From Marinomonas primoryensis (GTDB lineage Bacteria > Pseudomonadota > Gammaproteobacteria > Pseudomonadales > Marinomonadaceae): DNA of 64,000 bases. Below, piece by piece: positions 1-64,000 of the stretch. The notes under the pieces were generated by a model. The model was not told where the DNA came from. It saw nothing but the letters and a program-made list of their open reading frames with translations, and searched no databases. The position numbers and the translations under genes are program-made. The stretch lies in the NCBI RefSeq assembly GCF_013372285.1, contig NZ_CP054301.1, forward strand, positions 978,001 through 1,042,000. Direction: 5' to 3'. Within the stretch, counting starts at the first letter, position 1. Every line of letters starts with the position of its first letter.

Positions 1-479
1 AACAAGACGGCGATGTGTGGCATTACTATCAGACAGACGATGACTTATTGGCGCAATTGGATGGTTTTCATGTGCCATTATTAAGCGCAGGCCAGATGAG
101 TGAAACCTTACTAACACGAATTCTACAACTGCCGAGTGTGGAACGAATTGTCTGGCGAACGGCCGTCGAGCCCAAATTTTCATTGCCAGATAACATTGAT
201 TGGATAAAAGCCATCGGGCCTTTTGCGCTAGCAGACGAACGTCAGTTATTAAGTGAGCAAGGCATTGATGTGATCGTCAGTAAAAACAGCGGTGGCTCCG
301 CAACCTACTCAAAACTGGACGCGGCACGTGAATTATTGATTCCTGTAATGCTGCACAACCGACCAAGATTGCCAGCCGCGGATCGAGAATTCAGTGACAC
401 ACAAGATTGCCTACAAGCCTGTTTAGCGATGTGGGGCAATACTCATTCTAAGAATCAACAAAAAGACAGCCAACAGTGA
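1..479 (+). CDS. cobK: Precorrin-6A reductase, 3' part (cut by window edge)
   Basis: C-terminal part of the NADPH-dependent reductase that makes precorrin-6B from precorrin-6A in cobalamin ring synthesis. The reading frame is open from the first bases, so the N-terminus lies outside the window. The tail carries the family signature SKNSGGSATYSKLDAAREL, typical of the CobK/CbiJ C-terminal half, followed by a short polar tail rich in K and Q. The stop overlaps the GTG start of cobH by 4 bases (GTGA), which suggests translational coupling. The CobK/CbiJ family assignment is firm; which of the two names applies depends on the pathway variant. Confidence 0.9.
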   Translation, partial: QDGDVWHYYQTDDDLLAQLDGFHVPLLSAGQMSETLLTRILQLPSVERIVWRTAVEPKFSLPDNIDWIKAIGPFALADERQLLSEQGIDVIVSKNSGGSATYSKLDAARELLIPVMLHNRPRLPAADREFSDTQDCLQACLAMWGNTHSKNQQKDSQQ

Positions 480-1129
480 CTCCTTCAGACGACTATAAAT
501 ACGAAAACAATCCACAAGCCATCGAGAACGACAGTTTTAGACAGATCCGTGAACTCACCGATTTGTCGGGTTTAAGCCAAGATCAGCAGCAAGTGGTTAT
601 GCGCGTGGTGCACAGCCTTGGTTTGCCTGATGTGGCCGAACAAGTGCGATTCAGCGCCAATGCAACCCAAGCTGGACGTGACGCATTAGCGAACAATTGC
701 GCCATATTATGCGATGTGGAAATGGTCAAACAAGGCGTGACCAAGCGCATGATCACTCGTGAACCTTTGTGTTTTTTGAACGATTCGCGAACCGCTGAGT
801 TAGCCAAAAGCAAAGGTGAAACGCGCTCTATGGCGGCGCTGAGTTTGTGGCAAGACGATCTTGCGGGCAGCGTGGTGTTAATCGGTAATGCACCAACGGC
901 CTTGTTTCGCTTGTTGGAAATGATCGAAAATGGCGCGCCTAAGCCCGCGTTGATTATCGGCATGCCAGTGGGGTTTGTCGGCGCAGCAGAGTCGAAAGAC
1001 GCCCTTTGGCAAGCGCACGAAAAGCTGGGCATTGAATGCATCACCTTGCTGGGTCGCATGGGCGGCAGCGCGGTGACCTCGGCCAGCTGTAATGCTTTGA
1101 TGCGCTGTAATGTGGACGAGTATTATTGA
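476..1129 (+). CDS. cobH: Precorrin-8X methylmutase
   Basis: 217 residues, the normal length for CobH/CbiC. The enzyme moves the C-11 methyl to C-12, turning precorrin-8X into hydrogenobyrinate (or the cobalt form into cobyrinate). The conserved active-site histidine is in RVVHSLGLPD (about residue 46), and the C-terminal half has the family motif GMPVGFVGAAESK with downstream GRMGGSAVTSA. It starts at GTG, overlapping the cobK stop by 4 bases, so it is co-translated. It is followed by a 185-base gap that holds REP-like palindromes before cobL, so the second half of the operon could be expressed at a different level. Confidence 0.93.
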   Translation: MTPSDDYKYENNPQAIENDSFRQIRELTDLSGLSQDQQQVVMRVVHSLGLPDVAEQVRFSANATQAGRDALANNCAILCDVEMVKQGVTKRMITREPLCFLNDSRTAELAKSKGETRSMAALSLWQDDLAGSVVLIGNAPTALFRLLEMIENGAPKPALIIGMPVGFVGAAESKDALWQAHEKLGIECITLLGRMGGSAVTSASCNALMRCNVDEYY

Positions 1130-1153
1130 TTGGGAACTAAGCTCGTTTTTTTT

Positions 1154-1243
1154 GTTCCTTCCCCTTATCTTCAAGGGGAAAGTTAGGATGGGGTTGTTAG
1201 CTTTTGACCCCCTCCCAGCCTCCCCCTTGACAGGGGGAGGAGC
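1154..1243. repeat. Inverted pair of REP-like palindromic elements
   Basis: Two copies of one degenerate element face each other in the cobH-cobL gap. Read on the minus strand, bases 1195-1154 run AACCCCATCCTAAC, then TTTCCCCTTGA, a short spacer and AGGGGAAGGAAC. On the plus strand 1206-1243 run GACCCCCTCCCAGC, then CTCCCCCTTGA, CAG and GGGGGAGGAGC. Both have the plan ACCCC-n-TCC-n-A-r-C followed by a C-rich/G-rich hairpin. This head-to-head arrangement is what bacterial interspersed mosaic (REP) elements look like. No second example was noticed elsewhere in the window. Confidence 0.7.
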
Positions 1244-1314
1244 AGACTGCGATGTTCTAATGAAGCACAGATACCTCGTTCCTTGGTGCGGGGACATTGA
1301 ATGGAAGTAGGTTA

Positions 1315-2658
1315 ATGACAGAAACACAAATGCCAATCCATGTAATTGGCCTTGGTGTGAACGAACACGCAAACCTTGATGCGTCTGCGCAAGCGGCATT
1401 GGCAAGCTTATCTGAGCAAGACATCGTGCTAGGTTCGCCTCGTCAACATGACACCATTGCGGCGTATTCCCACAAGGCTCAGCGTTGTGATTTGCCCAAG
1501 CTCAAGCAGCTAGAAGGCGACTTTGCGACGTGGCAAACCCAAGGCGCAACACAGGTTGTGGTGTTGGCGTCGGGTGATCCTTTGTATTACGGTATTGGCG
1601 CTTGGTTAATGCGTACTTTTTCACCCGAAAACCTGATGTTTTATCCGAATGTTTCCAGCATTCAAGCGGCGTGTCATCGTTTAGGGTTGTCCTTACAAGA
1701 CGTTAATGTGGTCAGCCTTCATGGTCGTCCATTGTCGAGTTTGCGCCGTCATTTGCAGTCGAACAGCACTTTAGTGTTATTGACCGATCAATACAGTCAA
1801 CCGAAACACATTGCGGAAGAATGTGTGCAAGCAGGTTTGGATCAAAGTGACATCATCGTTTGCGAAGCCTTGGGTTACGAGCAGGAAAAAGTTCGCTCCT
1901 TTGTTGCCCAGACCTTGGTTAAAACCGAAGTAGAGTGTGATCCGCTCAATGTCGTTGTGGTGAAAACTAGTCAACAAACCTCCTTTTATCCCAGCGCCGT
2001 GGGCATCCCCGACGCGTCCTTTATCACTGACAAAGGCGACGGCAAAGGCATGATTACGAAGCGAGAAGTACGCTTGGCGATTTTGTCTTATATGAATATT
2101 GAACAGGGCGATACCGTGTGGGACATTGGTGCGGGTTGCGGTGGCGTAAGTGTGGAAATGGCGTATTGGCATCCGCGTAGCCAGATTATTGCCATTGAAC
2201 ATCATCCAGAAAGGCTCGCCTGTTTAGCGGCCAACCAAGATCGTTTTGGCGTAGTGCAGAATCTATCCATTGTTGCGGGTCGAGCGCCCGACGTGCTGGT
2301 GGATTTGCTTTCTCAACATAATGAGCAGAATACAACCCCCAACAAAGTATTCATTGGCGGCAGCGATGGCGAATTAAGCGCCTTAATGGCGCAAGTGTGG
2401 GATCTATTGCCCGATGGCGGCAGTTTGATGGTCAGCGCGGTGACGGAAGACACCAAATTTCAAGTGATGCAATTCGCTCAAGCGCGAGAAAGCGCACAAG
2501 ACGCAGACGAGCAAAGCCTGCAAGTGTCTATTGCCAAAGGCGAACGCTTAGCGGGGCAGCGGTTATTTCGCCCCAATTTACCGGTAACGCTTCACCATTT
2601 TAAAAAGCATTTTGCAGAACATATGATCAAGACAATCTATAAGGAAAGCGCACAATGA
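1315..2658 (+). CDS. cobL: Precorrin-6Y C5,15-methyltransferase (decarboxylating), CbiE-CbiT fusion
   Basis: About 447 residues. The N-terminal half is a CbiE-type SAM methyltransferase (opening IHVIGLGVNEHA, and VVVLASGDPLYYGIGAWL around residue 80). The C-terminal half is a CbiT-type Rossmann methyltransferase with the SAM loop WDIGAGCGGVSVEM. The fusion performs C-5 and C-15 methylation and acetate decarboxylation, giving precorrin-8. I chose ATG 1315, which has GGAAG seven bases upstream; an in-frame TTG at 1297 would add six residues without a better ribosome site. The stop overlaps the cobI start (ATGA). The fused form is characteristic of the CobL branch, whereas cbiE and cbiT are separate in many cobalt-early bacteria. 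Confidence 0.93.
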   Translation: MTETQMPIHVIGLGVNEHANLDASAQAALASLSEQDIVLGSPRQHDTIAAYSHKAQRCDLPKLKQLEGDFATWQTQGATQVVVLASGDPLYYGIGAWLMRTFSPENLMFYPNVSSIQAACHRLGLSLQDVNVVSLHGRPLSSLRRHLQSNSTLVLLTDQYSQPKHIAEECVQAGLDQSDIIVCEALGYEQEKVRSFVAQTLVKTEVECDPLNVVVVKTSQQTSFYPSAVGIPDASFITDKGDGKGMITKREVRLAILSYMNIEQGDTVWDIGAGCGGVSVEMAYWHPRSQIIAIEHHPERLACLAANQDRFGVVQNLSIVAGRAPDVLVDLLSQHNEQNTTPNKVFIGGSDGELSALMAQVWDLLPDGGSLMVSAVTEDTKFQVMQFAQARESAQDADEQSLQVSIAKGERLAGQRLFRPNLPVTLHHFKKHFAEHMIKTIYKESAQ

Positions 2659-3395
2659 GTGCCTCTGCTACAGTACAAAAAACAGGCCGATTCATTGGTG
2701 TGGGGGTCGGCCCTGGTGATCCAGAACTGATTACACTCAAGGCATTGCGTTTGATCCAGCGCGCAAGTGTGGTGAGTTACCTAGCCAACGACGAAGGCGG
2801 CTCCCAAGCGAAAACCATCGCCAGTGAAGCCTTTGCTGGCGTGACGCACGTGCAAAACGAAATTGCCATTGTGATGCCCATGTCGACGGATCGCTCTTTG
2901 GCGAATGAAGCCTACGACAATGGCGCAAACGCCATCGCCGCCGAATTGGCACAAGGCAAAGACGTGGTTTTTTTGTGCGAAGGTGATCCGTTATTTTTTG
3001 GCTCATTCGCGTATTTATTAGAACGCTTAGAAGGCGATTTTCAATGCCAAGTGGTGCCGGGCGTTTCGTCTATTAATGCCGCGTCTTCGGCGTTAAATCA
3101 TCCGCTCACGGTGCTAAAAGAATCTTTCGCCGTGGTCAGCGGTCGCCATTCCGCTTTGCAGATTGATACCGCCTTGGAACAACACGACAGTGTGGTGATC
3201 ATGAAAGCAGGGCGTGCTCGCCCTCGTATTCTCATGGCGCTGCGCAAAACCAACCGTATGCAAGACGCCAAATACCTAGAGTACATTGGTCGTGAAAACG
3301 AACGCATCGTACGAGATGTGTCGACCTTGGAAGACAAAGCTGGCCCGTACTTTTCCTTGTTTGTGGTGACAAAAAGCGAGCGAGGCACACGGTGA
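2655..3395 (+). CDS. cobI: Precorrin-2 C20-methyltransferase
   Basis: 246 residues, the usual length of CobI/CbiL. It adds the C-20 methyl to precorrin-2 using SAM. The N-terminal tetrapyrrole methylase loop is GVGVGPGDPELITLKALRLI, the second family motif is VVFLCEGDPLFFGSF (about residue 105), and the third VVPGVSSINAASSALNHPL. Start and stop overlap cobL and cbiG respectively by 4 bases, so translation is probably coupled through cobL-cobI-cbiG. Nothing in the protein itself tells whether the substrate carries cobalt. Confidence 0.93.
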   Translation: MSASATVQKTGRFIGVGVGPGDPELITLKALRLIQRASVVSYLANDEGGSQAKTIASEAFAGVTHVQNEIAIVMPMSTDRSLANEAYDNGANAIAAELAQGKDVVFLCEGDPLFFGSFAYLLERLEGDFQCQVVPGVSSINAASSALNHPLTVLKESFAVVSGRHSALQIDTALEQHDSVVIMKAGRARPRILMALRKTNRMQDAKYLEYIGRENERIVRDVSTLEDKAGPYFSLFVVTKSERGTR

Positions 3396-4165
3396 TACGC
3401 ATTGTCGCGCTAACCCCCGCAGGGAAACAACTTGCTGAACGCTTACAAGCTGAATGGCCTAAGGCGAATAACCTTGAGGTGAGAGTTGATTACAAACCAA
3501 AACCTTTTGCTGAGTCGGTACAAACCGCCTTTAAAAATGGTGATTGGTTGGTGTTTATTTGTGCGACAGGCATCGTCATGCGAACTCTCGCACCGGTGAT
3601 TCAAGACAAGTATCGAGACCCGCCAGTCTTGGTTTTGGACGAAGAAGGTAAATTTGTCATCCCGCTGTTATCGGGACATGAAGGCGGCGCCAACGAGTGG
3701 GGTGCGCAAGTGGCAAAATCCCTTGGCGCACAACTTGTGATGACCACAGCGAAACCTTACCTGAATCCTATTTACACCTTGGGAATGGGCTGCGAACGAC
3801 ATTGCCCACTGGAATTCCTAGAAAGCCTCATGCTCGACGCCCTTGCGCAAAAAGGCTTAACGCCAAATGACATTCATTCCTTAAACAGTATCGACATCAA
3901 AGCGGATGAAAGCAACCTCATTGCCCTCGCCGCAAAATACCACTGGGACTTCAACACCTACAGCGCCCAACAACTCGCCCCGATGGAATCACTACTTAGC
4001 ACTAAATCTGACTACATATTCAACACCGTCGGAGTCTACGGCGTCGCCGAATCCGCAGCGCTTTTGGCTGCGGGAAATGTTACTGGTACTGAACCAGAAC
4101 TCGTATTGAATAAAATCAAAAACGCCAAAGCGACCTGTGCGGTGGCGAGAGGGTTTGGGTTGTAG
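3392..4165 (+). CDS. cbiG: CbiG/CobE-type cobalt-precorrin-5A hydrolase, short form
   Basis: 257 residues, GTG start overlapping cobI. Residues about 1-130 match the CbiG N-terminal domain (FICATGIVMRTLAPVIQDK, VIPLLSGHEGGANEWG). Residues about 130-257 match the CbiG C-terminal/CobE domain (YTLGMGCERHCPLEFLE, then ESAALLAAGNVTG and a final TCAVARGFGL). The full Salmonella-type CbiG is about 350 residues and has a middle domain, which seems absent here: the two conserved halves are joined almost directly. CbiG opens the delta-lactone ring and releases acetaldehyde in the cobalt-early route. It is the last recognisable gene of the operon; no clear terminator follows before the convergent mltC. 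Confidence 0.88.
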   Translation: MIRIVALTPAGKQLAERLQAEWPKANNLEVRVDYKPKPFAESVQTAFKNGDWLVFICATGIVMRTLAPVIQDKYRDPPVLVLDEEGKFVIPLLSGHEGGANEWGAQVAKSLGAQLVMTTAKPYLNPIYTLGMGCERHCPLEFLESLMLDALAQKGLTPNDIHSLNSIDIKADESNLIALAAKYHWDFNTYSAQQLAPMESLLSTKSDYIFNTVGVYGVAESAALLAAGNVTGTEPELVLNKIKNAKATCAVARGFGL

Positions 4166-4220
4166 TCATTTTCTTCGCTTACCTACCGCGAACCTAACCT
4201 ACAAGACTAAAAAACCACGC

Positions 4221-5414
4221 TTACTCATAGTTCTTCTTCGCTTTTGTGACTTTTTCTAAGTACATCTGAGATTCAGATCGAGGATGGTCGTATCTGAGTT
4301 TTTTATAAACATTGCTCACGGATGTTTGGTTTAGCTTGTCCATCGCTCTTGTTCTGTTGCTGTCGAATGTTTTCAGTACGTTTCCTGTGCCGCCGTTGTA
4401 GGCGGAGATCATGGAATATTCTTGGCTGGTTTTATTGGTGACTTTGACGAGATAGCGCGTTTGCAAAATATAGAGATAAGCGCTGCCGATATCGATGTTG
4501 CTAGCAGGGGAGAAAAGCACTTCTTTGGTTGGTTGGCCTGATTTTTTCTTCACTAGGTTGTACACGTCTTTGCCGGCAGTGGAAGGCACAACTTGCATCA
4601 AACCATAAGCGTTTGCTGGGCTGACGGCGTAAGGGTTAAAAGAACTTTCAGTTTCGATGATGCCATAAATAAGGGCGGGTTCTAGGTTGTAGCGTTTAGC
4701 GGCGGCGATCACATAGTCGCTGTATTTTTCTTGGCGAAGGTGTTCGTGCTGTGCAACAAGATTGAATTCAACGGCGTAAACCGTTTTGCCGTTTGATTTG
4801 GATTTTTTAAGTTTGTTGGTCACAAGGTAATTTGAGTAACGTTCTGCTCGCCAGCGATATTGCACAAGCTTGCCATCGTGATCCATGACTTGAGGGTACA
4901 AAAACGGCACGCCTTCGGTATTTGGTGCGGAGCTGGAAAAAATATCGGTTTTGGTTGGATCGGCCGTAGTGAGTAGTGTGGTTGCGACGGCTTGTTTTAA
5001 GGTATCAAGCGGTGAGTTTGTGGTGAGTGTTTCGACTCGCACTGTGCCTTTTTCAAAATCGACGATGGTTCTGGCTTGGTAGTCGTTGGTGTATTTTACG
5101 TACTTTTTCTTATCAGGCAGCTCGCTATTGCCTTTGCCCCATTTCTTATTCACTTTCTGGTCAAGGTCTGCGTACAGGGCTTTAATCGCTTTAATGTCTG
5201 ATCTGATTAAGTCTCTGCTGACTTTTGCTTGCTTCGCGATGGCTTTTACATCGTCAACATCATTAGCGCTTTTTATCTGTTCTGATAGTTTATTCACCGA
5301 CGTAAGTGATGCAAATGAGGTGGATTGGCAGCCACTTAATGTTAGTAACAAAAAACCAAGTGATATAAAGGCAAATTGGCGGAGGGTATTGTTAAACATC
5401 AAATTACTACTCAT
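4221..5414 (-). CDS. mltC: Membrane-bound lytic murein transglycosylase C (lipoprotein)
   Basis: 397 residues. It cleaves peptidoglycan glycan strands to 1,6-anhydro-muropeptides. A signal peptide ends in the lipobox LSGC (Cys29), so the protein is a lipoprotein. Residues about 100-230 match the MltC N-terminal domain (KYVKYTNDYQARTIVDFEKG). Residues about 235-385 form the SLT domain with catalytic Glu256 in ETESSFNPYAVSPANAYG, followed by GLMQVVPSTAGKDVY and the ISAYNGGTGNVL motif. Length is close to E. coli MltC (about 359) with a somewhat longer N-terminal linker. A second in-frame ATG lies five codons in; neither start has a strong ribosome site. It converges on cbiG. Confidence 0.9.
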   Translation of the reverse strand: MSSNLMFNNTLRQFAFISLGFLLLTLSGCQSTSFASLTSVNKLSEQIKSANDVDDVKAIAKQAKVSRDLIRSDIKAIKALYADLDQKVNKKWGKGNSELPDKKKYVKYTNDYQARTIVDFEKGTVRVETLTTNSPLDTLKQAVATTLLTTADPTKTDIFSSSAPNTEGVPFLYPQVMDHDGKLVQYRWRAERYSNYLVTNKLKKSKSNGKTVYAVEFNLVAQHEHLRQEKYSDYVIAAAKRYNLEPALIYGIIETESSFNPYAVSPANAYGLMQVVPSTAGKDVYNLVKKKSGQPTKEVLFSPASNIDIGSAYLYILQTRYLVKVTNKTSQEYSMISAYNGGTGNVLKTFDSNRTRAMDKLNQTSVSNVYKKLRYDHPRSESQMYLEKVTKAKKNYE

Positions 5415-5552
5415 CTTTAAGTGACATTAAAAGGTCGCTGTATTTTCGTTGAAGTGCTCTATTTTAAACGGTAGGAATGTCTGTGTTATAAAAATGCTGT
5501 CTATTCAGTCGCTGGATTGTATCAGAATAGTCATCTATGTAAAAAAGGACCA

Positions 5553-5999
5553 TCACTCTGTGACCTCATTATGATGGTGTTCATGGCGAACATCGTCTGT
5601 ATTAGATTCCAGTGCTTCGAGTATGGTGCAATGCTCGGCACTTTCTGCACCACCGCAACAGGCATCTGATAGGCGCTTTAGTGACGTTTGAAAGCGAATG
5701 AGTTCGGCAATTTTTTTCTCGACGTCATATCGTTTAGTGTCGACTAAGACTTTTACATCAGCGCAGGCGTTGTCTGCTTTGTTTACTTCTATGGAGAGTA
5801 ATTCACGAATGTCGGCCAGTGTGAATCCAACGCCTTTAGCTCGAAGGATAAATTGTAGGGTATCTTTGTCTTTTTCTGTGTAAAGGCGATAGCCAGATTC
5901 TGAGCGACTGGACGGTGTGAGTAGCGCGTTTTTTTCATAAAAGCGTAATGTGTCGCTATTAATATTGCATATTCTTGCCAGTTCACCAATTCGATACAT
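5553..5999 (-). CDS. zntR: Zn(II)-responsive MerR-family regulator ZntR
   Basis: 148 residues. The winged-helix MerR domain (YRIGELARICNINSDTLRFY) spans residues 1-70, followed by a dimer helix and a C-terminal metal loop. Cys79, Cys114, Cys115 and Cys124 fall at the same positions as the zinc ligands of E. coli ZntR. The ligand His119 of E. coli is Glu here, with a histidine at 123 instead, and the tail has a His cluster (RHEHHHNE). The target exporter gene zntA is not in the window. An elongated MerR-type promoter sits directly upstream, suggesting autoregulation. CadR/PbrR relatives are the main alternative. Confidence 0.85.
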   Translation of the reverse strand: MYRIGELARICNINSDTLRFYEKNALLTPSSRSESGYRLYTEKDKDTLQFILRAKGVGFTLADIRELLSIEVNKADNACADVKVLVDTKRYDVEKKIAELIRFQTSLKRLSDACCGGAESAEHCTILEALESNTDDVRHEHHHNEVTE

Positions 6000-6026
6000 T
6001 CTTTATACTCCCTTTACCGTTGTCTT

Positions 6027-6058
6027 ATTATAAACCTTAGAGGTAAGTCACAGGTCAA
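6027..6058 (-). promoter_or_regulatory. MerR-type promoter/operator of zntR
   Basis: On the minus strand TTGACC and TATAAT are separated by 20 bases rather than 17, the stretched spacing typical of MerR-family-controlled promoters. The spacer contains ACCTCTAAGGT, a short dyad (ACCT/AGGT). An outer pair, GACCT near the -35 and AAGGTTTA next to the -10, resembles the ends of CueR/ZntR operators. The -10 lies 28 bases from the zntR start codon. Confidence 0.65.
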
Positions 6059-6171
6059 TGATTTTCTTGGTCTTTTACTTTTCTTTCACCTGAGATCTTT
6101 TACATTACGGGCGTATGTTTTTCTGGTAAGTTTTAGCGCTTTGCGCCATGAATAGTAGAAGGTAGGTTAAG

Positions 6172-6936
6172 GTGGATATACTGCATAGTGTCATTTTGGG
6201 GTTGGTAGAGGGAGCAACAGAGTTTTTACCTATTTCTTCAACAGGTCATATGATTGTGGTCAGTCAATGGTTGGGAATGGAGCAAACAGAAGGTAACAAA
6301 GCGTTTGAGGTGATTATTCAATTGGCCGCTATCTTGGCGGTTGTCGCGAATTATAAAGAGCGTTTTACCTTTAAACATACTCGTCTTTGGTGTCAGGTGT
6401 TTGTTGCTTTTTTACCCGTTGCTGTTGTGGGTTTTTTACTGCGTCATCAAATTAAAGAATTGTTTTCTGTATCTGTAGTGGCAACCATGTTTATTGTGGG
6501 TGGGGTAATATTTTTGATTACTGAAAAAGTGATTAAGGGTAAAAAGGCCAGTGTCGAGCAGCTAGAAAATCTGAGCTTTAAGCAAGCGTTATGGATAGGA
6601 TTGGCTCAGGTATTTGCATTAATCCCTGGAACCAGTCGAGCGGGTTCAACGATTGTCGGCGCTTTGTTTGCTGGCTTAAGTCGTAAGGCTAGTGCAGAGT
6701 TTTCTTTCTTATTGGCGTTGCCCGTCATGATGGCCGCTTCTGGCTACGATTTACTATCAAATTATAAGGCGTTTTCTGGGGAGCAGTTATTGCCTTTGCT
6801 GGTCGGATTTGTCGTCGCATTCGTGAGTGCTTTTGTGGCAATGAAACTGTTTATGGCATTTTTGGACAAATTTACGTTTGTGGCTTTTGGTTGGTATCGC
6901 ATTGTGTTTGGTGGGCTTTTGCTGTTTCTTGCTTAG
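6172..6936 (+). CDS. uppP: Undecaprenyl-diphosphate phosphatase (BacA/UppP)
   Basis: 254 residues with about seven hydrophobic segments. This integral membrane enzyme dephosphorylates undecaprenyl pyrophosphate so that the carrier lipid can be reused for peptidoglycan and O-antigen synthesis; overexpression gives bacitracin resistance. Family motifs are complete: EGATEFLPISSTGHM (residues 13-27) and PGTSRAG (residues 152-158). GTG start at 6172 with GAAGG a few bases upstream. No obvious terminator follows; the next gene begins about 150 bases downstream on the same strand. Confidence 0.95.
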   Translation: MDILHSVILGLVEGATEFLPISSTGHMIVVSQWLGMEQTEGNKAFEVIIQLAAILAVVANYKERFTFKHTRLWCQVFVAFLPVAVVGFLLRHQIKELFSVSVVATMFIVGGVIFLITEKVIKGKKASVEQLENLSFKQALWIGLAQVFALIPGTSRAGSTIVGALFAGLSRKASAEFSFLLALPVMMAASGYDLLSNYKAFSGEQLLPLLVGFVVAFVSAFVAMKLFMAFLDKFTFVAFGWYRIVFGGLLLFLA

Positions 6937-7084
6937 CCTTATCGCATTTACGTTTATGTTGTAGCACCCACGTCCATAACAGTATGACATCGCGTCAAAT
7001 AGTCGTTTACACATAGGAAGGGATGTTTTGTAATGTCCCTTCATGTTTGCCTTTTTATGACGACACTTAGTGGGAATGTTTGTT

Positions 7085-8176
7085 ATGCATCGTTGTTTTT
7101 CTTTCGCTGTGCTGGTCACTTTATTGGCTGGCTGTGTGTCTTCAGATGGCTCGCCAGCGAATCGTTCCTTAGATTCCTTTAACGGTGAGTCTGCTTGTTA
7201 TGATAGAGAGACCGAGCCTTATACTGCGGTCGTGGATACGCATATACATTATCGGCCTTTTGATGGCAGGGCGATTCCTTTTGAGGAGATGAATTCCTAT
7301 TTATCTCAGACCAGTGTTCGCTTTGCCAATGTGTATGGTATTGGGCAAATGCTTCCCGCCTATTCCGCCTGCTCTAATTATCTGAAATGTCCTGGTACGC
7401 CAGTGCTGCCGACAACACGGAATGATTTTGTTAATGCCGCCAATATGATGGAGCATAGACCTGACAACCTCCATCTCACTCTTTCAATGACCTTTACTGA
7501 TTTATCCAATCCTGAACCAACGATCGAGTTGATGAAGCTCTATGAAAAAGAGTACCCAGGTTTGTTTCATTGGATGGGGGAAGTGAATTTGGTCAAACAA
7601 GCTCAATTCAACAATCATCATGTAGCGGCAAGCCCTGAAGATATCACTCAGTGGGCGGGGTTCATGACAGAATTACGAACAAGAGACTATCCCATTACAA
7701 TACATTCAGACTTGGGTAATGATGCGTCACCTACCTTGTATCTGCCTCTCATGGAGCAAGCGTTGGCGTTGTATCCTGATAACAAAGTTGTCTGGGCGCA
7801 CATGGGATTGTCCTATGAATTGACGACAATGAAGGCATCAGAGCACATTGCAGTTTTGTCACGCTTATTGGACCAATATCCTAACTTGATGCTGGATATT
7901 TCATGGCGTATTTTGGACGATTACTATTTTAGTAAGTCAAATAATCAAGCTCAATATGTTGCTTTTATGAACCGTTATTCTAACCGTATTTTACCAGGCT
8001 CTGACTTTGTTGCGTTTCGAAACAATACTTTTAAGACATACCAACAAGAGTTAGAGGTTACTGGTCGTATACACAAATATCTTAGTGATAAAGCCTTTCG
8101 TGATATTGCTTTGGGACAAAATTATTTTACGTTATTGAACCTTGATTATCAGGCGCCAGAGGTGTGTCAAAAGTAG
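7085..8176 (+). CDS. Amidohydrolase-family (TIM barrel) lipoprotein
   Basis: About 363 residues. A short signal peptide ends in LLAGC, so the protein is probably an outer-membrane or periplasmic lipoprotein. The body resembles the amidohydrolase-2 superfamily: the metal-binding start VVDTHIHYRPF, later IHSDLG, WAHMG and LPGSDFVAF, in the order of the H-x-H, H, H and D ligands of such barrels. Substrate unknown. In-frame GTG 7070 and ATG 7076 are alternatives; 7085 leaves GGGA at a normal distance and gives the most compact signal peptide. It stands alone between uppP and the hemolysin-III gene. Confidence 0.75.
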   Translation: MHRCFSFAVLVTLLAGCVSSDGSPANRSLDSFNGESACYDRETEPYTAVVDTHIHYRPFDGRAIPFEEMNSYLSQTSVRFANVYGIGQMLPAYSACSNYLKCPGTPVLPTTRNDFVNAANMMEHRPDNLHLTLSMTFTDLSNPEPTIELMKLYEKEYPGLFHWMGEVNLVKQAQFNNHHVAASPEDITQWAGFMTELRTRDYPITIHSDLGNDASPTLYLPLMEQALALYPDNKVVWAHMGLSYELTTMKASEHIAVLSRLLDQYPNLMLDISWRILDDYYFSKSNNQAQYVAFMNRYSNRILPGSDFVAFRNNTFKTYQQELEVTGRIHKYLSDKAFRDIALGQNYFTLLNLDYQAPEVCQK

Positions 8177-8287
8177 TGTTTTATTTAAAACATGCTTTCA
8201 ATTTTCTTAGTTTATTCGTTGTCTTGCGTTGTTAAATAGCAGGACGTGCTCCATGCTTCTAGTATTCAAACTCGGAGGAAACTGTGT

Positions 8288-8947
8288 ATGGGTAAGTATT
8301 TTTCAGCCGCTTCTAACCGTGGTCAATCTTTAGGGGAGGAAGTGGCGAACAGTATCAGTCATGGTTTGGGGTTGGTCGCTGCGATTGTTGGTACTCCGTT
8401 TCTTATTTTGAGTGCCATTGATTACGCCGATATGAGTTTTCTTGTCGGAGTAAGTATTTTTTCAGCCACCATGATTGTGCTGTATTTGGCATCGACGGTT
8501 TATCATGCGATGCCACAAGGCAAGGCGAAATATGTCTTTCAGGTGATCGATCACTCTGCTGTATATTTATTGATTGCGGGAACCTATACACCCTTTATGT
8601 TGGGTGTGTTGGAAGGTGTTTGGGGCTGGTCTTTGCTTGTAGCCGTTTGGACATTAGCAATGGTTGGAGTGGGTCTTAAAGCATTTGGGAAGGCCTCTCA
8701 TCCTGCTGTATCCACTACGCTCTATGTTATTTTGGGCTGGCTTATATTGATTGCGATTAAGCCGCTTGTTGCCCTTATGGAACCCGATGGTTTGCTCTTA
8801 CTAGTGCTTGGTGGCGTACTTTATACACTTGGTGTGGTGTTTTTTGTGATTGATTCACGTCTGCGCTATGGGCATTTGGTTTGGCATTTATTTGTTGTGG
8901 GTGGGACAGTGAGTCACTATTTTTCGATTTTTTATTACGGCGCTTAA
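8288..8947 (+). CDS. Hemolysin III / TrhA family membrane protein
   Basis: 219 residues, seven predicted membrane segments. It resembles the YqfA/HlyIII (PAQR-like) family: early NSISHGLGLVAAI, then STVYHAMPQGKAK, IDHSAVYLLIAGTYTPF and the final LVWHLFVVGGTVSHYFSIF with the conserved metal-site histidines. Some members affect membrane fluidity or lipid homeostasis, but the biochemical role is not settled. ATG 8288 has a strong GGAGG nine bases upstream; the longer reading frame from 8246 is unlikely. A convergent XRE regulator follows within 20 bases. Confidence 0.88.
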   Translation: MGKYFSAASNRGQSLGEEVANSISHGLGLVAAIVGTPFLILSAIDYADMSFLVGVSIFSATMIVLYLASTVYHAMPQGKAKYVFQVIDHSAVYLLIAGTYTPFMLGVLEGVWGWSLLVAVWTLAMVGVGLKAFGKASHPAVSTTLYVILGWLILIAIKPLVALMEPDGLLLLVLGGVLYTLGVVFFVIDSRLRYGHLVWHLFVVGGTVSHYFSIFYYGA

Positions 8948-8966
8948 TGTAACACTGAAAATATCG

Positions 8967-9389
8967 TTATTGACCGACTCTATTTTGCCATCTATGCAGT
9001 GTTTTAAGCTGTTCTAGCATCAATGTTTTGTTATGAGGCGTTAGTTCACTGAATAGCTTTAGCACACTCTGTGTTTCGTGGCTGAGCAGTAGCTGGTTAA
9101 TGTACTGCTCATCTCTTTCTTCTTCTTCTTCTTCTATTTTTTCTTCATCGACTTCTTTTTCAAGAAAATCTGATATGTCTGTGATTGGTCGCTCGCTAGC
9201 AGCATACAAAATGGATGGTTTTGTATTGAGTGCGATAGCCAATCGTTGAAGCACCTTCTGAGAGGGTTGTCTTAGTCCTTTTTCAATACGTGAAACGTTA
9301 CTGGTGGCCATGTCGGCTTCCAGTGCGATTTGCTCTTGTGTCATCTTACGTTGAAGGCGCAAAATTTTAATAACGTGGCCAATATTCAT
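8967..9389 (-). CDS. XRE-family repressor
   Basis: 140 residues. An N-terminal cro/cI helix-turn-helix spans residues 1-60 (TQEQIALEADMATSNVSRIE is the HTH). Then comes a very acidic linker (EEKIEEEEEERDEQ, about residues 82-95) and a helical C-terminal part that may dimerise. It is transcribed away from the EAL gene, and three palindromes of one pattern lie in the shared promoter region, the first 20 bases from its start codon. Autorepression plus repression of the EAL gene is the simplest reading. No Shine-Dalgarno is visible and a possible -10 (GATAAT) is only about seven bases from the ATG, so the mRNA may be leaderless. Confidence 0.8.
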   Translation of the reverse strand: MNIGHVIKILRLQRKMTQEQIALEADMATSNVSRIEKGLRQPSQKVLQRLAIALNTKPSILYAASERPITDISDFLEKEVDEEKIEEEEEERDEQYINQLLLSHETQSVLKLFSELTPHNKTLMLEQLKTLHRWQNRVGQ

Positions 9390-9408
9390 CGGAAGATTAT
9401 CCGTTTAA

Positions 9409-9427
9409 TTTTGCCTATATGGCAAAA
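9409..9427. promoter_or_regulatory. Palindromic operator 1 of the XRE/EAL intergenic region
   Basis: TTTTGCC-TATAT-GGCAAAA, a perfect 7+7 inverted repeat with a 5-base centre, 20 bases from the xre start codon. It shares the TTGCC-N5-GGCAA core with operator 2. Confidence 0.7.
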
Positions 9428-9453
9428 CCTGTCAGGCAATTTACTTGACAGAA

Positions 9454-9470
9454 ATTGCCTAATGGGCAAT
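9454..9470. promoter_or_regulatory. Palindromic operator 2, inside a candidate rightward promoter
   Basis: ATTGCC-TAATG-GGCAAT, a perfect 6+6 inverted repeat. It occupies the spacer between a consensus -35 TTGACA (9445-9450) and a -10-like AATATT (9468-9473) that would transcribe the EAL gene, so binding here would block RNA polymerase. Centre-to-centre distance from operator 1 is 44 bases. Confidence 0.7.
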
Positions 9471-9483
9471 ATTGATGAATCTT

Positions 9484-9500
9484 TTTGTCTATAAGACAAA
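9484..9500. promoter_or_regulatory. Palindromic operator 3
   Basis: TTTGTC-TATAA-GACAAA, a perfect 6+6 inverted repeat with the same 5-base spacing but TTGTC/GACAA arms instead of TTGCC/GGCAA. Its centre is 30 bases (about three helical turns) from operator 2, placing it just downstream of the presumed transcription start of the EAL gene. Confidence 0.65.
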
Positions 9501-9551
9501 TGTAGGGTGATGTGTAGCGTTAATCGAGACATGCAGTAAAGGGATTGACTT

Positions 9552-10739
9552 GTGATAACAGACAGTTTGAATTTTGGGCGTGATTGGGGGCAGTTACAAG
9601 AAACGAATGACAGTTTAATTGTGTTAGATGGTAAGGATTTAATTGTTTCTTGTAATGAACTGGCTCAAAAAACGCTATTCAACGCGAATAATTACACAGA
9701 GGTTACATTTCTCTTTGACAGCTTTTGGTTAGAGGCCGAGAAGCGAGTTTTTTATTTGAGTGAGTTTAGAAGCATTGTAGGGAAAACAATCACGCTTTTA
9801 TTACGTTCGATCGATCGAGAATATTATCGTGTAGATGTCTGCGTTGAAGCGTTTTCTTTTCTGGATCAATCACTTTTAAGTCTTACTATTCAAAAAAGTA
9901 GAGCTCAGATTAGCGCTGATGGTTTCGAAGACGCTCGTTTCAGTAAGACGAGTTTGATGGCGAAGGCGTTGAGTGAGGATTTGAGCAATAGCATGTTAGA
10001 GTTACACTACCAGCCCCAAATAAATGCGTTAGACAGTCGTCTTTATGGTGTAGAGGTGTTATCAAGGTGGACGAGTAAAGCGTTTGGTTGTGTTCCACCA
10101 GACGATTTTATTGCCATAGCGGAAGGGTTTGGCCTTATAGCAACATTGGATTTATGGGTCTTGCGTCAAGCATGCCAGCAGCTCGCGGACTGGCGTAAGC
10201 GCAATATAGAGGTTCCTCTTATCGCGGTTAATTTTTCTCCTGCCACCTTCGATTTTCCTGATTTAAAAAATACGATTCAAACGACCCTTAAAGAGAATAA
10301 TCTGTTGCCATCTGATTTGGTATTGGAGGTGACGGAAAACAAGGAGGTTGTTTCTGCTTATCAATCTGCAGATGTCATTCATGATCTGTATTTAATGGGC
10401 ATTCATATCTCATTGGATGATTTTGGAGTCGGGTATTCAAACTTAAAACGATTACTAAAATTCCCCGTATCACAATTGAAGCTAGACCGTTCTTTTGTGA
10501 TGGGGTTGCCACAAACTATTTCAAAAGATCTTAGTGAAACGGTGTTGGGCATTAGTCAGAAAATAGGGGCGGTCTCGATCGCAGAAGGTGTAGAAACAGA
10601 GTCGCAGTTTTTTCTTTTGAAAGAAATGGGTTATGAGGTAATCCAAGGGTATTTTTTTGCACGTCCTCTTTCTAGAGTGCATTTTGAAGAGTGGCTTTCC
10701 AGCATCCATAATTCGCTCATATCACCACTGAAAGTCTGA
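9552..10739 (+). CDS. EAL-domain cyclic-di-GMP phosphodiesterase
   Basis: 395 residues, GTG start. Residues 1-130 are an unclassified, possibly PAS-like sensor region. Residues about 140-380 are an EAL domain. The signature is EVLSRW (168-173), and the metal/catalytic set appears complete: NFSP, EVTENKE, LDDFGVGYSNL, KLDRSFV and AEGVETE. An active c-di-GMP phosphodiesterase is therefore likely. No GGDEF domain and no membrane segment are seen, so it should be cytosolic. It is divergent from an XRE repressor with three palindromes between; c-di-GMP turnover by this enzyme is probably switched by that repressor. Confidence 0.88.
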   Translation: MITDSLNFGRDWGQLQETNDSLIVLDGKDLIVSCNELAQKTLFNANNYTEVTFLFDSFWLEAEKRVFYLSEFRSIVGKTITLLLRSIDREYYRVDVCVEAFSFLDQSLLSLTIQKSRAQISADGFEDARFSKTSLMAKALSEDLSNSMLELHYQPQINALDSRLYGVEVLSRWTSKAFGCVPPDDFIAIAEGFGLIATLDLWVLRQACQQLADWRKRNIEVPLIAVNFSPATFDFPDLKNTIQTTLKENNLLPSDLVLEVTENKEVVSAYQSADVIHDLYLMGIHISLDDFGVGYSNLKRLLKFPVSQLKLDRSFVMGLPQTISKDLSETVLGISQKIGAVSIAEGVETESQFFLLKEMGYEVIQGYFFARPLSRVHFEEWLSSIHNSLISPLKV

Positions 10740-10880
10740 CGATCTAGACGGATTTTATAATTTGTAGTTTGGATCTAGAGTCGGGTTCATATCTTCCAAA
10801 TAGGATCAGGTGTATATTGCTTTTTTCTGTACTGACTCGCGTCTGGTACAATAATTTTTTTTGATGTTTCGCTGTTATTT

Positions 10881-11171
10881 ATGAATATTTCTTTAAAAAA
10901 TATCGCTGAATCTGATGTAACTTGCTCTAACTGCCAAGCTTGTTGTTGTCGTATGGAAGTCATGATCATCAGCGATACTGGCGTGCCCGATAAGCATATT
11001 TCCGTGGATGAATGGGGCGGAGAAACGATGTTGAGGCTTGACGATGGTTGGTGCTCCGCAGTGGATAGAGATACCTACCTTTGTACGATTTACGAAAATC
11101 GGCCTTGGATTTGCCGAGAGTTTGAAATGGGATCGGATGAGTGTCGGGAAGAATTTAACGTTATTAGGTAG
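10881..11171 (+). CDS. YkgJ-family cysteine-cluster protein
   Basis: 96 residues. The pattern of cysteines (CSNCQACCCRM near residues 15-25, a central C in DGWCSA, then YLCTIYENRPWICREFEMG) matches the YkgJ/UPF0153 family of small putative zinc- or iron-chelating proteins. Role unknown. An extended -10-like sequence TGGTACAATAAT lies about 35 bases upstream of the ATG. It is a single-gene unit between the EAL gene and a thioredoxin-like gene. Confidence 0.82.
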   Translation: MNISLKNIAESDVTCSNCQACCCRMEVMIISDTGVPDKHISVDEWGGETMLRLDDGWCSAVDRDTYLCTIYENRPWICREFEMGSDECREEFNVIR

Positions 11172-11326
11172 CCATAATAGCGCGTCGCGTATTTCATCAT
11201 GTTTTAAAGCAAGACCTATTGCCATTATCCTAAATTGTTGGTTTTCTATTAATCATTTGGTTGTTGCTTGACCATGTGTCATATCGTGGAAAACTGGCGT
11301 CTGTAGACTTTAAAAGAGGTGTTTCG

Positions 11327-11665
11327 ATGCAAGCGACTCAAATAGGGTTTAATCCAGAATATTCTGAAGATGCCCCGAGCCTAGATGAGCTTAGCAGCTT
11401 AGTTGGCAGCGCGTTACTTGAATTTGGTACGCCTTGGTGTGGACATTGTCAGGCATCACGTTCGGCGATCGAAGAGGTTATGTTGGCGTTCCCAAACTTA
11501 GCGCATATCAAGGTGTTTGACGGCAAAGGAAAACGGCTTGGTAGGCAGTTTAGTGTGACGCTTTGGCCAACCTTAATTTTGCTGCACGACGGGAAAGAAG
11601 TTGGGCGAGTTGTTCGTTTTACAACAGCCAATGAAGTACGAGAATTGATGAGCCAAAGCGTTTGA
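11327..11665 (+). CDS. Thioredoxin-like protein
   Basis: 112 residues with a thioredoxin fold. The active-site segment is FGTPWCGHCQA, and cis-proline is likely in LWPTLIL. No signal peptide, so cytosolic. The motif CGHC is the PDI-type dithiol rather than the CGPC of classical TrxA, suggesting a redox potential or substrate range different from the main thioredoxin. Start chosen at ATG 11327, preceded by AGAGG; an in-frame upstream TTG at 11261 would add 22 residues unlike the family. Three tandem 18-base repeats begin at its stop codon. Confidence 0.85.
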   Translation: MQATQIGFNPEYSEDAPSLDELSSLVGSALLEFGTPWCGHCQASRSAIEEVMLAFPNLAHIKVFDGKGKRLGRQFSVTLWPTLILLHDGKEVGRVVRFTTANEVRELMSQSV

Positions 11666-11718
11666 GTACTGACTAATATTTTAGTGCTGGCTAATATTTG
11701 AGTGCTGGCTAATAGAAG
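11665..11718. repeat. Three tandem 18-base repeats
   Basis: Units start at 11665, 11683 and 11701, with consensus AGTGCTGGCTAATATTTG. Units 2 and 3 are identical over the first 14 bases, and unit 1 has ACTGACT instead of GCTGGCT. The first unit begins on the last base of the thioredoxin stop codon. Confidence 0.7.
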
Positions 11719-11745
11719 CCGCCACTGTTAAGACGGCGTTTTTTT
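11716..11745 (+). terminator. Rho-independent terminator after the thioredoxin-like gene
   Basis: A short GCCG (11718-11721)/CGGC (11734-11737) stem is followed by a run of seven T (11739-11745). It ends at the convergent gene at 11744-12010. The stem is short, so strength is uncertain. Confidence 0.5.
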
Positions 11746-12010
11746 AGGCTGTTATGTCAATCAGTCTGCCAATGGTTTTATCCGATGAGTCGATCACCTT
11801 GGCATTGGCTTGAGCTTCTAATTCACTGCTTTTGGCTTCGATTAAGCCATCTTGAATAGGAGAACCGTAAATGCCCGAATTTTTAGGTGCATTTTGGCTT
11901 AGCGTTTGGGTTGATGCCTCTGCTACTTTTTGGCTGGCTTGGTCTAGTTTATCTTGGCTGCGCTGTAGACCTTGCTGACCAAATGGAAATGAAGAATTGT
12001 TGATTTGCAT
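11744..12010 (-). CDS. Small protein with flagellar rod/hook-like C-terminal motif, function unknown
   Basis: 88 residues, hydrophilic, no signal or membrane segment. A Gln/Ser-rich N-terminus is followed by a segment ending ELEAQANAKVIDSSDKTI, then GRLIDITA. That ending recalls the C-terminal helix of flagellar rod and hook proteins (ANAKVI..ADE..GTLIDI), but the protein is far too short to be one of them. The resemblance is my weak inference. AAGAAGG lies seven bases before the ATG, supporting a real gene. No flagellar genes are nearby. Confidence 0.6.
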   Translation of the reverse strand: MQINNSSFPFGQQGLQRSQDKLDQASQKVAEASTQTLSQNAPKNSGIYGSPIQDGLIEAKSSELEAQANAKVIDSSDKTIGRLIDITA

Positions 12011-12102
12011 TGGCTGGCCTTCTTTTTAAAGTATTTAGTAATAGTATCATTTAATTGTCTGTTTTTTGAACAAGGAATGTTTTTTTATGTTGAGTATTGA
12101 AA

Positions 12103-13086
12103 ATGCCATTCATTGACGATGTTGTTAGTCACCTGAAGGAGAGAGTGACGGGTGGTTTGAAGAAGATCTTGCCTATCTGTGTGCTTAGTTTTTTCTTATC
12201 GCCTGCGATGGCCATCAATGCTATTGATTCTGCTAATAAGGCGCTTTTGTATAAAGTGATAGACGAGAGTCAAGCGGGTACTCGTTCTGCTGGCCATACT
12301 CAAAAACTAGAGGCATTGAGTCAGGTTTTGTTGGGCTCTTTGTATGTTGGTGGCAGTGTTGGCGAAGGTGAAGAAGGGATTTATGATAAAGACCCTTTAG
12401 TGCGTTTTGATGTATTTGATTGCACAACGTATGTTGAAACAATATTGGCGGGTGCTATGTCGGCTTCTTCTGATGAATTTGAACAGAATTTAATGCGACT
12501 ACGCTATAAAGAGGGAAATGTATCCTTCGTGTCGCGCAATCATTTTCCTAGCCTAGACTGGCTGCCTAATAATCAAGATAAGTTAGTTGATATCACATCA
12601 ACCGTTGCAGGCGGCGCCGTTTCAATGGCAAAGACAATAATAGATAAAACGGCGTGGTATCAGCATATTGGGGACGATGTTATTCATTGCGATATGGCAT
12701 CGTCGAGCGATTGTCTAACGTTGTTGACTCGGTTGCAGGGAGAGGGTGATACGTTTGATCCTGAGCCTGCGTTTCTATCTTATATTCCTTTGACCGATTT
12801 GTTTCTTGGTGAGGCTAAGCGTACTAATCAAGCCTTATTAGATCGAATTCCTTCTGGCAGTGTGATCAACATGGTTCGCCCCGACTGGCCAATTAAACAA
12901 TGGATTGGAACTAATATGAACGTGTCACATCAAGGTATCGCCATCCGAAAAAATGGCACGTTATTTCTTCGGCATGCCAGTGTTGTATATAAAAAAGTGT
13001 TAGATGAAAACTTTGTCGATTACTTCTCCGGTTATTCAGCGTCCTCGACTTTGAAAGGGTTTAACGTTCAAAGCTTGAAGCAATAA
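12103..13086 (+). CDS. Exported NlpC/P60-like amidase family protein (DUF1460)
   Basis: About 327 residues. The sequence matches DUF1460, a papain-like N-acetylmuramoyl-alanine amidase group. The probable nucleophile Cys is in VFDCTTYVETILA, and the probable histidine in NVSHQGIAIRKNG. The hydrophobic segment ILPICVLSFFLSPAMA looks like a signal peptide, so it should act on peptidoglycan in the periplasm. Start is uncertain: ATG 12103 gives a long N-region, while in-frame GTG 12145, just after AAGGAG, would give a compact 23-residue signal peptide. It stands between two convergent small genes. Confidence 0.78.
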   Translation: MPFIDDVVSHLKERVTGGLKKILPICVLSFFLSPAMAINAIDSANKALLYKVIDESQAGTRSAGHTQKLEALSQVLLGSLYVGGSVGEGEEGIYDKDPLVRFDVFDCTTYVETILAGAMSASSDEFEQNLMRLRYKEGNVSFVSRNHFPSLDWLPNNQDKLVDITSTVAGGAVSMAKTIIDKTAWYQHIGDDVIHCDMASSSDCLTLLTRLQGEGDTFDPEPAFLSYIPLTDLFLGEAKRTNQALLDRIPSGSVINMVRPDWPIKQWIGTNMNVSHQGIAIRKNGTLFLRHASVVYKKVLDENFVDYFSGYSASSTLKGFNVQSLKQ

Positions 13087-13124
13087 CACGCGATATTTCG
13101 TTTTATCTATTTTTTATTTATAGG

Positions 13125-13532
13125 CTACTTTTTATTGTTTCGCTGTTTAAAGTTGGTACTGAAATACTGTAGATGTAACTCAAGTGCATCACATGAAATG
13201 GTGATTTCGCGAACTGACAAATACAAAGAGTACATCAGGCAGATAAGGCTCGCGCCAAAAATGTAGCTGCCGATTTGTTGGTATTCTAAATAAATGGCCA
13301 TCATTGATAAAACGCACAGAAAAAAGCTAACGACGCCTGCTTCCTGCATGCGTCGAATTAAGTATATACGTTTACGTAAGTTAGTAATTTGCTCAGTAAT
13401 ATTCTCGTCTTCAAGCTTTGGGTCAAAAGTACGAATAATAGAAGCGAGCGTCACAAAGCGGTTGGTGTAAGCCAGTAACAATAACGAAACCGCAGGAAAC
13501 AACATCGCGGGCGTGGTTAGTGTGATAATCAT
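13125..13532 (-). CDS. DUF2721 membrane protein
   Basis: 135 residues with two or three membrane segments. The opening LTTPAMLFPAVSLLLLAYTNRF and the central RKRIYLIRRMQ fit the DUF2721 family of small inner-membrane proteins of unknown function. A candidate ribosome site AAGG precedes the ATG. It ends about 40 bases from the convergent DUF1460 gene; the intervening DNA is T-rich without a clear hairpin. Confidence 0.78.
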   Translation of the reverse strand: MIITLTTPAMLFPAVSLLLLAYTNRFVTLASIIRTFDPKLEDENITEQITNLRKRIYLIRRMQEAGVVSFFLCVLSMMAIYLEYQQIGSYIFGASLICLMYSLYLSVREITISCDALELHLQYFSTNFKQRNNKK

Positions 13533-13798
13533 AGTGGACCTTATTGGTAAATTGAGAAACTTTGTCGTGTTCTTTAATGCTGTGTTGTAGCGCTGATTGG
13601 TTGTTATTTTACGTCTTCACTAGAATATTTTATATCCAATAATTCCCTTCCGAAAGTATAGAAAATAAGCATTGTATCGTCCCAACTTCCTTCTATAATG
13701 CGGCTACATTTATGTAATAAAATGGCTGAGACAATATCATTTCAGTCTATTTAACCTGCGTTTTAGTTTTATCCCTTCCGGTGATGAGTGAGAGAAAA

Positions 13799-15076
13799 AT
13801 GAGTGATGTGTTGAGTATTGGCTTACTGATTATTGCCGGTGCATTGTTTGCTATGTCTGAAATGGGGATGGCCGCCGCGAGAAAAATAAAGCTACGAGTG
13901 CTCGCCGATGAGGGCAACGTAAAAGCGCTTGCCGTGCTTAAGTTACAGCAAAAGCCCGGTGCTTTTTTTGCCATGATTCAAATTGCTTTGAATGCAATTG
14001 CTATTTTGGGCGGTATTATCGGAGAGCAAGCACTGACCCCTTACATTACACAGGTTGTGACCTTAATGTATTCCGGCCCGTTATTGGATCAAGTTAGTTT
14101 TGTCCTTTCTTTTCTGACGTTGACGTCGCTGTTTATTTTATTTGCAGATTTGCTGCCAAAGCGTTTGGCGATCATTATGCCGGAAGCGGTGGCTATTCGT
14201 ATGGTTACGCCAATGCTTTGGGTAACCTTTATGTTAACGCCCGTGGTTTTTTTGTTTAATGGTATAACCAATACGATTCTGCGCTTGTTTAATGTGCCAA
14301 TTGAGCGTGAAGAAATTGTTACTACAGAAGATATTGTAGCCATGATGGAAGCCGGTGCGGAAGATGGCAGTTTGCAGAGTCAGGAATATCAGCTTATTGG
14401 TAATGTGTTTGAACTAGAAACGCGCAATATTTCCAGTGCGATGACTCCGCGTGATCAGATTATCTACTTCGATATTGACGACAGCAGCGAAGTCATTAGC
14501 CAGAAAATCATTGATCATCCACATAATGATTTCTTAGTTTGCAATGGTAGTTTAGATAAAATTGAGGGCATTATTGAGTCAAAAGAAATATTGCGATTGG
14601 TGCTTAAAGGGGAACCAGCGCAAATCAAACCAGAGCAAGTGGATAAAGATGTCTTTTATTTACCAGAAACACTAACGCTTTCGGAAGCGTTAAATGCGTT
14701 CAGAATGGCGCCACAAGCGTTTGCTGTTATCGTCAATGAATACGCGACAATTGTTGGCATTGTAACGGTGAAAGACTTACTTGGCGGCTTCATGGGGGGG
14801 TTGTTAACGCCTCATGACGAAGAACAAATCGTACAGCGTGACGCGAATTCTTGGTTAATAGAGGGATTGACGCCGATCAGTGATGTTATGCGAAGTCTTA
14901 CTATAGAAGAATTTCCAGATCGTAGCCAATATGAAACCCTGGGTGGTTTTATGACTTATAGTTTAAAGCGATTGCCAAAGCGTACAGATTTTTTTGTCTA
15001 TGCAGATTATAAGTTTGAAGTATTGGACCTTGAAGGTGTTCGTGTTGAACAGGTCTTGGTAACACGTTTGAAATAA
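13799..15076 (+). CDS. paeA: CNNM/UPF0053 transporter, PaeA (YtfL) type
   Basis: 425 residues. A DUF21 membrane domain (residues 1-190, several helices, with MSEMGMAAARKIKLRVLADE), two CBS domains (about 205-330, MTPRDQIIYFD and the second at EYATIVGIVTVKDLL) and a CorC/HlyC C-terminal domain. Residue-by-residue it follows E. coli YtfL closely (FFAMIQIALNAIAILGGIIG, EGLTPISDVMR, PKRTDFFVYADYKFEVLD). YtfL/PaeA has been reported as a cadaverine/putrescine exporter that protects cells in stationary phase. ATG 13799 fits the E. coli start; 13784 is an in-frame alternative. Confidence 0.87.
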   Translation: MSDVLSIGLLIIAGALFAMSEMGMAAARKIKLRVLADEGNVKALAVLKLQQKPGAFFAMIQIALNAIAILGGIIGEQALTPYITQVVTLMYSGPLLDQVSFVLSFLTLTSLFILFADLLPKRLAIIMPEAVAIRMVTPMLWVTFMLTPVVFLFNGITNTILRLFNVPIEREEIVTTEDIVAMMEAGAEDGSLQSQEYQLIGNVFELETRNISSAMTPRDQIIYFDIDDSSEVISQKIIDHPHNDFLVCNGSLDKIEGIIESKEILRLVLKGEPAQIKPEQVDKDVFYLPETLTLSEALNAFRMAPQAFAVIVNEYATIVGIVTVKDLLGGFMGGLLTPHDEEQIVQRDANSWLIEGLTPISDVMRSLTIEEFPDRSQYETLGGFMTYSLKRLPKRTDFFVYADYKFEVLDLEGVRVEQVLVTRLK

Positions 15077-15154
15077 AGAAAATAGCCATCGGTTCATCGA
15101 GATGTTGTGGAAGTAGGCGGAGAACATCAATATTAAGTTAGTTGCTGGAGGCTA

Positions 15155-15488
15155 TCTACTTGGACATTACGTGCTTTTATTTGTGGTCGACTGGCGGGAC
15201 TTCAATTAAATAATATTACGATTACTTTAGACAAAGAAGGCTATAAAGCCGAGATATTTAAGTATTCTCCAGCAGGCTTAGCGCCCGTCTTACTATTGGG
15301 GAAATTGTTGTACATGGCTCCTTGGCCGTCGTTAGAGGAGGCGATTACGCTGTCACGCCAGTGGTCTATCTAAACTAAACACATGCACTCCTTAAAGTTG
15401 CTTAGATTGTGTTGTTTGTTGCACGAGAAGGTGCGTTTTGTCTCAATTAAGCACTACTCGTCAAGAAATTCAGCGATTATTCGAATAA
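15155..15488 (+). pseudogene. Decayed glutathione S-transferase fragment
   Basis: Translating from 15155 gives STWTLRAFICGRLAGLQ and, further on, KYSPAGLAPVLLLGKLLYM, a clear GST N-terminal (thioredoxin-fold) pattern, ending in a stop at 15371. The beginning of the domain (KLVAGGY) lies in a different frame just upstream, so a frameshift is present. About 65 bases later, 15438-15485 encodes LSQLSTTRQEIQRLFE then a stop, resembling a piece of the GST C-terminal helical domain. No start codon with a ribosome site exists for any piece, so I read this as a gene remnant. Confidence 0.65.
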
Positions 15489-15585
15489 TGGGGAAAGGGC
15501 GTTTCTTTAGAAAAGGCTGACATATATCTGCTTTTTTCAATGCTAGCATGACATTACTAAATTCATGAAAGGTGAGGAAAGCAAG

Positions 15586-15744
15586 ATGGCTCGTTTCATT
15601 AAAAAATTAGTAAATGTACATGTATTCCACCGTCGTTCAGGTACTTCAAAAGCACTGGAGACAGAAACGGACATGGATGAGTATGAATGGAAAGGCTGGG
15701 GCGCTTGGGTTGATTTAAAAAGTAGTGACGACGCTTATCTTTAA
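15586..15744 (+). CDS. Small acidic/aromatic protein, unknown
   Basis: 52 residues, missed by length cut-offs. A clear GAGGAA lies nine bases before the ATG. The protein starts basic (MARFIKKLVNVHVFHRRSG) and ends acidic and Trp-rich (EWKGWGAWVDLKSSDDAYL), with no membrane segment or cysteine. An inverted repeat with a T-run follows its stop. I do not recognise a family. In-frame ATG 15565 would add seven residues but has no ribosome site. Confidence 0.6.
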   Translation: MARFIKKLVNVHVFHRRSGTSKALETETDMDEYEWKGWGAWVDLKSSDDAYL

Positions 15745-16117
15745 ATATAACAGTTAGAAAACCATGAAAAAATTCATGAATCGATTTGCATATTGTCTAA
15801 CTGTTTTTGTGCAAAAAGGTTCTCTTTTTTAAAGATCGACCATATAAAAAGGAAAGTGAGCGCGTTTCTCCGTGTACATTTGACGACCAAAATATAACCC
15901 AGTAGGCTAGATAACAAGGTAGAAGTTAAACCTTTTGTTTCGTTATTTCTTTCTCGGTGATATTTGAGATATCGCCTTAAGAGAAATACTGGGAATAAAA
16001 AGATTGATATTCTTGCCTGATCCGTATCATGCATTAATTGTTTGTTTTTTGTCGCACTTCGGACTTCAATTCGAGGGCGCTGACAAATCAGTTTCATTTT
16101 TAGAAGGAGAATAAAGA
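15745..16117. other. 373-base gap: one terminator-like hairpin, otherwise nothing recognised
   Basis: The left end holds an inverted repeat, AACAGTTAGA (15749-15758) and TCTAACTGTT (15796-15805), followed by TTT. This is probably the terminator of the small gene before it. The remaining sequence to the AGAAGGAG ribosome site of the next gene shows no convincing gene; the open frame on the minus strand lacks a ribosome site and family features. Confidence 0.5.
15749..15808 (+). terminator. Probable terminator of the 52-residue gene
   Basis: A ten-base perfect stem (AACAGTTAGA/TCTAACTGTT) encloses a 37-base loop that itself has a small ATGAA/TTCAT hairpin, followed by a T-run to 15808. Confidence 0.5.
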
Positions 16118-16423
16118 ATGGCTACCGGAATCAAAAACACGACCCAATCAAAAGCACATGAAAAAGTAGATAGTGCGGCTGAAGTGGCCCATAAAGGGGT
16201 AGACAGCGCGGCTGAAGTGAAAGAAAAAAGCCAAGAACGTATCGAAGAAGTGGCTCATCAAATCAGCGAACAAGCCCATAAAATCGCGGAAACAGCGAAA
16301 AGCCAATCAGAAAAAGTATCTTCTGCCGTGGGTGAATACGCCAAAGAACATCCAGTCAAAACTATCGGTATCGCCTTTTTAGCAGGTGCATTGGCTGCTA
16401 GTTTTTTGTGCAAGCGTAAATAA
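16118..16423 (+). CDS. YqjD/ElaB-type DUF883 membrane-anchored protein
   Basis: 101 residues. A long amphipathic, Ala/Glu/Lys/Gln-rich coil (with a repeated DSAAEV-K segment near residues 17 and 29) is followed by a C-terminal membrane anchor (IGIAFLAGALAASFL) and CKRK. This matches YqjD/ElaB/YgaM, inner-membrane proteins that in E. coli associate with ribosomes in stationary phase. It has a strong AGAAGGAG ribosome site and is first of a three-gene operon with YqjE-like and a third membrane-associated gene. Confidence 0.82.
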   Translation: MATGIKNTTQSKAHEKVDSAAEVAHKGVDSAAEVKEKSQERIEEVAHQISEQAHKIAETAKSQSEKVSSAVGEYAKEHPVKTIGIAFLAGALAASFLCKRK

Positions 16424-16428
16424 ACTTC

Positions 16429-16824
16429 ATGGAAACACCGCCGCATTCAGACTCGCAATCGAAGACCGACTCACCCGATGAGACGTCGGCTTTTGATGAG
16501 GTTATCATCTCACACAAAAGTTGGTTGAAGAGCGTATTAGGGTTAGGAGCACTAGAAGCTAAAATGTGGGTGACTTCGAGCGCCCAGCTCCTCGCCTTAA
16601 TGTGCGGTGTCATTTTCTTGTTACTCACTACGTGGTTGTTGCTTATTTCCACCGCGGCTGCCATTGCTTGGAGTTATGGCTTTTCACTGGTTGGTATTTT
16701 ATTGAGTGCCACTTTGATGACTTTTGTCAGTGCGGCTGTCTTGCTCTATTTGGTTGGAATTACATTGAAAAACATGAATTTTACCCGCACGTTGGACGCT
16801 ATTATTCCAACGGAAGAGGAATAA
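16429..16824 (+). CDS. YqjE-type membrane protein (phage holin 3-6 superfamily)
   Basis: 131 residues. The N-terminal about 45 residues are polar and acidic; two hydrophobic segments (LLALMCGVIFLLLTTWLLLI and the next at about 85-105) follow. The position after a YqjD-like gene and the profile SAQLLALMCGVIF fit YqjE/DUF1469. Its start is 5 bases after the preceding stop, so it is co-transcribed. It probably works with YqjD in envelope or stress physiology; molecular role unknown. Confidence 0.75.
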   Translation: METPPHSDSQSKTDSPDETSAFDEVIISHKSWLKSVLGLGALEAKMWVTSSAQLLALMCGVIFLLLTTWLLLISTAAAIAWSYGFSLVGILLSATLMTFVSAAVLLYLVGITLKNMNFTRTLDAIIPTEEE

Positions 16825-16827
16825 GTA

Positions 16828-17235
16828 ATGTTTGGTCTTAAGCGTATGCATAGGCAACGAAAACACTTGTACGAACGCACTCAACGACTGGGAAAACGTG
16901 CCAAACTATCTCGTGAAAATGCCATTGATGACGTTCTAGACAAAGCGACCAGTCCAGCAGGGTTGATTGCAAGCTTTGTTTTAGGCGCGAGTACGCAACT
17001 GGATATCACAAAGAAAATTCGGAAGAGCCTATTAAATGGTGCCAGTCGAGATGTGTTGAGTTTTTTATCAACACAAGTGATGGCTTACATGGCCACAGAA
17101 GCCCCAAAAACGGCGACGAAAGAAGAGAATCCCTCTGTCGATCAGCCTCCAACAATGCCTGCTCAAGATCCAACAGTACCTTTCGAAGAAGACACGGATC
17201 AGCAATCGGTGAAGGAAACTATCCCGCGCTATTAA
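16828..17235 (+). CDS. Third gene of the YqjD-YqjE operon, unknown
   Basis: 135 residues. A strongly basic N-terminus (MFGLKRMHRQRKHLYERTQR) is followed by a moderately hydrophobic segment around PAGLIASFVLGAST and a Pro/Glu/Thr-rich low-complexity tail ending in VKETIPRY. It occupies the slot that YqjK has in E. coli, but the sequence does not look homologous to me. The four-base gap to the YqjE-like stop indicates one operon. Confidence 0.68.
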   Translation: MFGLKRMHRQRKHLYERTQRLGKRAKLSRENAIDDVLDKATSPAGLIASFVLGASTQLDITKKIRKSLLNGASRDVLSFLSTQVMAYMATEAPKTATKEENPSVDQPPTMPAQDPTVPFEEDTDQQSVKETIPRY

Positions 17236-17399
17236 GGCGTGCTCTTCTCTAATATGGTTGTTTATTCAAAAAACATCGCTTAGTCCTCGACTTTAGTGCA
17301 TTAAATCACTATATTCGCCCCCCTTTGTGTTTATATTTTGTACGCTGATCAGGCGACAAGCGTAAACGGCTTTCTATTCTTTTTTTTCAGGACTTTCTT

Positions 17400-18986
17400 T
17401 TGATTTCCACGGCTAATATCACCATGCAATTTGGCGCAACGCCATTGTTTGAAAACATCTCAGCGAAATTTGGTAACGGCAATCGTTATGGCCTAATTGG
17501 CGCTAACGGTTGCGGTAAGTCCACCTTCATGAAAATTCTCAGCGGGGCACTGATACCGACTTCTGGAAACGTTTCTATTACGCCGGGTGAAAAAGTCGGT
17601 ACCTTGAGTCAGGATCAGTTCGCTTTCGAAGAATACTCCGTTGTTGATGCCGTTATTATGGGCGATGTGGCGCTGTGGAAAATTAAACAAGAGCGCGATG
17701 CGATTTACTCCAAGCTAGAAATGAGTGAAGAAGACGGTATGCGTGCCGGTGAGCTAGAAGCAGAGTTTGCAGAAATGGATGGCTACAGCGCCGAAAGCCG
17801 TGCAGGTGACATTTTATTAGAAGCCGGGATTGAAGAAAATCATCACTTTAGTCTAATGAGCCAAGTCGCACCAGGTTGGAAACTTCGAGTATTACTTGCG
17901 CAAGCCTTGTTTGCTAATCCAGACATATTGCTGTTAGACGAACCAACCAACAACTTGGATATTCATACCATCAACTGGTTGGCTGATGTATTGAATCAAC
18001 GTAAATGCACCATGATTATCATTTCCCACGATCGTCACTTTTTGAATTCTGTATGTACGCATATGGCAGACATTGATTTTGGTGAGTTGCGTATTTACCC
18101 AGGTAACTACGAATACTTTATGGAAGCGTCGTCTCTTATTCGTGAGCAGCTTTTAACCGAGAATTCGAAAAAAAGTGCCGAAATGGAAGATTTGCAAGCG
18201 TTTGTAAATCGATTCTCTGCGAATGCTTCGAAAGCGAAGCAAGCCAGCTCTCGTGCTAAAAAATTAGATAAAATTGAATTGTCAGAAGTAAAACAGTCAA
18301 GCCGGATGACGCCATCGCTAAACTTCAAACAAGATAAAAAACTTCACCGTCAAGCATTGATTCTTGAAGAGCTTGGGCACGGCTACGAGGATGAACTATT
18401 ATTTACAGATGGCAGTATTATTCTTGATGCTGGTGCTAGGCTTGCGATTATCGGTGAGAACGGTGCGGGTAAAACAACCTTTCTTCGTTGTTTGATTAAT
18501 GAATTAGAAGCCAAACAAGGTGAAATTAAATGGGCAGAAAATGCTGTTATTGGTTATTGCCCGCAGGACAGCACAGAAGATTTTAATTCTGATATGACTT
18601 TGTTTGATTGGATGTCAAAATGGCGTACGGTAAAACATGATGACTTAAAAGTTCGCGCTATGCTGGGTCGCTTATTGTTTACGGCCGATGACTTTAATAA
18701 GAAAGTCCGAGTTTGCTCTGGTGGTGAGAAGAACCGTCTATTGTTTGGTAAGTTAATGATGATGGACTTAAACGTTCTTATCATGGACGAGCCAACCAAC
18801 CATATGGATATGGAAGCGATTGAAGCCCTTAACAATGCTTTGATCGACTTTGATGGCACCTTAATTTTCGTCAGTCACGATAGAGCGTTTGTCTCGTCTT
18901 TGGCAAACCGAGTGATTGAAATCAAAGGTCAACAGATTATTGATTTCCAAGGTACTTACGATGAATATCTCGCTCATCAAGCCTAA
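17400..18986 (+). CDS. ybiT: ABC-F ATPase YbiT
   Basis: 528 residues with two ABC nucleotide-binding domains and no membrane segments. Walker A motifs are GANGCGKST (domain 1) and GENGAGKTT (domain 2); Walker B motifs are [10 protein letters not shown] and [10 protein letters not shown]. It tracks E. coli YbiT closely ([46 protein letters not shown]). ABC-F proteins bind the ribosomal E site and relieve or regulate elongation stalls. Start is TTG 17400, with AGGA about eight bases upstream; no ATG is available before the domain begins. A strong bidirectional terminator follows. Confidence 0.93.
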
Positions 18987-19008
18987 TTTTATTTAGATTC
19001 AAGTATTA

Positions 19009-19047
19009 AAAAAACCGCTTACTGATATTCAGTAAGCGGTTTTTTTG
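19009..19047. terminator. Bidirectional terminator between ybiT and the chemoreceptor
   Basis: A 12-base perfect stem, ACCGCTTACTGA (19014-19025) and TCAGTAAGCGGT (19029-19040), is flanked by an A-run and a seven-T run. It can stop both convergent units. Confidence 0.92.
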
Positions 19048-19081
19048 TTTCAAGTCTTTCTAAATGCAATGTAAACGCAAA

Positions 19082-20719
19082 TTACAGTTTAAAAATAGAC
19101 ATGACTTCTTGGGTGTCTTTGGCTGTTTTTGCTAAAGATTCGCTGGTAGCGCTGTTTTGTTGGACCTGCAAGCCTGCTTGGGCGGAGAGTTCAGAAACCT
19201 TTTGATTTAAATGGTTAAGTTGCTGCACCGCTTCGCTTTGCATGGTGACACTTTGAATAACTTTGTTACTAGCTCTGTTTATTTCACCTACTGATAGGGA
19301 GATATCTTGTAGATATTGTGTGGAGAGGGTGATTTCTTCTGTGGTTTTTTGTGATTGCTGATGGCTCGCGGTGATACGAGCTTCGGCTTCTTTCGCACCA
19401 CTTTGAAGCTTACTGATCATGTTTTGAATTTCATCGGTGGACGCTTGAGTTCTACTTGCCAAGCCGCGTACTTCATCTGCTACAACGGCAAACCCTCTTC
19501 CCTGCTCACCTGCTCTGGCCGCTTCTATCGCTGCGTTGAGGGCTAATAAGTTAGTTTGTTCGGCAATGGCACTAATGACGTCTAGTACTGAACCTATGGT
19601 TTGTGATTGTTCTGCTAGTTGTACGACGGTGTTTAAACCCGCTTCCAGATCCTCAGAGAGCTTTTCAAGAGATTCTACTGTTTGTTTAATAGAGACTTGT
19701 CCCGTTTGTGTTTTTTCTGCTGTTATTTGTGCAGAGGTAAGGGTTGACTGAGTGCCTTCAATGACTTCATTTTTAAACGTATCAACTTCTTTGATGGTTT
19801 TTGCCATTTCCGCAAACATGCCTTCACGCTGTTGAGTGATCGTTTGTGTTTTTGCTGCAACGGATTTTAATTCTTGGCTTTTGCTTTCAACTTCTTTATT
19901 AAGGGATACCGCTTTAGTTAAGGTTTTTGAAAGACGCTCTACAAAAGTATTGTAATAGATTGCAATCTCGGTCAATTGATCTTTGCCTGACTCTGGTAGA
20001 CGCGTTTTTAAGTCGCCATCGCCGGCTGAAATGTTGTGCAAGGCGGTTTGTATTTGACCAATGGGTAAGAGAATTGAACGTACAATTAAAAAGGATATAA
20101 GCAGAGATATTAATATGATGATACTACTGACTGTACCCAGCTTAATGGCTTCTTGTTTGAATTGAGAATCCACATCATCTAAGTAAATTCCGGAACCGAT
20201 GATCCATCCCCAAGGCTTAAAGCCTTGTACATAGGAAATTTTCTCTACCGGTTTTTCGCTGCCAGGCTTTGGCCACAAGTAGTCAACGAATCCAGCTTCT
20301 TTCGCTTTGACGACCTTAACGAACTCTGAAAAGAGTTTTTTGCCATTTGGATCTTCTAGATTGGTAAGGTCTTTTCCATCTAATGCCGGTTTGACCGAGT
20401 GCATTACCATGATGGCATTATAGTCATTAATCCAAAAATACTCTGATTCTGCGTAACGAATGTCTTTAATGGTTTCCATTGCATGGCGTTGGGCGTCGGC
20501 TTTAGTAAGCTCACCAGATTGTTGAAGTTTGTAATAGTGTTTAAGGACGCCTGTTGCTGTTTCAACAACATGCTTCGTTTGAGAATATTTTTCATCAAGA
20601 AGCGATTGTTTATTGACGGTGAGAGTTAAATAAATGACTAGTAATAGTCCTAGAGAAAAGAAAAAAACCAAGCTGGTTAGGCGTAGGTTGATTGGGATTT
20701 TGCGAAGCGTATTTATCAT
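19082..20719 (-). CDS. Methyl-accepting chemotaxis protein with Cache sensor
   Basis: 545 residues. N-terminal membrane helix ([20 protein letters not shown]), a periplasmic single Cache domain (about 40-185, with [20 protein letters not shown] and the [14 protein letters not shown] strand), a second helix ([16 protein letters not shown]), HAMP, and an MCP signalling domain. The hairpin tip is [20 protein letters not shown], then [15 protein letters not shown]. The bundle ends without a CheR-binding pentapeptide. The sCache_2-type sensor usually binds small organic acids; the ligand here is not predictable. GAGGA lies near the start codon. Confidence 0.92.
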
Positions 20720-21059
20720 TACGTCGTCCTCGATAGGTATGTTTATTTTTATAATATCTAAGGGAGGTTAAAAATTGTTACTCCTGTTTTAGTCACCATA
20801 CTTTATGAGTCGCTGCCAACATGCTGTTTGATGATTTTCCTTTCTTTAAATTGCGTTCATATGCGCCTGATTTTACGCATTTAATGCTCACCCTTTCAGC
20901 CATATAACCATAATGCTAAGCCTCTGTCATTTCTATGTAATCTTTTGCCTATAAATTGATGATTAACTTCCTTTTTGCAGGGGGAGGTCATTTTTGGTCA
21001 CCCGCATTATTGGACTAGTCGCCAATTGGGATAAATATATTTAATAGTAGGGCAATATT
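20720..21059. other. 340-base divergent control region of the chemoreceptor and phoX
   Basis: It contains the Pho box described separately. The first 110 bases upstream of the chemoreceptor are AT-rich without a convincing sigma-28 promoter. Confidence 0.5.
20924..20955 (+). promoter_or_regulatory. Pho box and -10 of phoX
   Basis: CTGTCAT (20924-20930), TTCT spacer and ATGTAAT (20935-20941) form two PhoB half-sites at 11-base spacing, the first a perfect match to the consensus. A TATAAA -10 (20950-20955) follows eight bases later and no -35 is evident, as in PhoB-activated promoters. The gene behind it is a phosphatase, which supports the reading. Confidence 0.75.
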
Positions 21060-22961
21060 ATGAAAATTGAACAAAAACACAATTTAAGTTTTGATGAATT
21101 AGATGAAATTGCGCGACCTGCGCCACGCGTCGTAGAGTTCGAAGAAGTGGCCAATAAAATGGTTTCTCGCCGTGGTTTTTTGGGCAGTGGTGTTGCTGTT
21201 GGTGCTGGTGCATTTGTAATGGGCTCCACTACGTTATCAGCAGGAAAAGCATTGGCGGCTGGTACAGACGAGTCCCGTCTTGCGTTTAAAATGGTCAAGG
21301 CAAATGGTCTTGATACTATAACGGTGCCTGAAGGCTATAAGTGGGAAGTGGTTGTTTCTTGGGGTGATCCATTGTTCAGTAATGCCCCAGCGTTAGATAC
21401 CACTACAGGTGGTACAGGCGCTTCTCAAGAGTTGGCTTTTGGTGATCATAACGATGGCATGGCTTTTTTCTCGAAAGATGGCAAGCAGATCATGGCCATT
21501 AACAACGAATACACCGATGGAAAAACGCTTCATGCGAATCGGGCTGATGGTATGCCTGAAACGGCAGACGATGTTCGTAAAAATAAAGCGGCGCATGGTG
21601 TCTCTATTGTGGAGGTGGCTCAACGTGGTGGTAACTGGGGGATTGTTCAAGACTCTGTATATAATCGCCGTATTACCGCTGATACAGAAATGGACATTAC
21701 CGGTCCAGCTCGAGGTCATAAATGGATGCAGACCTCAGAAGATCCTAAAGGCTTGGTTGCCAAAGGCACTTGGAATAACTGTGGTAACGGACAAACACCG
21801 TGGGGCACTTATCTTACTTGTGAAGAGAACTTCAACGGCTATTTTACTGCCAATGATAAAAACTACAAAATGCCTGAAGCGTTTAAACGTTACGGACTTA
21901 GCACAGAAGGGCGCTACAATTGGGCTATAGGTGATGCGCGCTTTGATTTAATCAAAGAGCCCAATGAGCCAAACCGTTTTGGTTATGTGGTTGAGATCGA
22001 TCCGTTAGATCCAACATCTCGTCCAAAAAAACGCACTGCGCTGGGTCGCTTTAAGCACGAAAATGCAGAATTGACCATCGCTTCAAATGGCCATGTTGTG
22101 GTCTATCTTGGCGATGACGAACGCGGCGAGTTTTTGTATCGTTTTGTGTCTAAGCATAAGTATTTAGCGGGTGGTCATAATCGTGACTTGCTGGAAGAAG
22201 GGACATTGTTTGTTGCCAAATTCCACGATAACAATCGTGGTGAATGGCTTGCTTTAACACCAAAAACAACAGGGATGACAGACGCCGAAATTTCGATTCA
22301 TACTCGTATGGCTGCCTCTAAAGTGGGAGCGACAACGATGGATCGCCCTGAATGGGTGGCAGCAAACCCAAATAAAGTGGAAGTCTTCTGTGCTTTGACG
22401 AACAATAAAAACCGTGGTGTAAAACCAAATGCGGGTGGTGATGCGACCCCCCCAAGTGGCCCTAACCCTCGAGTAGAAAATAATTTTGGTCAGATCGTTC
22501 GTTGGGTTCCTATGAACGAAGATCATACCAGTAGTGAGTTTAAGTGGAACTTGTTTGTACTGGCGGGCAATCCGGCGGTTTATGACGATGCTAATGCGGG
22601 CTCTCAAAACATCAACCAAGATAATATGTTTAACTCGCCAGATGGCCTGAAATTCGACTCTAAAGGGTTGTTGTGGATTCAAACAGACGGTAATTATTCA
22701 AATGCCAAAGGCTTCCAAGGTCAAGGTAATAATCAGATGTTGGTTGGAGACCCAGAAACCGGTGAAATTCGTCGTTTCTTAGTTGGGCCAAATGAGTGTG
22801 AAATTACAGGGTCTGCTTGGAACGCCGAACGAACCACTATGTTTATTAGTGTTCAACACCCTGGCGAGAAAGGAAATTCTCATTGGCCTGACGGCGGACA
22901 GTCTGTTCCTCGTTCTAGCGTCGTTGCGATTTCTCGTAAAGATGGCGCAGTAATAGGCTAA
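21060..22961 (+). CDS. phoX: PhoX-family alkaline phosphatase (Tat-exported)
   Basis: 633 residues. A twin-arginine signal (VSRRGFLGSGVAVGAGAF, about residues 36-53) precedes the PhoX (DUF839) beta-propeller. The conserved segment NNCGNGQTPWGTYLTCEEN (about 240-258) contains the cysteine and glutamate of the Fe/Ca cofactor site; GRFKHENAEL and the C-terminal QHPGEKGNS motif are also present. PhoX is a calcium- and iron-dependent phosphomonoesterase common in marine bacteria; folded export by Tat to the periplasm is expected. A Pho box lies 119-136 bases upstream, and a hairpin terminator follows, so it is a single-gene unit. Confidence 0.92.
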   Translation: MKIEQKHNLSFDELDEIARPAPRVVEFEEVANKMVSRRGFLGSGVAVGAGAFVMGSTTLSAGKALAAGTDESRLAFKMVKANGLDTITVPEGYKWEVVVSWGDPLFSNAPALDTTTGGTGASQELAFGDHNDGMAFFSKDGKQIMAINNEYTDGKTLHANRADGMPETADDVRKNKAAHGVSIVEVAQRGGNWGIVQDSVYNRRITADTEMDITGPARGHKWMQTSEDPKGLVAKGTWNNCGNGQTPWGTYLTCEENFNGYFTANDKNYKMPEAFKRYGLSTEGRYNWAIGDARFDLIKEPNEPNRFGYVVEIDPLDPTSRPKKRTALGRFKHENAELTIASNGHVVVYLGDDERGEFLYRFVSKHKYLAGGHNRDLLEEGTLFVAKFHDNNRGEWLALTPKTTGMTDAEISIHTRMAASKVGATTMDRPEWVAANPNKVEVFCALTNNKNRGVKPNAGGDATPPSGPNPRVENNFGQIVRWVPMNEDHTSSEFKWNLFVLAGNPAVYDDANAGSQNINQDNMFNSPDGLKFDSKGLLWIQTDGNYSNAKGFQGQGNNQMLVGDPETGEIRRFLVGPNECEITGSAWNAERTTMFISVQHPGEKGNSHWPDGGQSVPRSSVVAISRKDGAVIG

Positions 22962-22976
22962 GAGTTTTCACTGATG

Positions 22977-23010
22977 AAAAAAGCCAGTATGACATTCATA
23001 CTGGCTTTTT
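22977..23010 (+). terminator. Terminator of phoX
   Basis: AAGCCAGTATGA / TCATACTGGCTT, a 12-base stem with a CAT loop, preceded by an A-run and followed by TTT. Confidence 0.9.
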
Positions 23011-23296
23011 ATTGCTCGTAGACTCTTTGTATAATGCTTAGTTGCCTGAATCGACCCTTTTTATTTCTAATCGTGTTGTGGACCATGACTTATGTCATTA
23101 AGTGTATAAAGTTTACTTATGACATCCTTGCTTCATTATAGATAAAATGTCAGTCTTAGTTTTCTTGGGCAAAGGTACATAACTTATTTTTTCTTTATAA
23201 TTTATATACTTACTTCGACCATCCTAGTTAGTTTTCTATTTTAGGGGTTGTGGATAGAGTGCCTCGGCAGGATATGAAAAATTTAAGTGAGTAGTA
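23011..23296. other. Upstream region of the GGDEF-EAL gene
   Basis: An imperfect inverted repeat, ATGTCATTAAGT (23092-23103) against ACTTATGACAT (23115-23125), is the only structure seen. A single PhoB-like half-site inside it (ATGTCAT) is not repeated at 11 bases. A seven-codon open frame (23274-23294) ends two bases before the gene. Confidence 0.4.
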
Positions 23297-25711
23297 ATGG
23301 GCGTCGTACTTTCTAAATCACTATTTATAAAGCAAGCGGTTTTAACCTTAGCGCTTGCGATTGTTTTAAGTTTGGTCAGTAGCGGTATTCAATTTATTGA
23401 TGGTATTCGATATCAGAAGCAACAGATAGATCAAGACTTTGATGAGTTGCTGGCTGTTGTCGAAAAGCCGCTGTCTGAGGCTGTTTTCCGGCTAGACGTT
23501 ACTTTTGCTCAACACCAGATTGACAGTTTGCTGTTGAGCTCCTCTATTGCCCATGTGGAAGTTCGAGACGAAGCCGGAGTATTGTTTGTTCAAGCAACCG
23601 CTGAAAAACGTCGTTTTTCCGTTTCCCATTCATTGGCTGATTATTTTTTACCTGACTTACAGAATTATAAGCGCGAATTGCGCTTAGAAAGACCGGTTTT
23701 TCAAGCTGGGTCTTTGCTAGTCTTGCCAGAGAAGCGTTATTTGCTCGATAGAATATTTAAAGAGCAACTTTCCATACTGATTTATAATCTATTCAAAGAC
23801 GTTCTATTGGCCTCTTTGATTTCATTGCTCTTCTACTTTTTAGTAACACACCCTTTAAAGCGTTTGACAGAGTCCTTGTCGACGGTAGGCTACAATGAAA
23901 AGCTATCTTTACCAAAATCATTTTATCGACGCCATAAATCGGATGAATTAGGCCATTTGCATTCCACTTTTTCTTTACTTTGGAACAAATTAAATACGGC
24001 GCTTAGTGATTTAGAGCGCAGTGATAGCCATACAAAAGCGATGATAGAGCACGCGGCAGATGGCATTTTGTTGTTGGATGAAAACAATAAAATAACGCTG
24101 GTTAATACCGCAGCTGAATTTATGTTGAAAATGAAGAGCGAGACACTTAAGTCTCTATCTTTGGAAACCTTGCATGCCTCTTCATCTTGGGGCGTATTTT
24201 CAGAAGCCTTGAATTCACTTCAAATAGACGCTCCTCGTACGGTTGAAACGCTTTATCAAATACAAAATATTGAATTACCTGTCGAAATACGGTTAGCAAA
24301 GTACAAAATACAAGACAAAATAGAAGTTTTGATGCTCATACGTGATGTTTCTGAACGCAAAGAAACAGAAGCACATATCCATTATTTGGCGTATTACGAT
24401 TCAGTCACGCACCTGCCTAACCGTCAATATTTAGCAGATAAACTTCGTGAAGCGCTACAGCGCAAGCAGCCAGTTCCAAGCTCGTCTGCGGTTGTTTTTA
24501 TGGATCTCGATAGATTTAAGACGATTAATGATTCACTGGGTCATAATGTAGGCGATCAGCTACTGTGTTGTGTGGCGTCACAACTTTCTTCTCTTATCGA
24601 CGATAATATTATTTTTGCGCGAATGGGTGGCGATGAGTTCGCTTTTTTATTGACTAATTTAGGTGACAATAAAGAGCAAGTTGAACTCGTCATAAATAGG
24701 TTCGCTGAAAGTATTATGTTTGCGTGTCAACAAGTTAAAAAAGCAGGTCACCATGAGGTTCATATAACAGCGAGTCTCGGGGCAACTATATTTGAGGGCT
24801 CTGAATGTTCTGAAGAAATTATTTTAAAACAAGCAGATACTGCATTATATCGAGCAAAAGAATGTGGGCGTAATACCTTTGCCTTATATAAAAAAGAAAT
24901 GCAGGCCGTTTCTGATGCTCGTCTTGAGATGGAAAAAGCGCTTCATCATGCAACAGAATTTAAGTTGTTTGAATTGTATTATCAACCGCAAACGAATCAC
25001 AAGGATGAGCTAATTGGTGCTGAGGCGCTTATCCGTTGGAAGGATGATAAAAAAGGCTTTATTTCTCCTGCTGAATTTATTCCTGTTGCTGAAGAAATTG
25101 GCCTCATTGTCGAGATTGGTGATTGGGTTTTGAATGAAGCCTTATCACAAGTAGCGATTTGGTTGAGAGAGGGGAAGTGGCAAGTATCTTGGCGTATTTC
25201 TATCAATGTAAGCCCCATTCAGTTTCAACAAGCGGGCTTTCTACCTATGTTAAAAGCACAATTACAAAAGCATGATGTACCTGCATGTTGTGTGGATCTT
25301 GAAATTACGGAAAATATGTTATTGAACGATCTTTCTTCTAGCTTAGAGAAAATGAATGCAATAAAAAGCTTAGGTGTTTACCTTTCAATCGATGACTTTG
25401 GTACAGGTTACTCTTCTCTTAAATATTTAAAATCGTTACCAATAGACAGATTGAAAATCGATCAATCTTTCGTACGTGATTTATTAACAGATAAAAGCGA
25501 CGAGGCGATTGTTCATGCTGTTATTGCGATGGCCAAAGCTCTTAATATCGAAGTGCTTGCGGAAGGAGTAGAAACACTTTCGCATTACGATCGGTTACGT
25601 GAGATAAACTGCTTTTGTTACCAAGGTTATTATTTTGGTCATCCCTTGCCAGCAGATAAGTTTGTTGCTGCATTTGTTCATGATTCAACCACGTTGAAGC
25701 CAGATTTTTAG
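23297..25711 (+). CDS. Membrane GGDEF-EAL cyclic-di-GMP protein
   Basis: 804 residues. Helix 1 (AVLTLALAIVLSLVSSGIQF), a periplasmic sensor of about 120 residues, helix 2 (VLLASLISLLFYFLV), a HAMP-like linker, a PAS domain (about 245-350), GGDEF (about 365-530) and EAL (about 545-790). The GGDEF active site is intact (ARMGGDEFAFLL); the inhibitory RxxD site five residues upstream is absent. The EAL site is also intact (EALIRW, NVSP, EITEN, DDFGTGYSSL, KIDQSFV, EGVET). Both diguanylate cyclase and phosphodiesterase activity are possible; such hybrids often act mainly as phosphodiesterases. Confidence 0.9.
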   Translation: MGVVLSKSLFIKQAVLTLALAIVLSLVSSGIQFIDGIRYQKQQIDQDFDELLAVVEKPLSEAVFRLDVTFAQHQIDSLLLSSSIAHVEVRDEAGVLFVQATAEKRRFSVSHSLADYFLPDLQNYKRELRLERPVFQAGSLLVLPEKRYLLDRIFKEQLSILIYNLFKDVLLASLISLLFYFLVTHPLKRLTESLSTVGYNEKLSLPKSFYRRHKSDELGHLHSTFSLLWNKLNTALSDLERSDSHTKAMIEHAADGILLLDENNKITLVNTAAEFMLKMKSETLKSLSLETLHASSSWGVFSEALNSLQIDAPRTVETLYQIQNIELPVEIRLAKYKIQDKIEVLMLIRDVSERKETEAHIHYLAYYDSVTHLPNRQYLADKLREALQRKQPVPSSSAVVFMDLDRFKTINDSLGHNVGDQLLCCVASQLSSLIDDNIIFARMGGDEFAFLLTNLGDNKEQVELVINRFAESIMFACQQVKKAGHHEVHITASLGATIFEGSECSEEIILKQADTALYRAKECGRNTFALYKKEMQAVSDARLEMEKALHHATEFKLFELYYQPQTNHKDELIGAEALIRWKDDKKGFISPAEFIPVAEEIGLIVEIGDWVLNEALSQVAIWLREGKWQVSWRISINVSPIQFQQAGFLPMLKAQLQKHDVPACCVDLEITENMLLNDLSSSLEKMNAIKSLGVYLSIDDFGTGYSSLKYLKSLPIDRLKIDQSFVRDLLTDKSDEAIVHAVIAMAKALNIEVLAEGVETLSHYDRLREINCFCYQGYYFGHPLPADKFVAAFVHDSTTLKPDF

Positions 25712-25756
25712 CGTACTATAACGAGCTGATTTTTTATTTAACCTTAAGGTCTAGAC

Positions 25757-27316
25757 ATGGATTTTTTGTCATCATTAGCAACGCTAACCATTCATTGGGG
25801 AGCTTTGTTATTTGTTTTCTTACTCTTTCTTACCTTAATTTCTGTTGCGGTAATGTATTGGGTCGATTCGCATCAAACCACTCATACTATAAGACGGAAC
25901 TATCCCGTTGTTGGCCGCTTTCGTTATCTTTTTGAACATCTAGGTGAATTTTTTCGCCAATATTTTTTCGCAATGGATCGAGAAGAAAGACCGTTTGACC
26001 GAGCTGAACGGTCATGGGCCTATCGTGCCGCTAAAAAAGTAGATACCACTATTGCCTTCGGTTCCACTCGTTCTCTTGAAACACCGGGAGACATTTTCTT
26101 TTTAAACTGTGCTTTTCCAACCTTGGATGAAGACGCGGCTCAGCCCAAAGAAGTTTGTATTGGCGAACACACCGCAAAAATACCGTACCGAACGCAATCT
26201 GTTGTTAATATTTCAGGAATGAGCTTCGGCGCGTTGTCTAAGCCCGCGGTTCAAGCCTTATCAAAAGGGGCCCGTAAAGCGGGTATTTGGATGAATACAG
26301 GTGAGGGTGGATTATCGCCTTATCACCTTGAAGGCGGCTGTGACCTTGTTTTTCAGATTGGTACTGCTAAGTACGGTGTACGAAATCATCAAGGGCATTT
26401 AGATGACACTAAATTGGTGAGCCTTGCTAATCATGAAAATGTGCGAATGTTCGAAATTAAAATGAGCCAAGGGGCTAAGCCTGGTAAAGGTGGAATGCTC
26501 CCCGGTGCAAAAGTAACAGAAGAAATTGCTCATACTCGTGGAATACCTGCTGGTCATGACTCCATTAGCCCAAATGGTCATCCAGATATAAAATCCATCG
26601 ATGACTTATTAAATATGATCCACCATGTTCGTCAAGTTACGTCTAAGCCCGTTGGCTTCAAAATGGTGGTGGGCGACTTAACATTTTTTGAAACCCTATG
26701 TGAGTTAGTGCATAAAAAAGGCATCGATTATTGTCCAGATTTTATCACCATCGACAGTTCTGATGGCGGAACAGGCGCGGCACCTCAGCCGTTAATGGAT
26801 TATGTTGGCATGCAATTACGTGAAAGTTTACCGACTGTCGTAAACATTGTGACGTCTTATGGCTTGCGCCGTTATATTAAAATCATTGCATCAGGCAAGT
26901 TGATTGTGCCGGGCAAGGCGGCTTGGGCGTTGAGCGCGGGCGCAGACTTTGTGGTGACCGCACGAGGATTCTTGTTTTCGCTTGGCTGTATTCAAGCGCT
27001 GCAATGCAATAAAAACACCTGTCCGACTGGGATTACGACACACAACTCTGATTTACAACGGGGCTTAGTGGCGGCTGAAAAGTCTGAACGGGTGGCGAAT
27101 TACGCGGCAGAGCTATTGCATGGTATTGGCATGATTGCACACTCTTGTGGCGTTAAAGAGCCAAGAGAACTGACTCGATCTCATGTTCGTATTATTGAAA
27201 ATCAAAGTCGTTCTAATTTATTTTCAGACATAAATCCAGTGCCGAACGTACGACCTGAGTTTATTAATATGACTGAATTCCAAGAAGCGGCGACCATGGA
27301 AGATCGTTTGCAGTAA
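25757..27316 (+). CDS. Membrane-anchored FMN glutamate-synthase-like protein
   Basis: 519 residues. One or two N-terminal membrane segments (WGALLFVFLLFLTLISVAVM) precede a GltB-type FMN barrel (MSFGALSKPAVQALSKGARK, KMSQGAKPGKGGMLPG, TIDSSDGGTGAAPQPLMD). The 3Fe-4S cysteine pattern C-x5-C-x4-C is conserved in LGCIQALQCNKNTCPTG. The glutaminase domain of true glutamate synthase is absent, so this is a stand-alone redox barrel; the family is widespread and its substrate is unknown. It is likely on the cytosolic face of the inner membrane. Confidence 0.85.
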   Translation: MDFLSSLATLTIHWGALLFVFLLFLTLISVAVMYWVDSHQTTHTIRRNYPVVGRFRYLFEHLGEFFRQYFFAMDREERPFDRAERSWAYRAAKKVDTTIAFGSTRSLETPGDIFFLNCAFPTLDEDAAQPKEVCIGEHTAKIPYRTQSVVNISGMSFGALSKPAVQALSKGARKAGIWMNTGEGGLSPYHLEGGCDLVFQIGTAKYGVRNHQGHLDDTKLVSLANHENVRMFEIKMSQGAKPGKGGMLPGAKVTEEIAHTRGIPAGHDSISPNGHPDIKSIDDLLNMIHHVRQVTSKPVGFKMVVGDLTFFETLCELVHKKGIDYCPDFITIDSSDGGTGAAPQPLMDYVGMQLRESLPTVVNIVTSYGLRRYIKIIASGKLIVPGKAAWALSAGADFVVTARGFLFSLGCIQALQCNKNTCPTGITTHNSDLQRGLVAAEKSERVANYAAELLHGIGMIAHSCGVKEPRELTRSHVRIIENQSRSNLFSDINPVPNVRPEFINMTEFQEAATMEDRLQ

Positions 27317-27484
27317 AAAATAATATGGCGATAGAAACGTTCAATGGTTCCGGTTGGCTAAAAGTGTTTTCAATCGTCATTTTTTCTCCTAATGCTAAGT
27401 ATATGGCTCCACAGTAGGATCTCGTATTTACTTTTAGTCTGTGTGCTGTATTTTTTAACCCCATAATTGCTGCTAGGAGTCCGT

Positions 27485-27898
27485 ATGTCTGCCTTATTTC
27501 ATTACGCTTTTCATGTCACTTCGTTAGAAGAAACTCGCCTTTTTTATACGCAAGTTTTAGGTTGTGTTGAGGGGCGAAGTACCGAAACGTGGATCGATTT
27601 TGATTTTTATGGTCATCAGTTGTCTTTGCATCTGGGTGTACCAAGTCCGACAACGAAGACGGGTCGAGTAGGTGATCATCTTGTTTCTATGCCACATTTC
27701 GGTTTGATTTTGCCTCTGGATGAGTGGCAAAAAGTAGCAAAGCGTCTAACCGAAACGAATGTGGCTTTTGAGCTTGCTCCAAGTGTGCGTTTTGAGGGGC
27801 TGCCCGGTGAGCAGTGGACGATGTTCTTTAAAGACCCAAGTGGTAATGCCATTGAGTTAAAAGGATTTAGAAACCTATCTCAGGTGTACGAAAAATGA
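27485..27898 (+). CDS. VOC-family (glyoxalase/dioxygenase-like) protein
   Basis: 137 residues, one VOC module pair: FHYAFHVTSLEETRLFYTQ at the start and the final MFFKDPSGNAIELKG, with probable metal ligands His (FHV), His (HQLSLHLG) and Glu (IELKG). AGGAG is five bases upstream of ATG 27485, which excludes the longer frame from 27467. It overlaps the next gene by 4 bases (ATGA), so the two are co-translated; a joint role in detoxifying or converting a 2-oxo or 2-hydroxy acid is inference. Confidence 0.82.
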   Translation: MSALFHYAFHVTSLEETRLFYTQVLGCVEGRSTETWIDFDFYGHQLSLHLGVPSPTTKTGRVGDHLVSMPHFGLILPLDEWQKVAKRLTETNVAFELAPSVRFEGLPGEQWTMFFKDPSGNAIELKGFRNLSQVYEK

Positions 27899-28830
27899 TT
27901 CCTTTTGTGAGTCGTATTGATCCGCTAGAACAAGATGCTTGGATTAAAACCTTATCAGTCGCTATGCCCGATGAAGTAATATTGCCTTTTTCTGATTTGA
28001 CGGCAGCGCAAAAACAGCTGTGTGATGTGGCTATTGTTGCCAATCCTGATCCTCAAGACCTGCTAGCACTCCCTGCTTTAAAGTGGGTTCACAGTATGTG
28101 GGCAGGGGTTGAACGTATGATGAATGAGTTATCTTCACCACCTTTTTCAATTGTGCGATTGATTGATCCGGATTTGGCGAAAACCATGTCGGAAGCGGTG
28201 CTGGCTTGGACACTATTTCTTCATCGTGATATGCCAGCGTATGCAAAACAACAAGCTAGAAAGTCATGGCTGCAGCGATCTATGGTTCGCGCACAAGACC
28301 GTCGAATTGGTGTGTTGGGGCTGGGGGAATTGGGTAAAGTGAGTGCTCAACGTTTGGCACAGAATGGTTTCTCTGTCTCGGGATGGAGCCGGAGTGCCAA
28401 GAAAATAGACGGCATAACGTGTTTTCATGGTGACGATGGGCTGACGGCGTTATTAGGTCAAAGTGATATTCTGGTGTGTCTGTTGCCTTTGACAATGGAA
28501 ACGAAAGGTTTGTTGAATCAACAAACTTTATCGCGACTCCCAGAGGGTGCAAGGCTGATTAACTTTGCTCGTGGGCCTATTATTGATGATGACGCTTTAC
28601 TTGTTATGCTTGATGAAAATCATATAGATCATGCGGTGTTGGATGTTTTCATGCAGGAACCATTGCCCGTCAATCATCCATATTGGCAAAACGCTTCTGT
28701 GACAGTCTTGCCGCATATTTCGGCGCCAACCCACCCTGTTAGTGCTAGTGACATCGTTGCGAGTAATATAAAAAACTTCCGATTAACGGGTGATATACCT
28801 CCTGCTGTCGACCCTGTTCGGGGTTATTAA
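27895..28830 (+). CDS. ghrA: D-2-hydroxyacid dehydrogenase, glyoxylate/hydroxypyruvate reductase A type
   Basis: 311 residues, the length of GhrA. NAD(P)-binding loop GVLGLGELGKVSAQRLAQ (about residues 139-156), then the 2-hydroxyacid dehydrogenase signature LPEGARLINFARGPIIDDDALL, the catalytic Glu region (DVFMQEPLP) and histidine in LPHISAPTHP. It reduces glyoxylate or hydroxypyruvate to glycolate or glycerate. Translationally coupled to the VOC gene. The symbol is by family resemblance; orthology with E. coli ghrA was not tested. Confidence 0.82.
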   Translation: MIPFVSRIDPLEQDAWIKTLSVAMPDEVILPFSDLTAAQKQLCDVAIVANPDPQDLLALPALKWVHSMWAGVERMMNELSSPPFSIVRLIDPDLAKTMSEAVLAWTLFLHRDMPAYAKQQARKSWLQRSMVRAQDRRIGVLGLGELGKVSAQRLAQNGFSVSGWSRSAKKIDGITCFHGDDGLTALLGQSDILVCLLPLTMETKGLLNQQTLSRLPEGARLINFARGPIIDDDALLVMLDENHIDHAVLDVFMQEPLPVNHPYWQNASVTVLPHISAPTHPVSASDIVASNIKNFRLTGDIPPAVDPVRGY

Positions 28831-28888
28831 TTCTAGTGTTAAGCGCGCTGTAATTTGTGCGTAAAAAATATAAAAAATGGAGCCAGCT

Positions 28889-29239
28889 ATGCCACATTGT
28901 ATCCTTGAATACAGTCAAAATTTAGAACAAGAAGTACCACCAGTTGACATACTCGAAGCAATAAAAGGTGCTTGTATTGCGTCCGCTATTTTTTCGGTGG
29001 AAGACATTAAACTTCGTAGTGTCCCCTATAAAAGCTTCATAACGGGTGGGCAAGAAGATGCTTTTATACATGTGACATTAAGAATGTTGTCTGGGCGCAC
29101 TTGCGAACAAAAAAAGCGACTTTCTCATTTAGTTTTAGAGTCGTTAACAAAATTTTCATTAAAAGATGTTAGTTTTTCAGTTGAAGTGTGTGATATGGAT
29201 CGTGATACCTACGCTAAAAAAGTGATTCATTCTGAATAA
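28889..29239 (+). CDS. 5-carboxymethyl-2-hydroxymuconate Delta-isomerase-like tautomerase
   Basis: 116 residues of the MIF/tautomerase superfamily, CHMI (HpaF) branch. Catalysis needs an N-terminal proline; starting at ATG 28889 gives MPHCILEYSQNLEQ with Pro exposed after Met removal, and GGAG lies six bases upstream, so this start beats ATG 28877. CHMI acts in homoprotocatechuate degradation, but no other hpa gene is in the window, so the physiological substrate here is open. Confidence 0.82.
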   Translation: MPHCILEYSQNLEQEVPPVDILEAIKGACIASAIFSVEDIKLRSVPYKSFITGGQEDAFIHVTLRMLSGRTCEQKKRLSHLVLESLTKFSLKDVSFSVEVCDMDRDTYAKKVIHSE

Positions 29240-29277
29240 TTATGGCAAATATTCTCGTCAAAAAAAGGTTTTACATA

Positions 29278-30267
29278 ATGAAAGCGACCATGTGCTCAAT
29301 GTTACTTCTTCCAAGTTTGCTTTGGGCTCAAGTTGAATCTTCTGAAGTAGACGATAGGTCAAAGGCGGAGACTGATAACGTGCTCGTTGCGGTGGAGGAA
29401 AAGGATGAACCTTACTCACCTGAAGAGCCAGAAGTACCAGAGTCGATTGCAAAACGTGCTAAAGAGGCCAATGGGTTATTTCAACAAAGGGAAGACAGAG
29501 AAACGGCTACGGTAAATAATCCGTTTGTTATGACACCTCATAAGCCGAATTATTTTTTACCGTTTGCTTATACCTCCAACCCAAATGATCGTGCTTTTTT
29601 AGGTGAAGATAGTGACTCGGAAAGTTTGCAAAGTGTTGAGTTTAAATTTCAGCTGAGTGTGAAGTTCCCCGTTGCTTATGACGTAGTTGGGCGAAATAGC
29701 AGTTTATGGTTTGCCTATACTCAGCAAGCCTATTGGCAGGCATATAACAGCAATATTTCTGCGCCTTTTCGTGATACCAATCATGAGCCTGAAGTCTTTA
29801 TCGTTACGAAGCCGAAGCATGGTTTTTTGGGCATTAAACCAGAATACGTTTCATATGGTTTTAATCACCAATCGAATGGCCAATCAGGGGATTTATCCCG
29901 CTCTTGGAATCGATTCTACGTAGACTTTTTGTTTGAGACCGGTGATACCGCGTTCTCTTTTAAGCCTTGGTATCGAATCTCTGAAAGTTCAAAAGTAGAT
30001 GACAATCCTAATATCGAAAAGTATTTCGGTTATGGGGAGTTGAATGTGATACACGTTATTGATGATTACAGCATTGACATCATGCTGCGAAATAACCTTA
30101 AGTCGTCGGATAATAGAGGCGCACTTCAAGTTGGTTTTAATTTTCCTCTATGGGGGAAAACACGGGGCTACATTCAATATTTTAATGGCTATGGTCAATC
30201 TCTATTGGACTATAACCATCAGACTCAATCCCTTGGTATTGGAATTATGCTGACCAACTGGCTGTAG
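29278..30267 (+). CDS. pldA: Outer-membrane phospholipase A1
   Basis: About 329 residues. Signal peptide MKATMCSMLLLPSLLWAQ, an acidic linker, then a 12-strand OMPLA barrel with aromatic-rich strands. The catalytic segment GFNHQSNGQSGDLSRSWNR holds the His-Ser-Asn triad. The C-terminus ends in SLGIGIMLTNWL, with hydrophobic residues as expected for BAM recognition. OMPLA hydrolyses phospholipids that have flipped to the outer leaflet. Start ATG 29278 (AAGG upstream) gives the compact signal peptide; ATG 29242 is less likely. It directly precedes a Pho-box unit. Confidence 0.9.
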   Translation: MKATMCSMLLLPSLLWAQVESSEVDDRSKAETDNVLVAVEEKDEPYSPEEPEVPESIAKRAKEANGLFQQREDRETATVNNPFVMTPHKPNYFLPFAYTSNPNDRAFLGEDSDSESLQSVEFKFQLSVKFPVAYDVVGRNSSLWFAYTQQAYWQAYNSNISAPFRDTNHEPEVFIVTKPKHGFLGIKPEYVSYGFNHQSNGQSGDLSRSWNRFYVDFLFETGDTAFSFKPWYRISESSKVDDNPNIEKYFGYGELNVIHVIDDYSIDIMLRNNLKSSDNRGALQVGFNFPLWGKTRGYIQYFNGYGQSLLDYNHQTQSLGIGIMLTNWL

Positions 30268-30300
30268 TTCGAAGGCTTTATCGTGTCCATAGAATTTATA

Positions 30301-30354
30301 GTGTCATTAAATTGTCATGATTTCGTCATTTTTTGCTTTTAAGGTGGGTATCAA
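30301..30354 (+). promoter_or_regulatory. Tandem Pho box of the repeat lipoprotein gene
   Basis: GTGTCAT (30301), TTGTCAT (30312) and TCGTCAT (30323) recur at exactly 11-base intervals with A/T-rich spacers (TAAA, GATT), the PhoB-box architecture. A -10-like TATCAA lies at 30349-30354, 21 bases before the start codon. Confidence 0.78.
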
Positions 30355-30374
30355 TCTTACTTAGGAGCTACACC

Positions 30375-30947
30375 ATGAAATTGACGTTTTTACCTGTTGT
30401 AACAAGTTTAGTCGCACTTACATTACTAACCGCCTGTGGTGGTGAAATGGTTAAAAAAGATGAGGCAAAGCCGATGGCTGAAGCTGTGTCTTTGAATAAT
30501 GAAGACTTGTACGAGGTTCACCATGATGGCCGGATTTATATTTTTGATGATCGTGCTGTCTATGAAGAGTTTCTACAAGTTGGTGAAACTTCATATCGCA
30601 AAGTTCGTATTGGTGCAGGCCCAAAGGGTAAAACGATTGTATTTGGTTTAACTAATGCGGATAAAAAGAAAATGTCGGGCATAGCCTCAGTCGATATGTA
30701 CGATGGTGCATTGGACGCGGCGACACCTTTTTATGGTGAAATGCGAATAGACGGCCGAATTTATGTTTTTGGGTCCTTACAAGAAATGAATAGCGCGCGG
30801 ATTGTTGGTGAAGTGCCTCTGCGTTATACGGATATCGGATCTGGGCCAAAAGGCGAGACCGTTGTATATGCTTTGAACAGCAGCAATAAAAAAGTTAAGC
30901 CTGAAGCGATGATCGCGTTATTTCATAAAATGAATGATATGAAGTAA
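30375..30947 (+). CDS. Lipoprotein with two copies of an unnamed domain
   Basis: 190 residues. Lipobox LTAC (Cys21). Residues about 45-98 and 119-173 are internal repeats: both contain DGRIY(I/V)F, a middle V/I-G-E segment, and G-x-GPKG-(K/E)-T-(I/V)-V-(F/Y)-x-L-(T/N). I do not recognise the domain. AGGAG at 30363-30367 sets the start; the longer frame is excluded. Three PhoB-like half-sites lie upstream and a strong terminator follows, so it is a monocistronic, probably phosphate-starvation-induced periplasmic protein. A role in binding a phosphorus compound or remodelling the envelope is speculation. Confidence 0.8.
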   Translation: MKLTFLPVVTSLVALTLLTACGGEMVKKDEAKPMAEAVSLNNEDLYEVHHDGRIYIFDDRAVYEEFLQVGETSYRKVRIGAGPKGKTIVFGLTNADKKKMSGIASVDMYDGALDAATPFYGEMRIDGRIYVFGSLQEMNSARIVGEVPLRYTDIGSGPKGETVVYALNSSNKKVKPEAMIALFHKMNDMK

Positions 30948-30966
30948 TTAATCCGCTTAATATTTT

Positions 30967-30997
30967 AAAAATGCCTCGTCATTACGAGGCATTTTTT
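30967..30997 (+). terminator. Terminator of the repeat lipoprotein gene
   Basis: AAAAATGCCTCGT / ACGAGGCATTTTT, a 13-base perfect stem with a CATT loop and trailing T-run. Confidence 0.93.
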
Positions 30998-31020
30998 TGT
31001 CTGCGTTTTACTGTGTAAGG

Positions 31021-31076
31021 GTGTCATTAAGTTGTCATCTAAGTGCCACGGAACTGACATTTTACTGGTCTATGTT
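31021..31076 (+). promoter_or_regulatory. Four-half-site Pho box of the PAP2-glycosyltransferase operon
   Basis: GTGTCAT (31021), TTGTCAT (31032), GTGCCAC (31043) and CTGACAT (31054) fall at exact 11-base intervals. A -10 TATGTT starts at 31071, ten bases after the last half-site, which is the classical PhoB-promoter distance. The first 10 bases are identical to those of the Pho box at 30301. Confidence 0.83.
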
Positions 31077-31107
31077 GAAAGTAAGAAAAAATCAGTGAGG
31101 TGATAAA

Positions 31108-31623
31108 ATGAATATACTCCAAAACATTCATGCATTTGATGTACAGACTTTTTATTGGTGTATGGCACGCAAACATAGAGCTAAGTTAACCCAAATAGGG
31201 CGCGCTATATCGTTTTCAGCGGATGGCCCTATGTATGCTTTGGTTGCCGCACTAGTTTGGCTGGCAGGATTTGAGACATTGGTTTGTGTGCTAGCCTTTG
31301 GTTTTTTGATTGAACGCGCCGTATATTTTGTTTTAAAGCGAGGTTTTAAGCGTCATCGTCCTGCCGATGCGTTAGATGACTTCAGTAGTTTTATTATTCC
31401 ATCTGATCAATTCTCTTTTCCTTCAGGCCATACATCAGGCGCATTTTTTATTGCTTTCTGTTTGAGTGAGTGGTTTCCAAGCTTGAATATGATGTTGTAT
31501 TTCTGGGCCGCTAATGTCGGTTTATCACGCATCTTTCTAGGTGTGCATTTTCCTACGGATACGGTGATTGGTGCTTTATTAGGCAGCACTTGTGCTGCAG
31601 TGGCAATAGGCGTTTTAGTATGA
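31108..31623 (+). CDS. PAP2-family membrane phosphatase
   Basis: 171 residues with about five membrane segments. All three PAP2 motifs are present: KRGFKRHRP (KxxxxxxRP form), FPSGHTSGAF, and SRIFLGVHFPTD (SRxxxxxHxxxD). Such enzymes dephosphorylate phosphatidate, phosphatidylglycerophosphate or undecaprenyl diphosphate. Its stop overlaps the ATG of the glycosyltransferase gene by 4 bases. With four PhoB half-sites upstream it is probably phosphate-starvation induced; in that setting conversion of phosphatidate to diacylglycerol is the attractive role, but the substrate is not shown by sequence. Confidence 0.87.
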   Translation: MNILQNIHAFDVQTFYWCMARKHRAKLTQIGRAISFSADGPMYALVAALVWLAGFETLVCVLAFGFLIERAVYFVLKRGFKRHRPADALDDFSSFIIPSDQFSFPSGHTSGAFFIAFCLSEWFPSLNMMLYFWAANVGLSRIFLGVHFPTDTVIGALLGSTCAAVAIGVLV

Positions 31624-32711
31624 AAATCCTTTATGGTGTGCAAGGTACCGGTAATGGTCATATTACCCGAGCAAGAGCCATGGCGGCAGAAATGCATGCA
31701 GCAGGCTTTAAGGTGGACTTTGTGTTCTCCGGTCGTCCACCGGAAGACTATTTTGATATGGCGGTATTTGGTGCCTATCGAACGTTTCAAGGCTTAAGTT
31801 TTGTGGCCCGAAATGGACAGTTAGATTTGTATGCAACCTGCAAGAATGCGAACTTTTTTATGCTGTATCGAGACATTCGTGCACTGGATACGAGAGGTTA
31901 TGATTTAGTCATCACTGATTTTGAGCCTATCGTTGCATGGGCTGCTAAACGTCAGGGTGTGCCTTGTATTGGTTTTGGTCATCAATATGCGTTTAAATAT
32001 GATATTCCGCGTTATAAAAAGAATGTTGTTGCACAATGGATTATGTCAAATTTTGCACCCGCGGATACGCAATTAGGCGCTCACTGGCATCACTTTGGTT
32101 ATCCTATTCTACCTCCTCTTATTCATGCTCAAGAAATGAAGAATATCACTGATCCTGATCAAGTATTGGTGTATCTACCTTTTGAGAACAGTGAGGCGGT
32201 ACTGGATTGGCTTGATGGCGTTCCTAACTATCATTTTCGCTTTCACTGTAAAGACATTGAACCCGGTATTTATGGCAATGTTGAAATATTTCCATTTGGT
32301 CGTGAGTTGTTTCAAAAAAATTTAAGCGAATGCGAATCTGTATTGTGTAATGCCGGATTTGAGTTGAATTCAGAGGCTTTGCAACTGGGTCGACGCATTT
32401 TAGCGAAGCCGTTAAAAGGGCAAATAGAGCAGCATTCCAATGCCATTGCGTTGGATTTTTTGGGCATTGCCAAAACGAGTGACGTTTTGAATTCGGAGAT
32501 TATTCAAGATTGGTTGGAAACGAGCCGTGTGGTTCAAATCTCTTATCCAAATGTTGCTCGCGCTGTGGTGGCTTGGCTGCAATCGAATAACGATACGAGT
32601 GTGGCGGATTTGTGTGAGTCGTTGTGGCAGCAAACTCCGAATGTGCGCGGAATCGATTTTAAATACAATAAAGACACTTCTGAGAACAACGAAAAAAGCG
32701 TTACGGCCTAA
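31620..32711 (+). CDS. GT28-like glycosyltransferase (MJ1255/VC2487 family)
   Basis: 363 residues. The N-terminal loop GVQGTGNGHITRARAMA has the glycine-rich G-x-G-x-GH motif of GT-B enzymes such as MurG and diacylglycerol glycosyltransferases. Middle landmarks are VITDFEPIVAWAAKRQG and CIGFGHQYAF; the nucleotide-sugar half has ESVLCNAGFELNSEALQLGR and PLKGQIEQHSNA. No membrane helix; probably peripheral. Co-translated with the PAP2 gene under a Pho box. Glycosylation of the diacylglycerol freed by PAP2, giving a phosphorus-free membrane lipid, is my inference. The stop codon lies in the loop of a downstream hairpin. Confidence 0.82.
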   Translation: MKILYGVQGTGNGHITRARAMAAEMHAAGFKVDFVFSGRPPEDYFDMAVFGAYRTFQGLSFVARNGQLDLYATCKNANFFMLYRDIRALDTRGYDLVITDFEPIVAWAAKRQGVPCIGFGHQYAFKYDIPRYKKNVVAQWIMSNFAPADTQLGAHWHHFGYPILPPLIHAQEMKNITDPDQVLVYLPFENSEAVLDWLDGVPNYHFRFHCKDIEPGIYGNVEIFPFGRELFQKNLSECESVLCNAGFELNSEALQLGRRILAKPLKGQIEQHSNAIALDFLGIAKTSDVLNSEIIQDWLETSRVVQISYPNVARAVVAWLQSNNDTSVADLCESLWQQTPNVRGIDFKYNKDTSENNEKSVTA

Positions 32712-32735
32712 TTTTCTGGCCGTAACGCTTGCCCA
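32692..32735 (-). terminator. Terminator of the dienelactone hydrolase gene
   Basis: AAGCGTTACGGCC (32696-32708) pairs with GGCCGTAACGCTT (32718-32730). The T-run exists only on the minus strand (the A-run at 32692-32697), so it terminates the leftward gene; the hairpin also covers the stop of the rightward glycosyltransferase. Confidence 0.85.
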
Positions 32736-32757
32736 TAACATTTCGCTTCATGTTTTA

Positions 32758-33681
32758 TTAGGCGTTTAATGCCTTATTAAAGAATTGAATCGTACGCTCC
32801 CAAGCAAGCTCTGCGTTTTTCTCTTGATAACGCGCTGTAGAGTCATTATGAAAACCATGGTTTGCAGTAGGGTAAACATAGGCGGTGTAATCGACCTTAT
32901 TTGCTTTGAGTGTTTTTTCGTAATCTGGCCAAGAATCATTCACACGTTTATCCAACTCAGCAAAGTGCAGCTGTAATGGCGCTTTTATTTTGTCTATGTT
33001 GGATTTGGCTGGTGTGCCGTAATAAGGCGCACCGGCTTGAATCGTATCTGGCATTGCAGCGACTAAGGCGTTGGTTAAATAACCACCAAAGCAGAAACCC
33101 ACCATGCCAACTTTTCCTGTGCTAAATGAATGATTCTTTATTAGGGTTGCTGCATCCATGAAGTCGCCTTCGATTTTATTGCCGTCTAGTGTTTTCTGCA
33201 TAGCGCGGCCTTCGTCATCGTTTCCAGGATAACCGCCTAACGGGAAAAGCGCATCCGGCGCGAAAGCAATAAATCCCGCTTTGGCGAGACGTCGAGCCAC
33301 ATCTTCAATATAAGGGTTAAGACCACGGTTTTCATGAGCGACAAGTACTGCCGGTGCTTTATTAGTCATGTCTACGTCTTTGGGAATGACGAGGTAGCCT
33401 CGCGCTTTACCGTGGCCGTTTGGCGAATCAAACTCCACGTAGCTGGCTGTAATTTCAGGGTCATTAAAGGAGACTTGCTCTGCAAGCGCATAGTTTGGCG
33501 TTAACGCGCCAGCGACCACAGAAAGAGTAAGTCCCGTAACGCTGAGTGTGCCAAGTCGAGACAAAAAAGTACGACGGTCAATGTCGCCATGGGCGTATTC
33601 GTCGTACCAATCAAAAGCTTCTTGAGGGATATTCTTGCTGGATGGCATGCTTGGGGTTGATTTAGCTGTCGGTAAGGTCAT
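32758..33681 (-). CDS. Exported dienelactone hydrolase-family protein
   Basis: 307 residues. A twin-arginine-like signal (DIDRRTFLSRLGTLSVTG) ending near YALA suggests Tat export. The alpha/beta-hydrolase has the dienelactone nucleophile cysteine in VGFCFGGYL, an acid in ELDKRVNDSWP and histidine in NHGFHND. Similar YghX-type proteins have unknown natural substrates. ATG 33681 has AAGGA upstream and is preferred to the frame extended to 33789, which adds residues unlike the family. Confidence 0.85.
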   Translation of the reverse strand: MTLPTAKSTPSMPSSKNIPQEAFDWYDEYAHGDIDRRTFLSRLGTLSVTGLTLSVVAGALTPNYALAEQVSFNDPEITASYVEFDSPNGHGKARGYLVIPKDVDMTNKAPAVLVAHENRGLNPYIEDVARRLAKAGFIAFAPDALFPLGGYPGNDDEGRAMQKTLDGNKIEGDFMDAATLIKNHSFSTGKVGMVGFCFGGYLTNALVAAMPDTIQAGAPYYGTPAKSNIDKIKAPLQLHFAELDKRVNDSWPDYEKTLKANKVDYTAYVYPTANHGFHNDSTARYQEKNAELAWERTIQFFNKALNA

Positions 33682-33907
33682 CACAATTCCTTCTTTGTCG
33701 GGTTGATTTGTATGAGCAACGCATTGTTTAGAACTTATTAATGAAAAGTGGTTCAATGGATACGTATAAAAAAAGATATTAGATGGCATAGATTGATCTT
33801 TTTTTTACAAACATACGTAACTAAATTTAGCAGAAATAAAATATAGGCCTTTGTTAGGTTGTTTTTTCATCTGCTTAATGAAGATAACTCAGTAGGAACG
33901 GATACTA

Positions 33908-34630
33908 ATGATGCGTAAAATGCCAATTATTATCACTGGTGGAGCTCAGCGTCTTGGTCTTGCCTGTGCAAAGTCATTGGTCACGCAAGGGTACCGCGTG
34001 ATTATTACTTATCGTCGTGAACGAAAAGACATCGCCGAGCTGGAAGCGCAGGGTATAACGTGCGTTCAAGCCGATTTTTCAAGCAGTGCTGGTGTCGATG
34101 ACTTTATTGAAAAAATACAGCATCAATATTCGGCGTTGGGTGGCATTATTCATAATGCATCTGAATGGGAGTCCGAAGAAAGTGCCTCGGATACGGCGCT
34201 TTTAATGGAAAAAATGTGGCAAGTGCATGTATTTGCACCCTATCGTATAAATCTCGCCTTCGAAGGATTATTATGTGCAGGATCTAAGCTCGATGGGCAA
34301 GCAGACATCATTCACATGACGGATTATGTGGCGGAAAAAGGCAGTGATAAACACATTGCTTATGCATCGAGTAAAGCGGGCTTGGCAAATTTAACGTGTT
34401 CCTTTGCCAAGCGGTTTGCCCCTCAGATTAAAGTCAATGCGATCGCACCGTCACTTCTCATGTTTAACAGCGGAGACGATGCTGAATACCGTAGTAAGGC
34501 ATTGAATAAATCTCTACTGCGCAAAGAACCAGGAGAGCAAGAAGGTGTACTAGCGGTGCAGTACATATTAGGCAGTCGTTATATGACTGGTCGAACATTG
34601 TCACTGGATGGAGGCAGGCATTTGGTTTAA
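33908..34630 (+). CDS. folM: Dihydromonapterin reductase (FolM)
   Basis: 240 residues, short-chain dehydrogenase. Cofactor loop ITGGAQRLGLACAKSL, catalytic YASSKAGLAN (Y-x3-K) and the C-terminal SRYMTGRTLSLDGGRHL typical of FolM. It reduces dihydromonapterin (and dihydrofolate weakly) with NADPH, making the tetrahydromonapterin cofactor used by phenylalanine hydroxylase in pseudomonads. folE follows 71 bases downstream, the order I recall for the folM-folE-folX cluster of Pseudomonas; folX is not adjacent here. Two adjacent ATGs (33908, 33911) are possible starts. Confidence 0.87.
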   Translation: MMRKMPIIITGGAQRLGLACAKSLVTQGYRVIITYRRERKDIAELEAQGITCVQADFSSSAGVDDFIEKIQHQYSALGGIIHNASEWESEESASDTALLMEKMWQVHVFAPYRINLAFEGLLCAGSKLDGQADIIHMTDYVAEKGSDKHIAYASSKAGLANLTCSFAKRFAPQIKVNAIAPSLLMFNSGDDAEYRSKALNKSLLRKEPGEQEGVLAVQYILGSRYMTGRTLSLDGGRHLV

Positions 34631-34701
34631 CTCGCCAAATATGACTTCTCTTTTAACGCCTCCATGTCATGAGACAGGGTTAAGCAACTTAGGACAAAGA
34701 T

Positions 34702-35385
34702 ATGAACGCTAACATAGCTGTACAAACCAATTTAAATCGCCTTGTGTTGTCTGATGAGGCTATTAAAGTACGTGATACCTTAATCAAAAGTGGTTTAGAA
34801 ACCCCTATGATTGATAATGGCCTAACAAGCGAAGAAAAGTATCAGCGCATTAAAAACTCATTTGAAGAGATTGTGACGACATTGGGGCTCGATTTGACCG
34901 ATGATAGCTTGGCTGAAACGCCACATCGTATTGCTAAAATGTACGTGAAAGAAATCTTCTCAGGCTTGGACTATGCTCAGTTTCCAAAAATCACTGTCAT
35001 TGAAAACAAGATGAAAGTCGATGAAATGGTAAAAGTGAGCGACATTAGCTTTACCAGTACATGCGAACATCATTTTGTGACAATCGATGGACTAGCAAAA
35101 GTTGCTTATTTGCCAAAAACAAAGATTATCGGCTTGTCGAAAATCAATCGTATCGTGCGATTTTTTGCCCAGCGTCCGCAAGTACAAGAACGTCTAACTC
35201 AGCAAATTTTAGTCACCTTGCAAGCGTTGCTAGAAACCGACAATGTGGCGGTCAGTATCAGTGCTGTGCATTATTGTGTAAAAGCTCGAGGCGTTATGGA
35301 TGCAAGTTCTTCTACTCAAACAACCGCACTGGGTGGTTTGTTTAAACGCAGCGATAAAACGCGTGGTGAGTTTCTTGCCAGGTAG
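34702..35385 (+). CDS. folE: GTP cyclohydrolase I
   Basis: 227 residues, type IA enzyme that converts GTP to dihydroneopterin triphosphate. Zinc ligands are seen in [11 protein letters not shown] (Cys and His) and [14 protein letters not shown] (Cys); the substrate-site GLSKINRIV and [15 protein letters not shown] are conserved. AGGA precedes the ATG. Together with folM it feeds monapterin/folate synthesis. A strong terminator follows. Confidence 0.95.
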
Positions 35386-35419
35386 TTTTTTAGGTAAAAA
35401 TACTTTTGTTTAGTTTAAT

Positions 35420-35452
35420 AAAAAGAGCCTTATGTTCAAGGCTCTTTTTTTA
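35420..35452 (+). terminator. Terminator of folE
   Basis: AAAAGAGCCTT / AAGGCTCTTTT stem with a six-base loop and T-run. Confidence 0.92.
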
Positions 35453-35513
35453 TGTCATGAAATCAGGCAAAGTGACGCAGCGTATAGAATTATTTGGCTT
35501 TGAGGCTTTTACT

Positions 35514-35789
35514 ATGACAGATAAAAAAACAGTGTGGTTTCCAGCAAAAAAAAATGGATGGGGATGGGGAAAACCAACGGCGTGGCAAGGTTGGTTTGTA
35601 CAAATGCTCTATTTATTTACTGTTGGCTTTATCAGCTTTTCGGTTGATCCAAAAATTGAGCTTTTAAAATGGATTTTACTGGTCTCTATCAGCACGCTTA
35701 TTCTGCTCGTTGTTTATTATGTGAAGGGTGACGCGCCTAGTTGGAAATGGAAGCCGATTGAAAAAGAAAAGCGTCGACTGTTCAAATGA
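35514..35789 (+). CDS. Small two-helix membrane protein, unknown
   Basis: 91 residues from ATG 35514 (GAGG eight bases upstream). An aromatic, glycine-rich start (FPAKKNGWGWGKPTAWQGW) leads into two membrane segments (about 28-45 and 53-72) and a basic cytosolic tail (WKWKPIEKEKRRLFK). No family recognised. It lies between folE and a same-strand MFS gene; the 82-base gap to the latter has no terminator, so they may be co-transcribed. Confidence 0.65.
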   Translation: MTDKKTVWFPAKKNGWGWGKPTAWQGWFVQMLYLFTVGFISFSVDPKIELLKWILLVSISTLILLVVYYVKGDAPSWKWKPIEKEKRRLFK

Positions 35790-35871
35790 AGAAATATTAA
35801 GTGGATTTAAAGATTTTATTCACCGGTTAAATGCGCTCAAATAACAAAAAAACATGGATAAGGGTTTGTTA

Positions 35872-37047
35872 ATGCGCACATCAGGTGTGTTGTTGTTTAT
35901 TGCGTATTTAGGGTTCATTAGTCTGGGCTTACCTGATGCGGCTCATGGGATTAATTGGCCGTTTGTGCGTTCGGAATTTTCTGTTCCAATCGGGTGGTTG
36001 GGTTTAGTCATTGCTGGTGGTGGCGTTGGCTATTTAGTGTCGAGTTTCTCTGTTGGCTATCTGCTGTCTCGCTTTGGTGTCGGCTGGCTATTGGTTGTGA
36101 GTAGCCTATTTGTCAGCTTTGGTTTATTTGGTTTCTACTTTAGCTCTACTTTTACTGTCTTTGTCTTGTTCGCAATTGTTATTGGTATAGGGTCTGGTGC
36201 AATTGATGCTGGATTAAACGCGTACGCCGCAGAACATTTTTCTGCAAAGCACATGAATTGGTTACATGCCGCTTTTGGTGTTGGTGCCACCGCTGGTCCT
36301 ATTATTGTTACCACCGTACTGGTTAGTTTTTCTCAAAATTGGCGTTTAGGCTATGCCATTCTCGCAGTGATACTGTTTGTTACTGCGATTGTATTTTTGT
36401 TTAGTCGTCACTTATGGGAAAGCGACAAGCATGCTCCCAAAAAATCAGAAGGCAGTCTTGATGAGACTGTGACAGTTTCTCAACTTCAGGCACTTAAACA
36501 CCCCGTTATCCGTTCCCAAATAGTATTCTTTTTCTTGTATTCAGGCGTGGAAGTCGGCGTTGGGCAATGGGCGTTTACTGTGATGACAGAGTCTCGTGGC
36601 ATTTCCTTAGCCAGTGCAGGCACATGGGTCGCGATTTACTGGGGAGCCTTAGCGATTGGAAGGGCTGTGTTTGGTTTTTTGGTAGAGCGCTTTCCTGTAG
36701 ACCAGTTATTACGTCTTTGTTTGGCTGGTGTGGTATTAGGTGCGCTGTCATTTACTGCGAGTGTTACGCCTTATGCAAGCTATTTAGGGCTAGCTTTGAT
36801 GGGCTTTAGTGCGGCGCCTATTTTTCCTTGTATGATTTCTCAAACCGCCATTCGTGTCGGTAAAAAATACTCAGCTCACGCGATTGGTTTTCAAATGAGT
36901 GCGGCCGTAACCGGCGCCATGACCTTACCATTTTTGAGTGGTTTAATAGGTGGGCAATACGGTTTGGCTTGGTTGAGTGTTACTTTTTTGTTTTATGCAC
37001 TTTTACTGTTAGGTCTTTTTCAGCTTATTTTAAAACGCGTAAAATAG
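35872..37047 (+). CDS. Major facilitator superfamily transporter
   Basis: About 391 residues, 12 predicted helices. N-terminal segment YLGFISLGLPDAAHGINWPFVRSEF and the second-half VGVGQWAFTVMTESRG recall the YbjJ/FucP-like sugar MFS group, but the substrate cannot be told. ATG 35872 has AAGGG seven bases upstream; ATG 35854 lacks one. Convergent with the next MFS gene, with only about 20 bases between stops. Confidence 0.8.
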   Translation: MRTSGVLLFIAYLGFISLGLPDAAHGINWPFVRSEFSVPIGWLGLVIAGGGVGYLVSSFSVGYLLSRFGVGWLLVVSSLFVSFGLFGFYFSSTFTVFVLFAIVIGIGSGAIDAGLNAYAAEHFSAKHMNWLHAAFGVGATAGPIIVTTVLVSFSQNWRLGYAILAVILFVTAIVFLFSRHLWESDKHAPKKSEGSLDETVTVSQLQALKHPVIRSQIVFFFLYSGVEVGVGQWAFTVMTESRGISLASAGTWVAIYWGALAIGRAVFGFLVERFPVDQLLRLCLAGVVLGALSFTASVTPYASYLGLALMGFSAAPIFPCMISQTAIRVGKKYSAHAIGFQMSAAVTGAMTLPFLSGLIGGQYGLAWLSVTFLFYALLLLGLFQLILKRVK

Positions 37048-37067
37048 ATTCGATTTTTTTAGCGTCT

Positions 37068-38288
37068 CTATTTATATTCATCGTTTTCTTTGTCCAAGGT
37101 TTTTCTTTTTAACAAATCTGGGAATAAACACATCCAAACACCGACGATGGCAATGGTTCCGACGCCACCAATCACAATGGCCGGAATGACACCAAACCAA
37201 GCTGCTGTTACGCCCGATTCAAACTCCCCTAACTGATTTGAACTGCCAATGAAAACTGAATTGGCGGCGCTGACTCGACCGCGCATTTCATCCGGTGTTT
37301 CTAGTTGCACAAGAGTCGAACGAATCACCACGCTGATCATGTCTGAAGAGCCTAATAAAATGAGGGCAAACATAGAGAGAATTAAGCTGTCTGATAAACC
37401 AAATAAAATGGTAGCAACACCAAAAATGGCCACGGCTGCAAACATGATTTTTCCAACACTGTGCGTTAAAGGGTGGCGAGCTAAATAAATAGACATTAAT
37501 AAAGCACCCAGAGCCGGCGCGCAGCGTAATAACCCTAATCCCCAAGGACCAGTGTGTAGAATGTCTTTTGCGACAATAGGTAAGAGCGCCGTTGCGCCGC
37601 CTAATAAAACGGCGAACATATCCAATGACACAGACCCCAGTATGACCTTATTCCCGCGTATAAAGGTTAATCCACCAAGTAGGTGTCCCATATTGATGGG
37701 TGACTTACTTTTTACGCTAAAGTTATAGCTCAAAAAGAACATGATGACGCAAGAGATTAAGAAACAACTCAAGCTTGATAAATACAGTGTAGAGGGGCCT
37801 AACAGATAAATTAAACCACCTAGAGCGGGGCCTGCGATGACAGATATTTCTCGTGCTGATGCAATGGCACTCATGGCACGAGACAATAATTCACTGGGAA
37901 TAAGGTTGGGTAAAATGGCTTGATTGGCCGGCATTTCAAATGCTCTAGCGGTGCCTAAAAATACGGCACAGGTATAAATCATGTTGGCAGAAATGGTTGA
38001 TGTGATATTGCCGTAGGCCAGAATACCAACGGTCATTGCCATCGCTAATCGGGTGCAAACACAAATTAGACGGCGGTTATAACGGTCGGCAACGTGTCCT
38101 ACAACTAAGGTTAATAACAACTGGGGTAAAAACTGACACAGGCCCACTAAGCCTAGTGCCATTGGGCTGTTGGTTAGATCGTACATTTGCCATCCAATAC
38201 CAACACTGAGCATTTGAAAGGCAAAAGACGATGCAATTTGTCCAATCCAGTAATGGACAAAATTAGGGTGTTGAAAAAGTGGTTGCAT
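37068..38288 (-). CDS. MFS exporter, EntS-like
   Basis: 406 residues, 12 predicted helices. The first loop motif GHVADRYNRRLICVCTR, GTARAFEMPANQAILPNLIP and MRGRVSAANSVFIGSSNQLGEFESG fit the MFS_3/EntS-type family (EntS exports enterobactin). No siderophore synthesis genes are nearby, so the substrate is open. No ribosome site stands out before the ATG. Confidence 0.8.
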   Translation of the reverse strand: MQPLFQHPNFVHYWIGQIASSFAFQMLSVGIGWQMYDLTNSPMALGLVGLCQFLPQLLLTLVVGHVADRYNRRLICVCTRLAMAMTVGILAYGNITSTISANMIYTCAVFLGTARAFEMPANQAILPNLIPSELLSRAMSAIASAREISVIAGPALGGLIYLLGPSTLYLSSLSCFLISCVIMFFLSYNFSVKSKSPINMGHLLGGLTFIRGNKVILGSVSLDMFAVLLGGATALLPIVAKDILHTGPWGLGLLRCAPALGALLMSIYLARHPLTHSVGKIMFAAVAIFGVATILFGLSDSLILSMFALILLGSSDMISVVIRSTLVQLETPDEMRGRVSAANSVFIGSSNQLGEFESGVTAAWFGVIPAIVIGGVGTIAIVGVWMCLFPDLLKRKTLDKENDEYK

Positions 38289-38688
38289 GGTTCCCTATGG
38301 TACTTTGAAAATCAAAATTTCTTTTGAGATCAAGTAGACTTTATTGTTTAGAGTGATGGGTTGTTGCCCATAATACGCCAGCTCACTTAAGGATTCATAG
38401 GTACAAAGCGGTAATATATTCTTAGTAGTTTGTATGGTTATTAAGTCGATAAGGAATAAGTCAAAAGCTTAAGAATTGTGGATGTTGTCTTGGTAGGCTT
38501 TGTATTGCTTAGTTTGAATGAAATGTCTCAGAAAGCGTGAAAAGGTTGTGTTAATTTAATGTCTTATTTTATCAGGATGATAAATAGCGTCCCCCTTGTT
38601 TATTGGTAAACCTATCTTGCAGGTTTGCCTGAGAAAATCTGCTATGTAGGCAGACTAAACTGCTCGTTTACTATCAAGGAACCATGTA
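38289..38688. other. 400-base divergent region with two hairpins ahead of an MFS gene
   Basis: Near the right end two hairpins follow each other: GGTAAACCT/AGGTTTGCC (38605-38613 with 38621-38629) and TCTGC/GCAGA (38638-38642 with 38650-38654). They would lie in the 5' leader of the gene at 38689. No known riboswitch motif was recognised. The rest of the gap is AT-rich without visible structure. Confidence 0.5.
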
Positions 38689-39906
38689 TTGATTAACTCT
38701 GACACCTATTCGTTTTTTAATGAACGCTTGTCTCGATGGCTGCTGCTATTTTGCTTGGTCGCCGTCGGGATTGGTCAATCTTTTATTTTTACCTCTTTAC
38801 CTCCAATCGGCCGAGAAATTGGTTTAGCCGATGTGCGAATCAGCACACTAATTACGGCAGGCGCAGCGACATTTGTGGTCGCCGCTTTTCTTTGGGGCGG
38901 TATTATTAACCGTATTGGTCGCGTACGCTCGGTGATTATTGGTATGAGCTGTTATGCGCTGACCATTGCGCTGACAGGGTTTGTTTTACAAGAAGCCTTG
39001 GCTAAAAACCTATCAGCCGAGCAGACCTATTATTGGGTGTTTGCATTACGTATTGTCTTTTCACTTGGAATAGCTGGTGTTTTGCCTTCTATTCAGACCT
39101 ATTTGATTGCGCATACCGATATTAAACATCGTAGTTCAACCATAGCGATGATTGGTGCTTCTTTTAGTATAGGTATGATTTTAGGACCTGCTTTTGCGTC
39201 TTTATTGAGTAGTTTAGGCCTCACTGCGCCTTTTTACATTATTGCTTTTTTGGCTGGTTGTGCGGCTTTATTTGTTGTGCTGTTTGTAAAAGATAAGAAA
39301 CACGTTCGTCAGTTCGAAAGACCACCTGCGATCAATTGGTTTAAAGAACCTGTGATGCCATTTTTGGGTATGTCTACCTTGGCTATTTTGTCTGTGACGG
39401 GTATTCAGCAGATTATGGGGTTTTTAATTCAGGACAGATTTCAGCTTGATGTGGCGCAAACAACGCATCAGCTTGGATTTGCCATGATGACGATGTCTTG
39501 TTTTAGTATTTTGGTACAAATGATTCTCGTGCCTAGATTTCAATTGGGTGTGGTTACCTTAATTTTCTCTGGTGTTGCCATGGGAGTGCTGGCTCAACTT
39601 GCCTTTATTTTGTTAGATTCTTATGTTGGTATTTTGTTTGCGATGGGGTTATTCGGAGCCGGTTTTGGTTTCTTGTTTCCTGGTATTGTGACGGCACAAA
39701 CCTTGTTGGTAAAAGATGATCAGCAAAGTCGTTTGGCCAGTATGAATGCCTCTATGCAAGGGCTTGGCGCCGCATTAGGGCCGGTAATTCTTGCTTCTTT
39801 GTACCAGTTAGGGCAGTTGGTTCCCTTTCTCGGTTTGATGTTTGCCCTTCTCTTTATGTTAGGCGTTTTTGTCTATTGTAAGTCTAAATTAAAACATGTT
39901 TTTTAG
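38689..39906 (+). CDS. MFS transporter with TTG start
   Basis: 405 residues, 12 predicted helices (WLLLFCLVAVGIGQSFIFTS, GIINRIGRVRSVIIGMS loop 2-3 motif, SIGMILGPAFASLLSSLG). General drug/metabolite MFS; substrate unknown. AAGGA at 38677-38681 serves either ATG 38683, which stops after two codons (ATG TAT TGA), or the in-frame TTG 38689. The TTG must be the real start, and the overlapping mini-frame may limit expression. Confidence 0.82.
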   Translation: MINSDTYSFFNERLSRWLLLFCLVAVGIGQSFIFTSLPPIGREIGLADVRISTLITAGAATFVVAAFLWGGIINRIGRVRSVIIGMSCYALTIALTGFVLQEALAKNLSAEQTYYWVFALRIVFSLGIAGVLPSIQTYLIAHTDIKHRSSTIAMIGASFSIGMILGPAFASLLSSLGLTAPFYIIAFLAGCAALFVVLFVKDKKHVRQFERPPAINWFKEPVMPFLGMSTLAILSVTGIQQIMGFLIQDRFQLDVAQTTHQLGFAMMTMSCFSILVQMILVPRFQLGVVTLIFSGVAMGVLAQLAFILLDSYVGILFAMGLFGAGFGFLFPGIVTAQTLLVKDDQQSRLASMNASMQGLGAALGPVILASLYQLGQLVPFLGLMFALLFMLGVFVYCKSKLKHVF

Positions 39907-39917
39907 CGCTTCTTCGA

Positions 39918-40841
39918 TTATGAATTGAGCTTTTTTTGAGTCACTTGACGCGGTGAAATACCAAAGTGTTGGTGGAAGCGTCGACTGAAGTGACTCAAGC
40001 TAAGATAACCTAGTTCATAGCTCACTTCTGTTACTGAACACTTTTCTTGTAAGCGCTGATAGGCTCGGCTCATTCTTCGTTGGTGTTGATATTCTACCGG
40101 TGTACAGCCAAGTTGTCGTTTGAAGCTTTCATAGAAACGGCTACGACTCATGCACGCATTCTTTGCCAGAAGGTTTATATCCAGTGGCAAGGCAAGGTGT
40201 TGTTCTATCCAATGAATAACGCAGGTCAAACCATTGGCGTCTGGCGTATTTTGGCTAAACCGCAACAGTGCATCTCTACCATGATGTCTGAGTATTCGCG
40301 TGACCAATTCACTGACACCAAAATCGACCAGTAAGTCTCGGTCAGGATCATTCTGCACAAACTCACTGGTTAGTCGATCCAGCAATTGTTGAGTGGCTTG
40401 CGTGTGCATTGTATGTAAGTGCTGGTTTGGGTCTAAGGTAACGCTAGAAGGCAAATCTTTGACCATGATGTCATTCATCCGGTCACAGATTTGCGCCACT
40501 CTTTCTTTTGAAATTGCAATGGTTAGACAGGTCGTAGGGCTATTTCGCTGAGCTTCTGGGAAGTCGATGAACACTTCCTCTTGTGGGGCTAGAATAAAGG
40601 ACTCATGGGGTAAAAATGCGATATTGTCATGGTCCTTAGTGTGCATTACTTTTGCGCCAGTCACCATGCCACAGTAAAGAAGCGAGTCTGCTTTTAGACT
40701 GACTTTTTTTGCCTGTTCATAAGTATCGTAAATACTTAATTCTGAATGCGGGCCAGCAAAGCATACACGGTTTTCGACCAGTTGCGTGGGGGAGCGTTTT
40801 TGCTCGAGTAATGTTTTTTCTGTAGATGCAGAACGGTTCAT
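39918..40841 (-). CDS. AraC-family transcriptional activator
   Basis: 307 residues. An N-terminal sensor domain (about 1-190) precedes two HTH motifs (LAKNACMSRSRFYESFKRQL and EVSYELGYLSLSHFSRRFHQ) in the C-terminal 100 residues. Divergent from the aldehyde dehydrogenase gene exaC, and a direct repeat with 21-base spacing lies between, so it probably activates exaC in response to an alcohol or aldehyde. That role is inference from position. Confidence 0.85.
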   Translation of the reverse strand: MNRSASTEKTLLEQKRSPTQLVENRVCFAGPHSELSIYDTYEQAKKVSLKADSLLYCGMVTGAKVMHTKDHDNIAFLPHESFILAPQEEVFIDFPEAQRNSPTTCLTIAISKERVAQICDRMNDIMVKDLPSSVTLDPNQHLHTMHTQATQQLLDRLTSEFVQNDPDRDLLVDFGVSELVTRILRHHGRDALLRFSQNTPDANGLTCVIHWIEQHLALPLDINLLAKNACMSRSRFYESFKRQLGCTPVEYQHQRRMSRAYQRLQEKCSVTEVSYELGYLSLSHFSRRFHQHFGISPRQVTQKKLNS

Positions 40842-40952
40842 TTACACACCTCTTTTATTTTAATCATATGGCGTGGTTAATTTTTCGTGTGCTTATCATC
40901 ACTCTTGACTGGTTATGGGTCAATACAAATACACCAATAGAAATGGATCGCT

Positions 40953-40983
40953 AGACAAGTTTCATGGACTGACAGGCAAGTTT
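40953..40983 (+). promoter_or_regulatory. Direct repeat, probable AraC-type activator site of exaC
   Basis: AGACAAGTTT (40953-40962) and AGGCAAGTTT (40974-40983), nine of ten bases identical, 21 bases apart (two helical turns) and in direct orientation, as AraC-family half-sites usually are. It lies 82-112 bases before the exaC start codon. Confidence 0.55.
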
Positions 40984-41064
40984 TATTTCCGCATTGTTTC
41001 TACTCTTACTACCAAGGTTAAAACTAAAGCCTGAAATAAAAACAACAATAATGGAGACGATTTT

Positions 41065-42582
41065 ATGATCTATGCCCAACCTGGTAGTAATGGAAGCCTG
41101 ATTACATTTGAAGCTGAGTACGGTAATTTTATCGGAGGCGAGTGGGTTGCTCCGGTTAAAGGTCAGTACTTTGATAATATTAGCCCCGTCAATGGCGAAG
41201 TGTTTTGCCGAATTCCTCGCTCTACAGAAGAAGATATCAATCTTGCGCTTGATGCGGCACATGCTGCTCGTGTGGCATGGGGTAAAACATCGGTTACTAA
41301 TCGCTCTAACATCTTGTTAAAAATAGCCGATCGAATCGAACAACATCTAGAAGCTCTTGCTGTTGCAGAAACATGGGACAACGGCAAAGCGATTCGAGAA
41401 ACATTAAATGCAGATATTCCTTTAGCGGCCGATCATTTTCGTTACTTTGCAGGGTGCTTGAGAGCGCAAGAAGGCAGTACGGCGGAATTAGACGAACATA
41501 CGGTGGCTTATCATTTCCACGAACCATTGGGCGTTGTCGGTCAAATCATTCCTTGGAATTTTCCAATCTTGATGGCAGCGTGGAAACTGGCGCCTGCACT
41601 GGCGGCGGGTAACTGCGTGGTGTTAAAACCAGCAGAGCAAACACCGGCGTCTATTCTTGAGTTGGTTAAAGTTATTCAAGATTTACTACCACCAGGTGTG
41701 TTGAATATCGTCAATGGCTACGGTAAAGAAGCCGGTCAAGCGCTCGCAAGCAGTAAACGTATTGCTAAAATTGCCTTTACTGGATCGACACCTGTAGGCT
41801 CACATATTTTGAAATGCGCGGCAGAAAATATTATTCCTTCTTCTGTTGAGTTAGGTGGTAAGTCACCCAATATCTATTTTGCCGATGTGATGAAGCAAGA
41901 AGACGCTTTTATCAGTAAATGTGTTGAAGGTTTGGTGCTGGCTTTCTTTAACCAAGGAGAAGTCTGTACTTGCCCATCTCGTGCATTGGTTCATGAATCT
42001 ATTTATGACGAGTTTATGGCGTTGGTCATTGAACGCACTAAAACGATTAAACGCGGAAACCCACTGGATACTGACGTACAAGTCGGGGCTCAGGCGTCGA
42101 AAGAGCAATTCGATAAAATACTGAGTTACATTGAAATAGGCAAAAAAGAAGGTGCAGAGTTGCTGATTGGTGGCGGTGTTGAATCGATTGATGGCTTTAA
42201 TCAAGGGTACTATGTCCAGCCAACATTATTTAAAGGCTCTAACGACATGCGTATTTTTCAAGAAGAAATATTTGGTCCTGTTGTCAGTGTTACGACCTTT
42301 AAAGATGAAGCAGAAGCGCTTGCCATTGCAAACGACAGTGATTTTGGCCTTGGAGCGGGAGTGTGGACGCGAGACACAAATCTTGCTTATCGTATGGGGC
42401 GCAACCTAGAAGCGGGCCGTGTATGGATGAATTGCTATCACCAGTATCCTGCCCATTCTGCTTTTGGTGGTTACAAAAAATCTGGTGTTGGCCGTGAGAC
42501 CCATAAGATGGCGCTAGAGCATTATCAGCAAACGAAGAACATGCTAATTAGCTATGATGTAAATCCTCTAGGTTTCTTCTAA
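41065..42582 (+). CDS. exaC: NAD-dependent (acet)aldehyde dehydrogenase, ExaC/AldB type
   Basis: 505 residues, the length of AldB/ExaC. Oxidises acetaldehyde and related aldehydes to acids. Landmarks: [19 protein letters not shown], the NAD segment [10 protein letters not shown], catalytic Glu in [11 protein letters not shown], catalytic Cys in [13 protein letters not shown], and C-terminal [20 protein letters not shown], characteristic of this subfamily. ATG 41065 has GGAGAC at eight bases. It is divergent from an AraC regulator and ends in a strong terminator. Confidence 0.9.
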
Positions 42583-42621
42583 CCTACTTATTTCAACATT
42601 GAGCTGAGTCCCTTTGACAAT

Positions 42622-42660
42622 AAAAACCCCCACTGACGATTTCGTTAGTGGGGGTTTTTC
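42622..42660. terminator. Bidirectional terminator between exaC and the AGCS symporter
   Basis: AAAAACCCCCACT (42622-42634) and AGTGGGGGTTTTT (42647-42659) with a partly self-complementary loop. A- and T-runs on both sides allow both convergent genes to use it. Confidence 0.93.
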
Positions 42661-42685
42661 TATCTGGTTAGTTTATTATTTTGAA

Positions 42686-44251
42686 CTATTTGGTGGATCT
42701 TTTACGATCCTTGAATTTAACGATCTCACCAGATTTTAAGCGTTTTTGGTAAGACAAGAGCTCTCTTTTGACAATCGGCATTAAGAAATATAAACCGATG
42801 ATGTTTGCAACCGCCATGGCAAAGATAGCCGCATCGGAGAAGTCAATAACAGGGCCTAAGTTGGCCGCTGCTCCAATCACAACAAAGACACAAAAAATTA
42901 TCTTAAACGTCAGTTCTGCGTTTTTACTTTCGCCAAATAAATACGTCCATGCTTTTAAACCGTAATAAGACCAGCTAATCATAGTCGAGAAAGCGAACAG
43001 GATAACGGCAACCGCTAGCAAAATAGGGAACCAGCTAAACGCTGAGCCAAATGCCGCCGACGTTAACGCGACGCCAGAAGAGCCATCTGCTGTCATAATG
43101 GTGCCAGCTTCGTTCAAAATATACAGACCTGTTTCCGGATCTTGCATAAGTTGACCAGTAATGATGATAACCAATGCCGTCATGGTACAAATAACCACGG
43201 TGTCGATAAACGGCTCTAGTAAGGAAACATAACCTTCTGTAATTGGTTCATTAGTTTGTACCGCTGAGTGAGCAATTGCCGCAGAGCCCACTCCGGCTTC
43301 GTTGGAGAAAGCAGCGCGTTTAAAGCCTTGAATCAAAGCCCCAACTAAACCGCCTGCTATACCAAGGCCGGTGAACGCGCCTTCAATGATTTGGCCAAAT
43401 GCCCAACCAATTTTGTCTGCATTAACGAGTAAGATAACGAGGGCGGCACCGACATAAAGAATCCCCATAATAGGAACGATTTTGTCGGTAACTCGAGCAA
43501 TGGATTTTATACCGCCGACGATGACCACAAAAACCAGTGCGGCAAAAATGATACCGGTAATCCAACCTGGATAGGTGCCTATGACTTGAGTAAGTTGCGC
43601 ATGGGCTTGGTTCGCTTGGAACATGTTACCGCCACCAAGTGCACCCAAAATACAAAATACAGCGAATAGACCCGCTAAGAATTTACCGCCAGGAATGCCT
43701 CTTTCCGCAAAACCTTTAGAAATGTAATACATTGGACCGCCAGACACGCTGCCGTCTTTGTATTCATTACGGTACTTAACACCTAGGGTACATTCGGTGA
43801 ATTTCGATGCCATGCCCATAAGGCCTGCTAAGATCATCCAAAACGTCGCACCGGGACCACCAATAGAAACGGCCACCGCGACCCCCGCAATATTACCAAG
43901 ACCAACCGTCCCCGATAGTGCAGTGGCTAACGCTTGGAAGTGACTTACTTCGCCTGCATCATTTGGATCTGAGTAATCGCCTTTTACCAAAGCAATGGAA
44001 TGACCAATACTACGAAATTGAATAAAGCCAAAATATAAAGTAAAGACAGTGGCGCCGGTTACTAACCATAGAACAATCCATGGAAAGCTCGTTCCAGGAA
44101 GGGGGGCGAAGATGAGACTAACAAACCAGCCCGTTGCATTGCCGAAAATTTCATTCACTACCGCATCAATCCCTTCTGCATGAGCCGATGAGCTCAAGCT
44201 TAATAAAAGTAATGCGGCGGTCACGCTAAATAGATAAGTGTATTTTTTCAT
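42686..44251 (-). CDS. Sodium:alanine/glycine symporter (AGCS family)
   Basis: 521 residues. A cleavable signal-like N-terminus ([20 protein letters not shown]) precedes about ten helices. Family motifs: [40 protein letters not shown], and [20 protein letters not shown]. It imports alanine or glycine with Na+. AGGAG precedes the start. The stop of the uspA gene upstream is 11 bases away, so uspA-AGCS form one operon. Confidence 0.9.
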
Positions 44252-44262
44252 AGTGACGCTCC

Positions 44263-44703
44263 TCAGCTGACAACGGTAACAGGGACACTTGCACTCATAA
44301 CCAAACTGGCGGTTACGCTACCAAATACTCTTGCGCTTAGGCCTTGTTCTGTTGAACGAGCAACGACGATTTGTTCCGCATTATTTTCTACGGCAATATT
44401 GTTAAGAATGGTGGCGGCTTTACCAAATTTCACAGCACCTGATGCTTTTATACCAGCATCTTTAAGGGATTCTAGGGCAGGGTTGATGACTCGATCTTGG
44501 GCATTCTGGGTTTCTATGTGTTTTTGTTTTTTACGTAGGGCGTTTTCTTCTGTTGTTTGAAACGTGTAGGGCGACCATTCCACTACACAAATAAGTTGGA
44601 GCTCACACTCGCTTCCTATTAGCGTTGCAAGCCGCTTTGCATAGGACAAGGCTCGATTACCTGCCTCACTTCCATCGACACCGACAATAATTGTTGCTGA
44701 CAT
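44263..44703 (-). CDS. Universal stress protein (UspA family)
   Basis: 146 residues. Opening [20 protein letters not shown], then an insert rich in charged residues and the C-terminal ATP-loop-like region with [20 protein letters not shown] and [15 protein letters not shown]. The canonical G-2x-G-9x-G(S/T) ATP loop is altered (ARSTEQ in place of G-x-x-G), so ATP binding is uncertain. Located 11 bases upstream of the AGCS symporter gene; UspA proteins are often paired with transporters, possibly as regulators. Confidence 0.85.
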
Positions 44704-45049
44704 ATAAAAATCCTCTTTTATTAAGTAGGCTAAGCTTTAAAGGTAGGTCTTATTTGTCGTTTGGCAATTTTTAATCTTCAAAAGTGATACGGAAGTTTAG
44801 TTGCGAAGCCTTTGTGAATGTCTGATTTTAGTCATTGTGCTTTTCTATTTGATACTTACGTTGCTTGTGCATTTATCTTATCGCGCCACAAAACTGCCTA
44901 AATTTGTATTAATACTTCAATATGATGAAAAATACTTGTTTCCGATTGGAAACTTTATCCCTTAAGTGATAATTTCGTTTATTAGTACTATCGTATTTTT
45001 GTATTTTGATCGTCGTACGGGTGAACACCTGACGACAGAGGAAAAGGTT
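44704..45049. other. 346-base region upstream of sdaA
   Basis: It contains a perfect 16-base palindrome GTTTCCGATTGGAAAC (44938-44953), probably an operator, and a hairpin GTCGT...ACGAC (45012-45036) just before the sdaA ribosome site. An in-frame upstream extension of sdaA to 44966 is possible on paper but lacks a ribosome site. Confidence 0.5.
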
Positions 45050-46432
45050 ATGGCAATCAGTTTATTTGATCTGTTTAAAGTGGGCATTGGACCGTCAAGT
45101 TCTCATACTGTTGGCCCTATGGTGGCAGCGAATCAATTTGCTCACCAATTACAAGATCGACATTTATTATCGAAAGTCACTCGCTTGAAAGTGGATCTAT
45201 ATGGTTCGCTTGGTGCTACAGGCAAAGGCCACGGCACTGGAACGGCTGTATTAATGGGGCTTGAAGGTGAGCTGCCAGAATCAATTGACCCAAGTGGTGT
45301 GAGTGAGCGCGTTAAGCAAATAGAGGCTCTGTCGCAGCTTAACCTATTAGCTCAACAAGCTATTAATATTGATGTTGCTACAGACATTATTTATCACCGT
45401 ATTGATCGTTTGGATTTTCATGCGAATGGCATGGTTTTGGTGGCTTTTGATGTTAACGGTCAAGTTATTCATCAAGCGACATTTTATTCTGTTGGTGGTG
45501 GTTTTATTGTCCAAGAAGACGAACACGGGAACGTGGCGTTAGTTGAAGATACGACTGAACTTCCTCATGTTTTTCATGATGCCGAAACACTCATTCAGCT
45601 TTGCCGAACACAAGACAAGAGCATTGCGCAGATTATGATGGAGAATGAAAAATATTGGAGAACAGAGGAAGAGATTAAACAAGGGATTCTTTCAATCTGG
45701 TCCGCAATGAAAGCATGTGTACAGCAAGGAATTCGAAATGAAGGTATTTTGCCTGGTGGCTTGAAGGTGAAGCGAAGAGCGGCAAGTTTGTATAGGGATT
45801 TAACCAGTAAAACACGTATGGATATGATTACACCGTCACTAGGAGCAATGGATTGGGTGAATCTTTATGCTTTGGCGGTGAATGAAGAAAATGCTGCCGG
45901 TGGTCGAGTGGTAACCGCTCCCACAAATGGCGCAGCAGGTATTATTCCAGCAGTGTTGCATTATTATTGGGAGTTTTGTCCTCGCTCTAGCGAAGAGGGC
46001 GTTATAGATTTTTTCCTCACGGCGGCGGCTATTGGTTTTTTGTTTAAAGAGAATGCCTCTATTTCTGGCGCTGAAGTGGGTTGTCAGGGGGAAGTTGGAT
46101 CGGCTTGCGCTATGGCGGCGGCTGGTTTGGCAGCGGCTACAGGGGGCTCTCCTGAGCAAATAGAAAATGCCGCTGAAATTGGTATGGAGCATAATTTAGG
46201 ATTAACGTGTGACCCTATTGGAGGGTTAGTGCAGGTACCTTGTATTGAACGTAATGCCATGGGTTCCATGAAAGCCATTAACTCTGCCAGTATGGCGCTT
46301 CGAGGAGATGGGACGCACTACGTTTCTTTAGATAAGGTAATTCGTACTATGCGCGATACAGGGCGAGATATGAATGATAAGTACAAAGAAACGTCGCGCG
46401 GTGGATTAGCGGTTAATGTGATTGAGTGTTAA
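45050..46432 (+). CDS. sdaA: L-serine ammonia-lyase (single-chain, Fe-S)
   Basis: 460 residues. Deaminates L-serine to pyruvate using a [4Fe-4S] cluster. N-terminal [20 protein letters not shown] (beta domain), then the alpha domain with cluster cysteines in [15 protein letters not shown] and [20 protein letters not shown], and [18 protein letters not shown] 45050 has GAGG and AAGG upstream and matches the start of E. coli SdaA; the longer frame is rejected. Ends about 95 bases before a terminator. Confidence 0.95.
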
Positions 46433-46484
46433 TTGTTCAGTATTTATTGCTCTATTTTAATAGTGTACTGTTCGGTTATCTAAA

Positions 46485-46518
46485 CTGTAACAAAACAGTC
46501 ACATTTCTGTAGTATATT
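46485..46518 (+). promoter_or_regulatory. Pho-box-like repeat upstream of the PiT gene
   Basis: CTGTAAC (46485), CAGTCAC (46496) and CTGTAGT (46507) recur at exact 11-base spacing, resembling PhoB half-sites. A TATATT (46513-46518) starts ten bases after the second one. The terminator immediately downstream makes its use uncertain. Confidence 0.5.
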
Positions 46519-46525
46519 TCTGTTT

Positions 46526-46550
46526 AGTGCCTTTTGAGGCACTTTTTTTT
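46526..46550 (+). terminator. Terminator after sdaA (possible attenuator)
   Basis: AGTGCC / GGCACT six-base stem, TTTTGA loop and an eight-T run. It lies between the Pho-like promoter and the transporter gene. Confidence 0.8.
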
Positions 46551-46627
46551 GTTCTTTTTTGGGTCGTCGCTATCAATGATTTTAGGGGTTTTTATCTAAA
46601 GACTCGCAGTGTAGAATGACGCGAAAT

Positions 46628-46648
46628 TTACATTTTATCAAAATGTAA
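46628..46648. promoter_or_regulatory. Perfect 21-base palindrome upstream of the PiT gene
   Basis: TTACATTTT-ATC-AAAATGTAA, nine-base arms with a three-base centre, 120 bases before the start codon. It has the size and symmetry of an operator; the regulator is not identified. Confidence 0.5.
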
Positions 46649-46767
46649 CGGGATGAATTGAGAGCCAAATTAATTTGAGATGCTAGGATCAGCATGGCGT
46701 TGTTAATGTAGAGTTCCCTCAACTAACAACGGTTTGGTATAGATTAATTATAGAAAGAAGAGCCCGT

Positions 46768-48342
46768 ATGGATCTTACAAATAGCCCGAAAGAAGAATCC
46801 ACTTTATTGAGTGGTCATGAGTTTGTTCGTGTATTAATCGCTTTAGCGTTTGTGTTAGCCGCCGGCTTTTATGCATCATCTAATGGTGTGGGGGTTTCTA
46901 ATCTATCCATTTTAGCGATAGCAGCGGCAATTGGCGCTTATATGGCGGTAAATATTGGTGCCAATGATGTGGCCAATAATGTGGGTCCAGCGGTAGGGTC
47001 TAAAGCGTTGTCTATGACAGGTGCCATTTTAATTGCCGCTGTCTTTGAAGCGGCTGGTGCTTTGATTGCCGGTGGTTCGGTTGTTGGAACCATTAAGAAC
47101 GGTATTATAAACCCAAATTCAATAGGCGATACCGAAACCTTCATATGGGTCATGATGGCCGCTTTACTTGCTGGTGCAATTTGGCTTAATTTAGCCACTT
47201 ATCTCGGCGCACCGGTTTCGACAACACATTCAATTGTCGGTGGTGTTTTGGGTGCTGGTGTTGCTGCTGGTGGTTTGGATATTGCAAACTGGGATAAATT
47301 GATTGCTATTGTTGCAAGCTGGATCATTTCTCCTGTGTTGGGTGGTGTGATTGCTGCTTTATTTTTGATGTACATCAAGCGTTCAATTACCTACAAAAGT
47401 GACATGATTGAATCCGCTAAGAAAGTCGTTCCTTTGCTTGTTGCATTCATGGTTTGGGCTTTTTCTACTTATCTGATTTTGAAAGGTTTGAAGAAAATTT
47501 GGAAATTAGATTTTATTACTGCAGGCCTTATTGCGCTAGCGATTGCGCTGACCGTCTATTTTATTGTTCGACCTATGGTAGAGAAAGCGGCATCGGCGCT
47601 GGAAAATAATAAAGATGCTGTAAATAGTTTGTTTACCCTTCCTCTGATTGTGTCTGCTGCTTTGTTAAGTTTTGCTCATGGCGCGAATGATGTTGCCAAT
47701 GCCATTGGGCCTCTTGCAGCGATTAATGATGCTTTGATGACAGGGGCTGTTTCTAGTAAGGCCTCAATACCTCTTTGGATCATGGTAGTGGGTGGTTTAG
47801 GTATCGCTGTCGGTCTTGCTTTGTTTGGGCCTAAACTGATTAAGACGGTAGGGTCTGAAATTACAGAGTTAGACAAAACTCGAGCATTTTGTGTTGCCAT
47901 GGCCGCTGCTATTACCGTTATTATTGCGTCTCAGCTTGGTTTGCCTGTGAGTTCTACGCATATTGCTGTTGGTGGTATTTTTGGCGTAGGCTTCTTACGT
48001 GAATATTTAAAACTGTCTTACGAGAAAAAGCTGGCAGCTATTACTTCTCATTCTGAGTCAGCGGGTCTTAATGGACAGCAGACTCAAGAGTTTGTGAAAA
48101 GATTCAAGTTGGCCGACGTAGAAGAAAAACGCAGTATTTTGAAAGAGTTGAAAGAAGCGCGAGCGTCTTCACCTATTTCTTCTTCAGAGCGTAAAGGGTT
48201 GAAGAAAGCCACGAAGAAAGAATTAGTTAAACGTTCTGCTCTATTACGTATCGCAGCAGCATGGGTAATTACTGTTCCTGCTTCCGCATTACTGGCCGCT
48301 ATGATTTTTTATATGTTACTTGGATTTTCGGTCGCTCGATAA
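46768..48342 (+). CDS. Inorganic phosphate transporter, PiT family
   Basis: 524 residues. The two duplicated PiT signatures are NIGANDVANNVGPAVGSKAL with GAPVSTTHSIVGGVLGAG, and AHGANDVANAIGPLAAI with GLPVSSTHIAVGGIFGVGF. About ten helices, with a charged cytosolic insert (about 425-490) between the last helices. It transports metal-phosphate or Na+/H+-phosphate. A weak Pho-box-like sequence lies upstream, though PiT carriers are usually constitutive. A terminator follows the stop. Confidence 0.92.
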   Translation: MDLTNSPKEESTLLSGHEFVRVLIALAFVLAAGFYASSNGVGVSNLSILAIAAAIGAYMAVNIGANDVANNVGPAVGSKALSMTGAILIAAVFEAAGALIAGGSVVGTIKNGIINPNSIGDTETFIWVMMAALLAGAIWLNLATYLGAPVSTTHSIVGGVLGAGVAAGGLDIANWDKLIAIVASWIISPVLGGVIAALFLMYIKRSITYKSDMIESAKKVVPLLVAFMVWAFSTYLILKGLKKIWKLDFITAGLIALAIALTVYFIVRPMVEKAASALENNKDAVNSLFTLPLIVSAALLSFAHGANDVANAIGPLAAINDALMTGAVSSKASIPLWIMVVGGLGIAVGLALFGPKLIKTVGSEITELDKTRAFCVAMAAAITVIIASQLGLPVSSTHIAVGGIFGVGFLREYLKLSYEKKLAAITSHSESAGLNGQQTQEFVKRFKLADVEEKRSILKELKEARASSPISSSERKGLKKATKKELVKRSALLRIAAAWVITVPASALLAAMIFYMLLGFSVAR

Positions 48343-48359
48343 ATAAGTTAAGAGATAAA

Positions 48360-48390
48360 CAAAAAAGATCAGATTCTCTGGTCTTTTTTT
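48360..48390 (+). terminator. Terminator of the PiT gene
   Basis: AAAAAGATCAGA / TCTGGTCTTTTT, a 12-base stem with one G-T pair, TTC loop and T-run. Confidence 0.87.
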
Positions 48391-48476
48391 GTTTTCATAG
48401 CGTCGCCAGTGTTATATAAAAGCATGCCACTTATTTGTTTTTTTTAAGAAAGTCAGTGTTAGACGCTTATTAAGTA

Positions 48477-49178
48477 GTGAAATCAAATATGTTTGTTTTA
48501 GCTTTAGTTGTTTTATTGGTTTTGTGCTGCTTGCTTCCTGTTTTTTTTCGATGGAAAAAACAGCGAAGAGCGCTAAGAGAAAGACTTCTTTCTCGTTTAT
48601 CGAGCCGAAGTGAACGGTTGCTTTACTCCTTAGAGATGATATCTGATCGCTATCTAACGAAAGAGACCAAAGTTTTTTTCTTGGAATATTTACTTTATGT
48701 TATTGGACAGTTAAAAAATGCTAATTATCAGTCGAAATTTGTGTCAAAGCAGGCTTTTTTAGTACATTTATTGACTGAATTAAAGTCAGGACGACAACAA
48801 GTGGCTAGGGAACGTGTAGGAAGCCAAGAGCAATTTGATCAAGTTTGTGATGCGCTTCAGTACATTCTTAGAGAAATGAGGAATATTCCAGAAAATCGCG
48901 TCGTCAGTCGAGTAATAGTAAAGCATCATATTGTTTTAGTTAGATATGCCCATGCATTAGCTTATCGTGATTTGCTGGTAAAACAGGCTGGAATGGATTT
49001 AGAAAATGATAAAAAAGGGCAGGCATTAGAAAAATATCGTATTGCTTTGTCCTCAATAGAAAAGAACCGTTCCGTGAGTAGCTCGAAAAGAGAGATAGTA
49101 CGCCTACAAAGTATGATACAGGATGTCGAAAAGGTTTTATTTTCAAAAAAAAATAAAACGGAACCCGAGTTGAAGTAA
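48477..49178 (+). CDS. Membrane-anchored helical protein A, unknown
   Basis: 233 residues, GTG start. One N-terminal membrane helix (FVLALVVLLVLCCLLPVFF), then a basic stretch and about 190 residues of predicted helix ending in a TPR-like segment (KKGQALEKYRIALSSIEKN). No family recognised. Its neighbour at 49265 has the same plan: N-terminal helix, positively charged juxtamembrane stretch, helical body with LLY/YGKLLNFY-type repeats and a late A-x-(E/D)-x-Y-(R/K)-x-AL-S motif. The two are likely distant paralogs acting together at the inner membrane. Confidence 0.65.
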   Translation: MKSNMFVLALVVLLVLCCLLPVFFRWKKQRRALRERLLSRLSSRSERLLYSLEMISDRYLTKETKVFFLEYLLYVIGQLKNANYQSKFVSKQAFLVHLLTELKSGRQQVARERVGSQEQFDQVCDALQYILREMRNIPENRVVSRVIVKHHIVLVRYAHALAYRDLLVKQAGMDLENDKKGQALEKYRIALSSIEKNRSVSSSKREIVRLQSMIQDVEKVLFSKKNKTEPELK

Positions 49179-49264
49179 GTTGGCGTGTTTTATTGCATTA
49201 ACCTTTAGAAGCAGAATAGGATGTTATCCTGCTATAAACCTTACTAAGGTAAAATACGTATCAT

Positions 49265-50047
49265 ATGACAGCTGTTACCATCACTGTACTTTTGTTCGTT
49301 ATCGGTGGATTTATTGCCTTTGCAATTTTTCTTCAGTTAAAAGAGCAGGCACGATTGGAGAAACTGCGTAAAGTAGCAATGCTTAATAATCAATTGCGCC
49401 AAGTACGTCGGTATCTCGATGAAATGCCACCTCAATATCAGCCCAAAGACATGAGGTTGTGGTTATTCTCTCGCATGATTGCCATATACGATCAGTTATT
49501 GGAGCTTCAACCCGATGCCACACTGACTCGTCGTCGTGGTCATTTAGCGGAAGAGATGTCTGAGTTTCAAGCGAGCAAGCAGAAAAGGCGCGCTAAGCCG
49601 ATAAATGATGAGCTTCTGATACTAGAAGTAAAACGCCTGTTTGAATCTTTTAAATCGTTTTTAGTGTTGTCTCAAAAAGAAAAGTTTATCAATTCAGATG
49701 TTGTTCATCGATATGGAAAATTATTAAACTTTTATCATTATAAAGTTAATGCGGATTATCACTCTTATCTTGCTCGTAAAGCATTTTTGAGTGGTCAAAT
49801 GGAGACGGCTGTTGATATGTATAAAGAGGCTTTATCACAATTAGCACCGATCAAAGAATCGCTTGAGGCTCAACCAATCATTCTTAAAATCAAAGATTTT
49901 CTTCAAGAAATTGAAGAAGACCTTGCTTTACAAAAAGCTGAAGAAGAAATGAGTAAAGGCATGGAAAGTGAAGGCGAAGAAGAGTTAGACGATGAATGGA
50001 ATAAATTTATAGAAGACTCTACGTTTCAAACAAAAAAACGCTTTTGA
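49265..50047 (+). CDS. Membrane-anchored helical protein B, unknown
   Basis: 260 residues. An N-terminal membrane helix (ITVLLFVIGGFIAFAIFLQL) is followed by a coiled basic stretch, a helical body (VVHRYGKLLNFYHYKVNADY) and the TPR-like motif AVDMYKEALSQLAPIKES. It ends in an acidic tail (EEDLALQKAEEEMSKGM, GEEELDDEWNKF). No ribosome site better than a weak one precedes ATG 49265. The 86-base gap after protein A lacks a terminator, so the two are probably co-transcribed. Function unknown. Confidence 0.65.
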   Translation: MTAVTITVLLFVIGGFIAFAIFLQLKEQARLEKLRKVAMLNNQLRQVRRYLDEMPPQYQPKDMRLWLFSRMIAIYDQLLELQPDATLTRRRGHLAEEMSEFQASKQKRRAKPINDELLILEVKRLFESFKSFLVLSQKEKFINSDVVHRYGKLLNFYHYKVNADYHSYLARKAFLSGQMETAVDMYKEALSQLAPIKESLEAQPIILKIKDFLQEIEEDLALQKAEEEMSKGMESEGEEELDDEWNKFIEDSTFQTKKRF

Positions 50048-50165
50048 TTATCTTCAGCTTCTACCATGATGATTTTGCTATTTTAATAAGAGTCTGTTCC
50101 TGCTAGCTGCCACAGATTACACATTTTTCTTTCCAATTTAACCTCATTTTAGTAAGGATTTCTTT

Positions 50166-50786
50166 GTGAACCTCGCGCTTCTTTCCGCATTTATACCGAC
50201 GTTCTTTTTTGTGTCTATTACCCCAGGTATGTGCATGACATTGGCCATGACATTAGGTATGACAATTGGCATAAAGCGCGCGCTTTGGATGATGCTAGGT
50301 GAGCTTGTAGGTGTGGCAACCGTGGCTATTTTGTCTGCGATTGGTGTGGCGGCATTATTATTGAATTACCCTAATGTATTTATCGTACTGAAATACATCG
50401 GTGGCGCTTATCTTGCTTTTATTGGTCTTCAAATGTGGTTATCTAAAGGTAAAATGGCCATTAAAGCGGATGCTAATGACACCAAACCCGCCTCACGAAT
50501 TGACCTAATATCGCAAGGCTTTGTAACCGCGATAGCGAATCCTAAAGGCTGGGCATTTTTTGTTGCGTTACTGCCGCCTTTTTTAGATGCCAGTCAGCCT
50601 CTTATAAGTCAGTTAGCTGTGCTGATTACGATTATTCTAACGCTTGAACTGACGTGCTTACTTATTTATGCGGCGGGTGGAAGAACGCTTAAGTCAATTT
50701 TAATGCAAAGTGGCAATGTAAGAATTATGAATCGCATTGCTGGGTCATTAATGATTGGTGTTGGCGTTTGGTTAGCAGTTGGTTAA
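50166..50786 (+). CDS. LysE/RhtB-family amino-acid exporter
   Basis: 206 residues with six predicted helices. The opening FIPTFFFVSITPGMCMTLAM corresponds to the LysE/RhtB N-terminal P-G-P/M motif; QGFVTAIANPKGWAFFVALL is the second conserved segment. GTG start with AAGGA upstream. Substrate (amino acid or homoserine lactone) not predictable. Converges on topB with a 15-base gap. Confidence 0.88.
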   Translation: MNLALLSAFIPTFFFVSITPGMCMTLAMTLGMTIGIKRALWMMLGELVGVATVAILSAIGVAALLLNYPNVFIVLKYIGGAYLAFIGLQMWLSKGKMAIKADANDTKPASRIDLISQGFVTAIANPKGWAFFVALLPPFLDASQPLISQLAVLITIILTLELTCLLIYAAGGRTLKSILMQSGNVRIMNRIAGSLMIGVGVWLAVG

Positions 50787-50801
50787 TACGCTGATTAAGC
50801 T

Positions 50802-52802
50802 TTATTGAGAAGACGCTTTTGGGCGTCTTCTTGCGTTTGAGGTTGTGGTTTTTGCACTGGTGGTTTTGCGCGCACCTGTTGATTTTCTACTGGTTGAGCC
50901 TTTTCGTTTGGTAAACGGGTTTTTCGCTGGTGGTGGTAGGTTTTGTAATGCTGAGGTTGGCATATCCCGAGAAGCGCTCAGTAGCTGATTTAAATTTCCT
51001 TCTAAGTTCGTCATAAAATCTTGATAGCTGGCTTCGCCAAGACTGATGCCATTAAGCGTCGATTCCCATTGAGCGGTCATATCGGGAGTGACCAATTGCT
51101 CTGGCAAACAATCAATAAAAGCACGACCTGTTTGGCTGGCGTGAATTTGTTTGCCTTGCCTCATTAAAAAATTTCTCTTGAAGAGAAGCTCTATAATGCT
51201 GGCGCGTGTGGCTTCAGTGCCTAAACCATCGGTTTCTTTTAGAATCGCGCGAATGTCTTTATTGGTGACAAAGCGGCTAATTCCCGTCATAGCCGCTAGC
51301 AGGGTTGCATCCGTAAAAGCAGCGGGCGGTGTGGTGATTTTTTCTTGAACTTGCCCTTTCGTGCACCATAATGCGTCTGCTTTATTTAGCTTTGGCAGCG
51401 TGTTTTGGTTTTCTTCATCTGAATCTTGGCTTTTTGCTTTGTTAGGTAGAAGAGCTTTCCAACCGAGTGAAATAGGTGTATTTCCTTTTGCTTCAAAGTG
51501 ACCACCTTCGATTTCCAATTTAATATAAGACGCGAGGTAATCGTATTCTGGGTAAAACTGCATTAGGTATTGTCGGGCAATCAGGTTAAATACCAAGGCT
51601 TCGGTTTTGGATAATGAAGCTGTTTTGTATGCTTGCGTCGTTGGGATGATCGCATGGTGAGCGGTAACTTGTTTATCATTCCATACTTTGCTTTTGTACG
51701 AGGCGTCGGCGTTTTCCGCGCCTTGTTGTATTTCACCGCCCGAGCGAGCGAGTGCCGCAATGATCGCAGGTGCGTCTTTGTGTTGTTGGGTTGGTAAATA
51801 ACGACAGTCTGACCTTGGATAAGTGATCATCTGATGGCGTTCATACAGTGTTTGGCAAATATCCAATACTTGCTGAGCAGAAAGGGAGAAGGCTTTGGCA
51901 GCATCAATTTGCAGTGCAGATAAACTGTAGGGCAATGGCGGCGCTTGCTTTTTTTGCTTGTAGTTGGCGTCAATCACAAGCGCTGGTTTATTACTGATGC
52001 GATTGGCAACATTTTGTGCAAGCGGTAAGCTCAGCACTCGATTTTCTTCATCCATATAGGGTTGGCAAGACTCGCTTGGCAGCCATTTTGCTTGGAACTC
52101 AATGCCTTGATGAGTTTGTACGCTTGCCCATACCTGATAAAAATCTTTTGGAACAAAAGCTTCTCTTTCTTTGTCTCTGGCAGCAACAAGACCTAATACT
52201 GGGGTTTGCACTCTGCCTATCGATAAAACGCCTTGATAGCCTGCTTGTCGTCCTTTAATGGTATAAGCGCGCGTTAGATTCAAGCCAAATAACCAATCAG
52301 CACGAGCACGGCCAAGTGCCGATCGCGACAAGGCCGAGAATTCACTGTTGGAGCGTAAGTTTGACAACGATTTTTTGACAGCAGAGGGTGTTAAATCATT
52401 GATTAAAAGACGCTGCGTCTCTTTTAGTTTTTGATTCGAAACTTTGGTGTAGTGAAGGACTTCGTCGACTAAAAGTTGTCCTTCTCTGTCTGGGTCTCCA
52501 GCATGAACAAGGTGTGTCGCTTTTTTGATGAGCTTCTTCAGAATGCCAAGCTGCTTTTTGGTATTGGTTTTTTCTTGCCACTGCCATTCTGTTGGAATAA
52601 TGGGTAAGTGATCTATATTCCAGGCTTTAAAAGCAGGGTTGTATTTATGAGGTTCTGCTTGTTCGAGTAAGTGACCTATGCACCAACTGACGCAATCCCC
52701 ATTTGGCAGCCAAATACAGCCTTCTTCTTTTTTCTGAGGTGACGGTAGGGCGGCTGCAATGGCACGTGCAAGGCTGGGTTTCTCTGCAATATAAAGAATC
52801 AT
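50802..52802 (-). CDS. topB: DNA topoisomerase III
   Basis: 666 residues. Type IA topoisomerase: TOPRIM domain (ILYIAEKPSLARAIAAAL; acidic DPDREGQ), the active-site tyrosine in MITYPRSDCRYLP, and the conserved LGTEATRASIIELL. It decatenates replication intermediates and processes recombination products. The C-terminus is a basic low-complexity tail (KRKGSTSRKSTGARKTTSA), probably DNA-binding. A near-consensus LexA box overlaps the region directly upstream of the ATG, and no ribosome site is visible between them. Confidence 0.95.
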   Translation of the reverse strand: MILYIAEKPSLARAIAAALPSPQKKEEGCIWLPNGDCVSWCIGHLLEQAEPHKYNPAFKAWNIDHLPIIPTEWQWQEKTNTKKQLGILKKLIKKATHLVHAGDPDREGQLLVDEVLHYTKVSNQKLKETQRLLINDLTPSAVKKSLSNLRSNSEFSALSRSALGRARADWLFGLNLTRAYTIKGRQAGYQGVLSIGRVQTPVLGLVAARDKEREAFVPKDFYQVWASVQTHQGIEFQAKWLPSESCQPYMDEENRVLSLPLAQNVANRISNKPALVIDANYKQKKQAPPLPYSLSALQIDAAKAFSLSAQQVLDICQTLYERHQMITYPRSDCRYLPTQQHKDAPAIIAALARSGGEIQQGAENADASYKSKVWNDKQVTAHHAIIPTTQAYKTASLSKTEALVFNLIARQYLMQFYPEYDYLASYIKLEIEGGHFEAKGNTPISLGWKALLPNKAKSQDSDEENQNTLPKLNKADALWCTKGQVQEKITTPPAAFTDATLLAAMTGISRFVTNKDIRAILKETDGLGTEATRASIIELLFKRNFLMRQGKQIHASQTGRAFIDCLPEQLVTPDMTAQWESTLNGISLGEASYQDFMTNLEGNLNQLLSASRDMPTSALQNLPPPAKNPFTKRKGSTSRKSTGARKTTSAKTTTSNARRRPKASSQ

Positions 52803-52841
52803 AGATACACTTACTGGTTATATATACAGTAAGTGTATCTA
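52802..52841. promoter_or_regulatory. LexA (SOS) box inside a 15-base-arm inverted repeat at the topB start
   Basis: Bases 52812-52831 read TACTGGTTATATATACAGTA, 18 of 20 identical to the E. coli LexA consensus TACTGTATATATATACAGTA, with the required CTG-N10-CAG. The symmetry continues outward: TAGATACACTTACTG (52802-52816) and CAGTAAGTGTATCTA (52827-52841) are perfect complements. The left arm ends at the topB start codon. Confidence 0.85.
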
Positions 52842-52870
52842 AGAGCAAGGAGCGTGGCTAGAGTAAACTG

Positions 52871-53353
52871 CTATTTTATCGGCACGACTAATACGGGAAC
52901 CGTACTGCTGTGTATGACTTTATTTGCAGTAGAGCCGAGAATCATTTGCCCTAATCGACTGTGCGTTCTGCTGTTCATAACAATCAAATCGGCATTCTGA
53001 GCTTTTGCTATCTGTTGAATGCAGTCTGATGGAGCACCGCTGGTGATGAGTGTCTCAGGCGGGTGTTCTAAAGTAGAAAGTTCTTCCGCATGCTGTTGCA
53101 TATAGTTGCTCAGCATTTTTTCCATACGGCTATGGATGTCTTTTTGGGCATCTTTGCGCATAGTAGCGATTACTTCTTCAGAAATATAGTTGTTGATCAT
53201 GTTGGATGCTTGAGCATTTAGCGGTTCCATTACATGCATTAGTATTATTTTTGCTTTGTGTAAATTGGCTAAATTCAATACAAGCTCCATGGCAGCTTGT
53301 GTTTGGTTTTCTAAATCGCAGGCGTAAATAATAGTGTTTATTTTAGGTAGCAT
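52871..53353 (-). CDS. Universal stress protein (UspA family)
   Basis: 160 residues. Opening TIIYACDLENQTQAAMELVL and C-terminal IVMNSRTHSRLGQMILGSTA with NKVIHSSTVPVLVVP. The ATP-loop consensus G-2x-G-9x-G-(S/T) is only partly kept (N-S-R-T-H-S-R-L-G-x5-G-S). GAGGATC lies before the ATG. The small membrane protein gene ends 39 bases upstream on the same strand, so they may share a Fur-controlled transcript; topB follows 68 bases downstream with its own SOS box. Confidence 0.85.
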   Translation of the reverse strand: MLPKINTIIYACDLENQTQAAMELVLNLANLHKAKIILMHVMEPLNAQASNMINNYISEEVIATMRKDAQKDIHSRMEKMLSNYMQQHAEELSTLEHPPETLITSGAPSDCIQQIAKAQNADLIVMNSRTHSRLGQMILGSTANKVIHSSTVPVLVVPIK

Positions 53354-53392
53354 GGCAAGATCCTCTTTTTATGTACTGATAGCTTATTCCTT

Positions 53393-53614
53393 TTAGCTTT
53401 TTCTTTTCTGACCTATGTCAATCATCATGTTACTTGGTTCTTTTATAGAGTCTGATACGTTGCGAGAGTGTTGTTGATTGATATTGTTAGCGAATAAAAA
53501 ACAGCTTATGGATGAGAAAAAGATAAAGCCAACAAACAGTATTCCCCAATAATCGGTTGTTTTCTTAGTGCAGTTGTATCTTTTGGTGGACGGAACAAAG
53601 CTTTTGGTTTTCAT
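53393..53614 (-). CDS. Small single-helix membrane protein behind a Fur box
   Basis: 73 residues. A basic N-terminus, one hydrophobic segment (YWGILFVGFIFFSSISCFLF) and a polar, basic tail ending GQKRKS. GGAG seven bases before the ATG supports translation. No family recognised. A 14-of-15 Fur-box match lies 34-48 bases upstream, so it is probably induced by iron limitation. Confidence 0.65.
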   Translation of the reverse strand: MKTKSFVPSTKRYNCTKKTTDYWGILFVGFIFFSSISCFLFANNINQQHSRNVSDSIKEPSNMMIDIGQKRKS

Positions 53615-53647
53615 TGTGCGCTCCAGAATGAGTAACTAACCACTTAA

Positions 53648-53662
53648 TGATAATGAATATCA
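53648..53662. promoter_or_regulatory. Fur box
   Basis: TGATAATGAATATCA, 14 of 15 to the 7-1-7 consensus TGATAATnATTATCA. The centre lies 41 bases from the small membrane protein start and 139 from fklB, and it would overlap a leftward -10 (GATATT, with TTAACC 17 bases upstream). Confidence 0.72.
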
Positions 53663-53793
53663 TTTAATAAATCTATGGGGTTAATAGATAAAGTTTTGAT
53701 AGGGAAGATTTAAGGCGCGGAATATCTTCTGAGTTTCTGGCTATGTTATGATGTGCGCTCAATTTTATAGGCAATGAATAAGAGAGTGTAATC

Positions 53794-54414
53794 ATGTCAG
53801 AACTGTCTTTCGACTCGAATGAAGCAAAAATCGCATACGGCATTGGTCGTCAAATTGGTGATCAACTACGCGGTAGTGATCTTGGTGAGTTATCATTAAC
53901 ACATCTTTTTGCAGCGATTGAAGATTCTTTGAATCAAGCTGAAATGCGCGTTCCCGGCGAGCAGCTAGAAGCCGCTTTTGCTGAGCTTCAGCAAAAAATG
54001 GAAGAAAAAAGTCGTGCAGCGTCTGAAGACACAGTAAAAGCGGGCGAAGCATTTCTTGCAGAAAACAAAGCAAAATCTGGTGTTCAAACGACTGAAAGTG
54101 GTTTGCAGTTTGAAGTGCTTGAAGAAGGCACTGGTGCGACACCTAGCCGTGAAGCAACTGTTCGTGTTCATTACGAAGGTCGTTTGCTTGATGGTCAAGT
54201 ATTTGACAGCTCAATCGCCCGTGGCGAACCCATTGAATTTCCACTAACTGGCGTTATTGCTGGTTGGACAGAAGGTCTTCAGTTGATGAAAGAAGGCGCG
54301 AAACATCGTCTTACGATCCCTGCTGAATTGGCGTACGGTGCTCAAGGCGCTGGTGCAATGATCCAACCTCATTCTGTTCTACAGTTTGATGTTGAGTTGA
54401 TCGCGGTTGTTTAA
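53794..54414 (+). CDS. fklB: FKBP-type peptidyl-prolyl isomerase FklB
   Basis: 206 residues, the same length as E. coli FklB (FKBP22). An N-terminal dimerisation helix domain (about 1-90, KIAYGIGRQIGDQLR) precedes the FKBP domain (about 105-206). It has the active-site features VRVHYEGRLLDGQVFDSS, GVIAGWTEGLQLMKEG and IPAELAYG. No signal peptide, so cytosolic. Folding aid with V-shaped dimer architecture known for the family. Confidence 0.93.
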   Translation: MSELSFDSNEAKIAYGIGRQIGDQLRGSDLGELSLTHLFAAIEDSLNQAEMRVPGEQLEAAFAELQQKMEEKSRAASEDTVKAGEAFLAENKAKSGVQTTESGLQFEVLEEGTGATPSREATVRVHYEGRLLDGQVFDSSIARGEPIEFPLTGVIAGWTEGLQLMKEGAKHRLTIPAELAYGAQGAGAMIQPHSVLQFDVELIAVV

Positions 54415-54427
54415 GTTGTTTTAAACA

Positions 54428-54469
54428 CAAAAAAGCGAGCGATCCTAAAATGGTCGCTCGTTTTTTTTT
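54428..54469 (+). terminator. Terminator of fklB
   Basis: AAGCGAGCGA / TCGCTCG hairpin with A-run before and a nine-T run after. Confidence 0.9.
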
Positions 54470-54494
54470 ATGTTATTAACAACCGATTACTGTT

Positions 54495-54911
54495 TTAAAT
54501 TTCTCTTATCATGCGGATGTGCATTTTTCCCGCTTCTAGAAAGATTTTACCATCCGTGTGGAAATTTTGTTTTTCATAAAAAGTTTGTACATCAACTTGA
54601 GCGTGCAAAAACACCGTTCTAATGCTCATTTCTCTAGCCACTTTTACTGCTCTGTTTAGCAGCATTTCACCGTAGCCCTGATGGCGATAAGCGGGCAAAA
54701 CAGCTAACCGTCCGATTTGTCCATCCTCAGTTAATCGGCAGGTTCCCGTCGGAACGGCCGTGGTGCCAAAAGAGACAAAGTGAACGGCTTCTTTATCATG
54801 CTCGTCCCATTCGTCTTTGGGGTCTATGCCTTGCTCAATAATAAAGACTTGCTTGCGCACGAAGGTGAGTTGGTCTGTGCTGCTGTTCCAGTCTGATGTT
54901 AATACTTTCAT
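54495..54911 (-). CDS. GNAT-family N-acetyltransferase
   Basis: 138 residues. Central motif A IGRLAVLPAYRHQGYGEMLL is the acetyl-CoA pyrophosphate loop (R/Q-x-x-G-x-G/A). VRKQVFIIEQGIDPKDEWDE and FLHAQVDVQTFYEKQNF fit the ElaA-like subgroup. Substrate unknown. It starts nine bases after the roxA stop on the same strand, so is probably its operon partner. Confidence 0.87.
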   Translation of the reverse strand: MKVLTSDWNSSTDQLTFVRKQVFIIEQGIDPKDEWDEHDKEAVHFVSFGTTAVPTGTCRLTEDGQIGRLAVLPAYRHQGYGEMLLNRAVKVAREMSIRTVFLHAQVDVQTFYEKQNFHTDGKIFLEAGKMHIRMIREI

Positions 54912-54920
54912 GTTGTCCTC

Positions 54921-56114
54921 TTATTCTTCTGGCGCGACAAGCTCGATGATACCTTGCTGGCAAATTAGAAATCGCACGAGAGGCTCTAAATCTTTATTTT
55001 GATTTAAATCCAACCCTGAAAAATCAAACTCAATTTGATCTGTAATAGCTTGAACGAAAGGCGCTAATTCATTGCTGATTTCTAGACTCTCGCCATTGCA
55101 AAAAACGCGCATGGTATTGTCATTGGTTAACAGATAGTAACAAATGCGAGCATCGCCAGGGCGAATAAAGGTTTGCCCTTGTATGGCGCTTTCAAACGCT
55201 TCATTTAGCTCTTTACCATTCAATGGTGCCAAATATTCAGGGTATTTGCTTTCGCTCATGGTTTCACCTAACCAGTTTGCCAATAAGTCTGGTTGATTGA
55301 TTAAGCGAGTAAGTTCTGCCTGTAAATAAGCAATATCGTCTGAATGAATTTGCGCGTTGTGCTCTCGTTTACCCGTTTCTGGTGCCGCAAAACGATCTTT
55401 TACATTGACTGTTTCGCATAACTTATCTCGAACGCCAGTTAATGCATCTTGCAAGCTAGGCGCACGGAAACCGATGGAGTAAGTCATGCAATCATCATCC
55501 ATAGCGCGGCCATTGTGGGCAAAATTAGGCGGTAAATATAAAATATCGCCTGCTTCAAGCACCCAGTCCATGTCTGGGGTGGCGTTGAAATTATCTAAAA
55601 TATGTAAGGAAATATCTGAAATAGCGGTATCTTGGTACTCTTCCGGTGCGAGTACTTGCCAGCGGCGCTTCCCAGCAACTTGCGCTAAGAATACATCGTA
55701 TTGATCATAGTGAGGGCCAACACTGCCGCCTTCGGTTGCGTAGCTGACCATTACATCGTCTAAACGCCAGCTTGGTAAAAATTGAAATTGTTCTTTTAGT
55801 GTCTGGATTTCAGGAACCCAATGATCGACCGCTTGAACCAGTAGTGTCCACTCTTTTTCAGGTAAAGTTGCAAAAGTACTTTCATCGAATGGGCCTTGTT
55901 GTGTTTCCCACGGTGTTTTTCCATTTTCGATAACAATACGTGACTCGACTTCTTCTTCCATCGCCATGCCTGCCAGTTCATCGGCTTCCAGTGGCACGTT
56001 AAAATCTACTAGACCAGCACGAATGAGCAGTGGTTTTTTTTGCCAGTACTCATTCAAAAAGGTTTGCGCTGTCATGCCGCCAAGAATCGTTAAAGGCGTC
56101 GTTAGATCTGTCAT
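54921..56114 (-). CDS. roxA: Ribosomal protein L16 arginine 3-hydroxylase (JmjC-type cupin)
   Basis: 397 residues. 2-oxoglutarate/Fe(II) dioxygenase. Iron ligands are visible as GSVGPHYDQYDVFLAQ (H-x-D) and LPPNFAHNGRAM (distal His). The opening MTAQTFLNEYWQKKPLLIR is the family's N-terminal W-x-K-KP-L motif. RoxA/YcfD hydroxylates an arginine of ribosomal protein L16. ATG 56114 gives a protein near the E. coli length (373); the frame upstream to 56159 lacks a ribosome site. It follows purB, as ycfD follows purB-phoPQ in E. coli. Confidence 0.88.
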   Translation of the reverse strand: MTDLTTPLTILGGMTAQTFLNEYWQKKPLLIRAGLVDFNVPLEADELAGMAMEEEVESRIVIENGKTPWETQQGPFDESTFATLPEKEWTLLVQAVDHWVPEIQTLKEQFQFLPSWRLDDVMVSYATEGGSVGPHYDQYDVFLAQVAGKRRWQVLAPEEYQDTAISDISLHILDNFNATPDMDWVLEAGDILYLPPNFAHNGRAMDDDCMTYSIGFRAPSLQDALTGVRDKLCETVNVKDRFAAPETGKREHNAQIHSDDIAYLQAELTRLINQPDLLANWLGETMSESKYPEYLAPLNGKELNEAFESAIQGQTFIRPGDARICYYLLTNDNTMRVFCNGESLEISNELAPFVQAITDQIEFDFSGLDLNQNKDLEPLVRFLICQQGIIELVAPEE

Positions 56115-56157
56115 AGGTGGCTCACGAAAATAAAAAATTAGTTTGGAATACAAAGAC

Positions 56158-56188
56158 AAAAAAGAGCCGATAAATCGGCTCTTTTTTG
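56158..56188 (-). terminator. Terminator of purB
   Basis: AAAAAAGAGCCGAT / ATCGGCTCTTTTTT with a two-base gap; a perfect 14-base stem. It lies between purB and roxA, both leftward, so roxA needs its own promoter or read-through. Confidence 0.9.
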
Positions 56189-56208
56189 TGGTTTCTTAAA
56201 AGCTAAAC

Positions 56209-57618
<1,410 letters not shown>

Positions 57619-57672
57619 CTATTATAGGCAAAAGGGCTGAGGTAATACAGGGATTCGGGGAATGTATCGACA

Positions 57673-57726
57673 TAAAAAAGCCCGGATGCCCATTAAATAA
57701 TAAATATTTAAAGGGCATCCGGGCTT
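57673..57726 (-). terminator. Terminator of icd
   Basis: AAGCCCGGATGCCC (57679-57692) and GGGCATCCGGGCTT (57713-57726), a 14-base perfect stem. The A-run at 57674-57680 gives the T-run on the minus strand. Confidence 0.92.
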
Positions 57727-57749
57727 GGTTTTACAAAGATCTTTTTAAT

Positions 57750-59969
57750 TTATAGAGACGCTAATGCTTGGTTGAAGGTGTTACTTGGACGCATTATCTT
57801 AGTCACTTCTTCAAGATTAATATGATAATAACCAGATAAACCAGCAGGCTTGCCTTGTACCGCAGCCAGTTCAGTAACGATGGCTGTTTCTTTCGCTGCT
57901 AACACTTTTGCCAAAGGTGCAAATTTAGTAGCAAGCTCCGCATTCTCTGTTTGAGTAGCCAATTCTTGAGCCCAGTACAGAGCTAAGTAGAAATGGCTAC
58001 CACGGTTGTCGATTTCGCCAGACTTACGAGAAGGAGACTTGTTGGTGTCTAATAATTTACCGGTTGCTTTGTCTAGGCACTTAGCAAGAATAATGGCTTT
58101 CTCGTTGTTGTGCTTGATACCAAGCTCTTCAAAAGACACAGCCACGGCCAGGAATTCACCTAGTGAATCCCAACGAAGGTGGTTTTCTTCCATAAGCTGT
58201 TGAACGTGCTTAGGAGCAGAACCGCCAGCGCCCGTTTCATACATGCCGCCGCCTTCAAGCATTGGAACGATAGAGAGCATTTTCGCAGAGGTACCTAATT
58301 CCAAAATTGGGAATAAATCCGTTAGGTAGTCACGAAGAATGTTACCTGTCACTGAAATAGTGTCTTCGCCACGAATGATGCGCTCCATAGAGAAACGAAT
58401 CGCTTCGTTGTAAGACATAACACGAATGTCTAGACCGTTTGTATCATGGTCTTTTAGATACGTTTCAACTTTATTGCGAAGCTGATTATCGTGAGGACGA
58501 TTTTCATCCAACCAAAAAACAGCAGGTGTATCAGACTGGCGAGCACGAGTAACGCCCAATTTCACCCAATCTCGGATTGGAGCATCTTTCGTTTGGCATG
58601 CGCGCCAGATATCGCCTTTTTCAACAGCGTGTTGCATTACAATATTGCCGTTAGCATCAACAATACGCATTGTGCCGGCGGCTGCAATTTCAAACGTTTT
58701 ATCATGAGAGCCGTATTCTTCTGCTTTTTGCGCCATTAGGCCAACGTTTGGAACCGTACCCATAGTGACGGGGTCGAACGCGCCATTGGTTTTACAAAAA
58801 TTAATCGTTTCTTGGTAAATGCGAGCGTAAGTGCTGTCTGGAATAACGGCTTTAGCGTCATGTGCTTTACCGTCACGTCCCCACATTTTACCGGAGTTAC
58901 GAATCATTGCTGGCATAGAGGCATCAACAATAACGTCACTTGGCACGTGTAGGTTAGTGATGCCTTTGTCTGAATCAACCATGGCTAATTCTGGACGAGT
59001 ATCGTAGCAAGCTTGGATGGCTTGTTTGATTTCTTCTTGTTTCGCTTCTGGTAGTGTTTGGATCTTATCGTAAACACTGCCTAGACCGTTGTTAGGGTTC
59101 ACACCTATTTCTTTAAACAATTCACTGTATTTTTCGAAAACGTCTTTGTAGAAAACTGTGACAGCGTGGCCAAATACGATTGGGTGAGACACTTTCATCA
59201 TGGTTGCTTTTAAGTGCACAGACCACATGATGTTGTCTTTTTTCGCTTCTTGTAGGGATGCTTCGAAGAAAGCGCGAAGCTTGGCGCAGCTGATGTTCAT
59301 GCTGTCTAGTATTTCACCTGCGAGAAGTGGAAGTGATTTCTTCACTTCAATTGAACCGTCCTTTCCAACGAATTCAATCTTAACCGTTTGAGCAGAATCC
59401 ATTGTTACGGACTGTTCAGAAGAGTAAAAATCACCATCGCGCATATAGTCGGCGTGAGATGTTGATGTTTTGCTCCATTTACCCATTGAGTGAGGGTTTT
59501 TACGAGCGAAGCCTTTTACGGCGGCAGGAGCGCGTCGGTCAGAGTTACCTTGGCGTAGAACAGGGTTTACCGCGCTGCCCAATACTTTAGAGTAACGCGC
59601 TAATATGTCTTTTTCAGCGTCAGTTTGTGCATTTTCTGGGTAGTCAGGAAGGTCGTAGCCTTGTGCTTTAAGCTCTTTGATGGCCGCATACAGTTGTGGC
59701 AAAGAAGCACTGATGTTAGGCAGTTTTACAATATTAGCTTCAGGAGAGGCGGTTAGATCGCCTAAGAATTTCAAACCATCTTCCGCTTGCTTATCTGCAG
59801 GCAATAGGTCAGAAAAAGAAGAAATAATACGGCTTGCCAAAGAAATGTCAGTCAGTTTAAGTTCGATGTCTGCTTCTTTTGCGAAAGCGCCAAAGATAGG
59901 AAGCAAAGACGCTGTAGCAAGTGCTGGTGCTTCATCGGTTAACGTGTAGTAAATGGTTTGTTTCGACAT
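57750..59969 (-). CDS. icd: Monomeric NADP-dependent isocitrate dehydrogenase
   Basis: 739 residues, the size of the monomeric (IDH-II) form and unrelated in sequence to the 416-residue dimeric enzyme. Landmarks: [72 protein letters not shown] and [19 protein letters not shown]. It oxidises isocitrate to 2-oxoglutarate with NADP. The gene lies between hflD and purB. A long AT-rich leader region (59970-60215) probably holds its promoter. Confidence 0.96.
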
Positions 59970-60215
59970 GTAGTTCCCCTTACGTTTTAGACTGTTTTAT
60001 AGTTAGCCTATTGAATCTAAGATGGCTTTTAGCCGCCATTCTCTATTTTAATTTTTTAAACAGAAAACGAGTTCACAGGTTAAAAATTTGCTCAATATAG
60101 TACCTAAAAAACGCGGCTAGAGATATCGGCTCTATTGTATACTCGAAATTGATTTCAGTTATTCAATATCCAGACACAACCGCTTATTCTATTTTTTCGC
60201 CTCTATTTAATAGGC

Positions 60216-60243
60216 ATAAAAAAAGACCCGATGGGTCTTTTAA
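60216..60243 (-). terminator. Terminator of the rluE-nudJ-mnmA-hflD run
   Basis: AAAAGACCC / GGGTCTTTT with GAT loop; the extended A-run at 60217-60224 gives a minus-strand T-run directly after hflD. Confidence 0.85.
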
Positions 60244-60246
60244 GTA

Positions 60247-60876
60247 CTAATTGCGTGACTCTAACGCATTCAGTAATGCTTTTCTTTTAAATATCAAATG
60301 CCAGCGTTTACCACCAAGTTGTCGCCATAACATCGCGGCTCGAATACCAGACATTAGGATGGCTCGAACTTGGTTGGCCACCTGTGGCTGCTGTAAGAAC
60401 CGACTGTCGCCATGTACTTGAATACGAAATGACAATTTGCTCAAAGTATCTTGGTACATACCTGAAATTGAAGCGAGCATGTTTTCATGTAATACGCTGT
60501 CGTAATGTGCTTTCTTTTGCTCGATTTGAGCAATTTTTTGACCAATAAGAGGTAGCATGTTGGGCGCTTTAGACAGCTTATGTTCAAGGTGAATCAAACT
60601 AAGGGCGTATCTTAGTGTGTCAGGGTTAACACTGCTGCGTTCTTTGCCTAGGGCTTGTCGAGAGATTTTCCTTCCTAGGGCTAGATTACTCTGACAATCC
60701 CATTGGCCGCCATAAACATCTTCGGTAGAGGCGGCATTAACCATTAAAATACTGTCTAACATCGGCTGTAGGCTGGCGTTATCTACTTGCCCTGTTTTTG
60801 CCAAAATAGACACCAATTCTGCCGCTTGAAAAACAGCGGATAGGGCGATGGTTTGCTCTTTTTCTCTACTACTCAC
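60247..60876 (-). CDS. hflD: High-frequency lysogenization protein HflD
   Basis: About 209 residues. Middle segment LRYALSLIHLEHKLSKAPNM and the C-terminal QVANQVRAILMSGIRAAMLW with LGGKRWHLIF match HflD, a peripheral membrane protein linked to lambda CII control and usually found between mnmA and purB. Start is uncertain: GTG 60876 has GAGAG eight bases upstream; TTG 60891 would add five residues. It follows mnmA by 43 bases. Confidence 0.9.
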   Translation of the reverse strand: MSSREKEQTIALSAVFQAAELVSILAKTGQVDNASLQPMLDSILMVNAASTEDVYGGQWDCQSNLALGRKISRQALGKERSSVNPDTLRYALSLIHLEHKLSKAPNMLPLIGQKIAQIEQKKAHYDSVLHENMLASISGMYQDTLSKLSFRIQVHGDSRFLQQPQVANQVRAILMSGIRAAMLWRQLGGKRWHLIFKRKALLNALESRN

Positions 60877-60919
60877 GTATTTTTCTCTCAATTACTTAAG
60901 GTGATAGGGATTCTGGAAA

Positions 60920-62047
60920 TTATTTATTAAAAGCAACGTTGATGATACCGCCGCCAAGGCAGCGGTCGTCTAGGTAAAAAACCACGGATTGGCCCGGTGT
61001 GATGGCACGTTGTGGTTCAACAAAAGACACTTCAACCCGACCATCGGCCAATTCATTAATCGTACAATCTTGATCTGGCTGACGATAGCGACACTTTGCT
61101 TTACATGTTAGTGGGAGTGTTGGTTTTTTTCTGGCAACCCAATCAAAATTATCGGCAATTAAATGCGTCTTAAATAACGACTCATGTTGTCCACCCTGGG
61201 TAACGATTAAAACATTCCGTTCTAAATCTTTTTCAACCACATACCAAGGATCATCAGAGTATTTAGCCAAACCGCCAATGCCTAAACCTTGGCGTTGACC
61301 AATTGTGTGATACATCAAGCCATGGTGGCGAGCGATTTTGTCGCCTTCTAGTGTCTCAATGTTACCTGGTTGTGCTGGTAGATATTGTTCTAAGAAGTCT
61401 TTGAAGCGACGCTCACCGATAAAACAAATACCGGTACTGTCTTTTTTGTTGTGAGTGATAAGGCCAAATTCTTCAGCTAAGCGGCGGACTTCTGTTTTTT
61501 CCAGTTCTCCAACCGGAAAGAGTGTTTTTGCTATTTCATCTTTACCCACAGCGTATAAAAAATAACTTTGATCTTTGTTGCCATCTAAGCCTTTCAGAAG
61601 AAGCGGCTCGCCGTCTTTTTCGCCACGACGAACGTAATGCCCCGTTGCGATGTAATCAGCGTTCAGTGCCACAGCGTACTCTAGGAAAGCTTTAAATTTG
61701 ATTTCTTTGTTACACAGAATATCTGGATTAGGGGTTCGGCCTGCTTTGTATTCTTCTAAAAAATGTTCGAAGACATTGTCCCAGTATTCTGATGCAAAGT
61801 TTGCGGTATGAAGTTTTATCCCCAATTTGTCCGACACGGCTTGAGCGTCGGCAAGGTCATCTATTGCCGTACAATATTCTGTGCCGTCGTCTTCGTCCCA
61901 GTTCTTCATGAATAGGCCTTCAACCTGATAACCCTGTTGTATCAGTATAAGGGCTGATACGGAGGAATCGACGCCACCAGACATACCCACAATGACTTTT
62001 TTATCGTGATTGGCTGGTTGATCTGTTAGGTATAGACTTTCTTTCAT
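60920..62047 (-). CDS. mnmA: tRNA-specific 2-thiouridylase
   Basis: 375 residues. PP-loop motif GMSGGVDSS, catalytic cysteines in [13 protein letters not shown] and [13 protein letters not shown], then RNA-binding [19 protein letters not shown]. It thiolates U34 of tRNA Lys/Glu/Gln. Part of the rluE-nudJ-mnmA-hflD run; 76 bases separate it from nudJ with no terminator. Confidence 0.96.
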
Positions 62048-62123
62048 GACCTGTTTTTTCTCGACTGTTAATTTAGTAAAACGAAGAGGCGTAGCCTCAG
62101 TGAATTGGATTGCACATTGTACT

Positions 62124-62603
62124 TCATTTTTGTAAGGTCGGCACAGGCGACAAGTGCTGATCTGACAAGAAGGATAAGGAAATAATGGGGTTGTTTAACG
62201 AATCTTCAATGCACGTTTTAATTAATGGGCTGCGATGCGGTAAAGCCATGATTTCGTCATAAGTTAACCAATGACGAGAGACAATATCGTCGTCAAGTGG
62301 TTCATAGGTATCGTTTACCGGCTCACATAAAAAACACAGGCGATGATACGTGTCTGCACCGTTGAAAGGCGTGAAAGCGTACATGCCTAGTAAGCCAATG
62401 GGTTTGACAAGCCAGCCTGATTCTTCCCGTGTTTCTCTGATCACGGCGTCGATGGCGCTTTCGTTATTTTCGATGTGTCCGGCTGGTTGATTTAGGACGA
62501 GTTGGCCGTCTTGCCATTCCTTTATCATGAGGAACTGTTGGCCTTTTTTCACTAACGCTGCGACGGTTAGGTGAGGAAGTTTTTCTCTTTCTTTGTTCTT
62601 CAA
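62124..62603 (-). CDS. nudJ: Nudix hydrolase (NudJ-like phosphatase)
   Basis: 159 residues. The Nudix box [23 protein letters not shown] has the G-x5-E-x7-REUxEExGU pattern. [16 protein letters not shown] opens the fold as in E. coli NudJ, which acts on thiamine and nucleoside pyrophosphates. The mnmA-nudJ-rluE order is that of E. coli. Its first 140 bases lie inside the 3' end of the rluE frame. No alternative in-frame start downstream would keep the fold, so the overlap is real if the sequence is right. Confidence 0.9.
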
Positions 62604-63174
62604 ATTGAATGACCTCTTTTAACAGGGTTTCAGTTGGCTCTATGTAGTTCCACTGCCCAACTGGCGTATTATCAAGAGTATACGGACCAATGGCGTAGCG
62701 AATTAACCTCAATGTGGGAAAGCCAACGGCCGCTGTCATTCGGCGTACTTGTCGGTTTTTACCTTCGCGAATTTCTAAGGATACCCAACTTGTAGGGATG
62801 TTTTCTCTGTGCCGAACAGCGGGTATTCTGTTCCAAAGATCTGGTGCAGTCATGCGTTCTGCTTGGGCGGGTTTGGTGAGTCCATCTTTTAATTCAACGC
62901 CTTGCCTTAGTTGTGCCAATGCGGAATCTGATATTTCACCTTCTACTTGAGCCCAATAGGTTTTAGGAAGTTTGAAATCGGGTGATGCAATAACATGCTG
63001 TAAAGCCCCTCGATCAGTCAATAGTAATAATCCTTCCGAATCAAAGTCGAGTCTGCCTGCAGGGTAAAATTCTGGCGCTTCAATGTACGCTGCTAGCGTA
63101 GATTTATCACCTTCTGCAGAGAACTGGCTTAGTACACGAAAAGGTTTGTTAAATAGAATTAAGTTAGAAGACAT
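62464..63174 (-). CDS. rluE: 23S rRNA pseudouridine(2457) synthase, with extended overlapping tail
   Basis: 236 residues. Catalytic Asp in the RluE-type motif AGRLDFDSEGLLLLTDRG; conserved REGKNRQVRRMTAAVGFPT and LRLIRYAIGPYTLDN. The catalytic domain ends near residue 178, where E. coli RluE ends shortly after. Here a further approx. 58 residues follow, strongly basic ([31 protein letters not shown]). The last 46 are encoded in the start of nudJ. E. coli RluE instead carries a basic extension at its N-terminus, so this tail may bind RNA. Confidence 0.88.
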   Translation of the reverse strand: MSSNLILFNKPFRVLSQFSAEGDKSTLAAYIEAPEFYPAGRLDFDSEGLLLLTDRGALQHVIASPDFKLPKTYWAQVEGEISDSALAQLRQGVELKDGLTKPAQAERMTAPDLWNRIPAVRHRENIPTSWVSLEIREGKNRQVRRMTAAVGFPTLRLIRYAIGPYTLDNTPVGQWNYIEPTETLLKEVIQFEEQRKRKTSSPNRRSVSEKRPTVPHDKGMARRPTRPKSTSRTHRK

Positions 63175-63227
63175 GTGCTCAGTGTATGGTTAGAGTGGAT
63201 AAAAGAGACGAAAATATGTGGTCGAGT

Positions 63228-63264
63228 AAAATTATCTTACTTCTCATGATGAGAGGTAAGATAA
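63228..63264 (-). terminator. Terminator of cspD
   Basis: TTATCTTACTTCTCAT (63232-63247) and ATGAGAGGTAAGATAA (63249-63264), a 16-base stem with one G-T pair. On the minus strand TTTTA follows the stem. It lies 34 bases past the cspD stop. Confidence 0.8.
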
Positions 63265-63297
63265 CAAATCCATACGGGGATGGCGACGCGATTTATT

Positions 63298-63552
63298 TTA
63301 TGCAGGTTGAATGTTTGGGCTACTTATTTGAGCATCCTCTTTTTCGGCATCTGTCGGGTTAATTTCTATCGCGTGCAGGCCTCTTTCACCGGGCTCGACA
63401 TCAAATGTCACCGGTTGCCCGGCTTTTAATGTTTTGTACCCTTCAATGTTGATCGCAGAATAATGAATGAATAAATCTTCATTAAAATCCTCTGACACAA
63501 TAAATCCATAGCCTTTCGCATTGTTAAACCACTTCACTGATCCGTGATGCAT
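63298..63552 (-). CDS. cspD: Cold-shock domain protein, CspD type
   Basis: 84 residues, a single cold-shock domain: HHGSVKWFNNAKGYGFIVSE with RNP1 (KGYGFI), DLFIHYSAI with RNP2, and VTFDVEPGERGLHAIEI. An extra C-terminal tail of about 16 polar residues is present, as in CspD proteins. CspD binds single-stranded DNA/RNA and inhibits replication in stationary phase. It is divergent from clpS, the same neighbour as in E. coli and Pseudomonas, which supports the CspD call over other Csps. Confidence 0.88.
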   Translation of the reverse strand: MHHGSVKWFNNAKGYGFIVSEDFNEDLFIHYSAINIEGYKTLKAGQPVTFDVEPGERGLHAIEINPTDAEKEDAQISSPNIQPA

Positions 63553-63883
63553 GAGTTACTCCTTCTCCACTCAGTCGATGTTTGCCCGTGTGCTATCGAA
63601 CCGTTTGTCAATAAATAGGTAGTGATGGCCATAGGCGCCCTATAAACATAGCCCGGATAGCGTAGATTACTAAATAGGTTCAAATTGTCTTTAACGAATC
63701 GATGATAGAATTTTGTCGACTAACATTGATTACGTATGTGACCACCCCAATAAAAGCGTAGAAGGCATTTTGGTATTTGTAAAATCCAAGTGGTAGTCTG
63801 TAACGTATAAGAAGTCGTATATTAAGTAGTAATGCGCCAGATTTGGCAAATTATGTGAAGAATTGTAGCCTCAGAGGCATGGG
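63553..63883. other. 331-base divergent region between cspD and clpS
   Basis: AGAGG lies six bases before the clpS ATG. I see no strong promoter hexamer pair, palindrome or gene; AT content rises towards the clpS side (TATAAG at about 63810, TATATT at about 63820). Confidence 0.4.
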
Positions 63884-64000
63884 ATGATTGTAGATCAGAA
63901 AATTAGACTAGTATCAGAAGAAGATGAGCAACAGGGGCATTCCAGTATTGCGATTGCTCCAGAAGAAACCGAATTAAAGCCACCTTCGATGTATCAGGTA
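63884..64000 (+). CDS. clpS: ATP-dependent Clp protease adaptor ClpS, 5' part (cut by window edge)
   Basis: First 39 codons only. After a variable acidic N-terminus (SEEDEQQGHSSIAIAPEE), the sequence TELKPPSMYQV matches the start of the ClpS core (E. coli ALKPPSMYKVILVNDD). ClpS delivers N-end-rule substrates to ClpAP. Divergence from cspD supports the call; clpA is expected just outside the window. Confidence 0.9.
   Translation, partial: MIVDQKIRLVSEEDEQQGHSSIAIAPEETELKPPSMYQV

Follow-up and report, generated by a model that had tools for sequence, protein, structure and literature searches.

The 64,000-nucleotide stretch of the Marinomonas primoryensis genome analysed here, hereafter the window (G000:C1:978001-1042000; the source genome is a single contig of 4.07 Mb), contains a small Pho island composed of phoX (21060), pldA (29242), a gene for a repeat lipoprotein (30375) and a pair of genes encoding a PAP2 lipid phosphatase and a glycosyltransferase (GT), all on the forward (+) strand, with Pho boxes upstream of phoX, the lipoprotein gene and the PAP2 gene. 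The PAP2 gene (31108..31623) encodes a 171-aa protein matching PF01569 (2.1e-22), whilst the GT gene (31620..32711) encodes a 363-aa protein of the MJ1255/VC2487 family with a predicted GT-B fold, proposed here to be a diacylglycerol (DAG) glycosyltransferase. The two genes overlap by 4 bp (31620-31623), as the original prediction had stated. PAP2 is preceded by a Pho box (31022..31060) of four PhoB half-sites, TGTCAT (31022), TGTCAT (31033), TGCCAC (31044) and TGACAT (31055), which are spaced at exactly 11 bp and together score 21/24 matches. A -10-like hexamer, TATGTT (31071..31076), lies 10 bp past the last half-site and is recognised by its resemblance to the consensus only; the half-sites, their spacing and a -10 element behind them had likewise been anticipated.

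Chains scoring 18 or more were absent from 1.28 Mb of Markov-1 random sequence, and the exact pattern TGTCATN5TGTCAT occurs at three sites in the 4.07-Mb genome, two of which lie in the PAP2-GT/lipoprotein stretch. When up to one mismatch is allowed, 37 genomic sites are found compared with 11 for a reversed control; these are pattern-search matches that often fall inside genes, and such matches were left out of the promoter count. Another genomic site precedes a gene that, named by eye, reads as an ABC-transporter ATPase of PhnC type. PhoB itself is encoded in the genome, with a match above the family cutoff, and half-sites in 11-bp steps 5' of the operon are thus accompanied by a gene for their regulator, as expected of a Pho regulon member. 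Both the PAP2-GT pair and its Pho box are kept in all 30 congeneric loci examined, with chains of 17-21/24 and, apart from two loci with 1 bp, an overlap of 4 bp. Across a wider set, the best two-half-site score 5' of the operon reached p<=0.05 in 39 of 72 named loci, where 3.6 were expected from random segments of the same locus, a comparison in which the related loci are not independent; approximately 30 of these 39 lie outside Marinomonas. The conservation of the box in front of PAP2-GT homologues, originally suggested as a check, and the presence of PhoB therefore support the Pho control that had been predicted.

The neighbouring genes, a Pho-box lipoprotein gene and pldA, are also found just upstream as described. 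The repeat lipoprotein (30375..30947), which contains two internal repeats, lies behind a Pho box of three half-sites (30302..30329; an exact match at 30302 and one mismatch at 30313; chain 19/24) and gave no match in Pfam or NCBIfam. It is missing from loci L184, L190 and L191 and, since it is present in only part of the genus, is not considered core to the module. The outer-membrane phospholipase A gene pldA (29242..30267; PF02253, 8.8e-102) has no separate Pho box, the best chain in front of it reaching 12/24, and in some congeners (L113-L115) it lies directly 5' of PAP2. A further Pho member of the window, absent from the original prediction, is the PhoX alkaline phosphatase gene (21060..22961; PF05787, 2.2e-168), whose box (20925..20941) reads TGTCATTTCTATGTAAT.

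The PAP2 protein carries the full tripartite active site of its superfamily (Kx6RP, PSGH and SRx5HxxxD) in addition to the PF01569 match, and residues K77, R84-P85, S106-G107-H108, R141, H147 and D151 are invariant in the alignment. The nearest solved folds to its AF2 model (pLDDT 90) are LpxE (6ebu, TM 0.82) and Bacillus subtilis YodM (5jki, TM 0.77); the best PDB match by sequence is again Aquifex LpxE (6ebu, 8e-16), and the fold also covers YodM and PgpB. All NCBIfam matches fall below cutoff, PgpB included, and most of these are to undecaprenyl-diphosphatases. As Aquifex LpxE is a lipid A 1-phosphatase that is also active on C55-PP and PGP (PMC6581854), this kinship is compatible with several substrates for PAP2, and phosphatidate is not the sole candidate.

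The GT scores 224.6 bits against TIGR00661 (MJ1255/VC2487), above the curated cutoff of 195.9, and also matches PF13528 (1.4e-29); its relatives at loci L102, L109, L166 and L167 likewise exceed the TIGR00661 cutoff. On the tree it groups inside Marinomonas and, among the best 80 of 593 relatives, its closest named relatives belong to that genus. The AF2 model (pLDDT 92) is of the GT-B type and its nearest folds are GT1 transferases, e.g. CalG3, YojK and YjiC, with MGDG synthase not among the 50 best fold matches. Neither Pfam nor NCBIfam gave a GT28 match, a single-sequence search found no solved relative, and a profile search against solved structures returned only matches at E ~0.2, to MurG and another glycosyltransferase. 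The alignment reveals an invariant T10-G-N-G-H14 segment and a C-terminal GFELxSE...QxEQxxN motif, which we take to be reminiscent of inverting GT1/GT28 enzymes. Fold and motifs would therefore indicate an inverting mechanism and, by extension, a beta-glycosyl-DAG product; Agt and GTcp belong to GT4 and have been described as retaining enzymes (PMC8231724). In the literature, no paper was found that gives the MJ1255/VC2487 family a substrate or that pairs MJ1255 with glycosyltransferase, and VC2487 was met in one passing mention. In Vibrio cholerae, the chitin regulator ChiS has a peak upstream of VC2487 (PMC11856585), so Pho control of this GT family is not universal and its wiring may be different in that organism. 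An apparent PAP2-GT fusion in G193 (L171, a 540-aa frame) was rejected: PAP2 (6326-6847) and GT (from 6850) do not share a reading frame, and the additional N-terminal part results from extending the frame beyond the true gene.

The same genome encodes eight metallophosphoesterases. One of these, the 269-aa product of G000:C1:3543767-3544576 (L069 8768-9577), falls far under the LpxH cutoff, genuine LpxH being encoded by a second, separate gene, and it is taken as PlcP; both PlcP and Agt assignments rest on synteny and similarity among the analysed sequences and not on alignment to characterised enzymes. Homologues of this protein are annotated as 'UDP-2,3-diacylglucosamine diphosphatase', e.g. 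on Roseomonas, Sphingomonas and P. aeruginosa plasmids, and their genes adjoin a GT4 gene in G193 (L177) and overlap or adjoin OlsF in G037 and G404. In M. primoryensis, plcP follows an EAL-CBS-GGDEF gene that itself has a Pho chain (19/24); plcP also has its own chain (18/24), which reaches at least 17/24 in 22 of 30 congeners compared with 0.9% of random window segments. Of the other congeners with GT, nearly all encode a PlcP-like protein, G023, G025 and G036 being exceptions. OlsF is also encoded (NF052615, 872 bits against a cutoff of 620) behind a chain of 19/24, such that the chains of the PlcP-like gene, OlsF and PAP2-GT span 18-21/24 in this genome. A plcP-linked GT4 query, taken as Agt, matched here only at E 2.7e-7 over 96 residues, with no full-length relative in the genome; of the PlcP-Agt pair, therefore, a PlcP-like gene with a Pho box is present and the GT4 enzyme was not found. 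The search for PlcP that the original prediction had proposed thus located such a gene, with a conserved Pho box, which speaks against its claim that PAP2 replaces PlcP as the DAG source here. Its broader claim of a route different from PlcP-Agt holds at the glycosyltransferase, with no Agt found here, and fails at PlcP.

Gene neighbourhoods were compared in 369 class-level genomes and in the best 80 of 593 relatives of the GT from GTDB genomes, the latter forming the named loci. Within these 80 loci, PAP2 lies immediately 5' of GT in 64, often overlapping it or separated by a few bases; PlcP lies within 8 kb of GT in 15 and OlsF in four, where chance would place PlcP within 17 kb in ~0.3 of 80; and a DAG kinase, of one type or the other, is next to GT in ~14. 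Operons of the form plcP-PAP2-GT occur in G305 (L166), L206 and L226, and these are extended to plcP-patatin-PAP2-GT-DAG kinase in G379 (L167) and L228. In G413 (L168) and Methylobacter (L211; GT directly after plcP), plcP and GT are found without PAP2. OlsF, PAP2-GT and PlcP share a single cluster in G053 (L102), Methyloversatilis (L251) combines plcP-agt, PAP2-GT and dgkA at one locus, and Methylococcus (L246) has the order olsB-olsA-agt-GT-dgkA. PlcP, OlsF, Agt, patatin phospholipase and diacylglycerol kinase are thus repeated partners of GT in divergent Gamma- and Betaproteobacteria, and nearly every one of these produces a phosphorus-free lipid or else has DAG or phosphatidate as its product or substrate. 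Linkage of PlcP to GT requires ~12 changes on the tree and is therefore not a single inherited accident.

Co-occurrence across genomes follows the same pattern. In the class-wide sample, PlcP (E<1e-50) is present in 101 of 368 genomes overall, comprising seven of the eight with GT and 94 of the 360 others (Fisher p=6e-4), and among named GT genomes PlcP is found in 41 of 50 and Agt in seven. No PAP2 could be detected anywhere in eleven GT genomes, and PAP2 is consequently not indispensable; ten of these eleven have PlcP. Conversely, PAP2-GT is kept in seven of the nine GT-bearing genomes that lack PlcP, the exceptions (L246 and L247) being MAGs. At least one DAG supplier, PlcP or PAP2, is present in 48 of the 50 named GT genomes, several of which are draft MAGs, and this fits an interchangeable supply of DAG by the two enzymes. 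Loss of PAP2 where plcP has joined the operon is reported as a trend only, because the raw association (Fisher p=0.001) loses significance when independent tree pairs are compared (median p 0.5). The GT is thus both linked to and found together with PlcP, OlsF, Agt and DAG kinases, which supports the lipid-remodelling role for which the original prediction had argued.

These observations lead us to propose, with reasonable though not high confidence, that PAP2-GT is a PhoB-activated module for the production of a phosphorus-free glycolipid from DAG at low phosphate, with both PlcP and PAP2 acting as DAG suppliers. PhoB would bind the four half-sites and switch on PAP2-GT along with the distant plcP and olsF genes. 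PlcP would then cleave the head groups off existing phospholipids to release DAG, and PAP2, through its conserved active site, may generate DAG by dephosphorylating phosphatidate or a similar lipid phosphomonoester. The active site of bacterial PAP2 enzymes usually faces the periplasm, and flipping of DAG is probably rapid enough to supply a GT expected to act on the cytosolic face. There, the soluble-type GT-B enzyme would use a nucleotide-sugar to glycosylate DAG, its presumed acceptor, probably in the beta configuration, and would thereby fill the role of the GT4 enzyme Agt, whilst OlsF would produce ornithine lipid in parallel.

A division of labour, in which the GT glycosylates PlcP-made DAG and PAP2 serves another purpose during starvation, either PGP/phosphatidate recycling tied to DAG kinases or undecaprenyl-PP recycling, is judged rather unlikely. 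It would account for the loci of Methylobacter (L211) and G413 (L168) and most Nitrosomonas loci, where GT accompanies PlcP without PAP2, and it is compatible with the use of PGP and C55-PP by LpxE-like PAP2 enzymes (PMC6581854) and with the DAG kinases beside GT in ~14 of the 80 named loci. Against it stand both the position of PAP2 directly 5' of GT in 64 of those 80, often with overlapping or nearly abutting genes, and its retention in seven of nine PlcP-free GT genomes, as expected of a DAG supplier. The resemblance of PAP2 to Aquifex LpxE, its nearest solved structure, the sub-cutoff matches to undecaprenyl-diphosphatases and a GT fold shared with the GT1/GT28 group that includes MurG could instead suggest an envelope-glycan system, with an LpxE-like phosphatase that strips lipid A (or C55-PP) of phosphate and a GT that modifies LPS or an undecaprenyl-linked sugar, so saving phosphorus in the outer membrane. 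This is improbable, as the recurrent neighbours are PlcP, OlsF, OlsB/OlsA, Agt, patatin and DAG kinases and LPS genes are not the rule; in addition, LpxE is active on the periplasmic face, whereas a soluble-type GT is expected to take cytoplasmic nucleotide sugars.

The strict form of the original prediction, in which PAP2 and not PlcP supplies DAG from phosphatidate in M. primoryensis by a PlcP-separate route, appears very improbable. PAP2-GT pairs do occur without PlcP in Marinobacterium (L232 and L254), L209, L245, L261 and others, and therefore PlcP is not always needed, but the PlcP-like protein is present here and in nearly all GT-bearing congeners, and its gene has its own conserved Pho box. 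A joint supply of DAG by PlcP and PAP2 to a GT-B enzyme that replaces Agt is thus the likelier reading for this genome, whilst a PlcP-free PAP2-GT route may operate in Marinobacterium and similar genomes. A more tentative generalisation, possible but in our view doubtful, is that the MJ1255/VC2487 family comprises widespread, probably beta-forming, DAG glycosyltransferases of bacteria with PlcP and without Agt, and that PAP2-GT alone forms a complete phosphatidate-to-glycolipid route in PlcP-free lineages (Marinobacterium and others).

Glycolipid replacement is a main bacterial way of coping with scarce phosphate. If the proposal of a joint PlcP and PAP2 supply to this GT is correct, it would name the missing enzyme family for many agt-less plcP genomes (Marinomonas, Alteromonas, Shewanella, methanotrophs and Nitrosomonas), assign a function to a family so far named by two locus tags and offer PAP2 as a PlcP-independent source of diacylglycerol. 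PAP2 shares its fold and complete active-site motif with LpxE, YodM and PgpB and differs from these in its gene context, which is one of glycerolipid remodelling and not of lipid A or PGP. Similarly, the proposed reaction and GT-B fold are those of the GT28 DAG glycosyltransferases (YpfP/UgtP and MGDG synthase), although the GT lacks a GT28 family match and MGDG synthase lies outside its 50 best folds. YpfP and MGD1 possess a G-x-G-H loop near the N-terminus, as does the GT.

Many genomes carry plcP without a neighbouring agt. Type Ia methanotrophs are one example (PMC9239053), and contexts of types 4 and 6 are others (PMC4796936). In the methanotrophs, 'another putative DAG glycosyltransferase' lies near plcP (PMC9239053); that study compares it with YpfP of B. 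subtilis and makes no mention of PAP2. A non-Agt glycosyltransferase beside plcP is also what is seen in Methylobacter, where plcP is followed by an MJ1255-family GT (L211); the methanotroph enzyme may belong to the MJ1255/VC2487 family. PlcP-Agt remodelling of phospholipids to glycolipids has been described in Phaeobacter, Pelagibacter, P. aeruginosa and Methylosinus (PMC4796936, PMC8528852, PMC9239053). In common with those systems, the one considered here has Pho boxes, a genome that encodes PlcP, a frequent position of the glycosyltransferase gene beside plcP, and OlsF or OlsBA in the same programme. In contrast, its glycosyltransferase belongs to the MJ1255/VC2487 family and has a GT1/GT28-like fold, rather than being a GT4 Agt, and a PAP2 gene has been added. 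The novelty of the system thus appears to lie in the glycosyltransferase, seemingly in the place of Agt, and not in a substitution of PAP2 for PlcP.

In the Marinomonas primoryensis genome itself, the gene encoding the PlcP-like metallophosphoesterase (plcP) follows one encoding an EAL-CBS-GGDEF (c-di-GMP) protein (locus L069, 6917-9577; genome contig C1, 3541916-3544576), and this EAL-CBS-GGDEF gene is preceded by a Pho box of its own, scoring 19/24 over its chain of four PhoB half-sites. The recurrence of this gene order in genomes G010, G018 and G020 suggests that phosphate starvation, c-di-GMP and lipid remodelling are connected. The same genome encodes a second OlsF-like protein (locus L263, 988-2805; 411.8 bits, below the cutoff of 620). 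Within the window, the lipoprotein gene carrying a Pho box (30375-30947) encodes two similar halves with DGRIY...GPKG motifs; it found no match in Pfam or NCBIfam and is limited to part of the genus Marinomonas.

In Alishewanella and Rheinheimera (L193 and L225), a thymidine kinase-like gene, not PAP2, lies directly upstream of the TIGR00661 glycosyltransferase gene, and a PAP2 homologue is located elsewhere in both genomes. In a Desulfobacula MAG (L247), the position directly upstream of the glycosyltransferase relative is occupied by an 818-aa frame whose start resembles a PHP-type phosphoesterase and which also contains an Agt-like GT4 stretch.

In genome G169 (L174), plcP adjoins the gene for a divergent PF13528 glycosyltransferase, with olsB- and olsA-like genes in the same locus; this glycosyltransferase scores below the TIGR00661 cutoff and is a second, more distant type at plcP. 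A Nitrosomonas-type operon, plcP-patatin-(PAP2)-glycosyltransferase-DAG kinase, is found at L167, L228, L220, L224, L227, L236 and L252; the patatin encoded there is similar to phospholipases of the CBASS type, with a sub-cutoff score for NF041079, although in these loci it apparently sits in a lipid operon.
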